DNA of 64,000 nt from Gaeumannomyces sp. JS-464 (taxonomy: Eukaryota; Ascomycota; Sordariomycetes; Magnaporthales; Magnaporthaceae): contig NGZR01000007.1 in the NCBI GenBank assembly GCA_002197995.1, positions 2,128,399-2,192,398 of the forward strand. Reading direction: 5' to 3'. Positions 1 through 64,000 of the stretch are shown here, in pieces. The notes beneath the pieces were generated by a model that had not been told where the DNA came from, searched no databases, and saw nothing but the letters and a program-made list of their open reading frames with translations. How positions within the stretch are numbered: the first letter of the stretch is position 1; the number at the start of each line of letters is the position of its first letter. Made by a program: the position numbers and the translations under genes.

Positions 1-206
1 GCTTACCGTACCTGACCGGGCGTCCGACATCTCGTCGCTTCCATGGTTAATCCCCAACCGCTGTGATCTGCTTGGGCAACCGGGGACTGATGTATAAAAA
101 TGGCAATGTGTAATGTAGCAAAATGAACAGTACAGTAAAGGTAGAGCCAAGATTTTGCCCTGCGTACATAACGAAGCCCTGTCCCCGCGGTGCTTCATGG
201 AGCGGA

Positions 207-325
207 TGTAACAAGGGGACAGTGTCGGCTTGGAAGAAATTGTATTACTCCATGAAAGCTAATAATCTTTCAGGGCCTCAAGAGATGCTTAAGGAGCCAG
301 AATCTGCTGAGGGGAATCGAGGGAG
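207..325. repeat. MULE left terminal inverted repeat
   Basis: Matches the reverse complement of 3405-3499 with a few differences, including the shared block GATGCTTAAGGAGCCAGAAT. About 225 bp more sequence lies between the outer and inner repeat segments here than at the right end, so something was inserted into, or lost from, one arm. Confidence 0.8.
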
Positions 326-2166
326 AAGAAGGGAATAAATAGAGGGACTTTGTGGTCCGTGCGGAGCTTAGGCATCCGGGGCACCTTTCCCGGCCCCGGC
401 CCCATTGGTCGCCTCACTCTGGGTTGGGCACCAACTCCCTGCGGGCGATCGGACCAAGCTCCGTCCTCGTGACTGCCTCCGTGTGACAGCGGACGACAAA
501 GCCATGCATGAGGGTTAGCAAATTCAAATTGGCTTCATGAACCAAAAGGATCTTAGTGCAATGAAGCGCTCATAATTAAGAGGATCTTCCGGGCCACGCA
601 CCCTTTTTGCTCCCGCACCCACCCCCACCGATATCGGCGCGCATGAACTTTCTATGGCGCACCTACACAAACGAACATAGGCTTTAATGCAGGCAGGGGC
701 TCAATCAACAGGAGGGAAGCAAATATAAGTTATCGCCACGAGCAATTTATTAAAAAACGATCAAAAACGCGGTGTTAAACCGCCAAATTACATAAGAAAA
801 GTGCAGGGGCACGGCGTTAAGGCCGTCTATCTAGGGCTACAAAAGGGCCTAGGGACTCGCAAAAGGATTAAAAAACTCGTTAAAGGCCAGCGCAGGCGCT
901 GGAAAGAACGTGGAGGCCTCCCAGCCAGCTTTAAAGGCAGGGCGGCCGGCGTTAAAGGCAAAGTGGCCGGCGTTAAGGGTAGGGGAGTGCCGAGGGTAAG
1001 CACCGGACTTTCCGCCTCGTTAGCCTCGTTACGTGCTTTTAAGGAAGCACCCTGTTCGTGTTAAAAATAATTACGCTTTGCGCTGGCCCGTATACCCGTG
1101 CGGGCGCGGGTGCGAGGCCCTACCGGCGCCTCGTTACCAAAGGGGCCGGTCCTTCGAAGCCGGCCCTTTTTAACCCCTACCGGCTTTGTAACCCGCAACA
1201 AAGGGTCCTTTGCAAGGCGATTGCCCGGGTACAGCCAAAAGCTATTTACGGCGGTAATCCGCAAGCCAAAGGCCTACGGATCACGCCGCTAAGCTTTATA
1301 TAGGGCAATAAGCTCGTAAAAGCAGGGCAGGCCGTATTGGGCACGCGTAGCCTTGCTGCAAAGGCCGATATTTAAGCCGGTTGGGTGCAAACGGGAAAGG
1401 AACGTTAAAAGGGCGAAGCGGTTAATTTGCTCGAGGAAATTAAAGCATTATAACGAAGCTCGCAAAGGTAAGTCCCCTGCCTACGAACGGCCGGTATAAT
1501 CCCACCTAACGCGCGCGAAAAAGGCTTGTTAGCGGTTTTAAAAAGCCGTAATTTTATGCCCCGTTTGCCTGCGAGTTGCCTGTTTAACGTGTGCTAACGT
1601 TAATCGAAAAGAAAAGTCGTACGTTTTAAAGGACCCGTAATTCCTTTTAGCGCCGGCGGTGCTAATTACCCTTTAATTAGGGTAATATTTCGTGTAATAA
1701 CAAGCCTATTGCCGGCGGGAAAGCCAAACGGTTCGTTGCAGGTAGTTAATTAAGCTCGTTTGCTTAAAAAACTTTTTTACAAGTTTATCCATAGCCTTTT
1801 TATGCGCTAAACGGCTTTTAGCATAAACGACGTGCTTTTAAAAGGTAAAAAAGCCGGCTTGCGTGTAAGGAATATCGGTAAGGTCGTATTGGTAAGCATC
1901 CAGGTTTTAGGCAAACCAAATCCGTCGGTAATTGTTATTAAAAGTACGTAAATCCTCCTTGTTAGCCTCGTTAGCCTCGCTTTCGTTAAGGCCTAACCCG
2001 GCTTTTAACCCTCGCCGGGCTTCGTTTTGGAAGGTTTAATTAAAAGACCTTTCGAAGGCTTCCGCGGCCGCAAATTTGCTCCATTTCTTTTTTATTTAAA
2101 GCATAACGTCGGCGTTTATATAATAAACGCAAAGCTGCATTTTTGCGAAAGGAAAACAGGCTTAAA

Positions 2167-3090
2167 AGCTGGTGCGCATGCGAAAATCTAAATCCGTAAA
2201 AGCAACTTTAAAGGCCGGAATTTCGAAGGTTGCCAGAAAATCGCGGAGGGCGCCAAAAAGCCAAAGGAAGGTTTTTTCCGTCTCGTTGTTTATTAGGCTT
2301 TAAAAGGCCGGTATCGTTGTACGCTCGTTGGTTAAAATTACGGCCGTAAAAAGGTGCATATTGTTGCGGTTCGTTTTGTAGGTAACGTCGATTTGGAAGC
2401 AATGCGGGTTGGCTTAAAAAAAAGGAACGGCTTTTCCGTATACCCAAGCAACGTCGGCAAAGGTGGTAGTAGTTTCTGGGTTTCGCTAAAGGAAATCGGG
2501 TGGGTTAAAGGCTTTAAATACGACCTCCGGGTCGTCGAAGGCCCGCACAAAGGCCGCGGCAAGCTTTGTATCCGTTAACCCCGACCTTTTTGTAGGCCGC
2601 CTTGTATTTGTATAACGCTGGTAGGTTTTAAGGCACGTTAGGAAAGCGGCGGCGGCAAAAGTCGAATATCGAGCGGGTACGGATTGTAAAATCTTCGAAT
2701 AAAGGCTCGAGGAACCCCCAATGCCTATCGGTGAAAGCCGAGGCCTGCTTGCGAACAAAAGGCCTTATAACGTTTAAAAAAAGGCGGCCGTGGTTTTAAT
2801 AAATAAAACTCGTCATTTTAACGCTCCAAAAACCCTTGTTAGCCTTTAGGCGTTGCGCGATAAAACCGTAAGTGCAGTCGGAAATTTGGGAAATGCACGT
2901 GCGTAAACGGAAGGCCCGGCAGCTTGTAAACCGTGGCCGGAAAAAGCACCTGGCCACGAGCTTTTTAAAGCTTTAAAAGTCGGAATGCGATCGCACGGTC
3001 GTTACGTAAACCCTTTTAGCGTCGAAATAGGCGCTTATAGCCTGCATAAAGGCCTCGTAGGTAGGGTAAAAGGTTAAAAGGACCCCCACG
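2167..3090 (-). pseudogene. MULE transposase remnant
   Basis: Read on the minus strand from about 3090, one frame carries a recognisable MULE protein interrupted by TAA stops. First comes a zinc-binding/FAR1-like N-terminal stretch with DCTYGFIAQRLKANKGFW and an NHG motif (the C...HNH pattern of WRKY-GCM1/FAR1 domains). Then KQASAFTDRHWGFLE follows, and finally the transposase core IDVTYKTNRNNMHLF, whose D is the first catalytic Asp of the MULE DDE triad. A further TDLDFRM (about 2175-2195) may hold the second Asp. At least three in-frame TAA codons fit CAA to TAA changes. The region 770-2160 is probably the eroded C-terminal part and flank; I could not follow the frame there. Confidence 0.75.
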
Positions 3091-3331
3091 GGGTTAGCGG
3101 TCCAGGGTAGGCCGTCCCAGTCCGTTAAGGGGGCTGCAGCCTCGTCGGAGGCCGGCCCAGCCTCGTCCGGCCCGGCCTGTCGTCGCTCGAGATCGTAATC
3201 ACTTCGTTATAGGGGTAATTGTTGAAAAATGGATTAAAAATGGCATCAAGTTCAATTTGCAGGCAAAATTACGTGGGCTGCGAAACCGGAACGCACAGGC
3301 GTTGCACGGGCCAAAAGTGGGGGCAGGGTAG

Positions 3332-3499
3332 GTGCGGGAGCAAAAAAGGTGCGTGGCCCGGAAGATCCTCCATAAAAAGGGGGCCGCCTCGGGGGAAAAC
3401 CCTCAGCAGATTCTGGCTCCTTAAGCATCTCCTAGAGGTCTTAAAAAGATTATCACAATAAATTGATTCACTCCAAGCCGACATTGTCCCCTTGTTACA
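3332..3499. repeat. MULE right terminal inverted repeat
   Basis: Reverse-complement partner of 207-325 (outer part) and 580-615 (inner part, block GAGGATCTTCCGGGCCACGC). It ends with TTGTTACA at 3492-3499. Confidence 0.8.
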
Positions 3500-3689
3500 G
3501 TGCCGGAACTCCAATAAAAGGCAGCTACCATACGCCTTTTAATCCGCTCTCCTCACTCGTTCCTGTCCTTCTCCATTAGTCCTTTAAAGAAGACAAGACC
3601 GACTCCAGCCAGCCCAAAGAAAAAAGAAAAAAAAAAAAGAAAACAGCCTCCAAGCGCCAAGCACAAACCCCCGAATCTCGGAACCGGAA

Positions 3690-4187
3690 ATGTCGGGAGT
3701 CGACGACCCCATCGCCCGCCAGGTCGACGGCTCGGACCGCCGGTATAACCCAAAGCCAGACCGAAAACCCGCCGTCTTGTTCGCCAACCGTCAACCCATG
3801 CGGGAGCCCGCAACCGCCCGGTGGGATCTGGACATCAGCGCCGCCGACTTCGCCGAGCTCAAGCTGGGCTTCAGACCCCAGATGATGGAAGACAGGTGGG
3901 CCATCGCCGCCACCGAGCCGGACGGCGACGGGGTGACTTTTGTACACATTATGCGGAGCTGGAGGAGGGCGGATTGCTACATCCTGCACGTCAAACCCAC
4001 GGGCACGGACGGCACCGGCGGCGCCAGAATCGAATCCATCACCTGGGAACAGGTCCTCACCGAGTCTGCAACCGTCCGACAGAAGGAGAAGCGGGCCAAG
4101 ATGATGGCCATTGATCTGTGCAGAATTCATCTGGCATGCGCGCTGGAGAAGCTGCCTGCATATGACGATGCCACGATCTGGGGTTAG
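3690..4187 (+). CDS. Small hypothetical protein, 165 aa
   Basis: A single uninterrupted exon with GC-rich third positions typical of the genes here. I do not recognise a domain. The protein has no signal peptide or membrane segment. It is acidic to neutral overall, with a charged, helical C-terminal part (ESATVRQKEKRAKMMAID) and an internal DRWAIAATEPDG segment that looks like a beta strand plus turn. The start is the first ATG of the frame in a fair context (GGAAATGTC). The gene lies just outside the right end of the MULE, so its promoter may include transposon sequence. It is one of the few genes in the window without a frameshift. Function unknown. Confidence 0.6.
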   Translation: MSGVDDPIARQVDGSDRRYNPKPDRKPAVLFANRQPMREPATARWDLDISAADFAELKLGFRPQMMEDRWAIAATEPDGDGVTFVHIMRSWRRADCYILHVKPTGTDGTGGARIESITWEQVLTESATVRQKEKRAKMMAIDLCRIHLACALEKLPAYDDATIWG

Positions 4188-5603
4188 CGACAGTGATGAG
4201 GATGATGAGGTGGAGGAGAGAAAGGACAAGGACACACAGAGTCGGGATGTGGAAGGGACTAGCTCTGGAGGCATTTGATGACTTGTAGTGAAACGGGGAC
4301 ATCGACTCCAATATCTAGACAGGTAGGGAGCGGAAGCGCCAAAAGCACATTTCATGTTCTCGTCTCATTCAGGGCCTGGCGGGTGGCCCACCCTTTGGTG
4401 ACGCCCCGCCTTCCTGGCCTTCCTGGCCTTCCTGGCCTTCCTGGCCTTCCAGCTGCGGCCGTAACAGTCCCAAGAAGATGCCTCGAAGAGGAGGGAAAAT
4501 AGCCAGCTCCGATTACGGTGCGACGAACACAAGCTTTTTTTAACAGCCCAAATCCCATCCAAGGAGCGGGCAAACATCTCAGGAGCGCTGGCCACTTCAA
4601 TGGGTCCGGGGCATACGAGGATGCCATTAACGAGTTTGGCTTCCTTGTTTAAGCCTGCACGCAGGAACAGGCCGGCAAAGGGCCAAGGTGACTGTTGGCC
4701 GACGCTGCCAGCCTCGAGCCTTTGCAGACCTGGGACGTGCCATTTCGGGGCCGGAACATGCGCGACGTCAGTGACCGACTGTGGTCTCGAATCTCTAATC
4801 TCCCCGATTTGCAGGTTCTCGATTGTCAGGTTTGTTGATTTACCCCTGATCGCATCTGTGGCACGCTTTCTTGGAATATCTAGGTAAAAGCAGTTGGCAT
4901 TGTAGATGACCTGAAAGATGCCGCAGACACACCAAACCAGTACGAACACATCCGATACATAGAATCCCCAACGAGGTTATCCCCAAGCCGCTGCGAGGCG
5001 GGGATCAATGTCTGTCACCCGCCACCCGCAAAAGCCAGGGCGGCGAAATGGTAATCCTTGGCTCCTTGGCCAACCCCGCAGAGCAGAAGCTCCTTCCTCT
5101 TCCATGAAAGCGCAACGCTCACACAACAGAGCAGGCCCAGAGCCATTTTGACCCGAGAACCCAGGCCCGGCCAGACGTCGAATCCGTCGTCAGCCAGCAA
5201 CCATCAGGCACGTCTTTCCCCGCCCGATGCAGGCCGACGACGGGCCCGCCAAGAAGCCCTCGCTGCAGAGCTTCCTGCCTGTTCGGGAAGCTGGACCAGT
5301 CTTTCGGTCTGCGCCGAGATGCTATCGCAGATATTGCAGATAAACACCAGCTGGGGCCGGGAGAATGCAGGGTTTTCCATAAATACACGTCTTCTTCATT
5401 TGTCCCACGTTCCGTGTCTGTGTCCCCCTTGTTTCCCGTCCAGCCGGGTTCGCACTCTTTTTTTTTCGGGTACCAGGTTGCAGCTTCCACAGAAAGTGCG
5501 CTGCCCTCGTGATTGCTCCAGTTCGTTCTGAGAGCCTCAGCAGAAGCCAACTTGGACTTCGACTGCTTTCCTCTTCTTCCATCACCCCGACAAAGCAGCC
5601 ACG
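4188..5603. other. Intergenic, no gene supported
   Basis: Open frames occur on both strands but none shows a recognisable motif, splice pattern or consistent codon bias. It contains a 9-bp tandem repeat at 4410-4450 and presumably the promoter of the gene starting at 5604 (a pyrimidine-rich stretch lies at 5565-5585). Confidence 0.6.
4410..4450. repeat. Minisatellite, 9-bp unit CTTCCTGGC
   Basis: About four and a half perfect copies in direct tandem. Confidence 0.9.
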
Positions 5604-6920
5604 ATGCGTTACGCCTTTGCGCTCACCGCCGTCACGGCGGTGTTTGCGGCCGAAATGCCCAAAGACGAGGTTCGCGCCCAGGAGCTGTACGACTCGGGCA
5701 AGAGGCACGAGGACCTCCTGAACAGGAAGATTGTAAGTTCTGCTGTCCTCTGACCGCTTGCCACCTTGATACTGACACCTTCTCTTTTTTTTAATGCAAA
5801 AAGTCGCACTGGGTCGCCGAGGAGGAGGCCGGTCTGATGAACTCCACCAAGTGGCCCAGGCTCGAGTACACCAAGTGCGTAGATGGCTTCGCCCAGGCTA
5901 TCCCTGATAGCCCGGCCCACAAGTTCAGGTGCAAGAACGTGAGTCCTGTGCCATTCTCCTCAGGGGCGATCTGCTAGTGCATATGCTGATTATCTGCCTC
6001 CGCAGATCGACCTTTACGACTTCATCAACCACGCGACGCTGGGCTCCCCCAACACCGACTACCGCGGCAAGAGCGGCAGCTCCTCGTGGGGATGGACCGA
6101 CCCCGAGTCTGGCCGCGAGTTCATCGTCAGCGGCATGTACGACGGAGTCGCCTTTATCGAGATCCTCCCCGAAGGCCGGATGCACCACGTTGGATTCCTG
6201 TAGGTTTGCGCGCGGACACGGGGCACATGATCCCCCATTTGGCCTGGCCTGGCCTGGCTGGTTGGTGTTGAGCGACCTTTGCTGACTATTTGCTACCCCA
6301 AAACCAGTCCCAAGTGGGCGCCTGTTGCCGACAGGGCCTACTGGACTGAGATCCGCCCCTACCTGCACTACATGGTCATCGGCAGCGAGCTCGAGGGTAA
6401 TGGCATCCAGATCTTTGACATGAAGAAGGTAAGCACTCAAAATGATTACAATGCTCCCGGAGGATAGCGTACTGATTATGCCCTCTGCCGGCTCTCAACA
6501 GCTTCTTGATGTCAAGACGGCGGACGCTCCCGTCCTTTTCACCAACGACAAGGACCTCCACGGCCACTTCAACGAGACCCTCCCTATCGGGCGGAGCCAC
6601 AACGTTGTTGTCAACGAGGAGGCCAAGTACGGCGTCGCCGTGGGCGTGCAGCCCCGCGACCAGTACTGCAAGGGTGGTCTGCACTTTTTCAGCCTGGACG
6701 ACCCTGCCAACCCCAAGGCTCTGGGTTGCAACGGCGAGGACGGCTACGTTCACGATGTAGGTTCGCCCGTGAGATACCAGTTGCGGCAAAAAGCGCAAAA
6801 GACGGACAAAGGATGCTAACGCTGCGTTCACAGGCGCAATGCTTGATCTACCGTGGACCCGACACCAGGTACCAGGGCCGCGACATCTGCTATGGATACA
6901 ACGAGGACACTCTGACCATG

Positions 6921-6951
<31 letters not shown>

Positions 6952-7850
6952 CTACCCCCGAAGGCACTAAATCCTGGCCGTCTAGCCAATCCTGACCCTC
7001 CCACAGCTACGACGTCACGGACAAGGCCAACTCGTCCATCATCTCCATCACCTCGTACGAGGGCGCCGAGTACACGCACCAGGGCTGGGTCAACGACGTC
7101 AACTGGTAGGAGTACCTTTTCATGGACGACGAGTACGACGAGGTCGACGCCAGCGGGCCCTCCAAGGACGGCTACCCGACGACCTACATCTGGGACATCC
7201 GCGACCTCGAGAAGCCCAGGCAGACGGGCCTGTTCAAGGCGGCCAACCGCGGCATCGACCACAACCTTTACGTCGTCGGCGACCTGATCTACCAGTCCAA
7301 CTACGGCGCCGGCATGCGCGTCTACGACGTATCCTCGGTCAAGGAGGACCCGACGGGCGGCAGCGTGTGCGAGGTCGCGTACTTTAACATCCACCCCGAG
7401 GACGACCACCTGCCCGGCGGCGGCACCGTCGAGTTTGTGGGTCGTGGTCGTCGTACGCCATATTCCCGTCGGGCTTCATCTTTATCAACACGATCGAGCG
7501 TGGAAGGTACGTCGTGTTTTTGTTTCTTCTTTTATCTCTGCTGCATCGATCCCAGTCCCAGTCTCGGTTTTGCTGATCAACTCCTTTGTTCCCACCGCAG
7601 ATACCTCGTCAAGATGACCAAGCGCGAGGCCTGCAGGCCCAGGACGTGCAGCGCCGACAACTGCCTCCGCGCCATGCGGTCCGGCAGCATCGGCGGCCGG
7701 CTCGAGGACAGCCAGAGGTTCTGCGGCGAGTTCACCAAGACGTACGTGGCCGACGTCGCCGTCGTGCCCGAGTACGCGCAGCAGGCGTGCCAGACCAACG
7801 TCATCTCCAGGGTCAGCTCGGCGTGCGCGTGCCTGCCGACCGACGCGTGA
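5604..7850 (+). CDS. Secreted LVIVD-type beta-propeller-like protein, broken
   Basis: Eight exons join well: 5604-5732, 5804-5938, 6006-6199, 6308-6428, 6502-6756, 6834-6919, 7007-7506, 7601-7850. All introns are GT-AG, and intron 6 holds a (CT)n tract at about 6928-6951. The protein starts with a short signal peptide (MRYAFALTAVTAVFAAE). It carries blade-like repeats (FIVSGMYDGVAFIEI, GIDHNLYVVGDLIYQSNYGA, FIFINTIERG) of the LVIVD/choice-of-anchor type seen in many secreted fungal proteins of unknown role. The C-terminus is cysteine-rich. Two lesions are visible. One is an in-frame TAG at 7108-7110 where Gln fits (VNW-stop-EYLFMDD). The other is a missing base near 7440, after which the frame moves to SWSSYAIFPSGF. 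With one base restored the exons total 1671 bp (556 aa). It is either a pseudogene or a gene with sequence errors. Confidence 0.7.
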
Positions 7851-10556
7851 AACAGAGGGGCTTGGTGTCATGTGGTAGCATGATTATTATGACGATCGAC
7901 GACTTATAAAGAGGGCCACGTAGATTTTGTATAGAGGGGGGGAGGAATACCATGTTGGAAACCTGCACGACGCGACGTCTCGTGGACGGCGGGGGAAAGA
8001 ATAGGATAGATAAGCCTGCCGGCGCAGAGTCTAGGCTGGGGCATAGGCATCCCCAAACATATTCCAGATCTGGACCTTCAGGCTCGCGGCTCTGCTCGGT
8101 CTGGACCCGGGGCCTACCGGATTACCACGCCCTTGGTAATGGCCTCCTTTCCAAGTCACGCACGATGTGTGCTTTCCGTAGAAGGCATGAGAAGGGGTTT
8201 TTTTTCGTTGTCTCAGCAATCAAAGAGACTTTCAGTTCAAGCAGAATGTCAGTGTCAGGCTCCGACGTGGTCCTTTTTGAGTTTTGCACGTTTTTTTTTT
8301 CGTCGAACGGCGGCCACCTACACGCCCCCTCCTTCCCGGGGTAGCTCGCCAGACCCGGCCAGGTGTCATTTGGATCTTCATGTCACTGTACATTCCCTCC
8401 CTAGGACCCAGAGGATCCTCATCATCGATACGCGGGCGCGACGCGACAAAGGGGGTAATGTGATGGGAAAGCAGCGACGACAACGACCTCCGCATTTTCC
8501 ACGGAGTCGCGTGGGGGTTTCAGGTCGAGTACCGAATCGCGGCGACGATTTCCCGCCTGCGCGGGGCGAAGAGGGAGGTCCACGGGGCCCTGGTGCTACA
8601 TGCGTACATATGTACCTCGAGCTGCCATCCGTGCTCGCGACTGGGCCGCCGCCGCCGCCGTCGTGGTACGACATTAGCGAAAGTGGACGTTGTACATAGG
8701 TAGAGGTAGGTAGGAAGGTAGGTAGGTACCTGGACGACCGGACCGAATTACTCGCCGACTGGGCTGCACATAGGGACGGGGTAGGTAGGGTACTGTAGAT
8801 AAGGTATAGTATGGTGGAAGGTTGGGCCGTGTTGTTGCAACATTGGATCGGGCGACTCTGCCAGCCCCAAAAGCCGAGGGAGGTGGAGGTCGCGAGCAGA
8901 AAGAAAAGACTCGCTTGACATCGATGGCGCATGCGCTCGGGATCGGGTCGGGATATTTCATTCCAGTCCCGTCCCGAGGACCTGGCTTAGCGTGGGTTGG
9001 CACCTTAGGCTAGGTTAGGTTAGGTTAGGTTAGCTCTGGCGTCGGGCAGCAGCAGCAACGGGATGTTGGCAAAACAAGCTGATGCACGGAGACGGGGTTC
9101 CAGGCCCGCGGGCCTCGGGAATGTCTGTTCGCCTTGCTTAACTTTGGACGAGGCAGGAGGAGGGAGGGCTTTTGGATGGCGTTTGGGAGTGTTCGCCCTG
9201 GGCAGACCTTAAAAATTGAGAATTTCTGCTAGGGGCCCTGTGGCCTCGTGTTTTTTGGTCAGCTTTCTTCTCTTCCGTGAACTCTGTGCCTGGAACTCTC
9301 GAGCAAAGAAGCATTTCCAACGAAACCCTAAAAGTATTTTTTTCTTATGCAGGGGGAGTAGAACAACCTCACAACGTGGCCGTTGAGATTTTTTTTTTTT
9401 ATGCAACGGACATGATCACGATGGTTGCAAGTGAAAGTGGTCATGCTGTCTTGGTGCCGTAAGCGCCAAGGAGACCCAACCCTTTAGCATGACGGCATCG
9501 TCAAGACCTCTTGACGCGTCCTGCCGCTCCTTCTGGCTGATGCGAACAGGTCTACCATGCATGGTGCCAGTGGTTACTGATCGAGTAAAAGACCAGGGGT
9601 GATCGAGGACGCGCCGCAAGAGGCAGCCGAGAGGAGAGGAGCTTCTCGCAAGCCCGAGGAAGCTTTCAGGGGATAAAACTGCACACATGCAGGTCGCTGA
9701 CACGGCGCGATGATGCGATCTTTAACGGGCTCCACCGGGCTGCTGGGCTGCTGGGCTGCCTCTGCTGCACTTCCACTCCCGTGGCGGCGGCGGGCGCGCA
9801 GGCAGTGAAACGAAACCACGCGGACCGCCCACGGGAGCAGGGTCTAGCCTTGCAGGAGCGTGTCATTCGCGCCTGCGGGCGGTGGCTCAACACCCTACCT
9901 TGTGTACCTAGGTAGGTAGGTACGGAGTACGTGTGTGGCTTGGAGAAAGTCGCGTTGAAACTCAAAAAAACCTTAACGGTCGGCGAAGGTGGGGGTGAGG
10001 GATGCCTGTGAGGAGAACAGAAGAAGGAGGAGGAGGCGAGAGCCGAGGGAGCGAGCTCGGAAGCAGTGGGACAAGCGTGGCTTGCGAGCATGGGTAGCTG
10101 AGCTGGGCCTGGTCGAGATAGGGTGACATGGAAGATTTTAACGAAGAGCTGTGAGAGAAGGTTTCGTTCGTGTGGTTGAGGAATTCGCCGCCGTCATCTA
10201 ATTTTGGACGTTGACTCTTTGGATGTTTCCTCATAGGAGGAACGGTACCGCTCCACCAAAACCACCGGGCCGTGAACGCCACAATGCAACACGCTGCTGT
10301 CTTTTTTTTTTTTTTTTTCTCTTCTTATCAAGGAGAGCACACATGGCAATGACGGCAGAGAGCAAGCAAGAAGGATGGTGATCATCGAGCTCTGGTGGGG
10401 ACCTTGGCACTGCCCAGCCTGCAGCCTGCAGCTCCCGAGCTGCATGCTTGGCTAACAATTGCCAGAAGCAGCATGGAAAACGAAAAACGAAACGAAAAAA
10501 AACGAGCGCGGGGAAAAAAAAAAGAGGAAATAATATGGTCGCCGTTCGGCACTTAA
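7851..10556. other. 2.7 kb intergenic, no gene supported
   Basis: There are long open frames on both strands, up to about 190 codons, but they overlap, lack motifs and run through low-complexity DNA. Visible contents are TAGG/TAGGTAGGTA-type runs (8700-8790, 9905-9925), a short (TTAGG)n run at 9010-9033, homopolymer T or A tracts (8288-8300, 9391-9402, 10301-10318) and a purine-rich block near 10500-10530. No tRNA or rRNA was seen. Confidence 0.55.
9010..9033. repeat. Short (TTAGG)n run
   Basis: About four to five TTAGG units in tandem. The unit differs from the usual fungal telomere unit TTAGGG and the run is too short to be a telomere. Confidence 0.8.
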
Positions 10557-10594
10557 GGGCGTGTTCGCCCCAACGACTGTTTTTTGTTTTTTAC
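10557..10594. repeat. Harbinger left terminal inverted repeat
   Basis: Pairs with 14514-14551. The first 14 bases are perfect and the rest is a degenerate T-rich tail. Confidence 0.8.
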
Positions 10595-10961
10595 ATACTA
10601 TTTTTGCCAACAACTGGAGAAACCGTTTGTGGACCCGAGGCCCCCCGGCCTCGCCCCATATAAAACCCCTAGTAAAAATAGGATTTGGCCCGCCAGAAGT
10701 ACCATTTTGGCCAGGCCAACGAGTCGGTCGGATGGAGGCCTTGCAAGCCACGTGTGGCCCTTGATCTGCAAGGGCCTGGGAGGGTCTGGGAGGGCCAAAG
10801 AGAGGATAGGCCGGCCGGCCGGCCCACGGGTTAAATAGAGGAAGGGATCCAGATCACGGCGGCAGTAGGGGCTTAAAGTAAACTCGATCATTTTGGCTTC
10901 AATCTTTGGCCGTTCAGTATAGCAAATATACCGTTCAACTCGCCTTTTTTTGCTCTATCTC

Positions 10962-12022
10962 ATGGATACCTCCCCAGCCGCCTCCCGGGCCTTGTTCCGG
11001 CGCAAAGCCCGTCAACTGTTCCTCTTTTATATGCAAGCCGTTATGGCCACCTGCATCTCTGGGTCCCTAAGCGGAGGCCTACGGACCGTGCATACGATAG
11101 CATTTTCCGGCGATACCCTTCTCCAGTACTGGCAACGGCCCGAGGCCGCCCGGGCTTTCCGGGAGCTTTTTCGGGTTACCCAAAGCACTTTTCTAGGCCT
11201 TTGCGACTGGCTGATCACGCATACGGGTCTCCCGAGGTTAAAACTATCTCTATGCGCGAAAAAGTGGCCTATTTTTTATATATTTATGGGCAAAGTGTCT
11301 TTTTTCGAGTGGCGGCCCATCTTTTTAGCCACAGCCCTTTTACGGTGCACCGGTATTTCCACGAAGTGCTGCAAGCTATGATCGCTTTTAACGCCGCGTT
11401 TATAACGTTGCCGGAGATATCCAACGTCCGGTGGCCCGATTTTAGGCGACAGGGGGTCCGGGAGGCCTTTGCTGGGTGCTTGGAAGCCATCGACGGGACC
11501 TTAATTAACGCCAAAGTTAGCGCGGCGGAGGGGATCGCCTAAAGGAGTTGGAAGGGCCCAACGGCACAAAACGTCCTGGCGGCCGTAAATTACGGCGGGC
11601 GGTTCGTTTTCGTTATAGCTAACGCCGAGGGCTTAATATACGACTCCCTGTTGCTTAGGAAGGCTTAGCAGGCTGGATTTCGCATTCCAAAGGGTTATTT
11701 TTACCTTGGAAATGCCGGCTTTTTCCAAAGCACCGGGGTAATAACCCCGTTTATAGCGACGAGATATTACCTTTAAAAACAAAGCTTAGCCCGGCTTAAA
11801 ACCCCCGCCGAGCTTTTTAACCTGCACTATGCAAAAATGCGCGTGGTTGTCGAAAGGACTTTCGGTAATTTTAAAAGCCGTTGGAGGATTATTAGGGGCA
11901 CGCTTTTCGGCTACGATATCCGCTCGCAAATCGATGTCGTGTTGGCCGTTACGGCCTTGCATAACTTCATTTTAAAAAGGGAATCCAAAGCATTGTTAGC
12001 ATTAAATCCTGGTCCCGAATAA
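10962..12022 (+). pseudogene. PIF/Harbinger (DDE_Tnp_4 type) transposase, broken
   Basis: Starts MDTSPAASRALFRRKARQ. After about 90 codons one missing base near 11230 moves the frame to EVKTISMREKVAYFLYIYG, and the rest then stays in one frame to 12022. The DDE core is visible: EAIDGTLINA holds the first Asp, FYLGNAGF is the second block with Asp replaced by Asn (family form LGDAGY), and VVERTFGNFKSRWRIIRG holds the terminal Glu. In-frame TAA/TAG codons lie at about 11540, 11666 and 11773. The lost second Asp, the stops and the frameshift make it inactive. The family catalyses cut-and-paste transposition into TWA sites. Confidence 0.85.
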
Positions 12023-13449
12023 GCTAAAAATAAAAAAGGAAATGCATTTTAAAAAAGCTTACGTTAAAAGGGAAGCTGTAAAGCGAGGGTAAAAAATGGG
12101 CATAACGCAAGCGTTTTGGAATTACTATAAGGCTTTAATAGCTAATAGGTTATAAGCCGACTACCAGGCGTACAAAGCTCGGGAAAAAGGCATAATAACT
12201 TGTAATTAACTCGTTTTGGCGAGGGCAATTTGGGAAATATCGTGGTTTGTTGGTTAAGGCATTGGTTTAAATGCAAAGTCGGCCGAAAACGGCGACGTGA
12301 TAATGGCTTTTATAATAGGGTTTTCGAGGTTTAGCATAGCGAAAAATGATTAGTTTTATGCATTAAAACTACTAATCGATTGCCCTCGTTAAAACGAATC
12401 GAATGGTGTACTTTTCGAAAAAAACGGACAAAAATTAAAATGGCGGCCGGGGAACGAGTCGGGGTATCGTATTAAATATGCGTAATTATTGCCCGTTTAG
12501 GTATAAATACGGCGGCGATCTTTTATGCGGTAGGTTTTTTAAGCCCGGTGGGAATCGCCATTTAAAAGCGGCATTAATTAACCATTTAATTTTTGGCTAT
12601 AATTGCTAATGGTTTTAGCGTTTGCATTCGTTGGGATTTGGTGCATTTTAATCCCCTTTTTAAAGCGAATCGAATGCCGTAGCTTGCGGCTCGATTAACG
12701 CCAATTTTATTTATTTAAATGCGAACGATTGTATTTATAAAAACCTATTTAATGGTAATTTCCGTAATGCCAGCCTTTTAACCTTAACGATACCAATAAA
12801 GCAAAGCTAATAATAACACTTTTTTTTAATTCCGCTAATATAAGCCGTACAATTACGGAAATACCATTATTTAAACCGCTTCGATTACGATTACAATTTT
12901 AGCACGTCGTTTTCCACTATATCCACGATTATATTTTAATATTCGGCGTTATTAACCATTAATAAGCTATCCCTTTCTTTTTTTTAAACGCTTTTATTAA
13001 TTTCCGCTTAAAACCGCTTTGCAAGCTTTCCAAAAGTATTTCCGCAGCTTTTTTGCGGCTTATATCTAAAGCTTTTACTTTAACTAACGCTTATAAAACG
13101 CCCGGCCGCCTAAGGAAAATCGCGAACTCGAAAAGGAAAACCGCGACTTTAAAAGGGTAAACCGCGAATTTAAAAAGGACGAGCTTTAGTTAAATACGGA
13201 TCCGGCCCGGGCTAACGTTTATGCGGCTTTTAAAAGGCGGTTTTCCACGTGGAGTTAGGCTTCGGCTACGGTAAAATGGCTGGTCCTCCGGCCGGGCCGG
13301 GCTTCGCGGTTTCCCGTGCTTTAAAAGCGTTGGGCGGCCGTAACGATATAATCCCTTTTGGCCTAGTTGCTTGCAAAAGCGGCCTCGTGGAAATCCGGGC
13401 GGAAAAAAAGCTTTTTCGCATCCAGCGGGCGCCAGGCCGAACCGCAAAA

Positions 13450-13775
13450 AACAACTTCTAAGCCTGCCCGCTGGCGAGGTACAAGCTCGTAACCAGATCG
13501 AAGGTAACGCCCGACCGCTTCCCAAAATTTAACCAGTTTTTATACTGCTTTTTAAAACTGTTGTACTTATTTCTAACCCTTTTTAACCAGTCGATATCGG
13601 GCTATTAATCGGATAGGGTTTTTGCCGCCGTTTTAAGGCATTTGGCTTGCTAGTTGGCGATCGCCGGGTTCGTTTTTCCCTGCCGGCCGGCCTCCGCGAA
13701 GGCCTCGAGGAAGGCCAACAACTGGTCGCGGTTTAGTCCGTGCGTCGCCGGGCATCCTGGGAGGTCCTTTAAGTC
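13450..13775 (-). pseudogene. Harbinger-associated Myb/SANT-like protein remnant
   Basis: On the minus strand one frame reads NRDQLLAFLEAF, then several stops, then WLKRVRNKYNSFKKQYKNW, VTFDLVTSLYLASG and QA-stop-KL. This matches the trihelix/Myb-SANT-like pattern W...L..KY..F.K...W...SG..FD, which binds the element ends in Harbinger transposition. Upstream sequence to about 14010 probably held the C-terminal tail or leader but is too eroded to read. The opposite orientation to the transposase is usual for these elements. Confidence 0.65.
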
Positions 13776-14513
13776 GATTGCGAGGCCGTGGCAAGGGAGG
13801 AAGCGAGGGAGGAAGCGAGAGAAGGTGCGAAAAAGGGGGTAGGAAAGGGCGGCAAAGGCGACTCCGGTGCCTCCGAGGCTTCCATGGCCTTAAAAGGATC
13901 GAAAAAGCCGTGCAAATTGCCGGCCTCCGGGGCGTTTAAAAAGATCGCTGGAGTTTTTAGCGTGATTTGGGTGGCCGGGGGATCGTCCAGATTTTCGATA
14001 AAGGTTATAGGAGATTAAAGTTGCACAAATACGGCCCGATTTTCCTGTTTTAAGCGCCGGCGCCGGGTACGAAAAGCGAGGTGGTAAGGCATAACGAGGG
14101 TAATGTGAATGGTGTTTTTAGGTCGTTGTTTTCGTTATTTTTATTTAAAACTAGCATTTTAAAGTTGTCCCTTTATATATTATAAAAGTGCCTAGCTTCC
14201 GGGCTTTCGAACGATATTATTGCCAGCTTTAAAAGCCTTTTGGATTTTCCAAATTATAACGCTATTCCCACTCGCGTTAACGCGTTGCACGGCCGGCCCG
14301 CCTTTATTTTGGGAATAGCTTTTATTTTTTAATTTTTTTAGGAATAACTTTTATTTTAATCGTCCGTGCCGTTGCATTCGACGGGTGGACGCCCCCCGGC
14401 TGCCGGGGATGTGAATCCACTGGAAAACAGGGCCAAAAATACATGATCTGCCACAGGGCCACCCCGGCAACCGTCTCCACTTCGAAGAAAACATGCAAAA
14501 AACAACAGGGGGG

Positions 14514-14551
14514 GTTAAAAAACCAAAAACACCGTACGGGCGAACACGCCC
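14514..14551. repeat. Harbinger right terminal inverted repeat
   Basis: Reverse complement of 10557-10594. It ends GGGCGAACACGCCC at 14538-14551. Confidence 0.8.
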
Positions 14552-16301
14552 TGAGGATAAGCTACGCAGAACCACACCACCATCTTAGTGTGTAGGTAGT
14601 TGCAGGCCGACTGGAAGGGACGAGCGGATCCCACGCTCCGTTGGATGAACCACACTTGCCGATGCAGGCTGCGGTTCGCCCTCCAGGCAGTGCAGCTTTT
14701 GAGTTGTTGGAAGCTGCAGACAGGAAGGGCCTTACAGACTGCATCCTCCAATGCTTTCGTCCGCTGGCCCATTCAATGTTGCATGTGTAAAATCAACCAC
14801 ACCATCCTAGCTGCATGGTCAAGGAAAAACGGGGCGGGGGCCCCCAGACCGGATCGATTGGACGTTGTCAACTTTCCATCATGTAGGCTGTGACATTTTC
14901 TGCCGACCTCGAATGTGGACAAAAGGCAACGAGGCAAGTTCGGTAGCTCGAATGCAGATATCATTACATACACTTCTGTGTGCGAGATTTGCGCCTTGCC
15001 ATGCCAAACACGCGACCATCGGCGCGCCGAGGTCTTGCGAGGCTAATCCGTCCACGTACACATATTTTTTTTTCCTTATCTCCCCCCTTTTGTCGAAGCA
15101 TGGCTTCGATTGGCCATCCAATAAAGAATTCTCGATTTCAGCGGTTTAAATCAACTTAGGCGCCTATTAACAACCTGGGCAAGTTCCTAGTAGCGGGGGT
15201 GGCGGCTGTAAAAGCCCGCCCCAGCTTCCCCGCGATCATCCAGAGGCTTCTTGATGATCCGAACCGTCGCCCACGGGTAATTTCCCCGCACGATTTTCTT
15301 CCACGGAATGATCTCATTGCTTGGTAAGGAATTTGGGGTAGTATTGGAGGAGGATCCAAGGTGCGGAGATGAGCCCAGTCGGAGAAATGGGAATGCGTGG
15401 GCTAGGGCCTCGAGGTAAAAACCACCGGGCCATTGCTACATATACGCGACGGTGGAGCAACGGTGCCGACATGAGGCTAAACAGAGCATCCTCGACGCCG
15501 GGACGCGGGCTATAAGAGGCGGCGGGCAACTTTGTGTGTGCCTCCCCGCCTCACTTGTCGGCGGACAGTGCTGGGGCCGGCCTGTGGTCTTCTGCAAATG
15601 CGTCCAGTTCCGCGAAAATGCCGTCAAACCAGGCCAGCACGTCGCTCTCTTTTGCCGTAGCCATGGGGTTTGTTGGAGGGAAGATGGTACCGGACGGGGA
15701 GGTGGGGTGGACTCGGCGCAGCAGGAAGGTTTCGTAGAGCAGATACAAGATCGAGGGTGAGATTCTGGAGATCTGCATAGCAGCAGAATGAACATGGACA
15801 TCCGTCAGCACAAACCCGAATACCATTCAACGGTTTCATGTATGCTCATAGCGTCAGGTGATGGGATCCGGCGATTTGGGCGTTGCCCTAATAAAAGGGT
15901 TTTCCCCCATATCTTCCCTCGATTGCCCGCGCAGACCTCGGCGTGGAGCTTTCCTTGGCCGGCCGCTCTCCACATCGGTAGATGGTTCTGGATTGGGCAT
16001 CGATTTCCTGCAACGTTAGCATATTTGCGGGACGGTACGTAAAGTGCAACGTCGGAGCAACCGCAGTCTGGCTCGGGCTCGGCACTGGGCGGCGAAGTCG
16101 GTCAAGTCTCCGAGAGTGCAAATGCCCCGCGCCCCGATTCCTCAAAGGTGGTAGATTTATTGCTGACCCCGAAAGCCCGAGCAAGTTTCCGACTCACATT
16201 CGGCATCGCCATCCATCACAACGGTTTCTGTACGGAGCAACCCGAGCGCCTCCCTAGGAATTCGTTCGCTCGACTGCTCACTCTTACTAGGCGAAGGCGA
16301 A
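14552..16301. other. Intergenic, one doubtful small gene
   Basis: Mostly without support for coding. The only candidate is the minus-strand pair of segments described separately at 15187-15664. The last 450 bp are probably the promoter and leader of the permease starting at 16302. Confidence 0.5.
15187..15664 (-). CDS. Possible small two-exon gene, unknown
   Basis: A minus-strand ATG at 15664 in a good context (AACCCCATGG) opens MATAKESDVLAWFDGIFAEL, ending at a plausible GTGAGG donor near 15555. Further down a segment with protein-like character (NEIIPWKKIVRGNYPWATV, then RIIKKPLDDRGEAGAGFYS) ends with TAG at 15187-15189. I cannot define the intron or the intervening frame and do not recognise a family. 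It could equally be a gene remnant. Confidence 0.25.
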
Positions 16302-18045
16302 ATGGACGGAAGCAGCAAGAGCGATGCCGCCTCCGAAGCAGGCCAGGGCGATGAGGTGCAGCAAACCGAGCACCAAAACCCCGTGGCCAAGCCCCAGGTG
16401 CCCGTCGGACAGGTCAACCAGGAGTACCCCGAGCTGTATATGGAGGCACTAGCGCGGTACCCTAACGACGAATCCATCAACGCAGCCGAGGAGAAGCGTC
16501 TTGTGCGCAAGCTGGACATGCGACTGCTTCCATTGCTCGGCATCTGCTACTTTTTTTACGTACGCTTCGCCGTGTCAATTTGCCCAAGGGAGGACACATG
16601 CTGACGCCCCTGTCCCTCAAACCCCGCTCCCTCTCAGTATGTCGACAAGACGACGCTCTCATACGCCGCTATCTTCGGCCTCAAAGACGGCCTGGGCCTC
16701 AAGGGCGAGGAGTACGCCTGGCTGTCCAGCAGCTTCTACTTCGGCTGGCTCGTCTGGGCCATCCCCTCGAATCTGATCATGCAGCGGTGTCCCCCGCCTA
16801 CTACCTGGCCTTCAACATCTTCATGTGGGGCGCCCTGCTCATGGCCCAGGCCGCGGCCCAAAACTTTGCCGGCCTGCTGGCTCTGCGCATCCTCTCGGGC
16901 GCCTTCGAGGCCATTGCGGACCCGGCCTTTATGCTCGTGACCTCCATGTACTACACGCGCGCCGAGCAGCCGTCGCGCATTTCCGCCTGGTACGCCTGGA
17001 ACGGCGTCGGTGTCGCCGGCGGCGGCCTGATCGGGTATGCCATTGGCCACATCAAGGGCGCGCTCGCGTCGTGGCGCTACGAGTTCCTGGTCGTGGGCGC
17101 CTTCTGCTCCGCCTGGGCCGTCGTCCTGGCCCTGCTGCTGCCCAACTCGCCGCGCAGCATCTGGGGCTTCTCGCGCGACGAGAAGCTCATCATGGTCGCG
17201 CGCATGCGCCGGAACCAGACGGGCGTGGAGCAGCGCCGCATCAACTGGGCACAGATCCGCGAGGCCTACGCCGACTACAAGACGTGGTTGTTCACCCTGC
17301 TGGGCTTCGTCGCAAACATCCCCAACGGCGGCATCTCCAACTTCTCGACCCTGGTGATCCAGGGGCTGGGGTTCAACACGTTTGAGACGGCGCTGCTCGG
17401 CATCCCGCAGGGCGCGCTTGTGGTCGTCTGGATTGGCCTGGGAGCCCTGGCCAATAGGTTCATGCCAAATAACTGTCGCACTCTGGTCTGTGCCATGTTC
17501 ATGATCCCGACAATCGCGGGTGCCCTGGGCTTCCTTCTGGCGCCGCCCGACGCCTACGTCGGTCGTCTGATTTGCTTGTGAGCTCCGCGTGCCCTGCCTT
17601 CCCGCTTCGTGTATCGCGCCAGGGCGTCTGTCTAACCAAAACACTGCCTAACCTGCTGCAGCTACCTGACCGGGTCCTACCAGGCCTCGTTCGTCATCTC
17701 CCTGTCCCTCATCACGTCCAACACGGGCGGCCAATCAAGAAGATGATCGTGTCTGGCATGATATGGTTCGGCGCGTGCGTCGGCAACATCATCAGCCCAT
17801 TCTTCTACAAGTCGGACCAGGCGCCCAAGTACCCGCTCGGGATCGGGTCGCTCCTCGTGGCCAACTGCGTCGAGCTCGGTCTGTTCTTTGTGTTCCGTTA
17901 CGCCTTCATCTGTGAGAACAAAAAGAAGGAGCGCCAGCGCCAGGGGCTACGCGACGGTGGTGTGCCTCTAGTCGGTCAGGAGAGCGCCACGGCATTCACT
18001 GACCTGACGGACAAGGAGAATCCAAACTTTGTGTATGTGTATTGA
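16302..18045 (+). CDS. MFS permease, allantoate/anion:cation symporter type
   Basis: Exons are 16302-16559, 16638-17577 and 17662-18045 with GT-AG introns. The cytosolic N-terminus runs to KLDMRLLPLLGICYFF. Then comes the signature YVDKTTLSYAAIFGLKDGL and the TM2 block SSSFYFGWLVWAIPSNL of the Dal5/Tna1 family, which brings allantoate, nicotinate and other organic anions across the plasma membrane. About twelve membrane segments can be followed, ending in a charged tail (ENKKKERQRQGLR). One base is missing in the C run near 16790 (MQR then PPAYYLAFNIFMWG) and another near 17735 (SNTGGQ then KKMIVSGMIWF). With both restored the exons total 1584 bp (527 aa), the usual size. Substrate cannot be told from sequence. 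Confidence 0.8.
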
Positions 18046-18403
18046 TAGGCTGGGGACTCAAAAGTCTGTTTTGTACAAATTGCTTGTTTCACGGCCCATG
18101 GCGGCAAGGCTGCTGGGCTCCCCAGCGACGTCACATGGCCTTGCCCTTCCTTGAAGACTGGATGGCGTTTGGATGAATGCCGGCTGGCGCTATCTCTTGA
18201 TGTGCGCCACTATACGGCCGTAATTAGCAAGGACCTCTCTCGTCTGGAGGCCTTGAAATGCTAGGTTTTCGCCACAATATCTGGCTACCCATCAAAAGCC
18301 GTAATCGGCAACGTCCTTTACGTCCCGAAAGTTGATCTTCACCATCCGTCAAGACCCCTGCATATGCAACTCTCCGGTCCGTACTCTTCGAGCACTCACC
18401 ATC
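18046..18403. other. Intergenic, nothing recognised
   Basis: Terminator side of the permease and promoter side of the first WW-like gene. No motif stands out. Confidence 0.6.
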
Positions 18404-19046
18404 ATGCTAACCCTCAACATTCCTCACCCTGAAGTCCCTGACGGCTACGAGGCGCGGCTGGACGAATGCGGCCGCAAGTATTACGTGAACCTCGACACGA
18501 ATGGCCTGTCCTGGCGCCACCCCAGCACGTACAAGGCTCTGCAGGACCTAGGGGTCGTGGATTGTCCTGAGAAAAAAAGCACCGTACCTCGGTTCCTAGA
18601 AGCGCTCAACGCACCCGATGTCGAGGTGCCCACGCCCTGGAGACGCATTCAACTCCAATCCGGCAGCACCGCCTACATCAACGACAACGACGGTACTCAG
18701 CAGTTTGAGCACCCTTATGCAACACCGACAACGTTTTCCCGCCTTGGATACTCCTTGAGGATCACGATGGCAAGATCTACTACTGGAACGACGACGAAGA
18801 GAGATCACAAACCGTGAACCCGTACGAGGATGTTGTGGATGCTGCAGTCCAGGCAGCACAAGACCGAGAGGAGGGCTACTGGCTGAAGAAGGGACACCTG
18901 CCTCCGTGGATCATCGAAGAAACGACGGTGCCGCTGTCTGGGCGGAGCTGTATTGGGTCAACTACCGCACCGGCACTGCTTTGCTCAGCATAAACTTGCC
19001 GAGGCCGCAAAGGAAAGACATCGCTCAGGGTCAGGTACCTGACTAG
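18404..19046 (+). CDS. WW-like repeat protein, first of a tandem pair
   Basis: The start MLTLNIPHPEVPDG is at 18404. At least three WW-like modules can be seen. The first is the most typical, GYEARLDECGRKYYVNLDT ending in LSWRHP, with Tyr for the first Trp. A second is PWRRIQLQSGSTAYIND, and a third LLEDHDGKIYYWNDD. A last half-module YWVNYRTGTALLSI closes the protein. Single missing bases near 18750 and 18943 break the frame; with them restored the gene is 645 bp (214 aa). WW domains bind proline-rich ligands in the cytosol or nucleus. It shares the order of modules and the linker G(H/K)(L/V)PPW with the next gene at 20034, so they are tandem duplicates that have diverged strongly. Confidence 0.55.
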
Positions 19047-19550
19047 GCTCCGTGCTCGCCAATGCCGCCGGGCCAAGAGGACAAATCCCCTGCTCCAAAA
19101 GTTAGGCACTCCTCGATTTCTGCCAATCATTTAATGAGGCCCGCAAGCGGAACACCAAGGGGCCACAACTAGGGCAAGAGATGTGTACGGGCGAGCGCTG
19201 ATCCGTGAAATCTAGTATATACTGAAGAGGACTGTGAGAGGCGGGGCAGACGGGTTTACAGATGGTGGTGAAGTGGGTTATATAGGAGGAATTCTAACGA
19301 CAAAGGCCTGCGCGGCCGGGTGCAGGGACACCCACGGGTCCCTGGAGTGCCTGGTTGCTTCCTAAAGCTAGCCCACCTCCCAGCCATATGGAAGGATCCC
19401 CAGATGGGGTTCATGGCTGGTCCAGGGCTCGAATTCGCGAGTGAACTCGTCTGGTCACCAACGCGACTACCAGATTGAAGCAAAGCTAGTTCAGGGGCTG
19501 TCAAGCTGGAAATTCTGTGATGTAATTAGCATAAGTAATATAAAAACCCT

Positions 19551-19581
<31 letters not shown>

Positions 19582-20033
19582 CGCTTCTCTAAATAACCGC
19601 CATAGTTTTGGTCCCAGAACCCGCCAAACCAAAGCGCGTATTAGGGTCGGCAACAGCAAGCGGGAAGTGCAAAAGCCTCGTGTAGGTACAGGCGGGCCCT
19701 ATCACAAATGCGAGCTCGCCCATGGCCAAGCCCGTTGTCACGTCGCTATGTATAAAGTGGGAAATATGCTGGGGTGTCTGTCCATTGGTCTGGATCAAGT
19801 AAAGTGACACGAGCACATCTTTGTTTGCCGTGCAACAACCTTGTTCCGCCTGGCATGCATACGTCCGTAAATCAAGCCAGGCACCTTTTCGCAGCCAGGG
19901 CTCAAAACCACCAGGGTCTCCAGCTTCCTTAAGCCCTTCAGCCCCACATAACTTTTTCCAGTTAAGTCCGCTCAGGTTTCATCTTCCGCTAACTTCTACT
20001 CAGCTTGCACCAAGAGCATTTCTTGCCATTACA
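19047..20033. other. Intergenic with poly-A tract and tRNA-like piece
   Basis: Holds an A25-type homopolymer at about 19558-19581 preceded by T8. A minus-strand segment at about 19425-19490 has weak A-box-like (TGGTAGTCGCGTTGG) and B-box-like (ATTCGAGCC) sequences, but its T-stem does not pair. No protein gene is supported. The last 100 bp are the leader of the gene starting at 20034. Confidence 0.5.
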
Positions 20034-20681
20034 ATGGAGGAGTCCCCCTTGTTAGACCGGATCAGCCCCCATGACTACCTGAAGCACATTGACCATGAGG
20101 GCCGTACATTCTATCAAAATCCATTCGACGCGGCCTGCACGTGGATGGACCCCTGTGTCAAACTGCGGTTGCAGGAGGAGGGACTCGTGGCGGACCTCCT
20201 CTACGAAGACCCTCCCGCATATGCCGAAACCCTCGACTGCGGCGACGTGCCGGTGCCCCCGGGGTGCAGCCGCGCTTGGACGGCGTTCGGCCTCCTCTAC
20301 TACGTCACTACCAACGCAGCGGGGGATGAGTTCGCGTCCCTGAACCACCCCCTCACCGTGGACCACGGGCTGGCGGCAAAAATGACCATCAAGGAGATCG
20401 AGGAGCAGGGACGGCAGAATGGCGAGGACAGATACCTGGAGCGAGGGAAGGTCCCGCCGTGGGTGGTGGAAATGTTGGCCGAGGAGGTCCCCGGGGAGGG
20501 GCTGGAGGCGTGCCCGTACTGGGTCAACTACCGGACTGGAAAGATGGATTATGAGCACCCGCTCGACCGCTATAACGACCGCATGGCAAACGAGCCCAAG
20601 AAGCCGACGCTCAAGGATACTTTGCTCTGTTTATCCTTGGCCATAATCGCCGTCTGTGATTACAGGGAGGAAGCCGTTTAG
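20034..20681 (+). CDS. WW-like repeat protein, second of a tandem pair, 215 aa
   Basis: A single intact exon; the start is the ATG in ACAATGGAGG, giving MEESPLLDRISPHDYLKH. Three WW-like modules are visible. YLKHIDHEGRTFYQNPFDA ends in TWMDP. A module after VPVPPGCSRAW contains LLYYVTTNAAGD and ends NHP. A C-terminal CPYWVNYRTGKMDYEHPL follows. Between them lies the linker KVPPWVVEMLAEEVPGEG. No signal peptide is present. The C-terminal LKDTLLCLSLAIIAVCDY is hydrophobic and could be a tail anchor, although it is short for one and ends within a few residues of the stop. It is paralogous to 18404-19046. Likely a scaffold for proline-rich partners; the pathway is unknown. Confidence 0.65.
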   Translation: MEESPLLDRISPHDYLKHIDHEGRTFYQNPFDAACTWMDPCVKLRLQEEGLVADLLYEDPPAYAETLDCGDVPVPPGCSRAWTAFGLLYYVTTNAAGDEFASLNHPLTVDHGLAAKMTIKEIEEQGRQNGEDRYLERGKVPPWVVEMLAEEVPGEGLEACPYWVNYRTGKMDYEHPLDRYNDRMANEPKKPTLKDTLLCLSLAIIAVCDYREEAV

Positions 20682-20787
20682 GTCTTTCGGCGTATGGCCA
20701 AGGAGCTGTGCGAGCCTACCAGCTGCTTAAAAGCCCCGCCCTCCCGATCCAATTCCATTGTTGGGGATTTGAGAGGTAGAGCCATCT

Positions 20788-22113
20788 TCACAAGGTGAAC
20801 CAAGGCTTCCCAATCGCCCTCGCGACCGCCTGCGCAACAAGCTTGTGGATCTGTACGCCCGGGTGGTAGTTGTTGAACCAAAGGCAGCTGAGGCCGTCCT
20901 CACTGAAGCAAGTGGCATCCCGAGCGCCATACGCCTTCGGGTTGTCGATGGCTTCGTTGAAGGGCGCGACCGTGTCGACGACCCACGACGTCACGCCCGC
21001 GTTCTTGGATCTGAACGAGATGAGGCTGCGGGCGATGAGGTCGTTGTACTGCCTGATTCCCTTTTCTAGCAACGCGTTGGATTCTGGGCCGTTGGCGAGC
21101 ATGAGGGGCGACTTTTGCGTGGCTGGGCCGATGCGTCCGTCTCAGCCGTCATCAAAAACACACGAGGGAAAAAGGGGGCCGAGGCAGAAACGGTTGCACG
21201 ACTTACGCGGGACGCCCAGGAGGACAAACTTCCTTACACCAGCGTCGTACAAAATCTGCAGCTGATCAAAATACCGGCCCACAACCTTCACCAGCAGCGC
21301 TTCCAGGCCGGGCGAGCTGAAGGTGTTCCCGACGTCGTTGACGCCCATCCACACGCCGACGAGCGCGCCGTTGGCCGTCCAGGGGCCCAGGGCGGCCGCG
21401 CCGCCAGGGAGTCCTTGAACTGGGCGATCTGGTCGACAAAGGTCGAGACCGTCGGCAGGTAGGGCTGGACGAGCGTGCGGTCCGTCGTGGCGCCCCCTGA
21501 GGCCAGGTTGTACGAGTAGGTCAGGGACGTGTTGAGCTGCGTCACCAGGAAGCCGGCCCAGTTCAGCCCACCGCTCGTCGTCCAGCGGGTAGGTTCGGGT
21601 TGCCGAGAGGGTTTTGTGGGTTTGGCTTGGCCAGGCTGATGTTGAAGCCGGTTTGGGAGTACGAGTCGCCGCTAGGTCGTGGTTTGTACGACATTAGACG
21701 ACGCATTGTTTGTTACATCATTAGACCTCGCACGGAAGCAAACTTACAACGTGACGAAGTATTTCACGTTGCCCGGACTGGGTGTCTGGGTGGTCATCGT
21801 TGTCGAACTGCTAGTCGTGGCCGAAGCCGAGACGCTGGTGGGAGGCCGGGTCGAGGATACGGCTGGCGCGGTTCCTGGGAGGCATTGATCTAGAAAGCGA
21901 TCATGTTAGAGGCCACCTTCTGAAGCGTGGAAACCCATAACCTTGTTTCTCCTTACAGTACCAGGCATTTTGCGAGGCACAATACGCGCCCGCAACGCAA
22001 CTGGTCCCACCAGTCCACCCGTTACCACCACATTGCCCCCAGACAGGAATCTGTGCGTTGGCTGTCAGGGCCAGCCCGGAGGCAAAAAGACCAGCGATCG
22101 TGTAGCGAGCCAT
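20788..22113 (-). CDS. Secreted CBM1-GDSL (SGNH) esterase, CE16-like
   Basis: Four exons on the minus strand: 22113-21957, 21889-21748, 21671-21207 and 21122-20788. A signal peptide ([20 protein letters not shown]) is followed by a fungal cellulose-binding module ([19 protein letters not shown] and the paired Cys after it), then a Ser/Thr-rich linker. The SGNH hydrolase domain follows: block [12 protein letters not shown] (Ser nucleophile), block III GVNDVGN, block [12 protein letters not shown] (His). CE16 enzymes remove acetyl groups from plant cell-wall oligosaccharides. Two bases are missing, near 21590 and 21400; with them restored the exons total 1101 bp (366 aa). It is transcribed towards the WW-like pair. 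Confidence 0.8.
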
Positions 22114-23227
22114 CGAGCTGCATAGAATTGGTGAGCGCGCAATATCTAGGATGTGAAACATCGGGAGGGCATCCACGTCTGTCCTGTCGGCCCCACTTAA
22201 TTTTACCATGAAATCATAAAAGCTCTCCTTTGGACTTAATTTTACCATGGATCTGGCCTCAGTGCTAATTCCCGCTATTTTGTAGCCTGGTGATTGGTGG
22301 AAACCTTGTATACGACAGGCGGCACTATGGAAAGGGGCAGTGAGGAGCTGGCCGGCAGGGTCTGTTCATGCATGGGCACGGAAGGGGCAGGTCCGCACGA
22401 GCGTTGCCTAGTTTTCGAGCGGCGCAGGAGCCGTGATACCAGCGAGCTCCCAATAACCAAGGAATATTCATACGATGGTCGAGATGGTGGTGGAAACTGC
22501 TCGCAAAAGTAAGGCAATTGTCCATCCCCGGTATATCGCCGGTGAAGAAACAAGAATGCTAAAGTAGAAACGGCCCTCCAATCCCTCCAGCAGAGCTGAT
22601 TTCCAGCAAGCGTGTCTTCACTCTGGGGCCCAGAGGCTCGTGTACCCTCCGTTTTCGACTTTGGATGTCAAAGAGCCAGGCTGAGGTCCTCCGCTACAAA
22701 GACAGCTGGAGCCCAACCTGCAATAATTTCTTGCCACGGGCTTCACAACGCGAGATTTTGTAACTCTGAGCTAGACTATTAAAAAAACATGCAGTTCAGC
22801 TAAAAAAGCCAGCGAGGGTAAGAATCCTAGGGCTTCGTTGTTTCTTTTAGCTGGTTAAGGGCGCTGTGTGAGTAATTCGCGCTGCCGATAATAAACTAAT
22901 CATATTCACCTGAAAACGGCCGCTTATGCTGCAATTTTTACTTCGAGATTTAGCATCCCCGTTCCCTTTTGATACAGTCAGTGCATGGAATAATCCAGAC
23001 TGTTCTTTCACAATAGCTGGAATTTGTAGTATCTCTTTTTCCTATTTTTTTAATATCACATGAGTTTCGATGCTATATATTCGGTCTTAGCTGTTTGTAT
23101 TTCAACCTTGGCATAGTCGTAAAGACCATAAAAGCCATATCCCCGAATTACCACAGCCTCCTCGCCAAATTAGGTAAACAAATTTCTTCCTTTCTATTTT
23201 CCCCCCACCAAACTCGACGAGCCCGTA
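22114..23227. other. Intergenic, AT-richer, no gene supported
   Basis: Promoter side of the GDSL gene. A 16-bp direct repeat (ACTTAATTTTACCATG) lies at 22195-22210 and 22234-22249. From about 22750 the DNA is clearly AT-richer, like the transposon relics, but I cannot assign it to a family. Confidence 0.5.
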
Positions 23228-23430
23228 TGATACTGATGACGTAGAGCTGCGTGAGGATCTCAAAATCCCAGATCTGGATGCTGCCCTTGGTGTCGCCCGT
23301 GGCAAGAGTTCGTCCGTCAGGGTCGGCGACAGCGTGTATATGCTTCCGCTGCGGGTGCCTTGGTCTGGATGGGCGTGCCATCGCAGTAGCCGTACAAAAC
23401 CAGCTCGCTCTCCCTGCTACAGGCTTGTAC
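23228..23430 (-). pseudogene. WD40-repeat fragment in reverse orientation
   Basis: The minus strand encodes one good WD40 blade: HAVADPDGRTLATGDTKGSI followed by QIWDFEILTQLYV. This is the form seen in fungal NACHT-WD40 (STAND) proteins. It is isolated, with no gene around it on this strand, and lies 220 bp from plus-strand WD40 sequence, so it looks like an inverted piece of the same or a related gene. Confidence 0.6.
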
Positions 23431-23648
23431 GTCACGACCAGCGACATAAGGTGTGGGTTAGAGTTGAAGAGAGTCCCTTGCACCTCCTCGGTCCTGTCTT
23501 GGGGCGGCCGCCATAGGCAAAAGCGGCGAGCATGCCACCTGGAGGGGGAGTGCTGCAGCGGGGATCGATATTGGCAACCAAATCCCTCCGTCCAGGGCCG
23601 GCGTGGTGACTGTTAGCAACCAGAGAAAACGTCGCTGGTATTCCCGTT

Positions 23649-25562
23649 GTGATGTTCGCTGTCAGCATTCCACAGCAGGGGCTGTTGGCAGAGGTTGTGG
23701 CCACCATGTACAGCTTGTATGCCGTGTGGGCGCTGAGATTCAGCCGTGATGGCAAGCGGCTTCTCGACCTTAGGTCAAATTACTCTTTCGTCTGGGAGTC
23801 CGCCGTCTTGATTAGGAATCACCAAGAGGACAGCATGCCGGTCTGCGGCGCCTCGATAGGGCCCATCAGGCTGGGGTCGTGCTGGACTACGAGGATGCAA
23901 TCGAGATCGCCAGCCTCTATGTAAGTCAAGACCCCTGTTTTCCGACCCCCCCCCCACTTTCCGACCCCCCTTTCCCACCAAAACACACCCTTTTCCATCC
24001 GCAATAACAAATCCAAATAAAATCGTAGGAATACGTACATGGTATCATTGCAAAGGCAATCTTTCGGTATTTTTAAAAATACTAGATTTTTATTTTGAAA
24101 GAGCTGTGAAAGCCGGGAATCTAAGTTCGAAAATAAGGGTCGAAAATACATATTAATATGCAGCAAATGTATAGTTAAATAACTTTTCCAATTTACAGCC
24201 GATATTTTCCGGGTATTTTGTAAAATACGTAATTTTTAAAAGGCTTTTTATATTGAAAGGCCATTTTAAGCTTTTAATTTCTTTTATTTAAATAAAAAAG
24301 AAAAATACTATTTGCTAATAAATCGTTTATATGGAAAAATAAAAAACTATTATTATTTAAATAAATAAAAATATAAATACAAAACTGCTTTTTGAATTGA
24401 ATAGTGCTTTAAAAATAACGTATTTTATAAAATACCCGGAAAATATCGGACGTAAATTAGAAACGTTATTTAACTATACATTTATTGCATATTAATATGT
24501 ATTTTCGACCTTCATTTTCGAATCCAAATTTCCGGCCTCCAAACTTTACCCAAAATACAAACTCAGTATCCCCAAAGATTCCGAGAAATTGCCTTTGCAA
24601 TGATATTATGTACGTATTTGTACGATTTTATTTGGATTTGTTATTGCGGATTGAAAAGGGTGTGTTTTTGCGATTTAGTATGGGATTTAGGGGGCGGAAA
24701 GTGGGGGGGGGGGGGGGGGGGTCGGAAAGGGGGTGCTTTGACTTATACCCGCATCTGGACATGCCTTTGTTGGCAAGGGACGGCTCTGTCAATGTGTACG
24801 ACCTCATTGGGGGTAAGAGGGCGAAGGGACTGCGCTCCCCCAACCAACGCGGCAACATCCCCGTGACTCACTTTGTGTTTAGAGGCCTTTCTGGGGGGCC
24901 GTAGCGATTCCGGGTCCTCTGATCTACAGGTCCGCGGTGGGGGGCTGGCGGTGCCCCCACATGGCGTGAGGTCGGGATGTTGAAGCGGGTTAGAACCAGC
25001 GAGAGTTTCCCGTCCACAACTATTGGAGCAGGGAGGCGGGCGACTCGCATACGACGTGTCGTCACGGACATGGATACGGGCTGCGTCATTGCCGAGTACA
25101 AAGGGGCCAGATTGGCGGCGCAGCTCGTAACTCTGGAGCGCGTTCGGCCGGCGGCAACAACCATTGGGCGCGAGGGTGGGGATGGCAGTGACAGCAGGCT
25201 GGCGAACAACACAGCGACCCGCGCCACCAACATTCCCGTCGGAGCTCCGGCGGCAGCGGCAACGGCGGTGCGAACCCGGGGACGACGGACTCGTTCCGGG
25301 TGCCGGAGCACCTGGCCCCCAACCGGATCCGCATACTCTTGGGCGTCCGGCGGGCGCAGGCGGCTTACCTGGGCCAGCACCTATGGGTGAGGCCGGTGGA
25401 CCTGCGGCACCTGCCGCGGGCGCCCGGTCGATGCGGCGCAAGCACTTTTTCGTCGCGCACGAGTACCTGGGCGGCAACCACAAGGTGCAGTCGACCGTGG
25501 GGTCCCGGGGCGAGGTCGAGCTCGAGTGGTGCCCGCCGTCTCCAGTGACGAGACTCGATTGA
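23649..25562 (+). pseudogene. WD40 C-terminal part of a STAND-type gene, broken
   Basis: Readable plus-strand pieces are ALRFSRDGKRLLDLRSN (with VWE after it), LDYEDAIEIASLY up to 23919, PHLDMPLLARDGSVNVYDLI from 24748, RGNIPVTHFVF, then frame-shifted pieces VVTDMDTGCVIAEYKGARL, EHLAPNRIRILLGV and KHFFVAHEYLGGNHKVQST near the end. This is the tail of fungal NACHT-WD40 proteins, where the propeller senses a ligand and the NACHT part switches the response. No NACHT domain is visible upstream. An 826 bp fold-back element splits it at 23920-24745, and there are several frameshifts besides. Not functional as it stands. Confidence 0.65.
23920..24745. mobile_element. 826 bp fold-back/MITE-like element with TA target sites
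   Basis: The two halves are near reverse complements over about 300 bp each (for example GATTTTATTTGGATTTGTTA on the right and its complement on the left). Both ends read TAAGTCAA and are followed by C-rich tracts containing TTTCCGACCCCCC. The flanks are TA at 23918-23919 and 24746-24747, the target duplication of Tc1/mariner-type elements. There is no transposase; the centre is very AT-rich and palindromic. It is inserted in WD40 coding sequence. Element plus one TA is 828 bp, a multiple of three. Confidence 0.8.
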
Positions 25563-26226
25563 CAGACAGGACTGCCATCAACAAGTTCAGAAAGGGCGGA
25601 GCCAGGCAGGGGGACATGTTTGCCTGGAGAAAGGTCCTCCGGGGTTTACTGAGAGAAGAGTATCAACCACATGGGTATTTTTTATGGCGCGGCTGCGCTG
25701 GGTAACGGCTGTCGTCAATTTTGAGGCAACGTCGAAAAGAACCGACGGTTGAATTTTTTTTTTTTCCCTTGATTGAAGGTAAATGCCGATGCGGGGAACC
25801 ATGAAGATGGTTCGTCTCGTGGACGGATTAGGAAGGAGGACCTGGCTTGTTTTGGCAGCTGTGGTGCCTCGGCGACGATGTTCCTGAGCCTCGGCTCCGC
25901 GCTACCCGTGTCGTTATTAGCCCCAACTTTGGGTGAGGAAATGATGGCCGTTTTCTCCCACTTCCCCGCGACCCCGACGTAGCAACCGGGTTGATGGGGC
26001 GCTTGGTCATGCAACTATCAGGGCCTGGCGAGCTTGTCGATGTTACATGGGCAAGCACCGCCAAATCCCATGACTCGTCTCCGTCATCGTGGAGATGGGG
26101 TGCATAAAGGGAGGCCATTGAGACCTTTGCTGCACGATGGGACGGCGACCATCTCACCACCCCCGAGGTCCAACGCTCCCCGCTAGGTAGTCTCCACTGG
26201 CTGACGAAGAACTGTCGCTCTTCAAC
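25563..26226. other. Intergenic, no gene supported
   Basis: Open frames on both strands without motifs. The final part is the promoter of the GH29 gene. Confidence 0.5.
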
Positions 26227-28049
26227 ATGATCTCCCTAGCCACAGCAGCCACGGCCGTCGCTGCCCTGCTCCCCCGAGCGGCGGGGCAGGCCACGACGTA
26301 CGAGCCGACGTGGGAGTCGACCGACAAGCACATCGCCGCGCCCGAGTGGTTCCGCGACGCAAAGTTCGGCGTCTACTGGCACTGGGGCGCCTTCACCACG
26401 CCCCAGTACAGCAGCGAGTGGTACGGCCGCAACATGTACGCCACGACAACGACGTCAGGCCCGAGCACACGCGCCGCTACGGCCCGCCCGAGCAGTGGGG
26501 GTACCACAACTTCATCCTGGGCAACAAGGACCGGGCGGGAAAACACGTCGAGTTCAAGCCCGTGCTGGCCTCCGAGGGCGGCAACTTCGACCCGGCGGCC
26601 TGGATGAAGGTCGTCAAGGCCTCGGGCGCGCGCTTCGCCGGCCCCGTGGCCGAGCACCACGACGGCTTCTCCATGTGGAACAGCACCGTCAACGAGTGGA
26701 ACTCGGTCAACCACGGGCCCAGGCTCGACCTGCTCGAGCTGTTCGCCGGGCTGGTCCGCGACAACGACATGAAGTTGCTTGTCGCCATGCACCACGCCTT
26801 CAACACCAACGGCTTCTTCAGCTCGGCGCCCAGGCAGACCAACCACACGATGCAGAAGCTGTACGGCCAGCTGCCCAAGGACGAGTCTGATAGGCTGTGG
26901 TTCGCCAAGCATCGCGAGATGCTCGATCACGTGCGGCCTGACATCATCTGGAACGACTTTTCGCTCGACAGCCCCGGCTTCTGCGAAACGGGCTCCGTCT
27001 GCTCCATCGCCGAGAAGCAGCGCCTCAACTTCCTGGCCTACTACTTCAACCGCGCCCAGGAGTGGGGCAAAGAAGTCCTCACGACCTACAAGCACTTCGA
27101 CAACGGCTTCCGCAACACCTCGGCCGTGGCCGACTGGGAGCGCGGCGGTCCCGCCGAGATTTCGCGCCCCTACTGGCTGACGGACGACGCAATTTCGGCC
27201 TCGAGCTGGAGCTACACGGTCGGCATCCGGTACTACTCCTCCAAGGCCATGATCCACTCGCTTCTCGACCGCGTGAGCAAGAACGGCAACATGCTCCTGA
27301 ACGTCTCGCCCACGGCCGCGGGCACCCTGCCGGACGAGCAGCAGGCCGTGCTGCGCGCCATCGGCGACCACCTGGCCCGGTACGGCGAGTCCGTGTACGG
27401 GACGCGGGCCTGGGACATCTACGGCGAGGGGCCCAACGTGGCTGGAGGCGGCTCCTTCACAGCGCCGCTCGAGGGCAACAGCAGCGACGTGCGCTTCACG
27501 CGAAGCAAGGCCGGCGACGTGCTCTACGCCTCGGTCCTGGGCTGGCCCAAGACAAACGACGTGTCCATCCGGAACCTCGGCTCCGATGCGCTCGTCGACC
27601 TGTCGGGTCTCAAGTCCGTCGAGCTGCTGCTCGGCGGCGAGCGGCGGTACGCCGCCGCGCCCCGGTGGAAGCAGAACCCCGACTCGCTCATCATCTCGCT
27701 GCCCACCGCGCAGCGGCCGCAGGAGTCATTTGCGTACGTGGTCAAGCTCACCTTTGACAAGGACGCCGGCGGCATCCCCGTGCCGCAGCAAAAGTTTGGA
27801 GCCTCGGTGTTTGCGAACCCAGCCGCCTCGGGCAAAGGAGTCTCACTTAAGCAGGGCCTGTTCCGGGCCGACTTCTTGGCCGAGGCCGGGGTCAAGCCCG
27901 CCGACATCAGGTTCATCCGCGTCTCACCCGGCACCAGGGCGACCGTCTTTGCCAACGGCGACCTGACTGGGGCTCGCTCGGTCCTGCCCGCCGGGAGCCA
28001 TGTTGTCGCTAAGGGCTCGGTGGGCTCACTGTCGGTCTCGCGCGTTTAG
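26227..28049 (+). CDS. Secreted GH29 alpha-L-fucosidase
   Basis: A single exon. The signal peptide MISLATAATAVAALLPRAAG is followed by the GH29 barrel: PEWFRDAKFGVYWHWGAF (start of the barrel and sugar pocket), AEHHDGFSMW (substrate His pair), and RPDIIWNDFS with the Asp nucleophile of the family motif PDxxWxD. NMLLNVSP closes the catalytic domain. A beta-rich domain follows, with a C-terminal segment (RATVFANGDLTGARSVLPAG) that recalls a beta/gamma-crystallin-like repeat. The enzyme releases L-fucose from xyloglucan or glycans outside the cell. One base is missing near 26437 (NMYA then HDNDVRPEH); with it the gene is 1824 bp (607 aa). The usual acid/base residue of the family varies and I cannot place it. 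Confidence 0.85.
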
Positions 28050-29009
28050 AAATTATCATGATGGGGCTCATAATGCGCCGTGTCTTCTTGGCGCCATGTA
28101 TCCTGTATCCGCAGCAATCCCGCTAACGTGCTGAAGTGGGGGACAACGGTCTTAAAAGCAGTAGCTTGACTGTACTTGGACACCTTAATGGAGTTTTTTT
28201 TTTGTTCGCCAGGTGCCCTATGTCCACACGCTCGAGCTATGCAGACGGCCGCAGGTTACGATTCTCCCGTTGACCACAGAGAAAATGCAGGCACTTGTGG
28301 CGGCCTCACGGTATTGGCGGACTAACTGGTAACAACATCTCCGCCCTTCAGGCTATCAGTTACCGAAAATATCCTCCCGCTTGACCCGAACATTAAAAGC
28401 TGAAAGTCCCCAGGAGACATGCCCATGTTAGACGTGACAGATTTTACCGCATGCCCCCATCCGTGACCGACGTCCCTACCGACATTACATGGCTGAGAGC
28501 CCAAGTCTCGCAGCCGACATCTACGGGAGGGGGTGTCTTTTCACTGGAAGAATGGCGTTGGGTAGTAGGCATTTGGGAATGCCCCAGACTCGAACGCTCG
28601 GGGTGGGCAGCCCGAGTCCCGGGCCAAGTCGAACTTCTCCGCCCTGTTTGCGGGTAGAAGTGCCGACGGATGACACCCTAGCGCGCGGCGCATACCCGTC
28701 TAGGCGACCTGCCCGGGGAGGAGGGCAGGGTGTTCGTACGGATGCCAGGATAACAGCTTTCACTGACTCCGCATGTCCGTCGTGATACCAATTTTCGTGC
28801 CATCCGGCTATACTCGGGGAAAAGTACAGAATGCTACCTCGTCGGAGCCAACACTGGGCATTTCTCCGCACACTGGCGGGCTTCCGATCTGGATGGCGTG
28901 TATTTAACACCAGTCATTTCCCCATCATGTTGCGCCTCGTTCCTCGAGACGAGGTCAAACGGCACACTATTTCCCCATCCAACGGACAGATCTACGCCTC
29001 CCCGCAAAG
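28050..29009. other. Intergenic between two glycosidase genes
   Basis: No gene supported. It contains the promoter of the next gene, with an AT-rich GTATTTAACA near 28898 about 110 bp upstream of the ATG as a possible TATA element. Confidence 0.55.
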
Positions 29010-30611
29010 ATGTACTCCTCCCTGCTTCTCGCCTCCACTCTGGCCACAGCCATCGCGGGCCCTTTGGTGCCCCGTGATGCCGTGACGGCCACAGTCGACC
29101 TCTCTGTCTCCAGGGGCGCGCCTCAGCAGCTTGCTTCAGGCTTTCTCTACGGCATCCCTGACAAAGAGGGCCAGATCCCAGACCATTGGTACACACGCAC
29201 CTCCCATGATAGCATACGTGGTTATCATCATACTGACATACCTTGGGCGCGTGTCTCAGGTACAAAGACATCAACTTCCGCTGGGGCCGCACCGGCGGCG
29301 CCCAGATGGGCGCGCCCAACCGCGGCTGGACGTGGGGCATGTCCGAGTACCAGGGCCGGCTCCGGTCGACGCTGTCCAACTACCGGACCATGAGGAAGTT
29401 TGGCGCCGAGTGCATCATCTACGTGCACGACCTCTGGGGCACCGATAACGGCAACTCGTCGAGCTACTGGCCCGGCGACAACGGCAACTGGACCCCGTAC
29501 GACAACTTCCTCAAGCGGCTCATGGACGACCTCGTGGCCAACAACGCCCTTGAGGGCCTGGTCTGGGATGTTTGGTAGGTGTGATGGAGAGAAATGCGCG
29601 CCCTGAGGAATTTGGACAGACCCGTGCTGATTTCTGCTCCTGTCAACAGGAACGAGCCCGACATCAACATCTTCTGGAAGCGCAGCACCAAGCAATGGAT
29701 TGACCTATATATCAGGAGCCACAAAGCGATCCGGTAAGTTCGTCCTTTTCTCAGAGTCTCTCCCACGTAGCTGTTGACCAACACAAAACCAAAAACACAA
29801 ACAGCGCCGACGCTCGCTTTAACAAGGTCCCCATCACGGGCCCCAGCCTGGCCTGGCGCCCCATGGCCAGCAACACGTGGTGGACCTCGTGGCTCGAGGC
29901 CATCGCGGCCGCGGGGACGGTCCCGGACCAGTACTCGTACCTCGAGGGCGAGCTGCGCGCGGCCGACAACGACCCGCAGTACACCAACGCGTCTCTGCGC
30001 GGCCTGCTGCAGCGGTACAAGCTCCCGGAGCGCCAGGTCAGCATCAACGAGTACGCGGCGTTTGGCGAGATGCTGCCGGCGGGCTACGCGTGGTGGATCT
30101 CGCGGCTGGAGCGGTACGACTGGATCGGCGTGCTGGGCAACTGGCAGGGCGGCAGCACGCTGCACGACCTTTTCGCCAACCTGCTCACAAAGACGCGCAA
30201 CCCGCGCGACTACGCCGCCACCGACTACGCCGCCGCGCCGGGCCACCACGTGTACAGGTACTACGCGCAAAACATGACGGGCGTGCGCGTCCAGACGGCC
30301 GGGTCCACGGACAAGCTGTTCGACGTGTACGCGACCAGGGGCGCGACCGCGTCCGCCTGCTCGCGGGGCCCAAGATCGCGGCGGGCAACTGGAAGATCCA
30401 GGTGGAGAAGCTGAGCGCCGCGGGCTACCCGGCGTCGGGCACCGTCGAGGTCGAGGCCTGGGAGTTCCAGGCTCCAATGCCTTTGCCGTGACGGTCCGCC
30501 CGTTTCCAGGGGCAGGAAGACCTACACCTACTCGGGCGACTCGTCACCATCCCGGTCGCGCAGGCCAACAACTACACCGGGCACGCGTTTGAGTTTGTCG
30601 TCAAGCAGTAG
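29010..30611 (+). CDS. Secreted clan-A glycoside hydrolase (GH39-like)
   Basis: Exons are 29010-29188, 29260-29574, 29650-29733 and 29805-30611 with clean GT-AG introns. A signal peptide (MYSSLLLASTLATAIA) leads a TIM-barrel protein. The acid/base Glu sits in LVWDVWNEPDINIFW, split by intron 2. The likely nucleophile is the Glu of QVSINEYAAF. The catalytic pair and the W..NEPD pattern mark clan GH-A; resemblance to GH39 beta-xylosidases is my best guess. Single bases are missing near 30345, 30472, 30513 and 30540. With four restored the exons total 1389 bp (462 aa) and the protein ends HAFEFVVKQ. It sits head-to-tail behind the fucosidase, and both suit side-chain removal from plant polysaccharides. 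Confidence 0.7.
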
Positions 30612-30947
30612 TTGGTCGGTGGTGAGCCAGCATCCGCCAAAGGTGCCTTGTCAGATATTGGAAGTCTGGGTATTTATTTGAGCGCAATAGCTGGCTGCCG
30701 AAGCTTCATGAGAAAACGTGACAAGATTAGCGCCCCATCCCTTGCTGCGCTGTGACCTCCTTAAAAACGTCCTTGCGGTTCCCGTGTGACATGAGCCTTG
30801 AAAGTTCGCCGGTTTATTTTTACAGAATTAATTCGGTTATTAGAAAGTTACGCGTCCTGGCACTGGTACACCTCATGCCGATCATTTCTCATGTCGTGAC
30901 CCTGCAACTAGTCCATCTAGCCTCCATTGAGTGTTGCCACAACAGGC
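30612..30947. other. Convergent intergenic gap
   Basis: The 3' ends of the glycosidase and of the minus-strand gene meet here. Nothing else seen. Confidence 0.6.
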
Positions 30948-32503
30948 TTAGGCAGCAACCCTGCTCGCCTTCTTGGCGCGGGCCTCAGCGAGGAGAGCCT
31001 CCTCGCCGGCGGAGACGCGGACGAAGCCGTCAGTAGTCTCCTTGTTCTCGGCGTCGGCGACAGCCTCGGCGCGCTCGCGGCTGTAATAGCCCTCAATGCC
31101 ACGGCGGCGGACCGAGATGGGGCCAGCGGCGGCAGCGGCCTCGGTCGAGGTGGCGGGCGAAACAGCAGACGACGTGGTAGTGGGGCGGGCGACGACGGGG
31201 CAGTTCTGGTCCTCGATAAAGAGACCGGTCTGGGGGAAGGGGTCTAGGGGGCCCCAGATGTTGCCGTCGGCGCCGGCGCCAACGCCCTTGGTCAGGAAGG
31301 CCATCTCGGAGAAGTCGTGGGCGACGGGCGGGACGCCGGGCACATCCTGCTCGCCGGGGATCCAGACGTTGACGGGCTGGACGTAGGTTCCAGCAATCAG
31401 GCCGTTCTTGGTGGTGCGAGTCTTGGCGACGCCGCCAATCTCGGCGATGACGCGGTACTCGCGGGTGTAGCTCCGGAGGAGGTCGTTGCGGTACTCAAAC
31501 TTGTTCTGAGCGTTTCGGCCGCCGCGGAGACCCATGCTGGCGATGATGCGGTCGGTGGTCTCACCAGTGCAGGGGTGGACGTCCATGGCATAGAGCGAGA
31601 CAGTGGCACGGTTGTTGGAGACGAAGCCGATGAAGCGGGTCTCGGCGATCTCGGCGTTGGGGTTGGGGTTGTCAATGCCGAGGCGGGCAAGCTCCATGCG
31701 GACGTAGACGATGTCTCCCAGAGTCTGGATCTGAGTGTTTTTGTGCAACGATACTGAAGGCGATGACCTCGCCGCCCTTCCTAATGCCTTGCCAGGTGAT
31801 GAAGTCACCGGCCTGGAGAGGAGCCATGACGAGCGGGTCAGGGGCGACGAAGGTGCCGGGGCCAGCAAAGGGGCGGTTGCTTAACGGGCAAAGAGGATCT
31901 GTGGTGTTGCGAGGAATGCACATGGGGAAGCCCGAGAAGGAGCTGATGCTGGGGCTCTGGTCATCCGCAGTGAACTCAGGAGCGCCAGCATATCCCTTGG
32001 AGAAGACGGCGTTGGGGTCTGAGATGCGGATCTTGGGGCCGTTGACGATCTTCATCGAGCCGGTCGGCGAAGTCGACGCTCTCAATGAAGCCGCTAGCAA
32101 GGCCCTCGAAGAACTGGTAGATAATGATCTTGCGACGCGGGGAACATTGTTGATGAAGTTGCCGATGACCTAGGAGCATGGCGTGTTAGCACGAGGGCAT
32201 TTGGCAGCCGCGGAGGGGCTTACAATGGCTTACCAGAGTCTCATATCCGTTGAACTCAGCCTTCTTTGCGGCAAGGTCCTTGAAAGGAACCCAGGCAGCA
32301 GGGAACTGGACTAGGACGTTTTTGGGGACCTGCATGGTGAAGCCGCCGACAGAGATGGTGCCACCAGCGTTGTATACATCGCTGGAGACCGTGGCATCCT
32401 CAAGGCCGCCCTGGACAAAGAGAGGGGCATCCTGAGCGGCGACGCCCGCGAGGGCGACGGCGAACAGGAGCACGAAGAGGTTTCTCAAAGTTGAGAACGC
32501 CAT
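30948..32503 (-). CDS. Conserved secreted protein of unknown function
   Basis: Two exons, 32503-32234 and 32169-30948 (64 bp intron). The signal peptide is MAFSTLRNLFVLLFAVALAG. The body has sheet-like, conserved-looking blocks (ISVGGFTMQVPKNVLVQFPA, GPKIRISDPNAVFSKGYAG, ARLGIDNPNPNAEIAETRF, ATVSLYAMDVHPCTGE, IWGPLDPFPQTGLF). The C-terminal tail is Ala/Ser/Thr-rich with a dibasic SVRRRGIEGYY. From memory, similar proteins are found in many moulds as hypotheticals; no enzymatic motif is visible. The frame is broken by one missing base near 32124, one extra (or two missing) near 32055, and one extra A in an A run near 31742. The corrected length is 497 codons. The tail could be processed by a Kex2-like protease after RRR. 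Confidence 0.7.
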
Positions 32504-35500
32504 TTTAGTCTCTCCTCAAGGCAGTGAAGCCACGTGGAGATGGCGGGATAGGAGTGTTGGGGCTCAACGAGTGATGAAGGAATAGTCGGGCCTGGAACGC
32601 CGCTGCTTGCCGAGGGGAGATTGCTGGCCGGCGGGATGAGGACAGGAAAACAGACAAACTCCAGAGAGAGGATCTCGTCGTCTTTTATCCCAAGCTCGAA
32701 GTATCGTAGCCGCCCACTCTGTGAGCGATGGATTCTGGAAACTTGCGTGATTTCCGGGCGGGTGTCTCCTGCCTTGGACGGCCTCGCCAGTTCCTTCCTC
32801 TTGGATGCATCTCGAGATGATGGCTCAGGGGAGGAGGTCGGGCTCGTCCTACGGGAGTAACGTCGGCAACAAAGTTGGCGGGTGAGGCACGGGCGAACCG
32901 CCGTCGTCGTTCAACTCTAGGCGAGGCGTCTCGGGATCGGAGCAGGCGTATAGCCGTATTCGATGGCTGGCGGCATGGGTCGAGAAGTGGTGCTCCCCTG
33001 TTCCGGCGAAAGGTCCGTGTGGTGTCGTGGTGCAGAATATTCGAGTGTGTCTTGCGGCGGCCGAGATATTGCGTTCTGTCTTGGCGCTGCAAGAATGAAG
33101 TCTCCTCTTTCTTCGTCGGGGTCACAGCGGTGAGTGCAGGAGAGAGGAACAAGGCCCAGTGCCAAGACCCGGAACGATATACCAATATCGAGTGGAAATG
33201 GGCAGGAGGAAAGCGGTGGCAAAACATCCTTGACCGGGATGCGCCTTGCTGTCGGGTGGGGCTGCCCAGTATCCCACTCTGGACGCGGAAAGTGAGGGAG
33301 GGCATTCATGACTTGTCTGTGTGTCTCTCGTCGTGGAGGCTCCCCTCCTCCAACTCCTCGCTACTGCGCCCGCGTGGGTGGGATGGCTGGTGGCCGAACC
33401 CCCACGGCTCCGAGCCACCTGCGTCCATTGGGTCTGTCAACATCTCCTGCACTGTCAGGTCCCCGGGGGCGCCAGAGGGGGCGTGTGGATAGACGTGAGG
33501 AGGCAAGGGTGTGGGTGTACATGTGGGCGACAGAGGCAAGGGGCGGCCATTTCCTGGAGAATTTCCAGTCTCCATGGTGAATGGCATCGCAGGGTGCCAT
33601 TTGGACTGCATGGCCGCTCGGGACTTGCTCGTCCCGCGCGATGGCTGGTGAGGGAGCCACGAGGACATCGATCGACACGCAGAGAGGCGGAAAAAGAGAG
33701 GTGTGGTCAACAGACGGGAAGGAGGCGGCATGACCCAGATTACATACCGCTTAATAATTTGAGCCTGCAGGTCGCAGGGGCTGCCGAAGCAAGAAGGTAG
33801 GTAGACAACTGCCTTGGCGCGGCCAGACGCTGTCTGCAATGTTCCCAATATCGCCCAACCACATGCGTGCAGGGATTGAAGTGGTGTGCAGAGGTACGAA
33901 AGACTGGAGATGGAAAGTTGAGCACAACCCACGCGAGATCACCTAAGCACAGGCACTCGCAAATCGCGGTTGGCGGTGGTGGCGGTGGCCTGAAGGAAGG
34001 AGCACAGGCCGTGGCTGCCGACCGAATCCTCCGCCCCACCACGCCACTGTGCCGGGCTCAATCGTCGATTGTTTTCTCTTTCTTTTTCTACCTTCATTTT
34101 CGTCCACGGTTCCAATCTCCTGCTCTTCGTTCCTTTGCCCCCTCGTATTTCCCTCCGCGTAATTTCGTCTTGCCCGCTCATTCATTTGTGTCCATGGCTG
34201 CAATCAGCGGAATTGCAAGGACCTGCAGAGCTTTCCCGGTTCTTCTGGGATCGCCTTTATCAGGGGCCAAGCATGCTTAAAAGCCCGCAAACAAGGTTAT
34301 GCTTCTCTCCCGGCCCATTGGAGGCTCGGCATTGGCCGGGCCAGTGGAAACGGCGTCGAAAAGCTGGGTCCTGGAGATGCTGAAGTTCAGGGATCGGTCG
34401 GTTCGACCTTCCACCCTGACCGCTAAGAATCTTTAAGCTCACCTCCATCGCAAGACTCCGATCGAGGCTCCACATCATTCTATGGAACCTCGTTCCTCTC
34501 CTGCGCCCTGAGTGGACCGCGAGGAAAGGGAGACGACAAGAAGGGCTCGTGCGTCGGCTCCGCGCCCATGATCGCGCGAGAGGTACGATGGAGAGAGACG
34601 GGAGCTGGGCATGGGAAGCAGAATGGCGGCTTGGCTCGGTTATGCCTTTCGCAGCGCCTGCTCTGTCAACTGATGTCTCCATGTGCTGCCATGATTCTCC
34701 AGCTGCCCGCCTGCTAGCGAGATGCCAGCGCCAAGGGCCCGGCCCCTTCCCCCTGGTTCGACAACGCAAGCCGCTCTGTGGTGGGCTATTTTGGTCACAG
34801 CACCTACTGTAGTCCAATAAAGCTTCGATCCCACACCTTTCGATGCTAGCTCCCGCCGCTGGCCTCTGGGTGGCCTCAACTGGGCTTTTGTTAGCTGATC
34901 AAGTGCTCCATATCCAGACCACCCCGCAACAGAGAATCCCCGAAGCTGGAGGAAGAAGGCAATATTGTTTGTTTCCACCTATCCACACCATCACCAACAA
35001 TTTCTATCAGAGGAAACCGCCCCACCTCTTCAATGTCCCCTGTCGTTCGCGACTCGTCCAATCTAGAACAAGGGCAACTCTAGACGACGCGCGAGGCGAA
35101 GTCGCGCCAAAGGGGGTGGGTGGACGTCGGTGCTCGCCCGGAGAGTGGGTGTTCACCGCGGGTTAGTACATGGGGAACGTGGGAAAAAGCCGCACTGGGG
35201 CTTGGCGAACTGGGGGTCGACGACGTCGCTGAGATACAGCATGCCCCGGCTTCGCAAAGGCGGGTAGGGCTTGGCGCTCCCCAAGCCCAGCCCTCACAGC
35301 ACTACAACGCTACCCCCTTGCCCACGGGCAGCGAAAAGTGGTGGCCTGTTGCCGACGGGGGTTTAGCGTCGTTTTCTGGCAACGACTACCGACGGAACTT
35401 TGTTACTTCGAAGCGAGAACGACAACCGTAGCCGCGCGAGGTTGCATTTGGGAGCCCGATCCCGACTCGCTGCCGTGCATGGGTGCTCTGCGCCCCTTCG

Positions 35501-37625
35501 CAGCCCCAGCCAGCAGCGCTCGAGCCGTCGGTCTCAGGTCTTGTCGAAGGCACGGGTCCGGTTCCCATAGTTGGTCAGGAAGAACAATTCCGTGCTGATT
35601 GGCAGACTCGAGTGGGCACGGCTCATCCCGTCTCACTCGTTCAGACTTTCCCTCTCCCGCGTTGGCCAAGCAGGTCAACATCGCAACGCCCCTGACGATC
35701 GAGCCCAACCCAACAGCACCAAGTCGCAAGAGCTTCCCGATATCGTGGGCTGGATTCTCTTTCCTGAAGGAAGAATGGGTCTGTGAGCCCTGCGCCGCGT
35801 TTCCTGTGCCTCAAGTTAGTCCCCGCCGACCTGTCATCGCCCACAGCCAACCAGCCAGCCAGCCGAGATACGATGTGACACGCCCACCCGCAAAAACCGG
35901 GGGCGAAAACAAAAGAGGAGGAGGGAGAAAAGAAGAAAAGCAGAAAAAGAAGAAGCAGGAAACTTGATCAAATCTCAGTAAACCCCCTGCTCGGCCAATC
36001 GGGGCCGGCGATTGACCATCGGCGGACGCCAGTCCAGCTTCCCCGACCCCTTGTCATCAACAATGCTTCCATGCTTGCGCGACTCACGGCGGGGGCGTGG
36101 CTAGCAGACCCATGGGCCCCCACGGCCCGTATCTGGACTAGGAATACGCCTGGCAGAGCAGCAGCCTCCAAGATATGCATGCCAGCAAAATCGGGAAAGA
36201 GACGGCGAGCAGCACAACACTAGTCTCGGTGGACACAACGAGACACATCCTCGGCGCCGTTGCGGGCGAGCCCGCAGAAGGCTAGCTGGTTCCACGCCTG
36301 ACCCCAACCGGCGGCCCGTGCCAGCTAATTAGTGCATTTTCCTGGCTCTCCATTCCCGGGCGCTTCCCGGGCGCTTCCTGATCGCAAACAGGTCGCCCCT
36401 GAGTCGGTCCACTGTCATCCCGAGTCAGATATCTGCTTCCAGACTTTGACCCATGGCATTGCTGAACGGCCTACAGTAGCTCATCCTCCTCCACGTGCAT
36501 CTTGGGCTAATGTTCAGCTTATAGGCAGAGTCCCTGAACCCTGACCACCCCTGGCGAGTTTGGATCGCATCATGCCATGGGACCGCCCCAAAGTCGAGCT
36601 AGTAACCGCTCCCGGCTGGTAGCTCTACAGCCGCTACGGACCGAGGAAACCCCGCCGGATCCTACAAACATTGCCTGCCGACCCAGGGGCGGAAAACTTG
36701 CTTGCCATTGTCTTTGCTGCCCGTCTCCAGCGTCACCTTTCAGATTGCTTGCTATCTTTCTTTCCCCGCTCTCGCGCTTTATGTGAGTGTTCGTGAGTAC
36801 TGAGAAATCTTGGCATGGTCCTGAGCGCAAAAGGACCACCTTGATGTTAACCGCCTTCACTTGCCACCATCCACCCCTCCCCCTTCCTTTCCCCGAGGCC
36901 GTCGACTACAACCTTGGCAGCTCAAGAGATCTTGCTCCATCGTGCAATACAAACTCCTGCATGCACAGCGCTAAAAAAGGGAACAATATCGCCATCGGTT
37001 GCGCCCAACACCCCCACAGAGCCACCTTCGTGCGCCGGCGAGGTGCCTTGAACAGGGAAAGTGGCATGCTCTCGCTACCCACCACCTGCGCGAAGACCTG
37101 CATGTTCTGTTATATTGCTTCCAGACCCCTCCCCGTGGCGGATCATGGCTGTGGAAAATCAGGAGGAGTGCATGGTTACAATGGGAGACTGTTCTACTCC
37201 CTCGCCTGACGGCCAGGCTCGGGTTCCTCGACTCCCCAAAAGACGGGCAAGTGCAGGCGAGGATAGATCACTTCTTGGCGCTGGATATTACGACGGGACC
37301 CCCAATGCCGCCGATAGGGACGTGTCTTGCTGGAGCTGGGGCATCCGGCCCCACCGCCGTCAATCTCTTGGGGGAGATGGCGGGAGAGACCTCCAGATTC
37401 CTGATGCCGAGGTCTCGGTATCACAGCCAAGTCGCGATGAGACATATAAACGGGCCTTTCTCTCCTCCCACTCTCGCTCTCATCCCCTTCTGTCCCCAGC
37501 CTCCTGCCTCTGCCCACAGGCCCATAAGTGTTTGGACTTTAGCTAGCTCCAGCGCTCCCTCCATCCTTTATTCGTCTTGGATCCCCCTTTGTGGTTTTCA
37601 CGGCCATCCTCCGCTCCTGTCCAAT
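32504..37625. other. 5.1 kb gene-free interval between divergent genes
   Basis: Both neighbours are transcribed away from this interval. Open frames up to about 220 codons occur on both strands, often overlapping antiparallel at 32.7-33.9 kb, but none has a motif, signal peptide, convincing splice pattern or consistent bias. Fair-GC single-copy-looking DNA with purine-rich patches (35905-35965). It may hold long upstream regulatory DNA or unannotated transcripts. Confidence 0.45.
37443..37625 (+). promoter_or_regulatory. Core promoter of the multicopper oxidase gene
   Basis: A TATA-like CATATAAA at 37443-37450 lies about 175 bp before the ATG and is followed by a long pyrimidine-rich stretch (37455-37600). 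This combination is common at strongly transcribed fungal genes. Confidence 0.45.
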
Positions 37626-39658
37626 ATGCGCACCGCGTTCGGACTCGCGGCGCTGTTCGCCTTCACCCTGTGACGGCGCAGTCTGCCTTCCCTGAGTACG
37701 ACAACAGGATCCCGGAGACCGAGAAGGTTGCTCTCGCTTCCGTTGTGGAAGATGATCCTGCCGACTTCATGTCGGTGATGAAGAAGGATGAGAGCCCGCT
37801 GTACCCTCTCATCTACAAAACACCTCTCCCGATTCCTCCCATCAAGCAGCCCCTGAAGTACGTTTCTGGATGCATGAGGCCCCCTTGACAGCGATGAGGC
37901 AGGTGCTAACCATGAGTGTGATCCACAGGAAGTTTACCAACCCTGTTAGCGGAGCGGAGATATGGTACTATGAGGTGGAGATCAAGCAGTTCCGCCAGCA
38001 GGTCTACCCCGACCTGAACGCGGCCACCTTCAATGGCTACGATGGCACGAGCCCGGGCCCGACCATCATGGTCCCTCGCGGCACCGAGTCCATCGTCCGC
38101 TTCATCAACGTCGCCAACACCCCAAGCTCTGTTCACCTGCACGGGTCCTACTCCCGCGCCCCCTGGGACGGCTGGGCCGAGGATATGACGCAGCCTGGCG
38201 AGTATAAGGACTACTACTACCCCAACCGCCAGTCGGCTCGGCTGCTGTGGTACCATGACCATGCCATGCACGTGGTGCGTAGCGCCCCACACTCGCACCT
38301 CACCCAGGTTCCGCATGTAAGAACCTTGACTGACCTCTCCCAACCTAGACGGCTGAGAACGCCTACACGGGCCTAGCTGGAGCGTACCTGATCACCGATG
38401 CCGGGGAGTCCTCCCTGAACCTGCCCTCCGGGTACGGCCAGTACGACATCCCGCTCATCTTGTCGTCCAAGCAGTACAACCGCGATGGCTCGCTCTTCTC
38501 CTCGGTCGGCGAGGACAAGAGTCTTTGGGGCGACGTGATACACGTCAATGGCCAGCCCTGGCCGTTCCTCAACGTCGAGCCCCGCAAGTACCGCTTCCGG
38601 TTCTTGAACTCGGCCATCTCGCGGTCCTTTGCCCTCTACTTCGCCACCGCCCTCAACATCAACGGCAAGTTGCCCTTCCAGGTCATCGCGTCTGACGGCG
38701 GCCTGCTGGAGAATCCTGTGCAGGTTTCGCACATGTACGTTGCCAATGCAGAGCGCTACGAGGTCGTCTTCGACTTTTCCCAGTTCGCCGGCCAGGCCAT
38801 CGACCTCCGCAACCTGCCCAAGGCCGGCGGCGTCGGTGTTGAGGACGACTATCAGGACACCGACAAGGTTATGCGCTTCGTCGTGTCCTCGGCCGTCTCT
38901 GCCCCCGACACCAGCAACGTCCCCGCCAAACTCCGCGACGTCCCCTTCCCCAGTGCCCCAACGGCAAGTCCATTGACCACCACTTCCGCTTCCACCGCAC
39001 CAACAGCGAGTGGCGCATCAACGGCATCGGTTTCGCCGATGTCCAAAACCGCGTCCTCGCCAACGTGCCCCGCGGTACTGTCGAGATCTGGGAGCTCGAG
39101 AACTCGTCCGGCGGCTGGTCGCACCCAATCCACATCCACCTGGTTGATTTTAAAGTTTTGGAGCGCAAGGGATCCGAGGGCACCCGCTCCGTCGAGCCGT
39201 ACGAGGCCGTCGGCCTCAAGGATGTCGTCTGGCTCGGCCGCCACGAGACGGTGCTCGTCGAGGCCCACTACGCCCCCTGGGATGGCGTTTACATGTTCCA
39301 TTGCCACAACCTAATCCACGAGGACCAGGACATGATGGCCGCTTTTAACGTGACGGCCCTGCCCAACTTCGGCTACAACGAGACCACGCACTTCATCGAC
39401 CCCATGGAGGGCCGCTGGAGGGCCAAGGCCTTCAGCCGCTCCGACCTCGGCTCGCGCACCGGGCCTTTCTCCGACGCCGAGATCGAGAAGAACGTCATGT
39501 TCCTGGCCGGCACTAATCCCTACAGCAAGGCCGAGGACATCACCAAGGCTCTGGACGAGTACTGGACTGCTAGGGGCGTCAAGGCCAAGCGCGTCGCTGT
39601 CCGTGACGCCGAAGAGGCGACTGGTGTCATCCCGAGGTACCGTCGCGGCCGCAACTAA
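37626..39658 (+). CDS. Bilirubin-oxidase-like multicopper oxidase
   Basis: Exons are 37626-37857, 37929-38274 and 38349-39658. All four copper-binding motifs are present: SSVHLHGSYSRAPWDGW (T2/T3), LLWYHDHAMHV (T3), HPIHIHLVDF (T1/T2/T3) and MFHCHNLIHEDQDMM (T1/T3 with axial Met). These ligands and the DMM ending fit the bilirubin oxidase branch of ascomycete oxidases, which couple substrate oxidation to reduction of O2 to water. The N-terminus MRTAFGLAALFAFTL is a signal peptide. Missing bases near 37672 (FTL then TAQSAFPEY) and near 38953 (PFP then CPNGKSIDHHF) break the frame. With both restored it totals 1890 bp (629 aa). Likely secreted; roles in phenolic or pigment oxidation are possible. 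Confidence 0.85.
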
Positions 39659-39957
39659 AGGCTCTGGACAGCTGTGTAATGGTAAACACCCTAAGGGGTG
39701 AGTGTATGGGCTTGCCTCTAGCGCCGTAATGACTTTATGGATAGGATGATGGGAAGGCGGGAAGGCGGTGGGATAATGTGTACATTTATAACGGGCTCAT
39801 TGGAGCAACGAGTGCAAAAACGAGGCAGGTGTTGACACGAGGATGAATCTTTATTGTCCATGTATTTTCGGCCGCCAGTAACCACTTCTTTCTCCTTTTT
39901 CCTCGCCAGAACAGAATGTTCTTGGCCATGTTCCCCCCAGAATGTTGTCTAACCAGT
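39659..39957. other. Convergent intergenic gap
   Basis: The 3' ends of the oxidase and the G-alpha-like gene. AT-richer, nothing recognised. Confidence 0.6.
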
Positions 39958-40671
39958 TCAATCCTTTGCCAGAATGTCCTGCAGCGCAAGGACGACAACG
40001 TGGACGTCCTCCTCGCTCGCCTGGTCCTCCTCAACAAAGTGGAAATGAACGGTCGGGGGCGTCTCGCCCTCGCCGACCGAATCGCCTCCATCGTCAGACA
40101 TCATCCTGCGCACCAAGGCGTCGAGGCCCATGGGCGCGCCCAGGTCCTGCGCGTTGGTGGTGTCGTCGACCCAGCTGTAGCTCGCGAAGCAGTCCTCGAG
40201 CGGGTGCGCCGCCAGCGCCTCCTTGAAGGCCCTCACGCCGCGCAGCAGCACGACCATGCGCAGCCTTTCTGCGCGGCACCAGGCCCTGACGGCGCGGAAG
40301 CTCGCGAGGACGCCATGGATGTGGTTGGCGGGCTGCTGCTGCTGCTGCTGCTCGCCCTGGACAGGAGGCGGGGCTGCCGGGTGGTGGTAGGCGGCGACGT
40401 CGGCGACGTAGACGACGGCGGTGATGTTGTACGAGACCGTCACGGTCGCCAGCAGCTTGGAGGCGTCGGCGCCGGGCGATATGTGCTTGGCGGCCGCGCC
40501 GAGGTCGGCGACGCTGAGCAGGGAGTAGTCCTCGCCGGTGCAGATCAGCACGCGGTGGCCGGGCGGGGTGTCGTTCTTGATCCCGGCGCTGCGCAAGCAT
40601 GCGGCGGCGGGGTCTACGATGGCGGGCGTGTCGGCCTCGGTGTGGCCCAGGGCGATGACGGAGACCTCCAT
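39958..40671 (-). CDS. Shortened G-protein alpha-subunit-like protein, 237 aa
   Basis: A single intact exon whose middle and end follow the Ras-like half of a heterotrimeric G-alpha subunit. VSYNITAVVYVADVAAYHHP matches the family's F(E)NVTAVIFVASLSEYDQ. SFRAVRAWCRAERLRMVVLL, then RGVRAFKEALAAHPLEDCF, matches the alpha-3/beta-5/alpha-G part that ends in FKEKL..SPL..CF. TVHFHFVEEDQ, then DVHVVVLALQDIL, matches the C-terminal helix. What is missing is telling. There is no P-loop or helical domain. DVGGQ has become ADLGAA. The guanine motif NKxD has become RGVR. The usual C-terminal receptor-coupling tail is replaced by AKD. A poly-Gln run (CAG repeat near 40335) interrupts the linker. It cannot bind GTP in the normal way; a decoy or regulator role is inference. 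Confidence 0.6.
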   Translation of the reverse strand: MEVSVIALGHTEADTPAIVDPAAACLRSAGIKNDTPPGHRVLICTGEDYSLLSVADLGAAAKHISPGADASKLLATVTVSYNITAVVYVADVAAYHHPAAPPPVQGEQQQQQQPANHIHGVLASFRAVRAWCRAERLRMVVLLRGVRAFKEALAAHPLEDCFASYSWVDDTTNAQDLGAPMGLDALVRRMMSDDGGDSVGEGETPPTVHFHFVEEDQASEEDVHVVVLALQDILAKD

Positions 40672-41141
40672 GTTTTCCTTCTCCTTCCCCTTGGAATTAT
40701 CCGCATGCGATGGTGCTGGGCTTGTCTGACGCCACTTTTCTAACCGGGTCTGTCTTCAAACAGCCAAAATGGCAGGGTTTTCGAGCTGGCTGCTGTGGAG
40801 TCAACGACTCCGCGGGGTGCGCTGCTGAGCTTGTCGAGTTCGTTTTCTCGCCACACGTGATTGGGAGCTGGTGCCTCGATATTTTTAGCTGAAGGAGACA
40901 CGCAGGAACGGAGGCTTTTCCCCTTCGTAAGCGAGGGACGCTTCAATATATGTACTTGCTCACCTTGTGTCTCTCGGCGCTTCCACGTCAGCAAAAACAC
41001 ATCCGTGTTCGCCGTCGCAGTTCTCTGTCTTGCACAGTTGTGTGTTACCAGGATCCAGGTGCCATGCAGGAAAGGAACACTTTTGTGTGGCCGTGGGAGG
41101 TATCAGCCGCACCAAGCCGCAAGCACTGCCAGCTGGAGGGG

Positions 41142-41179
41142 GCACCGACAGCTGGAGCGGGCACCGACAGCTGGAGCGG
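41142..41179. repeat. Two tandem 19-bp units GCACCGACAGCTGGAGCGG
   Basis: Two perfect copies, with a partial third (CCAGCTGGAGGG) just upstream at about 41129. Confidence 0.85.
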
Positions 41180-41392
41180 GCATTATCCTGGGCGGCATGC
41201 AGGGAACCAGGGGCTGTAGACCAGCCACAGGCTTGGATCTCAGGATTGCAGGCTAATATGCACTGCTGCATACGTAGTAATCATGGCGTCCCATAGCCAC
41301 TGTTTGTCGCTTTGATTTTTTGAGGCTTGGGAATAAAGGCATTTGGTTTCCTGGTGAGGGTCACGATACGCCAGAAACGGGTTCCAGAAAAT

Positions 41393-41400
41393 CTATATAA
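41393..41400 (+). promoter_or_regulatory. TATA box of the small secreted protein gene
   Basis: CTATATAA is about 145 bp before the ATG. The leader that follows is AC-rich and free of upstream ATGs in its last 80 bases, as in highly expressed fungal genes. Confidence 0.5.
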
Positions 41401-41544
41401 GCCGGCGTAGTATCTGTCCATAAATTCCCAATTTCACTATCATCATCAAGCAGAGTCATCAGATCAAGCAAAAGCATCCCAATCGAACAACCCCTTCTAC
41501 CCAGCACTCAAACTCCCAAATTTACCTCCCAAAACACACTCACC

Positions 41545-41973
41545 ATGCGCTTCTACATCCACCACCTCCTCCTCGCCGCCGTGGCCACCCAGCTGCCCCT
41601 GGCCAGCGCCCAGGACGTGCAGGGCGACCACCACCAGGCTCTGCACGTGGCGCGCTCCGACGCGCTCGTGCGGGCCCGCGACGCCATCGCCGAGGCCAAG
41701 CACTACAACGACCAGATCCTCGCCCGCGCCGCCGGCGTCCCCGAGGGCGCGCTCCTGGCGGCGCGCGGGAGCAAGCCGAGCAAGCCCAATCCGCCGCCGC
41801 CGGGCCCCGTCGTGCCGCCCAACCCGCCCAAGATCCCCAGGCTCAAGAAGTGCGCGCAGTGCGGCCAGATGTGCCCGCATGGGGGCCAACTTCCACGCCC
41901 ACGGGCCTGTCCTGCGCTTCATTTGCAACGAGATTCCTGGGCAGCAGACCAAGTGATTTTGGGGGTGACGTAG
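41545..41973 (+). CDS. Small secreted proline-rich protein, effector-like
   Basis: The start is MRFYIHHLLLAAVATQLPLA with a clear signal peptide cut near ASAQ. The mature part has a helical segment (DALVRARDAIAEAKHYNDQI), then a Pro-rich hinge (PPPPGPVVPPNPPKIP), then a CAQCGQMC zinc-knuckle-like motif. As written the frame ends at 41973. A second frame from 41879 reads MGANFHAHGPVLRFICNEIP and stops at 41951 (TGA), giving one more Cys. That is a more natural C-terminus, so an extra (or two missing) base near 41877 is likely. Small size, secretion and Cys pairs are typical of fungal effector candidates, but no known family is recognised. Confidence 0.6.
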   Translation: MRFYIHHLLLAAVATQLPLASAQDVQGDHHQALHVARSDALVRARDAIAEAKHYNDQILARAAGVPEGALLAARGSKPSKPNPPPPGPVVPPNPPKIPRLKKCAQCGQMCPHGGQLPRPRACPALHLQRDSWAADQVILGVT

Positions 41974-42931
41974 TGTGAGAGGTTGGCCGGTCTACTCTGG
42001 GTGGTTTTTGGGCCGGGATTTCACTTTATGGGCTCAGCAATCGGCGTTTGTGTGCTTTCTGTAACACAATCCTAGGATTGGGATGCATATGGAGGCGTTG
42101 GAGAATGGCATTGCATCATTGTTTCCGGGCTTTTTTAAAATCTTTAGGTCCTATTCGGCGCTGCAATAAAAGCTCACATTTAACAGAAATCACAGCTGGT
42201 GTGTTTATCTGGTTGAAAATCTAACGGGCTTTATCAAGAGGAGCTCCCGGACGGCAGCAGACCAAGTGAACCCCCGCCGCGAGTGTTTGCGGTTTTTAAC
42301 GATAAAAGAGGGACGAGTATTGGATTCGCAACATGTTTGTAAACCATTTAGAGAAAGTGATATTGTGGGAGAAGGAGATTATAAAGAAATATAGAAATGG
42401 AGATGCACTAGTAGGAATATGAAAGGGAAGGGATTGAAAACGGAGAAAATAAAATAAAAAATAAAAAAAAATGTGAAAAAGGGATAAGAAAGGAATAAGG
42501 AAAAGATACCCAGAGAAAAGAACTTACAAAATGGTTAAAGTCATGTGTTTTCCCAGTTGAGTGGTGGAAGTAGTAGTATCACAGTGTCTTTTGGCTATTT
42601 TTAAACCCCATGGTACCTAACTAGTAGGCAGGTGGTACCTGTAGAAGCTCGCGGAGAAAATTAGAACTTTTCGCCTTAGACCATATTAATGCTTAAACGA
42701 GATACGCGGTTCTTGCACTTTTTTGTTGGTCGATATCCGGTTATGTAAGCGGGGCGTTCCATCAATCGCATCCAAGGTTAAGAATCGGGCAGCGATAGGC
42801 TTCCGCCTAGGCACAAATTTGCGGCCCAGGCAACCAACCCCCTCACCAAAATATCCCCCTCACCAACGCATCCCACTGAAGCATCACATCCAAGCACCCC
42901 ACCTTCCCGTTCTCGGGAAGAGCACGCCAAT
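41974..42931. other. Intergenic, partly AT-rich
   Basis: 42290-42680 is AT-rich with purine-rich runs (GAAAGGGAAGGG, AAAATAAAAT) and no coding signal. It separates the secreted protein from the GTPase group. The last 60 bp are the C-rich leader of the next gene. Confidence 0.55.
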
Positions 42932-44791
42932 ATGAAGCCAGGCGATGATGAGCCTTCGGCTAAAGAGACTGGCAATCCCATCATGTCCAAAGCAACTCCT
43001 CTTGCCCCTGCGGCTTCTGGCGGCCGAGACCACGCCGATGTCCCCAGCACCAGGCGGTTCCTGAATCCGGACGACCCCATCTGCGTCTTGCTCGTCGGCC
43101 CATCGCAGAATGGGAAGACTACTCTGGTCAACCGCATCATCGACTTGGCAGCAAACAAGGTGGAGCGTGGACGAGAAGGCAACAAGATCGGGAAATGCAC
43201 CCAGGCCACGACCGAGTATGATCTGGAGGTGCCGACGTCCCAATACGTCCTGGTCGACAGAAAAACGGACCTGGAGGCCTCCGACGTCATCGCAGATGAG
43301 AAGACTCTCATTGAGAAATGGAGGAGGATGAAAACGGCGGACTTCAAGATCAAGCCACTCGATCCCGACGCACCCTACCTCAAGCTCCGCCTGTCGACAC
43401 TCCTGGCCTCGATGATAGCGAGGGCAAAGACTACGACAACATGGAGAGCGTTCTCAGCACCCTCAATCTCATGTCTCAGGCTGAGGAGCCCTGGAAGCGT
43501 AAGCTCAATGCCCTTGTGCTCGTCTACAACTCGAAGAACGCCTTTTCGACTTCTTTCCAAACTGCCGTCAAGAACTACCACCGGTGCATGCCCAACTTGT
43601 TCGGCGGCATGGCCTTCGTCAACACGCACTTCGACATCAACACCCTGCGCCAGGAGCGACACAAGCTGGTGCAGCTGAAGATTCTCGAGAAGCCAGGTGA
43701 AAGCGCGCGCCGTGCCATTGTGCGCAGCCGTGCCGATGCCTTTCGAAAGCTGGTGGGCCTGGGCCTGAACCCGACGTACTTTTATGTCGACAACCGTCCA
43801 CCCCGCGACAACCCCTGCTCGGAGCTCCTGTCTCGCAACACCATCGTCGACCTGATATCCTACCTGGCTGCCTCCAGATCCAGCCCGATGCCCATCAAAC
43901 AGATGCGCGTCTCCAAGAGCCCCGACATGCAGGCAGTCGACGCCAGGCTGCAGCGCTTCCTCGCGGCCGCCATCCGGCGCTGGTCCGGTGAGCTGGAGGC
44001 CGCGCGTGAGCGGGCATCCGAGGCCCAGCGCTTTCGCAGCGAGGTGTTGCAGTTCCGCAAGCATCTCGAGAACTTCATCGCGCGGTGTCGCGAGGACCTG
44101 GACCGCTGGGACAACGACACCCGCTTCGACCTGCGGTCCTACATGACAGACGACGATCCAAATATTGGCTTCTTGTTCTTCGGCGGAGCGATCCTGCGCA
44201 TGAAGGTCCAGAACTCCATGACGATCACCGAGCCGGAGTTCGCGGCGGACGAGTTCTGGGTTGACGCCGTGGATGGACAAACTGGGCGCTGGCTCGGGTA
44301 CGAGTGGAAGAAAGACCCGCGCACGTGGGTCGGCAATTACGAGGGGTACCCGGGCAAGGCTCCGAGGCTGCTGGCAAAGTCCTGGACGACCAACAGGATC
44401 AAACATAAGCAGGCCATTGCTGATATCAAGAAACAGATGCGGGAGCACGAGGCCTTCCTGGAGCAAAATGAGGCCAGCCATGTGGAACATACGCCGCACC
44501 CAGCAGACCGAGGCAGGCGACTCTACGACGCTTTCCACTCAGACAGAGGTGGACGAGAAGCTTAATGAGCTGGGCGGCTGGATCGAGACCGCTAAGCATC
44601 TGCAGGAGATACTGGCTCAGGAGAGCCCTCCGGTTGACACGGGCTTCAACGAGGCGGCCAGGAAGCGGTATCAGAAAACGCCCAGTCAGGTTGGCCTTGC
44701 AGATCTTTATGACTGCGTCGAGGCTTCCAATCTGAAGATTGATCTTCTAAAGCCATTGAGGTCGGTGTTTCTGGAGGAGAATGACATCTGA
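42932..44791 (+). CDS. AIG1/IMAP-like P-loop GTPase with coiled coil, copy 1
   Basis: The start MKPGDDEPSAKETG gives a low-complexity leader. The G1 loop GPSQNGKT is at residues 56-63, and G3 is in LVDTPGLDDSEGKDYDN. An AFVNTHFD segment stands where G4 is expected; IMAP/AIG1 proteins also use a non-canonical G4. A long charged helix follows (EAARERASEAQRFRSEV and beyond), then an aromatic spacer (SYMTDDDPNIGFLFFGG, EFAADEFWVDAVDG) and a second helical tail. One base is missing near 43388, just before the G3 motif, and a compensating +1 lies near 44500. The total is 619 aa. Family knowledge: IMAP-type GTPases oligomerise on membranes. First of three related genes here. Confidence 0.7.
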
Positions 44792-45358
44792 GACTTTGTG
44801 CTTCTGAGGAATTTGGTTCTGCTTGAGGGACTTCATGGACATGGCTCAATTCTCGATGGAGTGGCATTGTAACGGCAGACTTCAGACAGTCCGAGACGAC
44901 TTTTGTGCCAAGCAATCGTCTTTAATTCCTTGTACACCTAGCCTGATCTGTTGGTGATGGTATTTTTCTTACGGGGGAACTCCGAAGCGCATACATTCTC
45001 ACTGAGAATGATGGAATACGCTTCGCTGGAGGACGGTTAATGCACAGGGAAGGAATACGGGTAGCAGAGAGACTGAGTGACAAGAATAAATCCCGGAATT
45101 ATCACAAAGCAGCTAAGGAACGAACAAAAGACTGAGGAAGGTTCCCACAAACAAAGGCAGTTCATCCGTTTCCAAATGCGTGACAGGGTCCTACAGCGTA
45201 ACCCCCCCTTGGCCGGCGCCCCAGTAGCGACCACTTTCGTCCATCGGTTTTTCTTGGAAGCACCCTCTGGGTTCTCGGATGGTCGTGGGGGATCCCTTCA
45301 GGCTTCTTATTGCTCCCCTCGACGGTAGCTACTGCGATCACACCCCCGAGCATCGAGT
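44792..45358. other. Convergent intergenic gap between GTPase copies 1 and 2
   Basis: A small imperfect inverted repeat is seen around 44981-45025 (ACTCCGAAGCGCATACATTCTC against GAATACGCTTCGCTGGAG), perhaps terminator-like. No gene. Confidence 0.5.
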
Positions 45359-47043
45359 TCAGAAGTGCGTGGCGGCAAGCAGTAGCGCAGTCGCGGGATC
45401 GTACACGTTGACGAGCTCCACGACCTCATCCATGCCGACTTTGTCTGTGCCGGTATAGAGCTTTCGCAACTCAGGCCACAGGGTTACGTCCAGGGTCTTT
45501 TGCTCGAGGGTCTCCTTCACCCGCTCCACCTTCTCAAGCTCCGCTCCCAGCTTTTCCACCTCTCCGTCCAGCTCGACGCCGCCGCCGGCCTCGGACTTGA
45601 CAGTATTCACATAGCCTTCCAGGTCATAGGCCAGGTCTGCCTGTTTGTCTTGAAGCTCCTCGATCTTTCGCGAATGCATGATGCGGTTAGTCGAGTAGAA
45701 GGTCGCGGAGCCGGCCATGCTACTGAACAGCCCCGCCTTCAGCCTGGCGCTCCATCTCCTTGGGCCCCTCTCTTCGTCCACCCACTGAGATCCAGGCTCT
45801 GTCGACGTGACAATGTTGCAAATGTCACAGGGGGCTTGGAAGCCAGCTTGGCGCTTTTGGAGTTGAAGCCTGCCGCAGAGCAGCAGGTCTTGGATGATCG
45901 AATAGTCGTCCTGAACAGATTTGGTACCAAGCAGGATCTCGTGATCGTTGTCAATCTGGGCCAAGTTGGCTTTGCACTGGTCCAGCTTTCTGCGGGAGCG
46001 TGTCACCTCTCTCTTTGCGAGCTCGAGTTTCTGCTTGGACTTGGACGCGTCGGCCATCTTACGGTTCAGGGCCTCTCCCAGGCGGTCTTGGACGCGTCCC
46101 AGAGCCAAGACTGCCTTGCTATCGAGCAAATCCATGTTGGGCGCCTTGAAAAGCCTGACATTGGAAATGTCCAGCGGGCGCTGCTTGGAAAGCAGCTTCA
46201 GTAGTTGATAGCAGCTATTGAGAGACTGGACAACGGAAAATGGGCTGTAAGGGTCCGGCTCATTGTCCATGAAGAAGTGGGCGTTGCGGTTGTGTCCACC
46301 AGTCGCGGCCTCGAACCCCTTGCGACGGTCATCTGCGAGATCCAAACCCTCTGATATAGCTTCGGCGACTCCATCAGTTGTGAAGCGTGAGTGGACGACG
46401 ATCATGCCCTTGCAAAGCATGGGCATGCAGCGCTCGAGGTAGTCGTACCATGTCTTGAAGGCCCGGCCGAACGGCAGCTCCATTGATCGCACATAGATGA
46501 TGGCGTTGAGGTGCGGGAGCGTGGTGATGTTGCGGATGATGTCGGCCATGATGGCCACGTCGTTGCCGCCCGAGTCGTCGAGACCGGGCGTGTCGAAGAA
46601 TTCGAAGTGGAAAGTCTTGCCACCCTCGTCGGGCACGCTCTGAGCCTTGTTGGCATCCTCCCAACTGAGGCTGAGTAGCTCATCGTAATCAGAGCACCTC
46701 AAGGGCTCGCCTTCCGTGTCGACTAGGGAATAGCTGTGAAGACGCGTCGATACTGGATGGGATGCGACGGTCTTGGTGCAAGATTCGTTGCCTGTGGGGT
46801 TGTTAGCCAAGCCCAACCATTGTCAGTCGAAAATGAGCTTTGCGAAGTGGAAGGGTAGCTTTTACCATTCCCGATCAACACTTCCGGGATTTCGTTGCCG
46901 CTGTAAATGCCAAGCCGTTTGACCAGGGTGCTTTTGCCATTTGCGGTCTCTCCTAGAATGAGGACGTTGATGGGCTTGTCTGTGTGGGACGTCGAAGCAG
47001 GAGCTGCAGGGCCAGAGGCCTGGCTGCCGCGTTTGGTGACCAT
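45359..47043 (-). CDS. AIG1/IMAP-like P-loop GTPase with coiled coil, copy 2
   Basis: Exons are 47043-46866 and 46791-45359 (74 bp intron just after the G1 region). Intact, 536 aa. G1 is GETANGKS at residues 31-38 and G3 is FEFFDTPGLDDSGGND. GMIVVHSRFTTD occupies the G4 position. After the G domain come KMADASKSKQKLELAKREV and a following helix, a CDIC-containing spacer with a WVDEERGPRRW segment, then a second long heptad-rich helix (RKIEELQDKQADLAYDLEGY and VEKLGAELEKVERVKETLEQ). No signal peptide is present. The C-terminal YDPATALLLAATHF is hydrophobic but short. As the only unbroken member it is the best reference for the group. Transcribed opposite to copies 1 and 3. Confidence 0.75.
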
Positions 47044-47682
47044 TCCTGCGCGAGTGGTACGAAGAAAGGCGCGGGGATGCTAGAAATGGCTGAACGCTTG
47101 GTGCTTTGCTGCCTGGGCGTTTGGCGGCAAAGAAGAAAAAAGTGAGAACGTTCCAGGATGGCGAGCACCTGGAAGCGGGGAAACGATGGGCGAAGTAAAA
47201 GAGTGGAGGTCGTGGAAAAAAGCATGAATTAATAGGCGGAGAGTTGGGGACCAGCTGGCTCCTGCCACCGATGTGTTTCGCCGCCTTCCTCAGCCATTGG
47301 ATGCCAGAGAGCAAACGGCTGGCCAATAATTAACTGTCCTTGCAGCACATTCATGGGTCGGGCACCCAAACACGTGGTGGGCTTGGGCAAACTAACCCCT
47401 TTCCACTTGTTTCTAGCCTAAGAAAGATCCGCCTTATGCCCCGCAGCCACTGCAAGTTTGACGTGGCTTAGCCCCGTTTGTTTTACCAGTAGGAATTGGA
47501 AAAAGTCAAACATGATTCTTTTTTTTTTTCCCCATTGACCTTGAGCACCAGCATCCACAACTTTGCTGTTGCTTGCATTTTTGTTTATAACGACTATTTT
47601 CAGCAATCGTTGTTTAAGTTTTGCATTTGCTCTCCCACTCTATTCTCTGAAGCACATATCCTGGCTGGTTTGCCCCTTCGAC
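47044..47682. other. Divergent promoter between GTPase copies 2 and 3
   Basis: About 640 bp shared by two start codons pointing away from each other, so the two genes may be co-regulated. It contains a T10 tract near 47519 and no gene. Confidence 0.55.
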
Positions 47683-49628
47683 ATGTCCCACTTCCAAGAG
47701 GACAGTTGCTCGTGCGGCCAGGAGCCCGTCAACGTCCTCCTGCTAGGATGCACCCAGCAAGGAAAGTCATCCCTCATCAGGTCGTTATACGACTACGCGG
47801 GACGTGGCCAAGCCCGAGATGCGATCGAAATCGGAGCCTTTGGGAACTCGTCTGTCACGAAGGAGTGCTCCGTCTATCCGCTCACAGTCAAGCTCCGCGA
47901 CCATGCATTTAAAGATCAAGATGGCAAAACATTGTCCATCAACAGCCTTGCTGACGTTGAGGATGTGGAAGCCCTCATGGATGGTGGATATTACTCAGCT
48001 GGCAGCCAAGATGGCGAGGACGACGAGATAGAGCCGTCAGCCACCCACGACGTCAGCTACACCGGACAGCACATCCATCTCCGCATCATCGACACGCCGG
48101 GCCTAGACGATAGCGACAACGGCAAGGCGGCATGCGATGCCAGTGCCGGCCTGCGCATGGACGTCGAGGACGAGAAGCACAAAATGACCATCTTCAAAGC
48201 TGTTGTGGCCGAGGGCAAAATCAGCGCTGTGTGCATTGTGATCAGTACTGAGGGCAACCTGGGAGGGGCCCTTCCACGGATTCTGCGAGAGTACAAGACG
48301 CTGCTCAGCCACATGGGCTTGGGAGATAACCTTCACTTCCTGCATACCTACGTCGACGAGTTCGACATGTGGGATAAGATGGCCAGCCGCCCGCACGCCG
48401 TCAGCACGGCGCTCTGCGACTTTACTGCAACCCACCACTTTCTCAACAACATCCCCTGCAGTCCAGTCGGAGAATATCTGGCCCAGCGAGCCCTAGCTAG
48501 ACTTTTGCACTCAATAGCCCAAGACAACCTCCAGGCTGTCCAGCAATTTGGATACCCCAAGCCCTACGCGTTCGGGGAGATGGAGGAGCACATCCATGAC
48601 GCCTTGTGCATGGCTTGCAGAGTTGGGAGACGAAGATCAAAACCAACCAAAGTGAAATCGGCGAGCTCGAGATCCGGAAAGCCGGCCTGGAGGCCCGCTT
48701 CCACAAGCAGATGGAGATCTGGCGTAACCTCAACACCGAGTTCGAGGGCCTGGACACCTGCGAGGAAGTCGAGATCAAGCACTTCCGGGGCGACGCTCAC
48801 CCCCCATTCCCCTTCTTCCCCGCCAGGCTGGACGTCCATCTCAGCACCGACTACCCGATCCGCAACGTCAGGAGGGACACGCCAGGCCATGCTCACTGGG
48901 AGGGGCCACCGGACGAGCACTGGCGGGGGAACCACCACTTCCACCAGACCCTCGCCGCCAACGGCATCTTCAGCCACATCTGGACCACGGTCTGGCTACG
49001 GGTGGCGGAAGGAGGTCGAGGCCAGCCGCCTCTCGACGCTCCACGCCGAGCGGGACGAGGCCTGGCACGCGCATGCGCGCACCAAGGACGAGATCAACAA
49101 GACGAGCGAGGAGATCACGCAAAAGACGAGGGGAAAGGAGAACCTCGAGCGAGAGCGTGACGCCGCGGCGTCCAGGATCGCTGATCTCCGTCAGAACCTG
49201 ATCCCCTTGGACATTATTCAGACCAAGGGCCACTACCTTGCTAGTACAAGCCTGGTCAGCTACGCGTACGGAAGGGGAGTCACCCAGGACTTGCTCGAGC
49301 TGTCCCTACTGCCGGCACCCCTGAGCCGTCGGTGAAAAGCACTGCTCTGACGAACTACCGCGCAAAGATGGCCCAACTGGAGGAGGCCAGGGAGGAGTCC
49401 CAAGAGAAGCAGAAAGAGATTGCCGCATCACGGAAGGCCGCAGAGGCCATGGTCAACATTGTTCTGGGAAAGGACACGTGCAGGGCGGGCCTGTTTGCCG
49501 CCCTGACGATATCTATCACCAAGTTCGGCCACGAGAGCGAGGCTGTGTGGGAGCATGTCTTCAGTGAGTTGAAAGAATGCTACGTAAAGGACCCACAGAA
49601 CTGGGACAGACTACTAGAGCTTTTGTAA
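47683..49628 (+). CDS. AIG1/IMAP-like P-loop GTPase with coiled coil, copy 3
   Basis: The start MSHFQEDSCSCGQEPVNVLL is chosen because the P-loop follows at once, as in copy 2. G1 is GCTQQGKS at residues 22-29 and G3 is RIIDTPGLDDSDNGK. An acidic insert (DGEDDEIEPSATHD) sits before G3. HTYVDEFDMWDKM lies at the G4 position. Then come helices (IKTNQSEIGELEIRKAGLEA), a His/Trp-rich spacer (HWEGPPDEHWRGNHHFHQ), and two more coiled-coil stretches ending NYRAKMAQLEEAREESQEKQ. The frame is broken near 48620 (-1), 49005 (+1 or -2) and 49312 (-1); corrected length 648 aa. The three copies share the order G domain, coil, spacer, coil, but little sequence identity outside G1/G3. Confidence 0.7.
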
Positions 49629-49722
49629 AGGGGCGCCGTGTAAATTCCACCACTGCCGGGCATTATTTCGATGTATTTTAAGCATAGCATTGGAAGTCTC
49701 CCAATTATTTATGACTGTCATA

Positions 49723-50660
49723 TTAAAGAAGAGATTTGGGAGGATCCCAGTGTACCCCGTTGCCAAATCCGATAACCGCGTCCTCCATCTTGAACCCAAA
49801 CTGCCATCTCCCCAGCCCGGGCCAGAAGTTCTCTGCCGGCGCAGACCCTCCGCCTTGCTGCTGGAGCTGCTCCTCGGGCTGCTTCATGTCGAACCACATC
49901 AGGCTGGTCCGCGGCGAGTAGATGTCCGGCAGCACGCTCGCCCACTGCTTGGTGCCTGGCAGCTCGCCCTGGCTGGAAGCCGCAGACTCCGGGAGGGGCG
50001 GGTAGACCATGGTGGAGTCGATGCCGAGGTACTTGAGCAAGGACCACGAGAGCGGGAATGAGGGCGCATACCCCATGGGCTTGATCGTGGCCTGGAAGAA
50101 GGGCTTGCTGCTGGGCTTGGCCTCGGCCGAGTCCCCCTCCGTGTCGTGCGGGAACACCTGCACCGTCTGGGAGCCGTCCTGGTTCTCGGTCCAGTTGAAG
50201 GCGGCGAGGTGCTTTGGGATGTTCCAGTCTAGTGTTTGGCGTCTTCGGGTTAGCATACTATCATCTCCAGGGGCGGTCGGGCCAACACACTCTTCCTCCC
50301 GTTCCAGCACGTGTGCTTTTGCGACACGTAGATGCGCGTGATCCTGGCGTTCTTCCTGGTCTCGCGCCGCCCGTCCTTGCCGTCGACGGCGTACTCGAAG
50401 AAGCCCGGGGCCAGGATGAGCTCGTCGTAGGGCCCGACGGGCGTCTCGCTGTACCGGATGATCTGGATCATGGACAGCCCGCCCAGGGGCCTGCCGTTTT
50501 GTGGGCTCGCGAAGGCGGACCCGGCCTCCAGGGGCGAGTAGGCGATGTGGGCCGGCAGGCCCTCGGCCGCCTGCTTCTTGGACACCCAAAAGGCGAAGGA
50601 GTAGATGGTGCCCTTGAGCTGCCACGGGGGCGGGGCGATCTTGACGGCCTCGTCGCCCAT
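49723..50660 (-). CDS. Acetoacetate-decarboxylase-fold protein, conserved fungal
   Basis: Exons are 50660-50291 and 50228-49723. The donor is GTGTGT and the acceptor CTAG, joining RK to NWNIPKHLAAF. Intact, 291 aa. Blocks such as SMIQIIRYSETPVGPYDELI, APGFFEYAVDG and ARITRIYVSQKHTCWNGR match the beta-barrel of the acetoacetate decarboxylase-like superfamily, common in ascomycetes as hypothetical proteins. I do not see the Schiff-base Lys of true decarboxylases in a recognisable context, so decarboxylase activity is not claimed. It runs tail-to-tail with GTPase copy 3, leaving a gap of only about 95 bp, and lies upstream-to-downstream with the sugar carrier gene. Cytosolic by lack of a signal peptide. 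Confidence 0.65.
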
Positions 50661-51270
50661 TGTGATGGGGTTTCCGGTGCTAGGGGCCGCGCGCGAAGGG
50701 CCTGGTCCCTTCTCGCTTTGACAGGGATTCACGGCTCGGTGTTCCCGGCCCCTGGCGCTCAATTCGACAGGAAGATGGCAGATAACTTCTTGGAATCTGG
50801 AGGGACTAGGTTCAGGCCGTGTTCTCATAAAGATTACCAGATTGCGCTTCGATTGAAACGCCGACGTTTCCCATCTCGGCCAAGGAAAAAAGCCACCAAG
50901 AGTCTTGACGTTGGCTGGGCTTCCCCTCCCTGTGCTGCGTGCCTCGGCCCGTGGGTTGTAGGGTGGTCCCTGCCTGATGACTAACCCTTCCATTCCCAGC
51001 CAGGATTGGTGGTAACCACGGCGTCTTGTGGGTTCGGTGCGACAGGGAATAACAAGCAGCTTGCTGTATTCGGCAAGCGACAAACCTCCTCCAATCACAA
51101 GCTTTTTTTTTCTCTTTTTGTCGGGGTCCGGCTGGCCGGCGTCCATTCGTCCCGTGCATTTGTAGACGCCCTGTCTTCGTTCCATGATGTCTTTTCCATA
51201 CAATGCTGGACCCTTAAGCCTTTTCTTGCCCGCAGCCACAATGCCCTTCTCCTCGAAGAATCTCGATCGC
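50661..51270. other. Intergenic
   Basis: Promoter of the decarboxylase-fold gene and 3' flank of the transporter. No gene supported. Confidence 0.55.
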
Positions 51271-53033
51271 CTACTTGTCGGACGCGCCAGGCCCCGGCTC
51301 TGCCCCATCCTCTGTGTGCCATACCCCGCCGTTCTCGCTGCTTGAGCCGCACTTGACTGCCTCTGGGCGAGTCTCCTCGTCCAAATTTACAAGCGGCTCG
51401 CCATTCTTGCCATAGCGCCGCGGCTCAACCTCGGCCTGGCACACGACGTCAAACACCCCCCTGACGCCCTTCACCTTGTGGAAGATCGAGTCCATCTCCT
51501 CGAGCGACCGGTACGCAGTCTCGGGAAGAAGAAGTACACGCAGGGGACCATGAAGGCGTTTATGACGGCGAATATGATGTAGGTCTGGTATCCTATCGTG
51601 TTGAACGAGACGGGGGTGATCATCACAACCTGGTGATCTCTGTCAGCGGATGCCGCTGGATGGGCTTGGGTATGGAGACGTCGTCAGGGGAGATCGGGCG
51701 GGTGCTTACCAAAAAGTTGAAGATCCAGTTGGCAGAGGTCGACAGTGCATTGGCCGGCGCCCTGATCCGAAGCGGCACGATCTCGGCCGGATACAGCCAA
51801 GTCATTCCCAACCAACCAACGGCAAAGAAGGTATTGAACACAAACAAGAAGACGATCCCCGTGATCTGGTAAGGGAGCTCGTTCTTCGACCCAACGCCAG
51901 CCAAGACCGCCATCGTTGCCGCTTGTCCACGGCACCAAACAGCATGAGTTTCCGACGGCCGACCCGCTCCACGAGGAAGACGGCAGGCCAGGACGCAAGG
52001 AAGTACTCGGTCCCGTTCAGGGCGGCCAGTAGACGGGACATAAAGTCCGACATGCCGAGACGCGAGTAAATGACGGCGGCGTAGTACGTGATGAGGTTGA
52101 TGCCGAGATCTGCTGGAACATCTGGTTGACATACGCCAGCAACGTACGGTGGAGATGGCGGTTCTTGTCCGTCGTGAACAGGTCCGCAAAACTCCCCTTG
52201 AACATCTCCTCCACCGTCTCCTTAAAATCCAGTACTCCCCTGGACGTAGTCGTGATCGACGGGCAGGTCCGCAACAGCCGCTATCACCTCTCGCGCGTCG
52301 TCGTGGCGGCCCTTGAGGATCAGCCAGCACGGCGACTCGGGGAGGTTCCACAAAAGGCCAGGATGAAAGGCAAAAACGACCTGGAACGCAAGTGGAAAAG
52401 CGCCACGCCACCGATGTCGGGAAGAAGGAGAAGCCCAGGTCAACCCAGTACGAGACCATGACGCCCGCACGTGATGAGCGCGCCCTCAACCATGACCAGC
52501 TTGCCCCGCTTGTGGGCGCTGCACGTCTCGGACTGCCAGGTCGGCACCGTCGACGTGTTGGCGCCGTTTCCGAGCCCCGTAATAATGCGCCCGATAACGA
52601 AGTGGTCCAGCTGGAAGGCGGTCGCCTGCAGCACCGCGCCGACCACCAAACGGCGGTGCCAAGCGCGATCATGCGCTTGCGGCCCAGCGGGTTGCTGATC
52701 CAAATGGCGGTAATGGCTCCGAGGAAGCAGCCAAGGTTGTACGACGCTATGGCGATTCCCTGGTTGGTTGCCCGCCGCGACGACTCCGTCGGGGCAAGCC
52801 CGTCCTCCTCAGGGTTGATGGAAGGGAACTGCCTCAGGAAAACGGACAGGGTAAGGATACCGCCCATCACGCCCTGGTCTGGAGTCATGGGGACAAATTA
52901 GAGAGACAGTTAGCCAATGTTTAAAGGGCAGATGGCGTTACTTACCATATCCAAAAAGCAGGAAATCGCAGCCGGCAATGGTGCTGATGGCCCAGTTGAG
53001 GCTTTCGCCTCGCAGACCGAAATATTTCCCCAT
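51271..53033 (-). CDS. MFS sugar transporter, many frame breaks
   Basis: The start MGKYFGLRGESLNWAISTIA leads into TM1, interrupted by an intron at about 52943-52880, then DQGVMGGILTLSVFLRQFPS. Sugar-porter signatures follow: NPLGRKRMIALG, the long GRIITGLGNGANTSTVPTWQ block after TM3-4, NLPESPCWLILKGR at the central loop, FLVERVGRRKLMLFG, and GMTWLYPAEIVPLRIRAPAN near TM10. A second intron lies at about 51700-51630. The tail (YRSLEEMDSIFHKVKG) is cytosolic. These mark the hexose/disaccharide:H+ symporter family of the plasma membrane. At least five frame changes occur along the gene, more than in its neighbours, so exact exons are uncertain and true decay is possible here. Substrate unknown. 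Confidence 0.65.
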
Positions 53034-53846
53034 TGTTGCTGAGGGTGTTTCCGATGCAGAAGGATGTTAAGAGGCAGGACGGAGGGATATCACACCGCGG
53101 AGGGCGTAGAAAGGAGAGGTACAAAATGGACAGCGGTTGATGATCTCACCACCTACGCCACTGGAACCACCCATGCCGTTTGCGATCTCCATGGGGAAGG
53201 ATCAGGTATTTAAACCCACGACGACAGAAAAAGGTCGACATTTCGAGCTGATCGCTTGGTCAGATTCCAAACAATTCAATCCCGGGCCGACGGCACAGCT
53301 TCTCCCCACCGTACCACCTCCTCCAAGCCTCGGCGATGCGCCCCTGATGGTGCGTTGGTTTGGGGCCTGTGGGGGGCGCCGACGCACTGTTGATCCCCGC
53401 TGACGTCAACCCCCGCCAGGCGGAGCTGGGCGCCCCCCGGCAATCAAATGGCTTCCACCTAACTGCCGCTCACGGCCCGGAGAACTTGGATCTGCCCGCA
53501 GTTCCCGAGTCAGGGCCTCCCGTCGTGCCGCCTTGATTGACCAACCCCGATCGGAACCACCTTGGATCTTTTGGCGTTGATGTGGGTGCGCACGCCGGGA
53601 GTGTGGCTTGTTCAAACCGCAGCGTCTCCGCCTCGCACTGCATCGTTGTCACGTAGGCTGCCTAGCAGTACTTCATCGGTGCCCGAATGTCCTCCGCTCG
53701 CGTCTTTTTACCCGCCAGTGGGCACCGGCTCGTTCATAACTACCCAAGGAGGGCATCAAGAGAGGGAACTCGGGATCTGGTTTTAAAAGCTGTTTTTGTT
53801 TCGCATTGGGATTTATCAAGTTATACAACCGTGAGGAGCCAAACAA
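53034..53846. other. Intergenic, holds one copy of a dispersed repeat
   Basis: Promoter of the transporter, then the 160 bp repeat at 53281-53440, then the 3' flank of the sedolisin gene. No gene supported. Confidence 0.6.
53281..53440 (+). repeat. Dispersed 160-bp repeat, copy A
   Basis: Aligns over its full length with 58208-58364 in the same orientation at roughly 80% identity, with shared blocks CGGGCCGACGGC, GGGCGCCGACGC and CGTCAACCCCCGCC. GC-rich, no coding. Confidence 0.75.
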
Positions 53847-55748
53847 TTAACCAAGCGCCTCGGTGAACCTCGCAAAGTCCAGCGTCCCCATCCCCGTCGC
53901 CGGGTCCCACCCTCCAGCGCGGTCCATCCGAACTCGGTGTGCTCCCGCGAGCTGCAGCTCCCGCTCGTGCCTTGCGTAACGTCGTTAAAGGCACCCTTCA
54001 GCCGCTCCGAGTAGAGCAGCGGGTTGAGGAACCCCAGCGGCGGCTTGCCCGCCCTCATGCGCTTGTCGTTGGCCAGCGCCACCATGGCCGCCACGACGGG
54101 CGTGCTGGCGCTGGTGCCCTTCTGCGTCCACTCTCTGCCCACCGGCGGCGGCTTCTGCATGAGGAAGCGCGACCCGACTGCCGACACGTCCGGGTACGCC
54201 CTGCCGCCGGGCGCGTACCAGCCGGCGTGCGACCCGTTGATGCGGCCGAGGTAGCCGGCCACGGCGGCGTCCTGCCAGGCCGGCCGCGCAAAGTACTCGC
54301 TGAACCCGCCCGAGCTGAACCAGGCCGGCTCGGTGGGGAGGTAGGCGCCCGTGGCGCCCACGGCGGTGACGTAGGGGCAGCCAACGGGGAAGGTGGGGAT
54401 GAACTTGCGGCGGCCGCTGCCGTCGTTGGCCAGGCACTCGCCCGACTGGACGCCCGCGGCGCCGCCGTCGCCCGTGGCCACCAGCACCGAGGCGCCGCGC
54501 GCCGCGACCTGGGCGAACAGGTCGCACACGCGGCGCTACGCCTCGGGGATGTCCTGCTCGTCGTCCGTGTACGAGACGGAGATGACGTGCGGCACCGTCG
54601 GGCGCGCCAGCAGGTATGTCAGCAGGTCGGCCCAAGGCTCCTGCGCGCTCTTCGAGTCCGGCACCATGGTGCGGTTTGGCCCGCTCTGGTCCGGCCCCCG
54701 CCCTGCCGTCGAGAGGAAGGTGACGTTCATGGGCTGGACGAACGGCATGCTGTACTGCACGTCCAGCTGTGCCTCGACACCGGGGCCATTGGGGCGGGTA
54801 GGGGTGCCGTTGATGCGCTCCATGGTGAAGTTGTACACGGGGCTGAAGTCGGTCTCGTTCCGTCTGGGGCTGTAGTCGGCCAGGAAGGTGGTGAGGAAGT
54901 CCTGGTTGGGGTATTCCTCCAGGAAGCCGGCGATGCCAAACTCGATTGGTGACTGGTGGTCGGGGACTTGGTAATTGATGTTGTAGAGGTCGACGAGGCA
55001 GGCTGGGGTGATATAAGCATTACAGCTTTGAGGGACTGTAACGGTAAGAATCAGCTCAATGGCCTCGGAGTTGATAGCCACATCCAGCAGCGCAACAAAA
55101 CTTCACCGAGATAAACTCACATGTAACCTGTCGCTTTCGCAAATCTGCCGACTCGACCTGGACAGCCTGGGGCTTCCTGGGGCTGCTCAGGAACTGGGTG
55201 ACAGGGTACACGAAATCCACCACGTCCGCAAGGGCCCGCGGTAGGCTGTACTCGTCGGCCCGCACCGCCTGCCTGCCGCTCTCTTTGTCCTTGTAAGTGG
55301 ACAGCTTGCAGCCGAGCAGGCGGTTTGCTGCGGCGGCCGTGGTGTCAAAGCGGACCCTCGCATCCGTAGCGTCGTACCTGGAACCCACGATGCCGGCCTC
55401 ATCAAGCCACGCCGAGACGGCCGCGACAGCCTCGGCGCCCGGGTCGCTGAAGGCGGCAACCTGGTCCCGCGACAGGTGCATGCCGTAGTCGGCGTGCGCG
55501 GGGTCGCTGATTGCGTCGAGGCGTGCTCGTAGGCCTTCCATGCCCGGCTGTCTCAGCGCGACGGAGAGGTGGACCCGGGCGGAGTCGGGCGCCGGCGCGA
55601 CGTACTGCCATCTAGCCAGCGCGGCCGCATTTGCCCTTTCGTGGACGACGAGGTCGGGCTGCTGCTGATGGGCGGCAGGGAGGATGGCAGCCGCTGCGGC
55701 TCCGAGGAGGAGACCGCCGAGCCCGGCTGTGGTGGAAAGGAGCCTCAT
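53847..55748 (-). CDS. Secreted sedolisin (S53), tripeptidyl-peptidase type
   Basis: Exons are 55748-55121 and 55035-53847. The signal peptide MRLLSTTAGLGGLLLGAAAA is followed by a pro-kumamolisin activation domain (about residues 35-200, with SDPAHADYGMHLSRDQVAAF) and cleavage near DLRKRQ. In the catalytic domain VEAQLDVQYS holds the catalytic Glu and Asp, ATGDGGAAG the oxyanion-hole Asp, and KGTSASTPVVAAM the Ser nucleophile. Acid-active sedolisins release tripeptides from proteins outside the cell. Two lesions are present: an in-frame TAG at 54536-54538 (IPEA-stop-RRVCDLF, where Tyr or Tyr-Ala is expected), and a missing base near 53910 just before WDPATGMGTLDFARF. Corrected length is 605 codons plus stop. 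Divergent from the aspartic protease gene. Confidence 0.8.
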
Positions 55749-56556
55749 CTTGATGACAGCCAAAGAGGAACAGGCTCCCTTTGTCGCGGTGGTCTCGCTG
55801 GTTCGACGCCTTGACGAGTCCGACAGTGCCTTGACAGCAGCTCGGATTTGGCGGCAATGGCGGGCTGTCGATCCCCTTTTGAGAGCCGAAGCTGCCCAGA
55901 GGGAAATTATGTCTTCCTGCGCGCGCGAAAGACGGCAGCCCATCATCCCCATACCGCCCCCGTCAGATATCCATCAAATTCTTTGCTTGCATGTCGTCAA
56001 CACCGTATCCGGGACATCCTCGTGTTGCCCCTGACCATAGTGGGCCGGGAATTCCTTTCTAGGCCGGGCCCGACGATCTTCTCGTGTTTCCACCGGGGCA
56101 GGAGGGAAATATGGGGAGATTCAATGCTTTGGAGATGCCTGTAAATCGATCGCAGGACGCCAGACACCCCTGACTCGATCCCCACCCCCGCCCTGTTAAG
56201 CCTTTCCAAGCACTCGCCACTGGTCTTGTCCCGTAGTTTGGGGGTCGCCGGCACCGACACGAGATTCTCGGCCCACAGTGACCCATCCGTTTGCTCGCTT
56301 GGTGTCCCCAGACGAGCGTGAAATTGCATTTCAGGCGGGAAAATGAGGTTGCGCCAACCACACGGGGTTGACATCAATGTAGACGAGGCACCTCGTTCCA
56401 ACAGGCGCCGGGGCACACGATGGCACAGCCGAATTTTGGTAGGGAGGCGTTTGTTATAAGACAAAAGGAGTCCGGCTGAGCGGTTATGGAGGAGGACAGG
56501 CGCTCTTCTCCTACCCCTGACTGTCCTGCTTTTGTCCAGTCGCCAAACAGCCCAAA
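55749..56556. other. Shared promoter of two secreted protease genes
   Basis: 808 bp between the start codons of the sedolisin (minus) and the aspartic protease (plus). This suggests joint control, for example by pH or nitrogen; PacC-type GCCAAG/CTTGGC sites would be the thing to count here. No gene supported. Confidence 0.55.
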
Positions 56557-57870
56557 ATGTCTGCCAGGTCATTTTTCCTCGCCTCGGCTGCGTCCCTCAT
56601 TGCCGCCACGGCAGCCCACCCCGCGCACGCCGCCGTGGCAGCCGTCTCGGCCCGTCAGGAGACCGGCGTGTCCATCCCGACGGTCCACATACCGCTAGGG
56701 CTAAACCTCAAGGTCACCGCCACCCTGAGCCTGCCGTGGGACAACCGTTCGATCGAGCTGGTGTTTGACAGCGGCTCTGAGAACTTCTGGGTCTTCGGCC
56801 CGGGCTCAACCTCCAACTGGGGCTGCACCGGCCTGCTCTGTCCGGGGCCCTGCAACGCATCTGTCACCAGCTTTTACGACTGGCCAAAGAGCCCCACAGC
56901 CTCGAAGCCGCCGCAAAAGTTCAACTCCTTTTACGCCTATGGCGCCTACACAAAGTACGTGACGGGCAACATCGCCGTCAACGACACATTCACCTTCACG
57001 TCGGCGGACGGCCACACCAGCAGCAGCACGGTTAAGAACGTCCGCGTCGCCGTCGAGAATTACATGTCGCAGCGGCTGGGGGTGGCGCAAGGGGGCTGCG
57101 CCGCGGGCGCCGGGTCCTACGACCTCGGCATCCTGGGCGTCTCGCCCTTTTACCGCAAGTCGGACTGGAACACGACGGGCCCGCACGTGAGGCAAGAGCT
57201 GCTGGAGCGGGGCGCCATCAAGGCGCCCGTGCAGAGCATCTGGTTCGACGAGCCGCCCGCGCAGTGGAACGGCTCCTTCACGGGCTCCGCCGTCTTCGGC
57301 GGGATCGACAGGTCCAAGTTCTCGGGCCCGCTAGTCAAGGTGCCGGTGCTGCAGAACGACGGGCTGGGCGCCAGCGTCGGCTACTTCGTCGCGCAGCCCA
57401 ACGTCAGCGTCGGCGGCGCCACGCTGCCGCGCGGCAAGCTCATCACGGGCGTGTGCCACCTCGACACGGGCACGACCAGCGACGACCTGCCGGTGCAGAC
57501 CGACGCCTTCGTCAGGGCCATGAACCTGACGCGCGACCCGTTTGGCGGCCTGGCCTGGCCGGGCGCCTGCGACACCATCCCGCTCGACAAGACCTTCGAG
57601 CTCACGTTCCCGGCGGCCCCGGGCCAGGCGCAGGACAGCGTCACCGTCAAGGTGCCGCTGCGCCATTACGCCCGCCCGGGCGCGGACCGGAACCCGGGCC
57701 TGTGCTCGCTGCGCATCGACACGGGCGGCTGCATGCTGTCGGCGCCTTTCGCGGCCGCGGCCTACTTTGCGGCCGACGACGCCGCCAACGAGATCGCCCT
57801 GGCGCAGGGCGGCGTGTCCAAGAGGGGGAGCGGGCCGGACGCTTCGGCCATGTCGTTGACCATCACTTAG
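56557..57870 (+). CDS. Secreted pepsin-like aspartic protease (A1), 437 aa
   Basis: A single intact exon. A signal peptide (MSARSFFLASAASLIAATAA) is followed by a short pro-region. The two catalytic motifs are LVFDSGSENFWVFG and CHLDTGTTSDDLP; both keep the Asp of D(S/T)G, the first as DSGS. The first lobe has an unusual Cys pair (GCTGLLCPGPCN) right after the catalytic motif, and another pair near the end (CSLRIDTGGCML) where pepsins usually have a disulfide. The flap Tyr is not in the usual YG context, although SFYAYGAYTKYVTG lies in the right place. N-glycosylation sequons occur (NAS, NDT, NGS, NVS, NLT). Functions in extracellular protein digestion; substrate preference cannot be told. 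No GPI-type tail. Confidence 0.85.
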   Translation: MSARSFFLASAASLIAATAAHPAHAAVAAVSARQETGVSIPTVHIPLGLNLKVTATLSLPWDNRSIELVFDSGSENFWVFGPGSTSNWGCTGLLCPGPCNASVTSFYDWPKSPTASKPPQKFNSFYAYGAYTKYVTGNIAVNDTFTFTSADGHTSSSTVKNVRVAVENYMSQRLGVAQGGCAAGAGSYDLGILGVSPFYRKSDWNTTGPHVRQELLERGAIKAPVQSIWFDEPPAQWNGSFTGSAVFGGIDRSKFSGPLVKVPVLQNDGLGASVGYFVAQPNVSVGGATLPRGKLITGVCHLDTGTTSDDLPVQTDAFVRAMNLTRDPFGGLAWPGACDTIPLDKTFELTFPAAPGQAQDSVTVKVPLRHYARPGADRNPGLCSLRIDTGGCMLSAPFAAAAYFAADDAANEIALAQGGVSKRGSGPDASAMSLTIT

Positions 57871-58504
57871 AGGTATTTGGTATTCGCCTTGTTAAGTAGT
57901 TCGCAATAATTAGACCATTTCACGGCCAGCTTCTTTCGCGCTACTATGCGGCAGACATCCGCCCTGCCCCTTGGTTTTTGCTTATTTCGCCGACTCCTCA
58001 GATGCGGCCAGACCGGGGCAAGTCTCCGAGACGTCAAGCATGCTGACGGCGTCTTGCAGGTCGGTCTGACGCGTATATTTGTAGGCGCCCGCGTCGAGCC
58101 ACCAGCCGTGTTTCTGGTGCCCGCGATGGGCTGGCCAATCCCCCGTGGTTTTACGGATTAGTGATAAAGCCAGTGCCCGACGGCCGACGCCCAAACTGTT
58201 GGGATTTCCGGGCCGACGGCGCAGCTTCTCTCCACCAGCGCCGCCTCCTCCAGGGCTCGGCGACGCGCCACTGATAGTGTGCTGGTTGGAGCCTGTGGGG
58301 GCGCCGACGCGCTGTCGATCTCCGCTAACGTCAACCCCCGCCTTGCGGGGTTAGGCCCCCGGGGTCAGAGCCAGCCGTCTTGGTCGGCTAACCCATATTG
58401 GTGTCATCCGGATCAGCTCGGATCGTTATCCTCCTCCGCGGTGAGCCAGTCGTCAGAGCTCTCGGATGCAACGTTGTCCTCGTCCTCCGTCCCGTCACCC
58501 CCCG
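57871..58504. other. Intergenic, holds a second copy of the dispersed repeat
   Basis: Convergent gap between the protease and the ankyrin gene. The repeat at 58208-58364 is the only structure seen. Confidence 0.6.
58208..58364 (+). repeat. Dispersed 160-bp repeat, copy B
   Basis: See copy A at 53281-53440. The similarity may extend about 15 bp further left (CCAAAC just before both copies). Confidence 0.75.
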
Positions 58505-61072
58505 TCACCGCGACCCCTCGCTGTCGCTTCCGTATCTCCCATCCATCGAACCCCAATCGCTTGACCACTCGGTAGCGGCATCATCAACATCGTCGTCCCC
58601 CGGGTCGTTGTCGTGGGCCGTCTGGTAAGCCACTATCAGCCGCTCGAACGCCTCCCTCTCATCGGGCGACGTCATTAACCCCCTGCCTAATAACCATCGC
58701 ATACTCTTGATGTCGGAGTCCTTGTCCTTGATATAAAAGGCGGAGAGGTTTATCGAAGCGATGTGATCGAGAGCCTTTGTGGTCCCAAAAGAGGTGACCT
58801 CATCAAGAATGGTCCACTTGCCCTTACCAACCCTTAAAATGGGGTCGGCTCCCATCCGTATGGGGTATCGCTGAAGATCAAGGCAATTATTCCTGACGGC
58901 CACAGTGAGAGGTGTACTATAGTCGTCGTTTGCCAGAGCATCAATCGCCACGCCCTGCTTGAGTAGCACCCGAGCGGCGACCATGTTGTTAGCACGGGCT
59001 GCCCAGTGCAGCGGAGTCCAACCCTCACTGTCCTTGGCGCGAACATCCGCCCCAGCCTCCAGCAGGGCCATAGTGCAGGGTGTGCTATTGGCATAGATCG
59101 CCCACATTAGCGGGGTCTGGCCTCCGCTGTCGGGCTTCTCGATGTCAAACCCCTCCACTTCCAGAAGCGCCCGGAGGCACTCATGGGACTCAAGCGACGC
59201 TGCAGCGTGCATTGACAGCCCTTGATGGACGGGGTTTCGTGTCTTGCGCCAGCCCGCAATAGGGACCTCACGGCCGCCGCATTGCCGAGCCTGGCGGCGA
59301 GCTCTAAAGGCGGGCAGTCGAGGTCCGCGGGCGAATTTATCTGTGCGAGAACCTCTTTTCCCCCGTGGGATAAGACACTCTCAAGGTCGACAGGGCAGAT
59401 GCCGAGGAGGATCTTCTGTAGGTAGCTAAGCTCGAGGTCCATGTGCAGCGCAGTCTCGACAAAGGACGGGAGCAACCGCCTACTCTCATCAAGTCCGTAT
59501 ACCGGCGCTTGGAGGACACATATGGCGAACAGCTTCTTCGCCGAGCTCCCGTGGTCACCCTCATAGTCCGGGTCTGCACCTGCTTGAATCAACATATCAA
59601 TCTGCTCCGTCCGTTCGTCATAATTGAACACAATCGAAGGACTCGTAACGATCATGTGGAGCGCTGACTGGCCGATTTTCCTATGGACGTCGAGGATCCT
59701 TCCAGGATCCAGCCTCAAGATCCTCGTGAGCCTCTCGACTTGGAACCTGGCCGCCGCGTCAAGGAAGTCCCCGGTCCACATAGGGACTCTCCTACGGGCG
59801 GCAAGCCCCAGCATGAACCGGCGAGACGTCGACGCCTCGAGGGAGTAGGCTGACCTTGTGGCTCGCGAACCACGCCGGGAAACTGTAGGAAAGCCGCAGG
59901 CGAGCATATTTTCCCCGGCGGCACGTGCCTTGGTCGCAGCTGGAGCGACCATTCAAAGAGCCGGCGTAACCCAGAAGCAGTTGGCCGAACAGAGAGCCGA
60001 GGGGCAGGGAGTCTCAGGGAGGCGTCGTCCTTTGCCCGTGGCGTGTGGCGGCGGCAGCCACAGCCTTGGCCGCAGCGAGAGCTGGCCGGCACCACCGCAA
60101 TTTGGATGAGTGGCTCCACAGGAACGGTGCTGCCACAGCTCGGTAGTCCATGTTCTCGAGTGGCGAAGGAATGGCGCACCGCGCGTGAAGGGTGCGGCTG
60201 TTGGTCCGCCAGTGGAGGCATCGCGGGCTCTTGTGCGGAGCCGTCCAGTGGTTGTGGCGCTTTCTGCTCTGCCGCGATCGCTCGGTGGGCTAGTAGAACG
60301 TCGCGGCTTTCCTGGGTTGCCGAATGGATGGTCTCGAGGACAGCCATGATGTTCCGAAGCCCCGCTGCCTGACTGTTAGCAGCGGCCGTGTTTGCCGCTA
60401 TGCTTTCCTTGATGAAGCTAACGTCTCTCGCGATGGGCAGGCTGAGTTCGTGATTAGCGGCCAGGGCCTCTTGGGTTTGCTGATGATTGTTTGCGACAGA
60501 ACTCTCGAGGCAGTCGAAGGCCTGTTTGGTGTCAGTCGCCAAGGTGTCGAGCGTTTGGAGCGTCGGCCGTGGCTTTGTGGAATAAGCACATTGATATGGT
60601 GAAGCTCCAGCTCTATGCGGGCCGAGGACGCAAGGTTTGACGAGACCAGAATATGCATGAGGCCTGCGCTGGTGCTTCGAAGGCGATCTTTGAGGTCTTT
60701 TGCTTTCGTCTTGGGAACCGCAATTTGATCCTCTGGGCGGCTGTGTCAAGACCAGCCAAATGCCGTGATAAAATGTCGAGCTCGACCAACAAGCCTTTGG
60801 CCCTCGCCAACATGTCTCGTAGGCGCGCCTCCGGGGTAGCAAGGCTACTGCTTGAGGGGCCTGGCACGGGCATGGAGGGTGCAGCCAGGCTTGAGGTCGC
60901 TGAGGATACCTTGTCCAGGACAAGTTTGAGGTCTGTGACCTCGTTGGAAAGGGCCACTATCAGGGCGGGCGTGTTCTTAACTTCGCTGCAGAAGTTTGAC
61001 AGGACTCTGGGCTATGGGCAGCAATGGCGGCGAGACTTATGGCGAGGCCGCAATCGAGAAGGGGTCAGCCAT
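58505..61072 (-). CDS. Fungal_N-type N-terminal domain plus ankyrin repeats
   Basis: The start MADPFSIAAS at 61072 is the standard opening of fungal STAND-associated N-terminal domains. It is followed by ISLAAIAA, NFCSEVKNTPALIVALSNEV and TDLKLVLDKVSSATSS, then RAKGLLVELDILSRHLAGLD. Next come helical stretches (QAFDCLESSVANNHQQTQEA, DVSFIKESIAANTAAANSQA) and a Ser/Pro-rich linker. The ankyrin part includes LHMIVTSPSIVFNYD, PPLELAARLGNAAAVRSLLR, QTPLMWAIYANSTPCTMALL, GWTPLHWAARANNMVAARVL and STPLTVAVRNNCLD. An acidic tail (NDPGDDDVDDAATEWSSDWG) ends it. There is no NACHT or NB-ARC between the two halves. Several frame changes occur (near 61040, 60650, 60560, 59900, 59215), partly perhaps introns, so exons are not fixed. 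Likely cytosolic signalling adaptor. Confidence 0.65.
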
Positions 61073-61899
61073 GAGCGCAACCGCCGCAAGGGGCTGGGTA
61101 GCCGCTCTACCCGGCGGAAACACCGGGGCTGGATCAGGGAGGGAGTGGGCAAATAGTGTAAGTGAAGTTGTCGAACAAGTTATAGGGCGGCGCCGGCGTC
61201 CGCAAGGTGATGTCGCGTTGGCGAGCAACGAAGAGCGATGCAAACGGAAGGATCGAAGGGGCGCGGAAACGCTTGGTTTTGGTTGTGCAAAAAGCAGCGG
61301 GATGTGGTGGGAAAATGGAGGGAGGCGGAATCGCAGGTTGACTTGGAAAGGCGCAGCACGCCCACCACCCTGGGGTAATTATGCACCGCACGCAATGGTG
61401 CGCTGACGGGACATGCTTCGCGCAACATTATTGGTGGCCTGCCCTCGGAAGTACAGCCAAAGTTTGCACAAGGGCCAGGCATCCTCTAGCAATACGGCAG
61501 AGAGCCAGCAGCCGCCTCGTCGCTCGATGCATGTCGAGGCGGCATACGTCACAGCCAAGGGCGCCTCTGGCCGCATGTAGTAAGGAATCCTCCATGACAT
61601 TCCGGACCAGTTTCGTTGGTCCTTGCGCCATCTCCTTCGTATTTTCGCCAAATTCTGACAACATCAGTGCCGGCCAGGTCCTCGAACCGGCCTTTTTAGG
61701 GGCGGCTGCATTCCCGCCCATCCGCCCTCCATCAATGGGACCTGGATTGCAGCGACTGTCCTCGGGCCTGTCGTTGGGATTGCGCCTAACCCCTCCTCTG
61801 ACCATGTGTTTTGGACTGGCTGGCCTTGCCCTTAATCATTGGGCGCCTGCCGCTGTGTTTCTGCCGCTGTGCCCTCTGCACCGGTGATTAAAAGCAGCA
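61073..61899. other. Promoter region and eroded sequence
   Basis: Open frames on both strands but none convincing. It may contain the lost N-terminal part of the membrane protein fragment that follows. Confidence 0.45.
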
Positions 61900-62685
61900 A
61901 CTACATTTTCGCCGTCGTCATCTGGTCGGCCCACCGAACAAGCGACGAAAAAGGGGGAGGCCCGTGGCACCAGACTGTGCTCCGCACACCAGAGCATCCC
62001 GCAGCCTTCAACGCCACATACTGGATCAAATGCGCAAGGCCCGTTCTACCCTGCTGGGAGCCAGACAAATGGAGTTACAAGGGACAGATAGCCAACTCGG
62101 TTTACGAGCTTCAGAATTTGCCGGGAATCGCTGGCAGTATCAAGGCAGTCCTATTGGACGTTTTGGAGCACGTTCTCGGAGGTCCCATGATCACTTGGCT
62201 CGGCAACCCGAGCGGCGACACGGCGCTCCGGCTCCAGACCACAAGTCTTAACGGCGTTATGAACGCGGGTGCCCCGAGCATCAAGGGCGATATGGAACGC
62301 CTGGTCTTAGCGAGCTATGTCGCGATGCGCAACATTTTCGCTGACACCGCCATGTTCGCGTCGGACGACATTTGGCCCGGCATTTTCGAGGGCGGCAACA
62401 TTAAACAGCTTGCCGAGGGACTGGGCGGGCGGCTTCCTCGTCATAAGCACCGAAACCCGGACATTTTCCCTGGAATGCTTGTGCACCATGGTCGCCGTCC
62501 TGGGGCTCCTCGTGCTTTTCGACATTTGCATCATTACAAAGTTTAACGCTTACAAGGCCCGCGAGGTGGGCGGCCTGGCCAGGGACAGGTATCTTCGATT
62601 CAAAGCCTTGTCGGCGGCCCAATTGTTCCACCGCGTCCACGAGTTGCGGTTGCCGGGGGCGGGCGAAGATAGGGGGCGGAACTAA
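61900..62685 (+). pseudogene. Fragment of a fungal membrane protein, unknown function
   Basis: A readable C-terminal part of a larger protein: KWSYKGQIANSVYELQNLPG, GSIKAVLLDVLEHVLGGPMI, GAPSIKGDMERLVLASYVAM and IFADTAMFASDDIWPGIFEG. After an extra base near 62430 comes FLVISTETRTFSLE, then a transmembrane segment (CTMVAVLGLLVLFDICIITK) and a charged tail ending AGEDRGRN. Proteins of this layout (large extracellular part, one late TM helix, short tail) are frequent in mould genomes without known role. The expected N-terminal half with several TM helices is not readable upstream, so I treat it as truncated. Confidence 0.5.
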
Positions 62686-64000
62686 GTATCCTCCGCAATC
62701 CCCAGAGGGTGTCGGGCCTGACTTTGAATCCCTCACGTTAAAGAGGCGGTGCAAGGGCACATCGCAAAGAACCTCCGTCTTAAAGCCCTAATTCTGCGAT
62801 TGACGCCTTCAACGGTGCGGACAGTCAAGGAAAGAGCAAGTCCGGCGTCGAGGAGAGCAGCACCCTCGATGAATACTCTTAGCGGCGAGTTAATAATCAT
62901 CAGGGTAAACCCGCTTATCTTCGCATTTCTTTTGGGACGATATCCAGTCGCTTTTTCGCTTCCTTCGCTTCACGGTACATCCATTCCTTTTAAACGTCAG
63001 TTGTAATTACCTTTCCGCTTGGCACCGCCCTTTTCTACCTTCCTCCTTATTTGCCCTCTTTCATTCCAAAGAGATACTTAAACGATTGTTCGAAACGCTG
63101 ACACAAAATTTGTCAGCATAGTTTCTCATAGCTGATTGTAGAAGTCGGGTAGCTTGCACTAAAAATATCCACAGTCTTTACCAATGCTTTTCAACACTTA
63201 AAGCCTAATAGTGAATCGCCCGACTCCTATTATATACACACACACAAAATCCTCGCTCTCGCGCATTCGGGCACTCGCCCAATGCCCTTTGTTATTCCGT
63301 GAGTTCGACCGCCCACACCTTCAAATGCCCCAAAGTTTCCAATTTGACGCTCAAGGAAAGGGGCTGTGAGCCACTAGTGTTCGTAATTGACAAGGTCTAG
63401 GAGCCTCCCCACAAGCACCCTGTGCCTGAGCAAAGGTCATCTCGGTTTTGCCATGGCTTAAATCTTCGTCGAACACTTTTGATGGTACCCACGGGACGCC
63501 AATCGATTCGAGCAAAACTCGCGATCTCAGTGCGGGTCAGTTGCCGTTCCTGGGCTCGCTCCCTGGGTTTTGCTCTTGGCTAGCGGTATCCTGTCGAAAT
63601 GTATGCGGAAGTGTAGCATTTCTTTTTCGTTCCAAAAGCGAATGCTAACGCGGTTCGTGGTAAGGACCCGTAGCGACAAAGGGCGTCCATTGCTGCGCCT
63701 CATGACGCCGTGTAAACGTAGTAACCGAGCTGCCAAAGTTCCGAAGTATATGTATAGCATCGAGTTTCGCCCGAATGCCACTAGGGAAGATTGATTCGGA
63801 GCAGCGAAAGACGAAACCCTTTGGAGATATGAAGATGGTCACTTTTAATTCATTAAACCACGGGTTTGGAATAATTAAAACTTACGTATTGGCACCTGTG
63901 TGATTTGCTGTCTGGACCGGAAAAGTTTTCGAGGTACGCGATCCGATCATTGAATACCATCTTTTGGATGGCGTCGTTGGTTTTGTATATGACGATGGTC
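62686..64000. other. Intergenic to window end, no gene supported
   Basis: Lower GC than the gene-rich parts. It has a short (AC)n run at about 63236-63247 and a few open frames under 90 codons. A minus-strand frame at 63527-63781 (IYFGTLAARLLRLHGVMRRS) looks vaguely protein-like but has no family resemblance I can name. Confidence 0.45.

What the first reader, a model, noticed from the sequence alone, without database searches (positions are those of the whole stretch)
42932..49628. Cluster of three divergent AIG1/IMAP-like GTPases with coiled coils
Three genes within 6.7 kb each encode a P-loop (GPSQNGKT, GETANGKS, GCTQQGKS), an identical G3 core DTPGLDD, a non-NKxD G4 position, then coil, aromatic/His spacer and second coil. 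Outside G1/G3 they have diverged strongly, and copies 2 and 3 share a divergent promoter. Animal and plant IMAP/AIG1 GTPases act in immunity and oligomerise on membranes. A fast-diverging fungal array could be a self/non-self or stress-membrane system. The immune role is inference only.
Basis: partly seen in the sequence, partly recalled or inferred. Interest (0 to 1): 0.78.

Follow-up and report, generated by a model that had tools for sequence, protein, structure and literature searches.

The report
Three-gene fungal GTPase module
A fungal chromosome carries three very different but related GTP-binding proteins side by side; the same three recur as neighbours in distant fungi, so they look like parts of one unstudied machine, and their function is unknown.

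Summary
The window is from an unnamed fungus whose three genes are closest to Gaeumannomyces/Magnaporthiopsis. Gene 2 is intact (one intron). Genes 1 and 3 are full-length homologues whose frames break two and three times. Comparable breaks occur in this genome's chaperonin and HSP70 genes, so assembly errors are likelier than pseudogenes.

The three are not a recent, fast-diverging array. No further copy was found in the genome; they fall in three old families (three clean clades), and recur as neighbours in other fungi, including Fusarium sp. NRRL 66182 and Apodospora peruviana. In all three trees those two group together, against taxonomy, as if the trio moved or was kept as one unit.

The predicted G domains (genes 2 and 3) fold most like Toc34; GIMAP ties with EF-Tu. 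None scored passes the Pfam AIG1 or septin cut-off; Dynamin_N is borderline. Each head carries a ~60-residue helix, a beta domain, a return helix and C-terminal helices.

Best explanation: three subunits of one nucleotide-gated GTPase machine, heads pairing across their nucleotide faces. Linkage and paralogy are shown, architecture predicted; pairing, membrane action and any immune role are inference. My searches found no name or study of the family.

The parts
42932..44791 (+). Gene 1 (family g1), full-length homologue of a 611-aa Gaeumannomyces avenae protein, in three frame pieces: about 42935-43393, 43393-44475, 44477-44788
   Evidence: tblastn of P0020/P0021 on the window; whole-genome search found the same three pieces; homologues
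43097..43120 (+). Gene 1 P-loop (G1) GPSQNGKT
   Evidence: sequence and translation
43396..43416 (+). Gene 1 G3 motif DTPGLDD, directly after the first frame break
   Evidence: sequence and translation
45359..47043 (-). Gene 2 (family g2), intact, 536 aa; exon 1 46866-47043, exon 2 45359-46791
   Evidence: splice model; 80% identity to Magnaporthiopsis poae MAPG_09843 (P0001)
46792..46865 (-). Gene 2 intron, 74 bases, GT...AG, between G1 and G2
   Evidence: the tblastn match to P0001 breaks at this point, after residue 60
46930..46953 (-). Gene 2 P-loop GETANGKS
46574..46594 (-). Gene 2 G3 motif DTPGLDD
47044..47682 (.). Shared 639-base intergenic stretch between the start codons of genes 2 (leftward) and 3 (rightward); no promoter element tested that applies to fungi
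   Evidence: bacterial-type scan uninformative
47683..49628 (+). Gene 3 (family g3), full-length homologue of a 654-aa G. avenae protein; frame breaks near 48607, 49000 and 49320
   Evidence: tblastn, whole-genome search, homologues
47746..47769 (+). Gene 3 P-loop GCTQQGKS
48091..48111 (+). Gene 3 G3 motif DTPGLDD

Best explanation
The three genes encode three distinct subunits of one GTPase machine that is inherited as a block. Each subunit has a TRAFAC-type GTPase head, nearest by predicted fold to Toc34 of the AIG1/Toc ('paraseptin') class, then a ~60-residue helix, a beta-rich domain, a return helix that would make an antiparallel hairpin with the first, and short C-terminal helices. Proposed mechanism: heads of different subunits pair across their nucleotide faces, as Toc34/Toc159 do and as is proposed for GIMAPs; pairing and hydrolysis switch a hetero-oligomer that carries beta-tipped stalks and engages a membrane or another target. 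Shown: three paralogous families, no further copies found, recurrent adjacency, shared anti-taxonomic history. Predicted (genes 2 and 3): fold and stalk architecture. Inferred: the same architecture for gene 1, hetero-pairing, division of labour (gene-2 kin lack the G4 Asp in 14 of 14 and carry an Arg after strand 4 in 18 of 18; g1 and g3 kin keep the Asp in part and lack the Arg), membrane action and biological role.
Against: No complex was predicted or observed. EF-Tu follows Toc34 by only 2.0 (g2) and 1.2 (g3) Z units, and in the joint profile search against PDB sequences Der/EngA GTPases come before Toc34 (E 1e-6 to 1e-5, P-loop and G3 only), so the class assignment is not secure. Linkage is not universal: M. 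poae g1 lies on another contig, Xylaria hypoxylon g1 and g3 are on contigs of different length, and several taxa gave only one family (search depth limited, so absence is not shown). Genes 1 and 3 of the window have broken frames, so they could be dying here. G4 is degenerate, so GTP specificity and even hydrolysis are unproven. A crude hydropathy scan of the 45 homologues and the window's gene 2 flagged only three stretches just over 1.6 (at most 1.75), two inside the G domain and one at its start, so membrane contact is speculation.
Confidence: 0.45

Rival explanations
1. A self/non-self (allorecognition) or anti-invader system: the three GTPases sense and act on foreign hyphae or parasites. 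(Not exclusive of the best explanation, which leaves the role open.)
For: Scattered hits, clustering and a history that conflicts with taxonomy are what conflict genes often show (general knowledge). [quoted passage not shown] AIG-subfamily GTPases are described as implicated in immunity-related processes in eukaryotes (PMC7159879, passage).
Against: No death, HET, NACHT or repeat domain over a cut-off was listed for the three proteins (part B lists were capped at 25 families); no further copies found; orthologues in close relatives; no sign of divergent alleles across species (g2 grouping of the window with Gaeumannomyces not rejected, p 0.19, so the three genes do not conflict within the family).
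Confidence: 0.2
2. Independent GTPases that merely stay neighbours by ancestry; adjacency has no functional meaning.
For: M. poae g1 and the Xylaria genes are separated; gene-2 kin were found without detected partners in Aspergillus wentii and two Arthrobotrys.
Against: The three stay together across Magnaporthales, Sordariales and one Fusarium, and share the same anti-taxonomic branch in all three trees.
Confidence: 0.2
3. Genes 1 and 3 are pseudogenes in this species and the locus is decaying.
For: Five frame breaks in two of three genes, about 5 in 5.4 kb of coding sequence.
Against: The pieces cover the orthologues almost from end to end at 54-77% identity. Breaks without room for an intron also occur in this genome's TCP1 (8 in 13,446 matched bases, by my rule) and HSP70 genes (2 in 12,051). 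The trio's rate is somewhat higher than either control, so decay is not excluded.
Confidence: 0.12
4. Dynamin-like membrane remodellers: stalk with an inserted beta domain in the place of a PH domain. (Overlaps the best explanation in outline.)
For: Order head, helix, beta domain, helix, C-terminal helices recalls dynamin (from general knowledge); Foldseek's first hits are bacterial dynamin-like proteins (2j68 E 5.0e-6; 5oxf_C E 5.8e-6); Pfam Dynamin_N 26.5 bits in P0020 against a cut-off of 27 and a better E-value in some g1 kin (best 1.6e-7); a precomputed PF00350 label on 9 of 15 g1 homologues.
Against: TM-scores of 0.18-0.25 and rmsd above 24 A in those hits (2j68 and 5owv_C for g2, 5oxf_C and 2j68 for g3); VIA ranks Toc34 first; the hairpin is predicted from two helices, not a four-helix stalk.
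Confidence: 0.2

Closest known systems
Toc34/Toc33 (chloroplast import receptor GTPases, AIG1/Toc class)
   Different: No long hairpin with beta domain is matched; 12-17% identity in the Toc rows; the Toc34 arginine finger was not located in these proteins.
GIMAP/IMAP (AIG1, PF04548)
   Different: Below the Pfam cut-off in every protein whose score was shown; beta domain inside the coil; three old families instead of a recent array; GIMAP scores no better than EF-Tu.
Septins
   Same: Several orthologue groups in opisthokonts whose subunits assemble together (PMC11238149, abstract start); septin E-values around 0.0005 in the joint profile (short stretches); TOC and AIG1/GIMAP are there called paraseptin GTPases (PMC11238149, passages).
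   Different: PF00735 at most 17.8 bits in the window ORFs against 26.2; beta domain inside the coil.
Bacterial dynamin-like proteins (BDLP 2j68; pair 5owv/5oxf)
   Same: Foldseek's top hits; the 5owv/5oxf title names an oligomerised bacterial dynamin pair for sensing and tethering membranes.
   Different: TM-scores 0.18-0.25; the head begins near the N-terminus here (first strand at residue 25 of P0001, 16 of P0035), leaving no room for a long N-terminal helical part.
Sordariales orthogroup OG0000027 (PMC12258605)
   Same: Similar set of overlapping domain hits (passages); same class of fungi.
   Different: Identity with g1-g3 is my inference; the sequences were not compared.

Membership tests
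AIG1/GIMAP (PF04548) | Profile score at or above the curated cut-off of 27 bits | tested here: not met
   Gene-3 ORF 12.6 bits, not listed for the gene-1 and gene-2 ORFs; orthologues P0020 14.0, P0035 14.6, not listed for P0001; own genome 0 matches at E 0.001. Weak matches (E up to 1): 10 of 15 g1, 4 of 18 g2, 9 of 11 g3 proteins, best E 2.6e-5; bits were not shown for those, about 24 by scaling.
AIG1/GIMAP (PF04548) | G-domain fold of the AIG1/Toc class | tested here: inconclusive
   Toc34 first in both models, but GIMAP7/GIMAP2 are close to EF-Tu in Z.
AIG1/GIMAP (PF04548) | Trans-acting arginine at the G interface (R-fingers in TOC and AIG1/GIMAP: PMC11238149; Toc34 R133: PMC12973003) | tested here: inconclusive
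   g2 kin carry an invariant Arg right after strand 4 (R161 of P0001, 18 of 18); g1 and g3 kin do not. Its position was not superposed on R133.
Septin (PF00735) | Profile score at or above 26.2 bits | tested here: not met
   Gene-3 ORF 17.8 bits, no septin listed for gene-1 or gene-2 ORFs; P0020 11.9 bits. Weak matches in 12 of 15 g1 (best E 0.00074), 4 of 18 g2 (0.00089), 4 of 11 g3 (0.039); bits not shown for those.
Dynamin superfamily (PF00350 Dynamin_N) | Profile score at or above 27 bits | tested here: inconclusive
   Gene-3 ORF 13.3, P0001 12.6, P0020 26.5, P0035 16.3; but a better E-value in some g1 kin (best 1.6e-7) and a precomputed PF00350 label on 9 of 15 g1 and 2 of 19 g2 homologues.
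Dynamin superfamily (PF00350 Dynamin_N) | Stalk bundle with self-assembly on membranes | not testable with these tools
   Only single-chain models; two-helix hairpin predicted.
MMR_HSR1 (PF01926, broad GTPase domain) | Profile score at or above 21.9 bits | tested here: inconclusive
   P0020 22.0 (just over), P0001 21.2, P0035 18.0, window ORFs of genes 1 and 3 20.0 and 17.7. It marks a P-loop GTPase, not a function.
Fungal allorecognition (het/NLR-type) genes | Divergent alleles within a species and an incompatibility phenotype | not testable with these tools
   No population data were examined; no HET, NACHT or repeat domain over a cut-off was listed.
   Taxonomic groupings rejected by AU tests (groups chosen after a first tree). 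Only 19, 15 and 12 protein clusters found, but those searches were capped, so distribution alone proves little.

The most novel reading that the evidence does not exclude
A previously unnamed three-subunit GTPase machine of filamentous fungi, built of AIG1/Toc-like heads on beta-tipped stalks, that spreads between fungal lineages as a complete gene block and acts as a non-self or anti-invader device, a fungal counterpart of the animal and plant AIG1/GIMAP immune GTPases.
Probability: 0.17. Interest if true: 0.82.

Novelty: new variant of a known kind. Interest (0 to 1): 0.55.

Why it matters
If the three proteins work together, this is a heteromeric GTPase machine in filamentous fungi that none of the profile libraries searched here (Pfam, NCBIfam, PADLOC) names, with an unusual head-stalk-beta-tip design. 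Its kept linkage and shared odd history across orders make one question directly testable: do three paralogous GTPase heads form an obligate hetero-assembly, and what does it do? It also shows that a cluster of diverged paralogues with one shared motif need not be a young array: here each copy belongs to an old family of its own.

Tried and rejected
Fast-diverging array: rejected, because the divergence between copies predates the species compared. Divergent alleles shared across species (suspected because g2 seemed to put the window with M. poae, support 91/88, while g1 and g3 put it with Gaeumannomyces): dropped, since g2 does not reject the Gaeumannomyces grouping (p 0.19), while g1 and g3 reject M. 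poae (p 8.5e-6 and 0.0049). Transport by a Starship element: no support; the 21 DUF3435 matches listed lie on other contigs than the window's C32 (best candidates only), and cargo in other species was not tested. Bacterial or viral homologues: none confirmed (genome contigs 591 pattern hits, 0 confirmed; viral contigs 17 pattern hits, 0 confirmed; one and two patterns were used and confirmation was against one sequence, so weak evidence). Defence profiles (PADLOC, three orthologues): LeoA/LeoBC hits at the P-loop region, weak PtuA and AriA hits, and one LmuB hit over most of P0020 (E 2.1e-5), read as coil plus P-loop similarity. NCBIfam (three orthologues): small_GTP below cut-off; a weak coil hit of P0001 to a binary-toxin subunit model (17.1 bits, cut-off 125) is read as coil similarity. 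Bacterial promoter scan of the intergenic stretch: not informative for a fungus. A third Foldseek job and the 'viral' structure library were not used. AU groupings were chosen from taxonomy, but after the first tree had been seen. No paper was found for six locus tags (0 papers) or for 'AIG1 domain' with 'fungal genomes' and GTPase (0 papers); other searches, of which I saw listings and the passages named in the report.
Full report
WHAT IS THERE. The window lies at C32:2128399-2192398 of a 53.0-Mb, 34-contig genome without a name. The best-matching named relatives of the three genes are Magnaporthiopsis poae, Gaeumannomyces tritici, G. avenae and G. hyphopodioides; Magnaporthiopsis is Magnaporthaceae, and so, from general knowledge, is Gaeumannomyces. 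Gene 1 (+, 42932-44791), gene 2 (-, 45359-47043) and gene 3 (+, 47683-49628) each carry a P-loop, a switch-I threonine and DTPGLDD. Gene 2 is intact with one 74-base intron and 536 residues. Genes 2 and 3 are head to head, 639 bases apart.

BROKEN FRAMES. tblastn of intact orthologues shows gene 1 complete but in three frame pieces and gene 3 complete with breaks near 48607, 49000 and 49320 (seen again in the whole-genome searches). At the first break of gene 1 the aligned residues run straight on, so no intron fits. As a control I looked for the same pattern, neighbouring matches of one profile in different frames with no room for an intron, in conserved genes of this genome. By my rule there were 8 in 13,446 matched bases of TCP1-family genes and 2 in 12,051 of HSP70 genes (from; one of the 8 is a long overlap of two matches rather than a clean switch). 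Genes 1 and 3 carry five; gene 2 none; together five in about 5.4 kb. The breaks are therefore probably assembly errors; the trio's rate is somewhat above both controls and decay is not excluded. Intact copies exist in relatives, including G. avenae and G. hyphopodioides, species for which HiFi assemblies are published (PMC11905480, abstract and passages).

THREE OLD FAMILIES. Each gene was searched once. Gene 2: 19 proteins among 7,997 scored candidates. Gene 1: 15 among 7,997. Gene 3: 12 among 2,855, one of them (P0012, E 3.2e-6) shared with gene 2. The tree of 46 rows (43 of the 45 proteins found, two fragments dropped, plus three window rows) gives three clades, each supported at 100 and needing one change. 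Orthologues across genera are closer than copies within the genome: gene 2 is 80% identical to its M. poae orthologue but 28% to gene 1. No further member was found in the own genome; beyond the trio there were two chance-level hits (E 0.87 and 0.90; none). The shared DTPGLDD is a family trait (35 of 38), not a trace of recent duplication.

KEPT TOGETHER. From locus tags and contig lengths: Fusarium sp. NRRL 66182 has g1, g2, g3 as F66182_6167, 6168, 6169; Apodospora peruviana has all three on a 9.30-Mb contig; G. avenae and G. hyphopodioides have g1 and g3 with one tag number between; M. poae has g2 and g3 with successive tags and g1 on another contig, as two gene models; Echria macrotheca and one JGI source have g1 and g3 on contigs of equal length, which I take to be the same contig. 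Against this, Xylaria hypoxylon g1 and g3 are on contigs of different length, and Coniochaeta, Bombardia, Lophiotrema, Thelonectria (g1), G. tritici, F. pseudocircinatum, A. wentii and two Arthrobotrys (g2) gave one family each. The searches depend on shared words, cluster at 90% identity and are capped, so absence is not shown.

AN UNTAXONOMIC HISTORY. Apodospora, Echria and Bombardia are Sordariales; Fusarium is Hypocreales (general knowledge). In g1 and g3, however, Apodospora groups with Fusarium 66182 (in g3 also with the unnamed P0041) and next to Magnaporthaceae. Holding the Sordariales together is rejected (g1 p 1.2e-35, and with Coniochaeta p 4.5e-10; g3 p 7.1e-6). In g2, holding the two Fusarium proteins together is rejected (p 2.6e-9). 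The groups were chosen after the first tree. Support for the Apodospora-Fusarium pair is 80/79 or 96/95 in g1 and 99/97 in g2. Transfer of the whole block, or an old duplicated block with losses, would both explain it; I cannot choose between them. Within Magnaporthaceae the three genes are compatible with the window's species being nearest Gaeumannomyces. No listed Starship captain match lies on contig C32.

DIVERGED G MOTIFS. In the joint alignment (38 of 45 proteins) the G4 Asp position is D in 7 of 13 g1, 0 of 14 g2 and 5 of 11 g3 proteins; the three families share similar H-F-x-x-[DN]-[NS]-x-P motifs at the G5 position. Gene-2 kin carry an invariant Arg just after strand 4 (18 of 18) that g1 and g3 kin lack. 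One reading is that subunits divide the labour of binding and activating, as in paired GTPases; this is inference, as the Arg was not superposed on the Toc34 finger.

MECHANISM. Committed view: three subunits, heads pairing across nucleotide faces, nucleotide state switching a stalked hetero-oligomer with beta tips as the contact part. Shown: paralogy, no further copies found, recurrent linkage, common history. Predicted: fold and stalk (genes 2 and 3). Inferred: pairing, membrane or target contact, role. An immune or allorecognition role fits the scattered, possibly mobile pattern, but nothing tested speaks for it directly.

WHAT IS KNOWN. TOC34/TOC159 and AIG1/GIMAP are called paraseptin GTPases, and their R-fingers are noted, in PMC11238149 (passages). 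AIG-subfamily GTPases occur as effector domains in bacterial conflict systems (PMC7159879, passages). [quoted passage not shown] g1 gives hits, mostly weak, to the same five models, so these families may be what was set aside. That link is my inference. I found no paper that names or studies the trio (search listings).

VERDICT. Real, partly as described, and better than described in one respect: it is a conserved three-family module, not a young array. Novelty: new variant of a known kind. Interest 0.55.

Noticed in passing
G000, TCP1 and HSP70 genes on C1, C12, C23 and C32: Conserved chaperonin and HSP70 genes show frame switches with no room for an intron: the assembly seems to carry many small indel errors, so frame-based pseudogene calls in it are unsafe.
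   Followed up: partly
window 38349-39658 (+) and 51623-52897 (-): The neighbouring multicopper oxidase matches its Pfam families in two overlapping ORFs of different frames, and the sugar-transporter ORF matches in two separate stretches, as expected from indel errors; introns were not excluded.
   Followed up: no
window 53816-55973 (-), 56521-57870 (+), 58505-59952 (-): Downstream neighbours: a sedolisin-type protease (Pro-kumamolisin and S8 matches), an aspartyl protease and an ankyrin-repeat protein; none looks like a partner of the trio.
   Followed up: no
window 47683-47720 and gene-3 homologues: A C-x-C-G motif sits just before the P-loop in 10 of 11 gene-3 homologues and in the window's gene 3, a candidate for lipid attachment or metal binding.
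   Followed up: no
G000, 21 DUF3435 (Starship captain type) matches: 20 of 21 captain-type matches (some are pieces of one gene) contain in-frame stops, mostly TAA or TAG, which would fit repeat-induced point mutation of old elements.
   Followed up: no
Magnaporthiopsis poae MAPG_01873/MAPG_01874 (P0034, P0029): The M. poae g1 homologue is away from its g2-g3 pair, split into two gene models, and about as distant from Gaeumannomyces (56%) as from Apodospora (59%) over the P0029 part: an ectopic paralogue or a fast-changing copy.
   Followed up: partly
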